Positions 1 through 14,657 of a stretch of DNA of 14,657 nucleotides are shown here, piece after piece; position 1 is the first letter of the stretch, and every line of letters starts with the position of its first letter. The position numbers and the translations under genes are program-made. The stretch is from assembly GCA_002778715.1 (NCBI GenBank), contig PFAA01000032.1, positions 7,436-22,092 of the forward strand, written 5' to 3'. This DNA comes from Candidatus Campbellbacteria bacterium CG10_big_fil_rev_8_21_14_0_10_35_52 (GTDB taxonomy: Bacteria > Patescibacteriota > Minisyncoccia > Phycocordibacterales > UBA2163). Under the pieces are notes generated by a model. The model did no database searches, was not told the DNA's origin, and worked only from the letters and a program-made list of their open reading frames with translations.

Positions 1-87
1 GCGCCAATAGCGAATAGAAGTATCAAATAAGCAGAGATTGAATAAATATTAAATAGCATATAAGATTATACTATACAATTATTTGGG

Positions 88-103
88 ACTTTTTGCAAAA
101 AGT
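88..103. repeat. 16-bp perfect palindrome
   Basis: The bases actttttgcaaaaagt are identical to their reverse complement. The T-rich and A-rich arms could form a weak hairpin or a protein site. It lies in the gene-free start of the window, and no function can be assigned. Confidence 0.4.
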
Positions 104-142
104 GATTTTCGTGAATAATAATACGGACTACTCTTGACTATA

Positions 143-239
143 AATTACGAAACGCAAAAATTTAGGTCCTCGATCGCAAAATCTTTTTATTTTTTAAATG
201 TTTTTGCTCAATAGACCTAAATTTTTGCGTTTCGTAATT
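143..239. repeat. Perfect 26-bp inverted repeat with 45-bp spacer
   Basis: The arm at 143-168 (starting aattacgaaacgc) is the exact reverse complement of 214-239. The 45-bp spacer holds a second small stem, gcaaaa (176-181) with ttttgc (202-207). No T-run follows, so it is not a normal intrinsic terminator. It ends 45 bp before the cysteine desulfurase start and would lie in its 5' leader if transcribed. A small non-autonomous mobile element or a long regulatory hairpin would both fit. Confidence 0.75.
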
Positions 240-284
240 CACAATATTGATGTTTCTTGATTTTATAACGCAACAAAATAATTT

Positions 285-1538
285 ATGAATAAAAATAAAC
301 AGATTTCCATAAAAGGCACAGGAGGGTCTGACCCTCCTGTGCATGGGAAAAAAAGAATATATATGGATTATGCCGCGGCTACTCCAATTGACAATGATGT
401 GTTAAAAGCAATGCAACCATATTTTACCGTTCTTTTTGGCAATGCTGGCGCGATATACAAAGAAGGAGTTATCATAAAAACCGCGATTGATGGCGCGCGT
501 AAAAGCATTGCCGATGTTTTGAACGCAAGAAGCGAAGAAATAGTATTTACATCAGGCGGAACTGAATCTAATAATTTGGCGATTTTCGGAGTAATCAGCG
601 CGCTTGAAGATAGCGGGATGAGGATTAAAGATATGCATTTTATAACAAGCGCTATTGAACATTCGTCTGTTTTGGAATTGTTTAAATTTCTTGAGAAAAA
701 AGGCGCTAATGTCAGTTATATAGGAACGGAAGAAAACGGAATCGTGAATGTGAAAGATATTAAAGAAGCTCTCAAAGAAAATACCGTTCTTGTGTCTATA
801 ATGTATGTGAATAATGAAATAGGAACGATACAGCCAATCGCGGAAATCGCAAAAACACTTCGGCATTTCCGCAAAAAAAAATTAAAATCCAAAATCCAAA
901 ATCCAAGATTGCCGTATTTACACACGGACGCAAGTCAGGCGCCGCTGTATTTTCAGCTTGATGTGGAAAAAATGCATATAGATTTAATGACGCTTGGAGG
1001 GCAGAAAATTTACGGACCAAAAGGTGTCGGGTGTTTATATAAAAAAAGAGATGTAAAAATTAACTCCATTATAAAAGGAGGATGGCAAGAAAACAAATTG
1101 CGAGCCGGAACAGAAAACACGCCTCTTATTATCGGATTTGCGAAAGCGCTGGAGCTTGCCGAAAAAAATAGAGAAAAAGAATATGAAAGAATTAAAACAC
1201 TTCGTGATTATTTTATAACAAAAATATATAAAAAAATTCCGAAAGCGAAGCTTAACGGAAGCAGGGAATCGCGTTCGCCAAATAATATAAATATCTATAT
1301 ACCAAATATTAACGGAGAGTTTTTTGTGGTATTGCTTGACAATAAGGGAATAACTTGCGCCACAAGAAGCGCGTGCAAGGAGGGTGATGAAAACGAGGGC
1401 TCTTATGTAATAGAAGCGCTTAGGTACGGCAGAGAACGGGCAAAAAGCTCGCTTCGTTTTTCACTCGGAAAAGAAACAACAAAAAAAGACATTGATTATG
1501 TTATAAAAATATTAAGCGAAAATATTAAAAAATATTAA
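285..1538 (+). CDS. Cysteine desulfurase, NifS/IscS-like (class V aminotransferase)
   Basis: This PLP enzyme takes sulfur from L-cysteine, giving alanine and an enzyme persulfide for Fe-S clusters or tRNA thiolation. Visible motifs in order are the N-terminal strand IYMDYAAATPID (25-36), FTSGGTESNN (88-97), the ring-stacking His in IEHSSVLE (H126), VNNEIGTIQP (176-184), HTDASQ with the pyridine-binding Asp215, the PLP lysine in GGQKIYGPKG (Lys241), GWQENKLRAGTENT (266-279), and the catalytic loop ATRSACKEG (Cys364). The residue before the PLP lysine is Gln where the family usually has His. The 417-residue length is near the family norm plus a 26-residue N-terminal extension. That extension spans a DNA palindrome, so the true start could be the ATG at 363 or the GTG at 339; an in-frame TAA lies just upstream of 285. 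Residues near 200-207 come from a heptamer repeat. No scaffold gene (iscU/sufU) is adjacent. Confidence 0.93.
   Translation: MNKNKQISIKGTGGSDPPVHGKKRIYMDYAAATPIDNDVLKAMQPYFTVLFGNAGAIYKEGVIIKTAIDGARKSIADVLNARSEEIVFTSGGTESNNLAIFGVISALEDSGMRIKDMHFITSAIEHSSVLELFKFLEKKGANVSYIGTEENGIVNVKDIKEALKENTVLVSIMYVNNEIGTIQPIAEIAKTLRHFRKKKLKSKIQNPRLPYLHTDASQAPLYFQLDVEKMHIDLMTLGGQKIYGPKGVGCLYKKRDVKINSIIKGGWQENKLRAGTENTPLIIGFAKALELAEKNREKEYERIKTLRDYFITKIYKKIPKAKLNGSRESRSPNNINIYIPNINGEFFVVLLDNKGITCATRSACKEGDENEGSYVIEALRYGRERAKSSLRFSLGKETTKKDIDYVIKILSENIKKY
316..342. repeat. 27-bp palindrome pairing an SD-like and an anti-SD-like sequence
   Basis: Arms of 13 bp (316-328 and 330-342) pair perfectly around a single T. 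The left arm contains AGGAGGG (320-326), a near-perfect Shine-Dalgarno sequence, and the right arm contains its complement CCCTCCT. It falls inside the 5' end of the cysteine desulfurase reading frame and encodes part of the extra N-terminal residues. It could be an in-frame palindromic insertion or a hairpin that hides a ribosome site for the GTG at 339. Confidence 0.7.
884..904 (+). repeat. Heptamer aaaatcc x3 inside the cysteine desulfurase
   Basis: Three exact copies of aaaatcc (884-890, 891-897, 898-904) add 21 bp, keeping the frame. They encode a Lys/Ser/Gln/Asn-rich stretch (about residues 200-207) in a loop just before the conserved HTDASQ motif. The unit resembles the degenerate heptamers in leuS. 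Confidence 0.85.
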
Positions 1539-1559
1539 AATTAAAATTTTTCTAAAAAT

Positions 1560-1766
1560 ATGATGAATATTATTAAATATAAATGGTACACAATTTCAGC
1601 GATAGCGGATTTTCCGCACCTTTTTATAAACAATAATAGGATTCAAATATGTATTAAAAGGCGCAATATGATGGATATTCAATATGAATCAATCCAAGAA
1701 GTAAACTAATCTAAAGAGTCCCTGGATGAATTTTATGCTTGTGATGAGCTTTGTAATTCAAAATAA
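1560..1766 (+). pseudogene. Possible decayed helix-turn-helix-type short ORF
   Basis: ATG at 1560 opens a frame of 49 codons to TAA 1707-1709. The same frame then stays open for another 18 codons to TAA 1764-1766. The N-terminal part reads KWYTISAIADFPHLF, then NNNRIQICIKRRN, which resembles the start of small excisionase-like DNA-binding proteins (KWYTI...A... followed by a recognition helix). The internal stop and short length suggest a remnant. The family match is by eye only, and a chance ORF is possible. Confidence 0.25.
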
Positions 1767-1790
1767 TTTACAAAAAAATAATTAGAAAAA

Positions 1791-1894
1791 TCATACGATA
1801 TCGTATGAAACAACAAATAATATGTCAAGGCGATGACCTTGATATTAAATTTGATATTCTCAAAAAAAATCAAATCATACGATATATCATATGA
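1791..1894. promoter_or_regulatory. Pair of related palindromes, operator-like
   Basis: 1791-1808 is a perfect 18-bp palindrome (tcatacgatatcgtatga). 1875-1894 is a near-perfect 20-bp version with one mismatched pair. Both begin with tcatacgata. Their centres are 85 bp apart, close to eight helical turns, as expected if dimers bound both sites on one face of the DNA. Which regulator, if any, uses them is unknown. Confidence 0.4.
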
Positions 1895-1946
1895 AATTAA
1901 TCCGCTATCTAGCGGATAGAAAAATTATTTTATCGTCCAAAGAATT

Positions 1947-1972
1947 ACCATCCAAGGACCACCATCCAAGGA
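1947..1972. repeat. 12-mer accatccaagga repeated twice
   Basis: Copies lie at 1947-1958 and 1961-1972, a period of 14 bp. The reverse-complement fragment tcctcgga follows at 1976-1983, so part could pair as a hairpin. Function unknown. Confidence 0.5.
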
Positions 1973-2024
1973 TAGTCCTCGGATTGCATAAAGAACTTTT
2001 TAAGGATTTAGAATAAATCAACAA

Positions 2025-2058
2025 AACAAAAACCCTGCTATTTGGCGGGGTTTTTGTT
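2025..2058 (+). terminator. Intrinsic terminator
   Basis: Stem aacaaaaaccctgc (2025-2038) pairs with gcggggtttttgtt (2045-2058), with one T-G wobble and loop tatttg. The right arm contains the T-run. No intact gene ends just before it, so it may close the decayed region or insulate khpA. Confidence 0.75.
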
Positions 2059-2079
2059 GTTGTCTATTTATTAGGTTAA

Positions 2080-2117
2080 TATAGAAGTCTGACTTCCAGA
2101 CTTCTATACTTTTTTTG
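2080..2117 (+). terminator. Second tandem intrinsic terminator
   Basis: A 12-bp perfect stem (tatagaagtctg 2080-2091 with 2097-2108) and loop acttc are followed by a T-run (2110-2116). It sits 21 bp after the previous terminator. Confidence 0.75.
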
Positions 2118-2188
2118 TAATGTTTTTCAAAGACAATATTTACGAAAAAGTTTGTAATTTATGGTTTGTTAAACTTATATGCAAAGCA

Positions 2189-2216
2189 TTGACTTTTTTT
2201 TGTTATTATATACACT
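2189..2216 (+). promoter_or_regulatory. Putative sigma70-type promoter for khpA
   Basis: A -35 box TTGACT (2189-2194) and a -10 box TACACT (2211-2216) with a 16-bp spacer. It would give a leader of about 60 nt before the ATG at 2282. Confidence 0.45.
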
Positions 2217-2281
2217 AAATAATAGCAGAAATGTCGAAAACTGCTTGAATTATAGATTATAAGTCAAATACGATTAGTTTT

Positions 2282-2587
2282 ATGGAAAAGGACCAGCAAT
2301 TTCTTGAATTTGTTATAAAGGAATTGGTTGATAACCCAAATGATGTGAAAGTCAAAAGAACTGTGGACGAGATGGGAGTTCTTCTTACTCTTGATATAAA
2401 CGGACAAGATATGGGGAAAATAATCGGCCGATCTGGAAATACCGCCAAAGCTCTTCGCACGCTTTTAAGAGTCGTTGGGATGAAAAACAACGCTCGAGTG
2501 AACCTCAAAATCAATGAACCGGAAGGTTCAACAAGAGGTCCCGCGTCACGAAGTGTAGATGAAGCGATGAAAGATTTGAAAGTTTAA
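2282..2587 (+). CDS. khpA: KhpA-like KH-domain RNA-binding protein
   Basis: A 101-residue single KH-domain protein that binds RNA. In Gram-positives KhpA partners with KhpB/EloR and affects growth and division. The defining GxxG loop is GRSG (residues 49-52) within MGKIIGRSGNTAKALRTLL. The flanking order (DVKVKRT...VLLTLDIN, then VNLKINEP) fits the family. The C-terminal tail of about 20 residues (TRGPASRSVDEAMKDLKV) is longer than in the roughly 75-80-residue typical form. Its neighbour trmD matches the common rpsP-khpA-rimM-trmD neighbourhood, but rpsP and rimM are absent here and a strong hairpin separates it from trmD. Confidence 0.9.
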   Translation: MEKDQQFLEFVIKELVDNPNDVKVKRTVDEMGVLLTLDINGQDMGKIIGRSGNTAKALRTLLRVVGMKNNARVNLKINEPEGSTRGPASRSVDEAMKDLKV

Positions 2588-2594
2588 ATGTAAA

Positions 2595-2641
2595 AAAAGA
2601 AAAACCGCTTGGAAGCATTGCTTCCAAGCGGTTTTTCTTTT
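2595..2641. terminator. Strong, probably bidirectional terminator after khpA
   Basis: A 22-bp perfect stem (2595-2616 with 2620-2641) has core ccgcttggaagc, loop att, an A-run on the left and a T-run on the right. It begins seven bases after the khpA stop codon. It would end transcription from either side, so khpA and trmD are probably separate transcripts. Confidence 0.9.
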
Positions 2642-2723
2642 AGTATAGTATTTGTTAGCAGACGATAAATTATTAAAAATTACATAAAAGCGTATTATGC
2701 ATAATATGTAAGAATTAATTTGT

Positions 2724-3362
2724 ATGACGACATTTCACATAATTACATTGTTTCCGAACGCATTTAAATCATATACAGGCGAATCTATTATCGCGCGAGC
2801 AATTAAAAATAAAAAAATTAAAATTAATTTTTATAATCCACGCGATTTTACAAAAGACAAACATAAACGAGTTGACCGAAAACCATACGGAGGCGGGCCT
2901 GGTATGGTGCTTGAAGCGGAATCCGTGTTAAAGGCGGCAGAGAAAGCGATAGGACGAAAGAAAAAAGTTAAAATAATTTTTCTCTCGCCAAACGGCAAAC
3001 AGTTTGATAATCTTTACGCAAAAAAACTCGCAGAAATATACAAAGATATTATAATCATATCGGGACGATATGAAGGAATTGACGCTCGGGTCAAAAAAAT
3101 ATTGAGAGCGGAAAGTATTTCAATAGGACCGTATGTGCTCACGGGAGGAGAGCTTCCCGCGATGATTATTTTGGACGCTGTATCAAGACAAATAAAAGGA
3201 GTGCTTGGAAATCAAAGTTCAATAGAAGAAGAAAGAATAGCGAGCCGCGATGTTTATACGCGTCCCGAAGTGTTAATATATAAAGGAAAAAAATACAGCG
3301 CGCCTAAAGTTCTTCTCTCTGGGCATCATAAAAAAATAGAAGATTGGCGAGAGAAGAAATAG
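2724..3362 (+). CDS. trmD: tRNA (guanine-37-N1) methyltransferase TrmD
   Basis: Methylates N1 of G37 beside the anticodon using S-adenosylmethionine, which guards against +1 frameshifting. At 212 residues it is shorter than E. coli TrmD (about 255), with a trimmed C-terminal domain. Visible SPOUT trefoil-knot motifs are FHIITLFPNAF (4-14), RKPYGGGPGMVL (52-63), the knot segment IISGRYEGIDARV (111-123) and SIGPYVLTGGELPAMIILDAVSR (133-155). The linker IASRDVYTRPEV (172-183) and VLLSGHHKKIEDWR (196-209) are also typical. The start ATG directly precedes the conserved first strand. A 14-bp palindrome (2693-2706) lies just upstream and may overlap a TATTAT -10 box. Confidence 0.96.
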   Translation: MTTFHIITLFPNAFKSYTGESIIARAIKNKKIKINFYNPRDFTKDKHKRVDRKPYGGGPGMVLEAESVLKAAEKAIGRKKKVKIIFLSPNGKQFDNLYAKKLAEIYKDIIIISGRYEGIDARVKKILRAESISIGPYVLTGGELPAMIILDAVSRQIKGVLGNQSSIEEERIASRDVYTRPEVLIYKGKKYSAPKVLLSGHHKKIEDWREKK

Positions 3363-3380
3363 ATTTTTATTCCACGATGA

Positions 3381-3409
3381 TTGTCGCAAATCTTAATAAA
3401 AGTTATAAT
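3381..3409 (+). promoter_or_regulatory. Promoter giving a nearly leaderless transcript
   Basis: A -35 box TTGTCG (3381-3386), a 17-bp spacer and a perfect -10 TATAAT (3404-3409). The predicted transcription start near 3416 is only about 3 nt before the ATG at 3419. This supports that start over the upstream in-frame ATG at 3344, which overlaps trmD. Confidence 0.6.
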
Positions 3410-3418
3410 ATAAACGCT

Positions 3419-3643
3419 ATGTTAAAGAATTTTTTGATTAAAAAAATGCTGAAATCACAGCTTAAGGGAATGCCAGAAGCGGAGCAAGAAAAACTTATAG
3501 GTATGATTGAAAAAAATCCTCAACTTTTTCAGACCATAGCTAAAGAAGCGCAAATAAAAATAAAAGATGGAAAAGACCAAATGACAGCTATGATGGAAGT
3601 AATGCAAAATCACAAGGAAGAGCTTAAAAAAGCGATGGAATGA
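3419..3643 (+). CDS. Small conserved-type helical protein of unknown function
   Basis: A 74-residue protein beginning MLKNFLIKKMLKSQLKGMP. It is charged, apparently all-helical, rich in Lys, Glu and Met, with no membrane segment or signal peptide. The pattern MPEAEQEKLIGMIEKNPQLF, then a second amphipathic helix ending EELKKAME, suggests a two-to-three-helix bundle or coiled coil. An in-frame ATG at 3344 would add 25 residues, but it lies inside trmD and upstream of a good promoter, so the shorter form is preferred. I recall similar short proteins in Parcubacteria genomes, but this is memory only and no function can be assigned. Confidence 0.75.
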   Translation: MLKNFLIKKMLKSQLKGMPEAEQEKLIGMIEKNPQLFQTIAKEAQIKIKDGKDQMTAMMEVMQNHKEELKKAME

Positions 3644-3678
3644 GATAAAAATTAGTCAGCAAATAATAAATTAAAATT

Positions 3679-4182
3679 ATGGACTTGCATATATTTTTAA
3701 TAACAACACATCTTATTGGAGTCGCTCTCGGAGTTGGAGGCGCGACTTTTGGCGGCATTCTTTATCTGAAAGCGCTTAAAGATGGCAAGATTGACCCAAT
3801 GGAAGGAGAATGGCTTTCTATAATTTTTACAACTCTTAGAGTGGGACTTGTAATAACCGTATTGTCGGGCTTTGGATTTCTTCTTGAATATCGTATGACA
3901 GGACAAGAAGAGCGGCTTCTTGACCCTCGGCTTTGGGCGAAACTTACGATTATATTTATACTTGTTTCAAACGCGCTTTTAATGCAAATGAGAAAAATAC
4001 CAATGTGGCTCGGGGAAGGACTTTCAATCACTTCATGGTATGGAGCGCTTACTCTTGGAATAATAAGAGGCGCTGATTATTCATATTTTACATTTTTAAT
4101 TTTTTACGCAATCGCTGTATTTGTTATAATTGGCGTATTATCAATAATTAAAAAATTATATTTAGGTAAATATTTTATATGA
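3679..4182 (+). CDS. Multi-pass membrane protein with an N-terminal His motif
   Basis: A 167-residue protein with about five hydrophobic segments (roughly 5-28, 48-69, 87-104, 117-130, 135-158). The first helix carries His4 and His11 in THLIGVALGVGGATF. This resembles the H...GxxxxxGG first helix of CopD/DUF2269-type membrane proteins, some of which are haem-linked. The likeness is by eye and does not prove a family. It opens a cluster with two more membrane proteins and a flavodoxin-fold reductase, and its stop overlaps the next start (ATGA at 4179-4182), so the two are translationally coupled. A redox or electron-carrier role is inferred from context. Confidence 0.8.
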   Translation: MDLHIFLITTHLIGVALGVGGATFGGILYLKALKDGKIDPMEGEWLSIIFTTLRVGLVITVLSGFGFLLEYRMTGQEERLLDPRLWAKLTIIFILVSNALLMQMRKIPMWLGEGLSITSWYGALTLGIIRGADYSYFTFLIFYAIAVFVIIGVLSIIKKLYLGKYFI

Positions 4183-4637
4183 CGCAAACTTTATCAATAT
4201 TGCTATCCGTTCATATTATTATAGGAGTTATAGGAATAATAGCTTCATACGCGACGCTCCTTTGGCTTTTCAAAAAAAATATTTCGGTTCGCTTGCTTAA
4301 AATATCTTCTATTACCGCTTTTGTCGCGTATATTACAGCGTGGATAACAGGGGGCTATTATTATGTGGTGTATTATGGAAGCAATGTTAAGCCGATTATA
4401 AAAGATGGTCCAAATCCTTGGGCGCATTCTATCATAATGGAAACAAAAGAACATATATTTTTATTTCTTCCACTGCTCGCGTTTGTGATTTTACTAACGG
4501 TGTGGTTTAAGGGAAATAATTTGCAAGAAAATCGTCCGCTTAGAAACGCGCTTGCGTTAGTCGTTTTAATAACGCTTATAATATCGGTATTTATGGCGCT
4601 TGGCGGAGTGATAATATCCGGCTCGGCAAGGTTATAA
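4179..4637 (+). CDS. Four-helix membrane protein with conserved-looking histidines
   Basis: A 152-residue protein with about four transmembrane segments (7-29, 41-60, 92-110, 124-146). His12 lies in helix one (SVHIIIGVIGI). His83 and His92 flank the third helix in WAHSIIMETKEHIFLFLP. Paired histidines at helix ends are what a b-type haem or quinone site would need, but no definite family is recognised. Its start overlaps the upstream gene by 4 nt, implying coupled expression and possibly a complex. Confidence 0.8.
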   Translation: MTQTLSILLSVHIIIGVIGIIASYATLLWLFKKNISVRLLKISSITAFVAYITAWITGGYYYVVYYGSNVKPIIKDGPNPWAHSIIMETKEHIFLFLPLLAFVILLTVWFKGNNLQENRPLRNALALVVLITLIISVFMALGGVIISGSARL

Positions 4638-4678
4638 CAGCGCGTAGGTAAAAATTTTATTTCAAAAATATATAAGAT

Positions 4679-5008
4679 ATGAAAAATAAAAAAAATAAAT
4701 TAATAAATTCATTCGCTATAAGCGCGATTCTCGCAATTGTTTTTATTGTTTTTGCCGTAATTTTCGGAGAATTATATAAACCATTTAAAAATTGGCTTGC
4801 TGGCGCTTTTAACCATCACTGGATAGGGAAAAGCGTTATATCTATTATGATTTTTTATATTTTTGGATTTTTATGTTATTTTAAAATATCAGACCGTGAA
4901 GAAATTTTAATTTATATGTTAAAAATTGTGTTTTGGACAGCTCTCGCTGGCGCGCTGTTAATCACGAGTTTTTATTTATACGAGTATTTTTTAGCAATTC
5001 ATCAATAA
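4679..5008 (+). CDS. Small three-helix membrane protein
   Basis: A 109-residue protein with three hydrophobic helices (about 10-31, 53-69, 79-103). A basic N-terminus (MKNKKNKL) predicts an inside N-terminus. The loop after helix one has NHHWIGK (45-51), with His46 and His47 adjacent near the membrane edge. It lies 41 bp after the previous membrane protein and 13 bp before the reductase. Unrecognised family; probably a subunit of the same assembly. Confidence 0.75.
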   Translation: MKNKKNKLINSFAISAILAIVFIVFAVIFGELYKPFKNWLAGAFNHHWIGKSVISIMIFYIFGFLCYFKISDREEILIYMLKIVFWTALAGALLITSFYLYEYFLAIHQ

Positions 5009-5021
5009 ACAATATAAAAAT

Positions 5022-5606
5022 ATGAAGAAGAAAAAAATTTTCATATTATTAGGTCATCCTGATTGCGAGACATTATCAGGTTATTTAGCCAATTCTTATG
5101 AAAAAGGAGCGAAAGACGCGGGATATGAAGTCAGAAGGACAAATATTTGCGATGTGAAATTTGACCCGATACTGCATAAAGGATATAAAGAAATTCAAGA
5201 GCTTGAGCCAGACCTTATAAAGATGCAGGAGGATTTTAAATGGGCTGACCATATAGTTATACTTTATCCAAATTGGTGGTGCACTATGCCGGCAATTCTA
5301 AAAGGTCTTTTTGATAGAATGTTTTTGCCGGGATTTGCGTTTAGATTTTCAAAAGAAGACCCTTCAAAATGGGAAAAACTCTTAAAGAATAAAACAGCGC
5401 GAATTATAATTACCGTAGGTATGAATCCTATAAAAGTACGGTTTCTTTTTGGAGATTTTACAAATGAACTCGCGCGTGGCATTCTTGGTTTTGCGGGATT
5501 TGACCCCGTGCGTGTAACGACTTTTGGTCCATCTGAACGCGCGTCTGATAAAAAGAAAGAACAATGGCACAAAAAGGTAGAATCTTATGGTAAAAAAGCT
5601 GTTTAA
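5022..5606 (+). CDS. Flavodoxin-fold NAD(P)H oxidoreductase (quinone reductase-like)
   Basis: A 194-residue protein of the NAD(P)H dehydrogenase (quinone)/Flavodoxin_2 type (MdaB, YwrO and KefF relatives). These use FMN or FAD to pass two electrons from NAD(P)H to quinones. Evidence is the first strand and phosphate loop KIFILLGHPDCETLSGYLA (5-23), DHIVILYPNWWCTMPAILKG (76-95), the following FDRMFLPGFAFRF (97-109), and the late segment ILGFAGFDPVRVTTFGP (154-170). Length is typical. It is the only clearly soluble member of the cluster starting at 3679, so it may hand electrons to the membrane partners. The substrate cannot be told from the sequence. Confidence 0.88.
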   Translation: MKKKKIFILLGHPDCETLSGYLANSYEKGAKDAGYEVRRTNICDVKFDPILHKGYKEIQELEPDLIKMQEDFKWADHIVILYPNWWCTMPAILKGLFDRMFLPGFAFRFSKEDPSKWEKLLKNKTARIIITVGMNPIKVRFLFGDFTNELARGILGFAGFDPVRVTTFGPSERASDKKKEQWHKKVESYGKKAV

Positions 5607-5658
5607 TCTGCCAGCGAGCAGATTGAAAAATGGTCTAAGCAAGGTTTAGGTCATAGGT

Positions 5659-5825
5659 CTACGCTCCACAAAACATCAGATATACGCAAACATTAGGTGA
5701 AATTTGACGAAGTAATTTAAAAATTTTTTCTTTTAATTCAGAATATTCTTTTTGATTTATATTTACACCAGTTGTATCAATTCCTCTACATTTTTAAAGG
5801 TACTTAGATTATTTGTTGTTTTCAT
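5659..5825 (-). pseudogene. Frameshifted remnant of a small gene
   Basis: Read on the minus strand from ATG at 5825 the frame begins MKTTNNLSTFKNVEE and stops early. Shifting frame continues as GIDTTGVNINQKEYSELKEK. A second shift at the T6 run (5725-5730) continues as FKLLRQISPNVCVYLMF and ends at TAG 5659-5661. Three coherent segments in one order suggest decay by indels. No family is recognised, and it could be chance in AT-rich DNA. Confidence 0.3.
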
Positions 5826-5864
5826 ACCCTTTGGTGTGAACTATATACTAACCCAGTGCATGAT

Positions 5865-5893
5865 TTGACATGTGGCAACATACGGCGTATTAT
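5865..5893 (+). promoter_or_regulatory. Near-consensus promoter for leaderless hicB
   Basis: A perfect -35 TTGACA (5865-5870), a 17-bp spacer and -10 TATTAT (5888-5893). Transcription should start at or within a base of 5900, exactly the hicB ATG. The upstream in-frame ATG at 5870 overlaps the -35 box and therefore cannot be used from this promoter. Confidence 0.8.
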
Positions 5894-5899
5894 CATAGT

Positions 5900-6115
5900 A
5901 TGAAAAGGAAATTTACCGCGAACTATAAAAAAACGGGGAAATGGTATTCGGCATGGGTTGAGGAAATTCCTGGCGTAAACACACAAGGAAAAACGCTAAA
6001 AGAAGCAAAAGAAAATTTAAAAGAGGCGCTTATGCTTGTGTTGGAAACAAATAAATTGCTGACTGTGCGAGAAGGTAGTAATGTCACTCGGGAGGATATG
6101 GTCATTACAATGTAA
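5900..6115 (+). CDS. hicB: HicB-family antitoxin
   Basis: A 71-residue antitoxin of the HicAB type II system that should bind and neutralise the toxin encoded next. The UPF0150/HicB-like core reads WYSAWVEEIPGVNTQGKTLKEA (15-36), followed by a helix KENLKEALMLVLETNK. It lacks an obvious C-terminal DNA-binding domain, so autoregulation, if any, may need the complex. The start at 5900 is chosen because the promoter places the mRNA 5' end there. The stop overlaps the toxin start by one base (TAATG), giving tight translational coupling. Antitoxin-first order is common outside the E. coli arrangement. Confidence 0.9.
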   Translation: MKRKFTANYKKTGKWYSAWVEEIPGVNTQGKTLKEAKENLKEALMLVLETNKLLTVREGSNVTREDMVITM

Positions 6116-6318
6116 TGAAACGAGTTGACCTCATTAGATATTTATTAAAACACGGATGTTCTCTTGTGCGTGAAGGCGCCAAGCACTCCGTGTTTTTTAA
6201 TGCTACAACTGGTCACACGTCAACTGTACCAAGACATGGTGAGATTAATTTCTTCCTTGCGAAGAAAATCTGTCGAGATTTAGGTATTGATGACATAGTA
6301 AAAAGAGGGACCGTTTAA
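6115..6318 (+). CDS. hicA: HicA-family mRNA interferase toxin
   Basis: A 67-residue double-stranded-RNA-binding-fold toxin; HicA toxins cleave mRNA and arrest translation. The catalytic His is His24 in REGAKHSVFFN, followed by the typical strand and helix TSTVPRHGEINFFLAKKICRDLGI. Length is normal and the frame intact, so this copy is probably active, unlike the second hicA near 11.5 kb. It is co-transcribed with hicB. Confidence 0.9.
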   Translation: MKRVDLIRYLLKHGCSLVREGAKHSVFFNATTGHTSTVPRHGEINFFLAKKICRDLGIDDIVKRGTV

Positions 6319-6319
6319 T

Positions 6320-6526
6320 AAATTGTGTCTGACTCTTTTCTATTTTGCGCGACCTTTGTAAGGTATTTGTAATTTGAAATCGGGTATTTCATATAGTTTT
6401 TCTCTTTAAACTCTTTAATAACCATAAATAATCAAGTAATCTGTTAGGAGATTTAAATGATAATTATTTCTTATTGTTTTTATTGTCTTTCATAGTGTTT
6501 TAACTCTACTATGCCAGACACAATTT
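6320..6526. repeat. MITE-like segment with 12-bp terminal inverted repeats
   Basis: The bases aaattgtgtctg (6320-6331) are exactly matched by the reverse complement at 6515-6526. The 183-bp interior is AT-rich with no gene. Ends containing GTGTCTG resemble inverted repeats seen around small transposable elements. No target-site duplication is obvious. It begins two bases after the hicA stop codon. Confidence 0.4.
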
Positions 6527-6808
6527 TGTGGAGGGTCTCAAAAAAGATAATTGTGAGTGACATACTTACTTATGGTATAGTAGTAATCATGTTATCAATA
6601 GGCATAGTTTGGACACAATACGACATAGTATTGCCGGAGAAAGCACAAAACTGATTCCATTTTCCTTCACGATAAAACTTCCTCCACCACGCTATGGGCG
6701 CATCATTGTGAGTCGTAATCAGCAAGGTAGGATAGTACACTCCACTCCTCCAAAATGACTCTATTTTTTGAAAACATACGGCTTTTTAGCTGGCGTGGGG
6801 CTTTTTGC

Positions 6809-6837
6809 TTTTCATAGTGGTAGACTAAAAATATAAT
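6809..6837 (+). promoter_or_regulatory. Possible promoter for the leader RNA and metallopeptidase cassette
   Basis: A perfect -10 TATAAT (6832-6837) with a weak -35 TTTTCA (6809-6814) at 17-bp spacing. Transcription would begin near 6844, giving a 5' leader of about 177 nt that includes the structured RNA before the ATG at 7021. Confidence 0.4.
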
Positions 6838-6892
6838 TAAATAAGTAGAACATCTAAACTTTTTGCTATGACAAGAGGCATGGTGAAAAAGA

Positions 6893-6990
6893 CGAGTTAA
6901 GCATAAAAAACCCATCATGGGGTCGCTTAACTCGCCATATCGGGAAACCGGTATGAGAGGCTTCGAGCCTCTACCCGTGGTGGGCTTTTT
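6893..6990 (+). ncRNA. Candidate structured leader RNA (pseudoknot or attenuator)
   Basis: Four helices can be drawn. P1: cccatcatggg (6911-6921) with cccgtggtggg (6974-6984), all 11 positions paired counting two G-U, extended by A5 (6906-6910) with T5 (6986-6990). P2: catatcgg/ccggtatg (6936-6943, 6948-6955) closed by a GAAA tetraloop. P3: agaggct/agcctct (6956-6962, 6966-6972). Stem A: cgagttaagc (6893-6902) with gcttaactcg (6925-6934), which crosses P1, so the two form a pseudoknot or exclude one another. The U-run on P1 makes it terminator-like. It matches no riboswitch class I could recall. It lies 30 bp before the cassette at 7021. Confidence 0.6.
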
Positions 6991-7020
6991 GTTTGCAGGG
7001 AGCTTATCACATAAAAAATT

Positions 7021-7575
7021 ATGGCTTTGATTACAATAGTATTGGCGGGGTATATCTTTTTAGGCTGGTCAAGTTTGGCTATTCTTGCAAGGAAAGAAGG
7101 GAAAGACGAGATGGCTCGTTATTTTAGAGGCGTAGAATTTACAGGTCTTCTTTTGGTGGCTGTTTATTTTATTGCGAAGTGGCTAGAGGTTGATTTGGAA
7201 TTGTTTTTTCTTTTTGCGGTAGGTATCGGTTCAATGGCTTACATCAGTAAACTTGGAGCTGGTTTTGAAATTTCTATAATAACCGCGACAGATGTGTTCG
7301 CACCCAAAAGATTATGGTTGTTTTTCTTTTATTCTGTAGGATACATACTTCTCTTGGGTGCTGTGGGATACCATTGGTATATCGCAGGTTTTCTGCCAAC
7401 ACTTTATTTATTTCTTTTAGGTTCTGTCGCAAGCATTATTGTTTATATTCCGCTTATAAAGATGCCGATGCTTTCAGACAAAGAAACGTTTTTTACTTCT
7501 TTTAACAAGGCACAGATTTTTATGGTTATTGCGTTTGGAAACATTTTATTACGGATATTTTTTTATGGTGTCTGA
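7021..7575 (+). CDS. Multi-pass membrane protein of unknown function
   Basis: A 184-residue protein with about five to six hydrophobic segments (roughly 3-22, 38-54, 60-75, 97-117, 121-145, 164-181). It contains no recognised enzymatic motif. Polar spots are ARKEGKDEMARYFRG (23-37), between helices one and two, and MLSDKETFFTSFNKAQ (150-165), before the last helix. A weak purine-rich site (cagggag, about 6996-7002) lies rather far from the ATG. Its 3' end overlaps the metallopeptidase gene by 11 nt, so the two are coupled and probably work together. Confidence 0.8.
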   Translation: MALITIVLAGYIFLGWSSLAILARKEGKDEMARYFRGVEFTGLLLVAVYFIAKWLEVDLELFFLFAVGIGSMAYISKLGAGFEISIITATDVFAPKRLWLFFFYSVGYILLLGAVGYHWYIAGFLPTLYLFLLGSVASIIVYIPLIKMPMLSDKETFFTSFNKAQIFMVIAFGNILLRIFFYGV

Positions 7576-8503
7576 AAATAAAAAAGAAATGTTTGTGCGG
7601 GAGGTGCAGGATTTTTTTGACCAACTCCTTGCGATGAAATCTTCGGAGAAAATGGAGCAGTATTTGGAGTTTTGCAAGAGGGTGCCGAATCACTCAACAT
7701 TTAACAGCACTCTTGTATTTATACAAAAGCCGTCTTGCTTTTATTACGCCACAAAAGCGCAATGGAAAAAGCTTTTTAACAGAGAGCTAAAGCCGTCTGC
7801 CCGACCCTTGCTGATATTGTTTCCTTTCGCTCCAGTAGAGTTCGTATATGACCTTGAAGATATTGAAGGTGAGCCATTGTCAGAAAAAGATTTAATCTAT
7901 TGGTGGGTAGAAGAAAGTGGTGGCATATCGCGAGAGAGAATAGAAAGTTTAATACGGCTTTGTGAAGAATTGGGTATAAGATTTAGCATCGCCTCTACAG
8001 ATTACCTGCGCGAGAAGGGTCATATGACATTTGGGGTTGCAAACCACAAGATGGACACTAACGAATACAGGATAAAATTACATCCGAGGTATAAAGACCC
8101 CGCATTTTTGCAGGAGGCATTCGGGGTGTTAGTTCATGAGGTGGCGCATTATTTGCTTGGGCATTGTGGCGAAATACGCAAGGCGGTACAATTTAGAAGA
8201 AAAAATGTGGAGGGGTTTGAAGATGTGTTTATTGCCAAGGACGCGCACAAAATTGACCGCTCATCCGAAGAGGTGGAGGCAGAATTGACGGCGTATCTCG
8301 TCTTTTCAAAATACGGGGTTGCTAAAAAGTCAGCACCGTATTTAGCTGGATGGATAACTAAACAAAGTGCAAAGTCGGTTCGGATAGTGGAGGTGGGTAA
8401 GGTGGTGGACAATGTCTACAAAATGGCAAACGGTGAGCGTTGGTGGATTAAGAAAGCTCGGAGAGCGCATAAAGACGCAATGGACAAGGCGATACATTTT
8501 TAA
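7565..8503 (+). CDS. ArdC-like zinc metallopeptidase
   Basis: A 312-residue predicted cytoplasmic protein. The C-terminal half has a zincin site: HEVAH at 191-195 within VLVHEVAHYLLGHCG, with a probable third ligand among the glutamates of EEVEAELTAYLVF (235-247). The N-terminal half resembles the ssDNA-binding domain of ArdC antirestriction proteins: HSTFNSTLVFIQKP (43-56), TKAQWKKLFNRELKPSARPL (63-82), then FVYDLEDIEGEPL (93-105), similar to ArdC's V.D..QTEGEPLP. This domain match is by eye. An upstream in-frame ATG at 7529 exists, but 7565 gives the usual short overlap with the preceding stop. Possible roles are antirestriction or regulated proteolysis (ImmA-like). Confidence 0.75.
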   Translation: MVSENKKEMFVREVQDFFDQLLAMKSSEKMEQYLEFCKRVPNHSTFNSTLVFIQKPSCFYYATKAQWKKLFNRELKPSARPLLILFPFAPVEFVYDLEDIEGEPLSEKDLIYWWVEESGGISRERIESLIRLCEELGIRFSIASTDYLREKGHMTFGVANHKMDTNEYRIKLHPRYKDPAFLQEAFGVLVHEVAHYLLGHCGEIRKAVQFRRKNVEGFEDVFIAKDAHKIDRSSEEVEAELTAYLVFSKYGVAKKSAPYLAGWITKQSAKSVRIVEVGKVVDNVYKMANGERWWIKKARRAHKDAMDKAIHF

Positions 8504-8505
8504 TT

Positions 8506-8907
8506 ATGAAAATAATAATTCCAGAGGAATATAGGAATAAGTTTAAGAGTGAGCGAGCTTGGGTAAAGCCGAAATCGAGACGAACACTGCTTCATCCGTT
8601 TGGTGGTGCTTATTTACCTTGTATTGTTCTAGAGTTAACATCGGTCTATGTTGCGCGTTGGAAAGGGTGTAGCTTACTTTTGATGAATAGAGATGAACGC
8701 AGACGGCTTGTGGAGGGTCTTGAGCGCGAGAGCGATGATATGCCGGAGGGTTTTACAAAGGCGGACATTAAGGCAGTGCTGATGGAAGACGGCGCAATTG
8801 AGGTGTCGGAAGCGTTCGGCAAGTGGATTGGAAAAGGAGAGCTAATTTACACGGAAGACAAAGCGGGTATCGTGGTAACAATGAGTGTCAACGAGGTCGG
8901 ACCTTGA
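8506..8907 (+). CDS. Hypothetical protein, possibly MraZ/AbrB-like
   Basis: A 133-residue soluble protein starting 2 nt after the metallopeptidase stop, so in the same operon. The order GCSLLLMNRDERRRLVEGLERE (54-75), then DGAIEVSEAFGKWIGKGELIYTEDKAGIVV (94-123), loosely recalls the two half-repeats of MraZ (CLFLYP..EW, then A.EV...G...LP..L), but key residues are not clear. It could be a DNA-binding regulator of the cassette. Codon use is visibly richer in GC than the flanking genes, suggesting transfer. Confidence 0.65.
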   Translation: MKIIIPEEYRNKFKSERAWVKPKSRRTLLHPFGGAYLPCIVLELTSVYVARWKGCSLLLMNRDERRRLVEGLERESDDMPEGFTKADIKAVLMEDGAIEVSEAFGKWIGKGELIYTEDKAGIVVTMSVNEVGP

Positions 8908-8956
8908 TATGTTTTGAGTATAGAAATTTTTTTTAAAAAATGTTAAAGTTTAACAA

Positions 8957-10054
8957 ATGAGTTTATCAATAGGAATAGTCGGATTGCCGAATGTCGGTAA
9001 GTCAACGCTTTTCAACGCGCTTACAAAGAAATCAGTCCCAGCGGAGAATTTTCCATTCTGCACGATTGACCCGTCGGTGGGAGTAATTGCGGTGCCTGAT
9101 GAACGACTTGACGCGCTTAGTAATTTGTCAAATTCTCAAAAAATAATTCCTGCGATAGTTGAATTTGTAGATATTGCAGGGCTTGTAAAAGGCGCTTCCG
9201 AAGGAGAAGGACTTGGCAATAAATTTCTTTCAAACATTCGCGAAGTTGACGCTATTGTTGAAGTGGTAAGGATATTTGATGATACCAATATAGCGCATAT
9301 AAATGGAACAATAGACCCTTTTGACGATATAGAAGTCATCAATCTTGAACTTATAATGGCGGATTTTCAAACCGTAACAAAGAGATTATCAAATATGGAA
9401 AAAGAAGTAAGAAGCGGAGATAAAAACGCTTTGAGCGAATATGATGTATTAAAAAAAATTGAGCAAGCGTTAATAGCTGGGAAACTCGCGAATTCTTTAG
9501 AATTAGACGAAAGAGAGAGAGTAGCGACAAAACAAATTAACTTACTGACGATGAAGCCTATTTTATATGTTCTAAATAAAAAATCAGACGGCATAAATAT
9601 TGACGACATTCAAGACGAACGATATAAAAGATTGATGAACTTTCTTGAAAATTCAAACGCTATATGGGTTGAAGTTGACGCAAATGTTGAAAATGAATTA
9701 AAAGATGTCAGCAATAATGATAAATTGGAATTTCGCAGAGAGTTTGGCATATTTGAAAGTGGAATTGATAATTTGATAAGAAAAAGTTACAAATTGCTTA
9801 ATTTAATAACATATTTTACGACAGGCGCTGATGAAACCAGAGCGTGGACGATTTTACGCGGAACCACCGCGCCTTCCGCAGGCGCCGCAATTCACACTGA
9901 TTTCAAAGATAAATTCATCCGCGCGGAAATCATCTCTTACGAGAAACTTATTGAAGCCGGTTCTTACGCTTCGGCGCGAGAAAAAGGATGGACAAGGACG
10001 GAAGGAAAAGAATATGTCGTCCAAGACGGCGATGTGGTAGAGTTCAAAATTTGA
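8957..10054 (+). CDS. ychF: Redox-regulated ATPase/GTPase YchF
   Basis: A 365-residue OBG-family P-loop NTPase (OLA1 relative) that prefers ATP and associates with ribosomes. Motifs: G1 GLPNVGKST (9-17), TIDPSVGVIAVPDERL (36-51), G3 DIAGLVKGASEGEGLGNKFL (72-91), DAIVEVVRIFDD (98-109), the G4 region VLNKKSD, and a C-terminal TGS domain (from about 275) beginning LITYFTTGADETRAWTIL and ending GKEYVVQDGDVVEFKI. Length and order are canonical. The start is the only ATG directly before the P-loop strand. No Shine-Dalgarno is evident. Confidence 0.97.
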   Translation: MSLSIGIVGLPNVGKSTLFNALTKKSVPAENFPFCTIDPSVGVIAVPDERLDALSNLSNSQKIIPAIVEFVDIAGLVKGASEGEGLGNKFLSNIREVDAIVEVVRIFDDTNIAHINGTIDPFDDIEVINLELIMADFQTVTKRLSNMEKEVRSGDKNALSEYDVLKKIEQALIAGKLANSLELDERERVATKQINLLTMKPILYVLNKKSDGINIDDIQDERYKRLMNFLENSNAIWVEVDANVENELKDVSNNDKLEFRREFGIFESGIDNLIRKSYKLLNLITYFTTGADETRAWTILRGTTAPSAGAAIHTDFKDKFIRAEIISYEKLIEAGSYASAREKGWTRTEGKEYVVQDGDVVEFKI

Positions 10055-10061
10055 CAAACAT

Positions 10062-10130
10062 CGAGGTTGAACCTCGCTAATCCATCACTACTCGGTGGAT
10101 CTCGCTACTCAGCGGATTTATTTTTGTTTT
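10062..10130 (+). terminator. Hairpin cluster with T-run after ychF
   Basis: A palindrome cgaggttgaacctcg (10062-10076) begins 7 bp after the ychF stop. A second stem atccatc/ggtggat (10080-10086, 10094-10100) follows, then a partial repeat of ctactc.g.ggat (10088-10100 and 10105-10117) and a T-rich tract (10118-10133). It probably ends ychF transcription, although the T-run is not directly on a strong stem. Confidence 0.45.
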
Positions 10131-10152
10131 TTTATCTGTTTTGTCGTATAAT
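10124..10152 (+). promoter_or_regulatory. Promoter for the DUF5671-like gene, nearly leaderless
   Basis: A -35 box TTGTTT (10124-10129), a 17-bp spacer and a perfect -10 TATAAT (10147-10152). The predicted start near 10159 leaves only about 8 nt before the ATG at 10167, too short for a Shine-Dalgarno. Confidence 0.65.
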
Positions 10153-10166
10153 GTAATAATTGTAAT

Positions 10167-11129
10167 ATGGATTATGAAAACATAAAAATCAAGACGACTC
10201 CGAAGGACTTTTTTGTCTTTATCGGAGCAATGGCAGCACTTTATTGGAGCGCGGTGAGCTTTATCAATTTATTGTTTGAAATAATCAATGCTTCTTTTCC
10301 AGATGCGCTTAGCTTCAGCTATGACAATTTTTCGTCCGGAATGCGCTGGTCTATTGCTTCGCTTATAATCATTTTTCCGATTTATATTTTTCTTTCATGG
10401 TTTATAAATAAGGACTTGGTAGTCAATTTTTTGAAGAAAAATCTCGGCATAAGAAAATGGCTTACTTATCTGACACTTTTTATCGCTGGGGTAACGATTA
10501 TCACCGACTTAATAATACTGATAAACACTTTTCTCGGCGGAGAAATAACAACGCGTTTCGCCTTAAAAGTTTTAGCGGTTCTGATTGTTGCCGGAACGGT
10601 TTTTGCTTATTATCTCTATGATTTAAAGAGAGATGTAGGGCAAAAGTCAGGAAAAGTAAAATTGCTCGTCTATGTGGTGTCTTTCGCCGTTCTGGCTTCA
10701 ATTGTCGGCGGGTTCTTTATTATTGGTTCGCCTTTTTCGTTGAGAATGAAGAGGTTTGACGAAAGGAGAGTGAATGATTTACAGAATATTCAGTATCAAA
10801 TTGTCAATTTTTATCAGAGAAAAGGGGGTCTACCGAACAACTTGGGCGAGCTGAAAGACCCTATTACCGGATTTAATATTCCTCTTGACCCGGAAAGAGC
10901 CACTTCTTATGACTACGAAAAAGTTTCAGAATTAAGCTTCAAGCTTTGCGCCGATTTCAGTTTAGAGAGCGATGCGCAAATTGATTTAAAAAATATGACA
11001 AGATCTATTCCTGTATTTTTAGGAGACAGTTATCTTAATGAAAACTGGCAACACAGCTCCGGCAGACAATGCTTTGACCGAAAAATTGATAAGGACTTAT
11101 ACCCGATATTAAAAAATCCGAAGATATAA
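10167..11129 (+). CDS. DUF5671-like membrane protein with pilin-like C-terminal domain
   Basis: A 320-residue protein. The N-terminal 190 residues hold about five transmembrane helices (roughly 17-37, 60-81, 98-118, 130-149, 164-186) in the arrangement of DUF5671 proteins. The pattern TTPKDFFVFIGAMAALYWSA at the start is typical. After helix five comes a domain outside the membrane (about 195-320) starting RRVNDLQNIQYQIVNFYQRK, then GGLPNNLGELKDP, IPLDPERATSYDYEK and LSFKLCADF. This recalls the C-terminal domains of pseudopilin-type proteins common in Parcubacteria. Cys257 and the later cysteine in RQCFDRKID could form a disulfide. Function unknown. Confidence 0.8.
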   Translation: MDYENIKIKTTPKDFFVFIGAMAALYWSAVSFINLLFEIINASFPDALSFSYDNFSSGMRWSIASLIIIFPIYIFLSWFINKDLVVNFLKKNLGIRKWLTYLTLFIAGVTIITDLIILINTFLGGEITTRFALKVLAVLIVAGTVFAYYLYDLKRDVGQKSGKVKLLVYVVSFAVLASIVGGFFIIGSPFSLRMKRFDERRVNDLQNIQYQIVNFYQRKGGLPNNLGELKDPITGFNIPLDPERATSYDYEKVSELSFKLCADFSLESDAQIDLKNMTRSIPVFLGDSYLNENWQHSSGRQCFDRKIDKDLYPILKNPKI

Positions 11130-11132
11130 TTT

Positions 11133-11171
11133 ATCGGCAATGTTGGACACTGAGTGTCCAACATTGCCGAT
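11133..11171. repeat. 39-bp perfect palindrome
   Basis: Arms atcggcaatgttggacact (11133-11151) and 11153-11171 are exact reverse complements around a single G. It begins 3 bp after the stop of the DUF5671-like gene and could act as a 3' end hairpin, although no T-run follows. It also overlaps the upstream in-frame ATG (11154) of the next hicB, which argues for the later hicB start. Confidence 0.8.
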
Positions 11172-11207
11172 GACTTTCGGTTTAGAAATGTTATCTTTTC
11201 TATAAAT

Positions 11208-11468
11208 ATGAAATTATTTTTAACATCAAAAATTTGGAAAGAAGGCAAACATTATGTGGCTTATAATCCTGAATTGGAAGTGGCTTCACAGGGCAAGACA
11301 TTGGAAGAAGCCAAAAAAATGCTCAAGGAAGCCATTGGCTTGTTTATTGAAACCGCTAAAAAATTTGGAACTTTAAATCAGGTTTTAAGAGAAAACGGTT
11401 TTGTTAAAAAAGAAAAAAAATGGCTTGCTCCCACTATTTTAATTTCTTCTTTAGAAATGAAAGCTTAA
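11208..11468 (+). CDS. hicB: HicB-family antitoxin (second module)
   Basis: An 86-residue HicB-like antitoxin. The UPF0150-type core reads HYVAYNPELEVASQGKTLEEA (15-35), followed by helix KKMLKEAIGLFIETAKKF and a C-terminal strand WLAPTILISSLEMKA. An in-frame ATG at 11154 would add 18 residues encoded by the palindrome arm, so 11208 is preferred. A disabled hicA follows 3 nt downstream. The toxin loss suggests a degrading module in which the antitoxin survives, perhaps to counter related toxins. Confidence 0.88.
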   Translation: MKLFLTSKIWKEGKHYVAYNPELEVASQGKTLEEAKKMLKEAIGLFIETAKKFGTLNQVLRENGFVKKEKKWLAPTILISSLEMKA

Positions 11469-11471
11469 TCA

Positions 11472-11699
11472 ATGCCTAAAATCAATCCGATTCATTAGAA
11501 AAAATTAGTTAAGGTTTTTGAACGGAATGGTTGGATATTAGATAGAATTGGTGGCGATCATTTGGTTTATGTAAAATCTGGCTATGCTCGCCCGGTTATA
11601 ATACCAAAAGTGAGAGAAGTTCAAGTTTTTATTATCGTGAACAATTTAAAGACGGCAAAAATATTAAGAGAAGAATATTTTAAACTCTTGCGAAATTAA
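11472..11699 (+). pseudogene. hicA: hicA toxin interrupted by an amber codon
   Basis: Reading from ATG 11472 gives MPKINPIH, then TAG at codon 9 (11496-11498), then 66 uninterrupted codons KKLVKVFERNGWILD...RIGGDHLVYVK...RPVIIPKVREVQVF and ...REEYFKLLRN to TAA 11697-11699. This is a full HicA/YcfA domain, including the catalytic-region His in GGDHLVY and the C-terminal helix. No ATG, GTG or TTG restart exists before the conserved core, so the gene is probably dead unless TAG is read through. Everything after the stop looks well preserved, implying a recent mutation or a sequencing error. Confidence 0.88.
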
Positions 11700-11745
11700 A
11701 AATGTACACGAATTTAAGCGGTCGCTTAAATTCGTGTACATTTTT
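11698..11745 (+). terminator. Strong terminator after the second hicBA
   Basis: A 22-bp perfect stem (11698-11719 with 11724-11745), loop ggtc, with a T-run continuing to 11747. It overlaps the hicA remnant's stop codon. Because the left arm starts with A5 it may also work on the other strand. Confidence 0.9.
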
Positions 11746-11748
11746 TTG

Positions 11749-11777
11749 TTGTTAAAAACTAAATTTTATTGTATTAT
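11749..11777 (+). promoter_or_regulatory. Promoter for leuS
   Basis: A -35 box TTGTTA (11749-11754), a 17-bp spacer and -10 TATTAT (11772-11777). The expected start near 11784 gives a leader of about 17 nt before the ATG at 11801. No T-box or other leader structure fits in that space. Confidence 0.6.
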
Positions 11778-11800
11778 GCGAGTATCTAAGACGATTATTT

Positions 11801-14380
11801 ATGAAAAAATACGACCATAAAAAAATAGAGAAAAAGTGGCAAAAGTATTGGAAAGATAAAAAAATTTATAAGACAAAAGATGGCGGAAAGAAACCGAAAT
11901 GCTATGTATTGGATATGTTTCCATATCCGTCCGGAGAGGGGCTTCATATAGGGCATCCGAGAGGGTATGTCGCCACTGATGTTTATTCTCGTTTCAAAAG
12001 AATGAACGGATTTAATGTCTTGCATCCGATGGGTTTTGATTCGTTTGGATTGCCTGCGGAAAATTACGCTATTAAAAATAAAATTCATCCCGAAGTTGCT
12101 GTCAAAAACAATATTAAAAAATTCAAAAAACAGCTTGAACTTATCGGCTTTGATTATGATTGGGAGAGAGAAATAATTACTTCCGACCCAAATTTTTATA
12201 AATGGACGCAGTGGATATTTTTGAAAATGTTTGAAAATGGTTTGGCTTATGAATCATACGAGCCGATAAATTTTTGCCCATCGTGTTTGACTGGTCTTGC
12301 TAATGAAGATGTGGAGGACGGTAAATGCGAGAGGTGCGGAACTATGGTGATAAAAAAACCGATGAGACAATGGGTATTAAAAATTACCGACTATGCCGAA
12401 AGGATGTTGAAAGATTTAAATGAATTAAAAAATTGGCCGGAGTATATTAAAGAAGCGCAGAGGAATTGGATAGGAAAGTCGGAAGGAGCAAAAATAAGTT
12501 TTAAAGTCAAAAGTCAAAAGTCAAAAGTTGATGATATCAAAGTTTTTACGACGAGAATTGATACGATTTTTGGATGTACTTATTTGGTGCTGGCGCCGGA
12601 GCATACAGCAATTTTAAATTTCAAATCTCAAATCTTAAATCTTGCGGAAGTAGAAAAGTATATTAAAAAGGCGAAAAATAAAAATGATTTACAGAGGACG
12701 GATTTAGCCAAAAGGAAGACAGGGGTGGAATTGAAAGGTCTAAAGGCGGTCAATCCTTTCAATAATGAAGAAATTCCTGTTTTTGTCGCAGATTATGTTT
12801 TAGGCGATTATGGCACAGGCGCGGTGATGGCTGTGCCGGCGCATGATGAGAGGGATTGGGAGTTTGCCAAAAAATATAATTTACCGATAAAACAAGTGGT
12901 ATGCAAGAATTATCCAAAGCCGATTTATCCTGTTTTAGATAAGGTCTACACAAGCGAAGGGTATCTTATCGGGTCGGGGAAATTTAGTGGAATGAAATCA
13001 AGCGATGCCAGAGAAAAAATGACGAAATGGCTGAAAGAGAAAAAATTGGGCGGAAAAAAAATAAATTACAAATTAAAAGATTGGGTTTTTTCGCGACAGA
13101 GATATTGGGGCGAGCCGATACCGCTTGTCTTTTGCGAAAATTGTAAAAGACAAGCGGGAAATCCCAAATTCCAAACTCCAAACTCCAAACAAATCCCAAA
13201 TTTGAAATCTCAAATTCAAAACGAAGGCGAAAGATTGAATCCGGGATGGGTTGCAGTTTCAGAGGAGGACTTGCCTGTTAAATTACCGAAAGTAAAATTT
13301 TACGAGCCGACGGATACCGGAGAATCTCCACTATCAAAGATGGAGAAATGGGTCAATGTCAAATGCCCGAAATGTGGTAGCAAAAGCAAAAGAGAAACAA
13401 ATACAATGCCTCAATGGGCAGGGTCGTCTTGGTACTACATCAGCTATTGCATAGCTGAAAATCTAAAATCCCAAGTTCCAATTTCTAAACAAATTAAAAA
13501 TTCCAAATTCAAAAAAATAATAAAAGGTTGGTTGCCAGTGGATATGTATGTCGGCGGGGCGGAGCATGCGACCCGTCATCTCATCTACGCCCGTTTTTGG
13601 CACAAGTTTCTGTATGACATCGGAGTTATCGGCGACAAAGAGCCGTTCATCGGTCTTAAAAATCAGGGCTTGATTATGGGAAATGACGGCAGAAAAATGA
13701 GCAAAAGATGGGGTAATATTATAAATCCCGATGAAGTCGTCAGGCAGTTTGGCGCTGACACATTTAGAGTTTACGAAATGTTTATGGGGCCGCTTGACCA
13801 AGCTATAGCGTGGAATACCGATAATATAGTCGGAGCAAGAAGATTTATTGAAAGAGTTTGGAAATTAGAGTTAAAAGTTATAAAGTCCATAAAGTCCATA
13901 AAGTCGCAAAAAAATACAAAATTAGAAAAGTTGATTCATAAGACGATAAAAAAAAATGGAGAAGATATTACAGCGATGAAATTTAATACGGCGGTAAGCT
14001 CTTTGATGATTTTATTAAATGAAATGGAGAAAGAAAGTGAAATTTCAAAAAATATATTTGAAACATTTTTAATAATACTCGCGCCTTTCGCGCCTCACAT
14101 AACAGAAGAACTTTGGTGGAATATTGGAAATAAAAGGCCTATTTTATTTGAGAAATGGCCAAAATATGACAATGAAAAGATTACGGATGATGTTAGGTCT
14201 ATCGCGATTCAAGTAGATGGAAAAGTTCGCGCTGTTATTGAAATAAAAAGCGATGACAATGACGATAGTGTAAAAAAAAGAGCTCTTTCGGATGAAAATA
14301 TAAAAAAATATACCGTTGGTAAAAATATAAAAAAAATATTATATATAAAACATAAAATTATAAATATCATAACAAATTAG
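11801..14380 (+). CDS. leuS: Leucyl-tRNA synthetase
   Basis: Class I synthetase charging tRNA-Leu, 859 residues, close to the bacterial norm of about 860. Motifs: FPYPSGEGLHIGHPRGY with HIGH at 49-52; a zinc knuckle C159-x2-C162...C176-x2-C179; the CP1 editing domain with TTRIDT (250-255), where TTRPDT is usual; the editing motif YGTGAVMAVPAHDERDWEFA; a second zinc ribbon C445-x2-C448...C522-x2-C525; WYYISY; GGAEHATRHLIYARFWHKFL; KMSKR at 632-636; and an anticodon-binding domain ending in a short C-terminal domain with IQVDGKVRAV. Five tandem-repeat insertions (about residues 235-243, 272-281, 453-474, 553-571 and 694-702) are in frame and encode Lys/Ser/Gln/Asn-rich loops. The protein should still be functional because all catalytic motifs are intact. 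Confidence 0.97.
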   Translation: MKKYDHKKIEKKWQKYWKDKKIYKTKDGGKKPKCYVLDMFPYPSGEGLHIGHPRGYVATDVYSRFKRMNGFNVLHPMGFDSFGLPAENYAIKNKIHPEVAVKNNIKKFKKQLELIGFDYDWEREIITSDPNFYKWTQWIFLKMFENGLAYESYEPINFCPSCLTGLANEDVEDGKCERCGTMVIKKPMRQWVLKITDYAERMLKDLNELKNWPEYIKEAQRNWIGKSEGAKISFKVKSQKSKVDDIKVFTTRIDTIFGCTYLVLAPEHTAILNFKSQILNLAEVEKYIKKAKNKNDLQRTDLAKRKTGVELKGLKAVNPFNNEEIPVFVADYVLGDYGTGAVMAVPAHDERDWEFAKKYNLPIKQVVCKNYPKPIYPVLDKVYTSEGYLIGSGKFSGMKSSDAREKMTKWLKEKKLGGKKINYKLKDWVFSRQRYWGEPIPLVFCENCKRQAGNPKFQTPNSKQIPNLKSQIQNEGERLNPGWVAVSEEDLPVKLPKVKFYEPTDTGESPLSKMEKWVNVKCPKCGSKSKRETNTMPQWAGSSWYYISYCIAENLKSQVPISKQIKNSKFKKIIKGWLPVDMYVGGAEHATRHLIYARFWHKFLYDIGVIGDKEPFIGLKNQGLIMGNDGRKMSKRWGNIINPDEVVRQFGADTFRVYEMFMGPLDQAIAWNTDNIVGARRFIERVWKLELKVIKSIKSIKSQKNTKLEKLIHKTIKKNGEDITAMKFNTAVSSLMILLNEMEKESEISKNIFETFLIILAPFAPHITEELWWNIGNKRPILFEKWPKYDNEKITDDVRSIAIQVDGKVRAVIEIKSDDNDDSVKKRALSDENIKKYTVGKNIKKILYIKHKIINIITN
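12503..12528 (+). repeat. Heptamer aaagtca x3.7 in leuS
   Basis: Three exact copies of aaagtca (12503-12523) plus aaagt encode KSQKSK-type residues just before the CP1 editing strand VFTTRIDT. Confidence 0.85.
12616..12643 (+). repeat. Heptamer aaatctc-type x4 in leuS
   Basis: Four units, aaatttc, aaatctc, aaatctt and aaatctt, encode FKSQILNL inside the editing domain, right after LAPEHTAI. Confidence 0.75.
13159..13222 (+). repeat. Degenerate heptamer array in the leuS zinc ribbon
   Basis: About eight units (aaatccc, aaattcc, aaactcc, aaactcc, then aaatccc, aaatttg, aaatctc, aaattca) add roughly 21 residues between the CxxC halves C445/C448 and C522/C525. It is the longest of the arrays. 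Confidence 0.85.
13458..13511 (+). repeat. Degenerate heptamer array in leuS after WYYISYC
   Basis: Units aaaatct, aaaatcc, caagttc and caatttc, then aaattcc- and aaattca-like units, encode NLKSQVPISKQIKNSKFKK between the conserved SWYYISY and WLPVDMYVGGAEH motifs. Confidence 0.7.
13880..13906 (+). repeat. Nonamer ataaagtcc x3 in leuS
   Basis: Copies at 13880-13888, 13889-13897 and 13898-13906 (the last ends in g) encode repeated KSI triplets near residues 694-702, at the start of the anticodon-binding domain. Confidence 0.85.
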
Positions 14381-14657
14381 AATATATTTATATATTTTAT
14401 AAATCTATCAAATGCTCGTTTATCTATTTTTTAATTCAATGTTAAGGTCTGGTGCCCTTGACGACAAGATATTAGTTATAGACATCCCAGACATCCGATG
14501 TCTGTGGAGGTTGTTTTAACCACATACATTTGTCAATTCGTTAATTGATAATAATTGTAACATTTCATTCGGAGTATTAAACGATAATCTATTGAAGTTC
14601 AACTTCCATAATCTACAGTCTTACATAACACCCTTTATTTTTTATATTTTTTATAAT
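14381..14657. other. AT-rich intergenic end of the window
   Basis: No ORF of note on either strand. It contains a stem gttaagg/ccttgac (14441-14447, 14456-14462), a 17-bp palindrome cagacatccgatgtctg (14488-14504), a stem tcaatt/aattga (14532-14547) and a 13-bp palindrome gaagttcaacttc (14594-14606). No good T-run terminator directly follows leuS. Confidence 0.5.

Follow-up and report, generated by a model that had tools for sequence, protein, structure and literature searches.

The Locus and Its Structured RNA

The window, i.e., the whole stretch of DNA that has been analysed here, comprises 14,657 nt of contig PFAA01000032.1 (GCA_002778715.1, positions 7,436-22,092, forward strand), and its own coordinates are used throughout. 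It holds a three-gene operon preceded on the same strand by a structured RNA, with the following features:

5607-8956 (no strand): stretch of 3.35 kb absent from genome G680, with HicB, HicA, LOOT and the three cargo genes
6832-6837 (+): TATAAT, candidate -10 box of a promoter of the leader's own, by consensus match only
6851-6885 (+): hairpin 1, with outer stem 6851-6854/6882-6885 and inner stem 6859-6865/6872-6878, from the RF03000 alignment and relatives
6893-6902/6925-6934 (+): stem A, 10 bp, an exact inverted repeat and part of the LOOT model
6910-6923 (+): inner hairpin in the loop of stem A (6910-6913/6920-6923), excluding P1
6911-6921/6974-6984 (+): P1, 11 bp, crossing stem A, with two U.G pairs, absent from the Rfam model
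6936-6955 (+): hairpin 3, 8 bp, with a GAAA tetraloop at 6944-6947; 99.6% of cells paired in 31 relatives
6956-6972 (+): hairpin 4, found in the window fold, the RF03000 alignment and the 31 relatives
6977-6991/6996-7010 (+): anti-P1 hairpin, the P1 3' arm and U-run paired downstream, predicted at -18.3 kcal/mol
6985-6994 (+): U-run, C UUUUU G UUU directly after P1, an intrinsic-terminator-like end
7010-7018 (+): CATAAAAAA, direct repeat of 6902-6910 shortly ahead of the ATG at 7021
7021-7575 (+): cargo gene 1, membrane-like protein of 184 aa, no Pfam family
7568-8503 (+): cargo gene 2, zincin-like metallopeptidase (MPTase-PolyVal, E 0.02, below the cut-off)
8506-8907 (+): cargo gene 3, 133 aa, no Pfam family

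An Rfam search of the region, as the initial annotation had proposed, has identified the RNA as LOOT (RF03000) at 6851-6972 (+), with 83.4 bits against a gathering threshold of 46.4 (E 7e-15) and an alignment that runs over the full length of the model (positions 1-121). The LOOT architecture of hairpin 1, an extended hairpin 2 and hairpins 3 and 4 is likewise found, and the internal loop of hairpin 1 carries the conserved, near-invariant bases CUAA and AUGG. The segment 6893-6990, for which the element had initially been annotated, corresponds to the 3' two thirds of LOOT together with an 18-nt tail beyond the Rfam model; its 5' end was thus drawn too short, as the element starts at 6851 and hairpin 1 had been left out. 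The four helices that had been described within these 98 nt, including the GNRA-capped one, are all located where they had been placed, and the segment folds at -42.6 kcal/mol, a value reached by 0 of 200 dinucleotide shuffles (z = -5.46). It had further been stated that the RNA fits no familiar riboswitch class. Indeed, LOOT alone reaches the gathering threshold in the window, and at E <=1 within 6750-7100 it is accompanied only by a sub-threshold rox2 match; the implied position outside the known families has been superseded by the LOOT assignment. A known riboswitch has been discarded as a candidate, with no Rfam riboswitch model matching.

LOOT Before and Beyond the Window

LOOT was reportedly first described by Weinberg and colleagues in 2017, and to our knowledge no function has been assigned to it. 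Rfam lists its type as Gene; sRNA. In the parts of the published work that mention it, it is given as an RNA of ~43 base pairs in six helices with 28 cross-covariations (Rivas, 2020; PMC7657543), occurs in a figure legend (Rfam 14 paper, PMC7779021), and is a table entry with two additional covarying pairs (Rfam 15 paper, PMC11701678). The six helices, as far as described there, agree with the RF03000 model counted without P1. A literature search has returned no functional study of LOOT and, for the sections of text found (including those of PMC11665869), no such leader or such elements in Patescibacteria.

Of 285 genomes sampled from the class, 74 have been found to carry LOOT, often as a single copy and with a maximum of seven per genome, as have 83 of 379 sampled from the phylum, a sample overlapping with the former. 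The window copy is the single one detected in its source genome. A long LOOT pattern searched in one genome per species (84,980 species) has yielded 72 stretches. The lineage names in their titles are presumably those of Patescibacteria groups with two exceptions, several titles reading just "bacterium"; the exceptions, one Gastranaerophilales and one Pacearchaeota record, have been taken as probable binning errors. A pattern scan that required a CCTAAAC start did not match in the window, because the LOOT there starts with CATCTAAAC instead. In viral contigs, two-anchor patterns have given 0 LOOT among 240 loci after filtering, among the matches listed, and three-anchor patterns have given 62 stretches, of which 48 were searched with the model and 9 virus records of these 48 carry LOOT.

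Two comparative sets have been used. Set 1 consists of 106 LOOT loci (window included) from the 285 class genomes, parsed into stem A, loop and tail. Set 2 derives from the 72 stretches, from which 9 with a core identical to set 1 were removed and 2 of the remaining 63 were unusable, leaving 61; as near-identical and same-genome loci were kept, it is not fully independent. The loci are mutually related, and the sole dereplicated figure is that of the P1 duplex test with 22 loci. Pair counts are based on a sequence-only, plain MAFFT alignment of 31 relatives that were hand-picked for similar loops.

P1, a Conserved Helix Outside the Rfam Model

The crossing of the 10-bp stem A by the 11-bp P1, which the initial annotation had drawn, is present in the sequence, and both helices are conserved with many compensatory changes. 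In stem A, each of the 10 pairs has changed on both sides among the 31 relatives, with 81.9% of cells paired. P1 is paired in 92.3% of cells and shows such changes in 6 of 11 pairs, and for the whole structure 0 of 500 shuffles of the alignment are as good. The annotation had made its proposal depend on covarying homologues and, in case of a known family, on the presence of stem A in it; LOOT does include stem A, and the stem covaries. Rfam places an inner hairpin in the apical part of LOOT hairpin 2, and it is there that the 5' arm of P1 is located; the 3' arm belongs to the tail, beyond the last base of the Rfam model.

In the P1 duplex test, for which 96 of the 106 loci of set 1 could be used (10 were dropped owing to the stem-A parse or a short tail), the loop of each locus pairs with its own tail at -24.2 kcal/mol on average, whereas the tails of other loci give -12.8 kcal/mol and permuted assignments average -12.9 (sd 0.43, n=96). 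The own tail ranks within the best tenth in 94/96 loci and is the single best partner in only 40/96, because P1 types are shared among loci. Dereplication to 22 loci leaves the difference intact (-23.8 vs -11.8 kcal/mol), with the own tail best in 18. P1 fails in just two loci, L043 (-12.0 kcal/mol) and L106 (-6.2 kcal/mol), the next weakest being -18.6 kcal/mol. Set 2 has given -24.2 vs -16.4 kcal/mol, with 59/61 loci at -17 or better, and P1 has been found in all nine virus-record LOOTs (two of which have a similar loop and tail), a count that leans toward P1 since one best candidate site was kept per virus record. Taken over these comparisons, P1 as a conserved part of LOOT outside the Rfam model is well supported. 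The two wobbles of P1 had been interpreted as drift under maintained pairing, which is not supported: they stay U-G in 29/31 and 28/31 close relatives and, being themselves retained, look selected as wobbles.

The U-run is nearly fixed in position, with the first TTT located 12-16 nt past the Rfam end in 91/104 loci. In the window a stable GC-rich helix is immediately followed by such a run, as in an intrinsic terminator or attenuator, and from the five U to the ATG at 7021 the distance is 30 nt, in line with the spacing to the operon that had been noted before. A promoter at a fixed distance has not been found across the loci; -10-like hexamers spread over ~35 bp upstream, with a peak at -6.

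Competing Folds

P1 has predicted competitors on both of its arms. On the 5' side, an inner hairpin of <=-1 kcal/mol is predicted in 94/96 loci (mean z -2.8), built from 44 different arm pairs, and it overlaps P1 by at least 4 nt in 92/94 of these; in the close subset its covariation is weak (1/4 pairs). The two states are nearly balanced when computed as nested folds: stem A plus inner hairpin reaches -54.1 and the P1 state -53.7, with a mean difference of -0.4 and an sd of 4.0 (n=96). The window is less balanced than the average locus, since its nested P1 state (-53.4 kcal/mol) is better than the stem-A state (-48.0 kcal/mol) by 5.4 kcal/mol. On the 3' side, the P1 arm has a better predicted partner in the downstream sequence of its own locus than in those of other loci (z -9.9, n=104; z -4.5, n=58). 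In set 1, 47/104 loci reach -12 in this anti-P1 pairing vs 23% of mismatched pairs; in set 2, strong cases (-9) are no commoner than among mismatched pairs (26/58 vs 46%), and the mean alone differs. For the P1 arm of the window, 11 of 103 downstream stretches of other loci pair better than its own. The anti-P1 hairpin there would release the P1 5' arm, and covers the GGGAG upstream of the start codon.

The nested optimum of the growing window transcript passes through these folds in turn, with the stem-A fold predicted until the tail has emerged, P1 at lengths of 144 and 148 nt, stem A again from 152 nt, and at 160 nt the tail held in the anti-P1 hairpin. The initial annotation had left open a pseudoknot or a switch, and the mutually exclusive pairings make a switch plausible. 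As expected for a riboswitch, the family holds mutually exclusive conserved folds that reach expression signals, of which the window has P1, the inner hairpin and the anti-P1 hairpin only.

The pseudoknot has to be weighed in its own right, as P1 is very stable and an A/P1 pseudoknot feasible, so that both helices could stand together with no switching. LOOT would then be a rigid leader that causes constant partial termination and a low cargo dose. The helices look sterically compatible in the window, where an 8-nt loop spans P1, a 3-nt joint follows, and a 39-nt loop accommodates two hairpins; furthermore, stem A plus P1 is favoured by 17 kcal/mol on average, in a crude sum without pseudoknot penalty, the two-state folding itself having been nested only. 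A rigid leader, however, needs no competitors, yet the inner hairpin recurs in nearly every locus with its many different arm pairs, and competitors exist also for the P1 tail and, in a subset, for stem A. We regard a rigid leader as rather unlikely. Attenuation by a leader peptide starting at the AUGG has been considered separately and rejected: frames are present in 99/106 loci, without conserved length and with a median of 14 codons vs 11 in other frames.

A Copy of Stem A at the Start Codon

The competitor of stem A has been observed as an exact word of at least 8 nt from its 5' arm that recurs within 120 nt downstream in 24/96 loci, compared to 0.8% for the arms of other loci, often with AAAA just before it. 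By the ORF calls, which are longest-frame calls with some wrongly assigned starts, 17 of the 24 copies end 0-4 nt before the start codon. Five more (L009, L042, L075, L076, L077) are followed within 0-4 nt by an unassigned ATG, and of the remaining ones that of L015 overlaps the start and that of L056 lies inside the gene. With a copy of the 5' arm before the start, the 3' arm of stem A is complementary to the start region (z -12.7, compared to z +1.6 for the 5' arm as control). A local-alignment test has given z 13.2, with three control segments near zero and 21/96 loci above the 99th percentile; in set 2 it has given z 6.3, with only 5/61 loci above that percentile. Judged by these comparisons, the start-codon copy is a minority trait, present in about a quarter of loci. 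A significant copy has not been found in the window, where only CATAAAAAA is repeated; this repeat is possibly a degenerate form of the copy in relatives, although it is not significant and ~17% of loci score as well.

These copies bear on a reading in which LOOT acts on translation, with the P1 pseudoknot keeping stem A closed (ON), the pairing of the 3' arm with the start region as the OFF state, and the U-run merely part of the P1 fold. The position of most exact copies directly before an assigned start codon would fit, as would the weak runs of many loci, such as CUUUGUGUUU. In four hand-picked loci the start-region and stem-A pairings differ by 0.3-3.4 kcal/mol, the former being better, and part of the minimum-energy fold, in L038. 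Pairing inside stem A, on the other hand, is better in the other three (L025, L063, L005), the copy is clear in only that quarter of loci and is absent from the window, and the copy is far less regular than the U-run. Translation as the main level of control appears improbable.

The same or nearly the same stem-A arms have been seen in different genomes before different cargo (L008, L042, L050; L025, L038, L063; L022, L044; L075, L077), as if the leader were passed around as a unit or the target of the arm were constant.

Cargo Genes and Mobile DNA

The gene downstream of LOOT is co-directional in 99/104 loci and on the opposite strand in 5/104, at a median of 57 nt past the model end, and in set 2 it is co-directional in 56/59, whereas the strand of the upstream gene is roughly even (49 same, 55 opposite). 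Such a constant co-directional neighbour at short distance points to a cis leader, and the structured leader ahead of a co-directional operon that had been proposed for the window is backed by these neighbours and by the LOOT match. The Rfam type suggests another reading, a stand-alone sRNA acting in trans, with P1 and the U-run as its own terminator and the cargo expressed from a separate promoter or by read-through. P1 with the U-run would indeed provide a sharp 3' end ~20 nt past the model, and the conserved CUAA/AUGG motif could bind a protein; however, a trans-acting RNA gives no reason for the close co-directional gene when the upstream strand is even, and the copies of the stem A 5' arm before the cargo start tie the RNA to the gene in a subset. 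We consider this reading very doubtful.

The genes following LOOT are diverse. For the first cargo genes (n=99), the best 25 of 46 Pfam families include N6/N4 DNA methyltransferases (5), DUF4352 (5), Shedu (2) and nuclease (2), many others occurring once each and GmrSD-like proteins also being among them; a ligand cannot be named from cargo so varied. Enrichment of defence genes in first cargo over upstream genes has not been shown, with N6/N4 methyltransferases in 5/99 downstream and 8/104 upstream genes, and the PADLOC tally (best 25 of 134 families) consists almost entirely of methyltransferase models.

A recurrent neighbour is a serine recombinase (PF07508), found divergent and within 10 kb upstream in at least 51/106 LOOT loci vs 1.3% expected by chance, a rate derived from ~164 recombinase matches in ~62 Mb of rounded genome sizes. 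In set 2, a recombinase lies near LOOT in 28/63 loci, 23 of them upstream and divergent. Forty windows of 20 kb, chosen by hand from long contigs and not at random, contain a serine recombinase in 34, a ParB-methyltransferase profile in 19 (some of these matches being cargo methyltransferases), a small terminase in 13 and a large terminase in 9. Gene order read by eye in seven of them (L417, L418, L421, L427, L428, L439, L455) is an opposite-strand recombinase, LOOT, cargo, and then an opposite-strand large terminase; the small terminase, where found, and the ParB-methyltransferase are also on the opposite strand, and other genes are interspersed in some. Of the gene names, PHROGs backs those of an integrase, a ParB-methyltransferase and two large terminases; of two small terminases it backs one, with no PHROGs match for the other (L418). 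By these neighbourhoods, LOOT as a cis leader linked to mobile DNA is well supported.

The window copy, judged by its surroundings, is not in an intact mobile element, with no integrase beside it and no recombinase/terminase set around it. The one serine recombinase of the genome lies 10 kb upstream on the same strand with chromosomal genes between, and a tie to LOOT is not claimed. In G680, of the same genus, a flavodoxin-like gene and YchF are 3 nt apart, and 3.35 kb lie between them in the window. YchF has been found in 4/6 genomes of the genus, the window's included; G681 has other genes before it, and nothing in the stretch seen there matches the LOOT operon, and the stretch of G683 ends at YchF. 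From this comparison an insertion appears likelier than a loss in G680. A HicB-HicA type toxin-antitoxin pair (5870-6318) adjoins the LOOT operon inside the stretch missing from G680. The metallopeptidase, which we take to resemble ArdC, occurs in 2/270 class genomes, its own and G120 (L487, 69% identical), where the only LOOT lies on another contig and none has been found on that of the homologue.

Proposed Mechanism

On the whole, LOOT is probably a cis-acting 5' leader and expression switch for a mobile cargo gene or operon in Patescibacteria. From the conserved competing pairings we infer that switching would proceed by termination, by hiding of the start codon, or by both. As long as the polymerase is within the leader, stem A and the inner hairpin would form. 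Once the tail emerges, P1 could capture the loop, and the P1 helix with its U-run would end transcription (OFF); if the inner-hairpin form were stabilised, or the tail taken by the downstream anti-P1 pairing, transcription would continue (ON). In about a quarter of loci a second layer may exist, in which the 3' arm of stem A would swap to the start-codon copy and hide the start from ribosomes. The most promising candidate for the binding site of a trigger is hairpin 1, in which the CUAA and AUGG bases are nearly invariant. The version in the window would operate with P1, the inner hairpin and the anti-P1 hairpin, without the start-codon copy.

A wider form of this reading, which we put forward tentatively as a possibility short of an expectation, would make LOOT the general cargo switch of serine-integrase elements in Patescibacteria. 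Hairpin 1 would be the sensor and drive a multi-way strand exchange among the P1 pseudoknot-terminator, the inner hairpin, anti-P1 and the duplicated start-codon region. Defence and surface genes that can be exchanged would thereby be gated at both the transcriptional and the translational level, and might be released on phage infection or by a host signal.

With the cis reading, a catalogued RNA becomes a testable claim, i.e., a leader of mobile cargo with a conserved, pseudoknotting and terminator-like helix outside the Rfam model. The gene regulation of Patescibacteria is little known, and for the study of phage defence and gene transfer it would be interesting if mobile elements carried an RNA switch for their exchangeable cargo. 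Unusual, too, is the copy of stem A, specific to each locus, that a subset of loci has ahead of the start codon.

Relation to Known Systems

The RNA is that of Rfam LOOT in sequence, hairpin architecture and full-length model match, but the model stops before the tail and so does not cover P1, the U-run, anti-P1 or the start-codon copy, and the sRNA of the Rfam entry here has the position of a cis leader. Transcription-attenuating pseudoknot riboswitches, e.g., preQ1, likewise have a 5' leader in which a pseudoknot occurs together with a terminator-like helix. LOOT differs from these in that it matches no Rfam riboswitch model, that its diverse cargo suggests no ligand pathway, and that its terminator-like helix has the 5' arm inside the loop of the conserved domain. 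Type III toxin-antitoxin leaders (toxI-type) consist of a pseudoknotted RNA, a terminator and then a gene, on mobile DNA, and LOOT shares pseudoknot potential, terminator-like end, next gene and mobile DNA with them; however, no tandem RNA repeats have been seen around the window LOOT (6800-7100), and the genes after LOOT belong to many unrelated families.

PICIs and other phage satellites carry an integrase, terminase genes and cargo, all of which are also found near many LOOT relatives. What differs is the large serine integrase, the ParB-methyltransferase and the LOOT leader of the elements here, which are putatively mobile. A compact set of large serine recombinase, small and large terminase, ParB-N6-methyltransferase and LOOT-led cargo recurs among L416-L455 (e.g., L417, L418, L428, L435, L455), and this recurrent Patescibacteria set may represent a phage-satellite-like family. 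By eye, no capsid genes have been noticed in the few windows read. Contig C6 of genome G238 (L416-L418) carries four LOOT copies and four serine recombinases within ~55 kb, which suggests several such elements close together in one genome.
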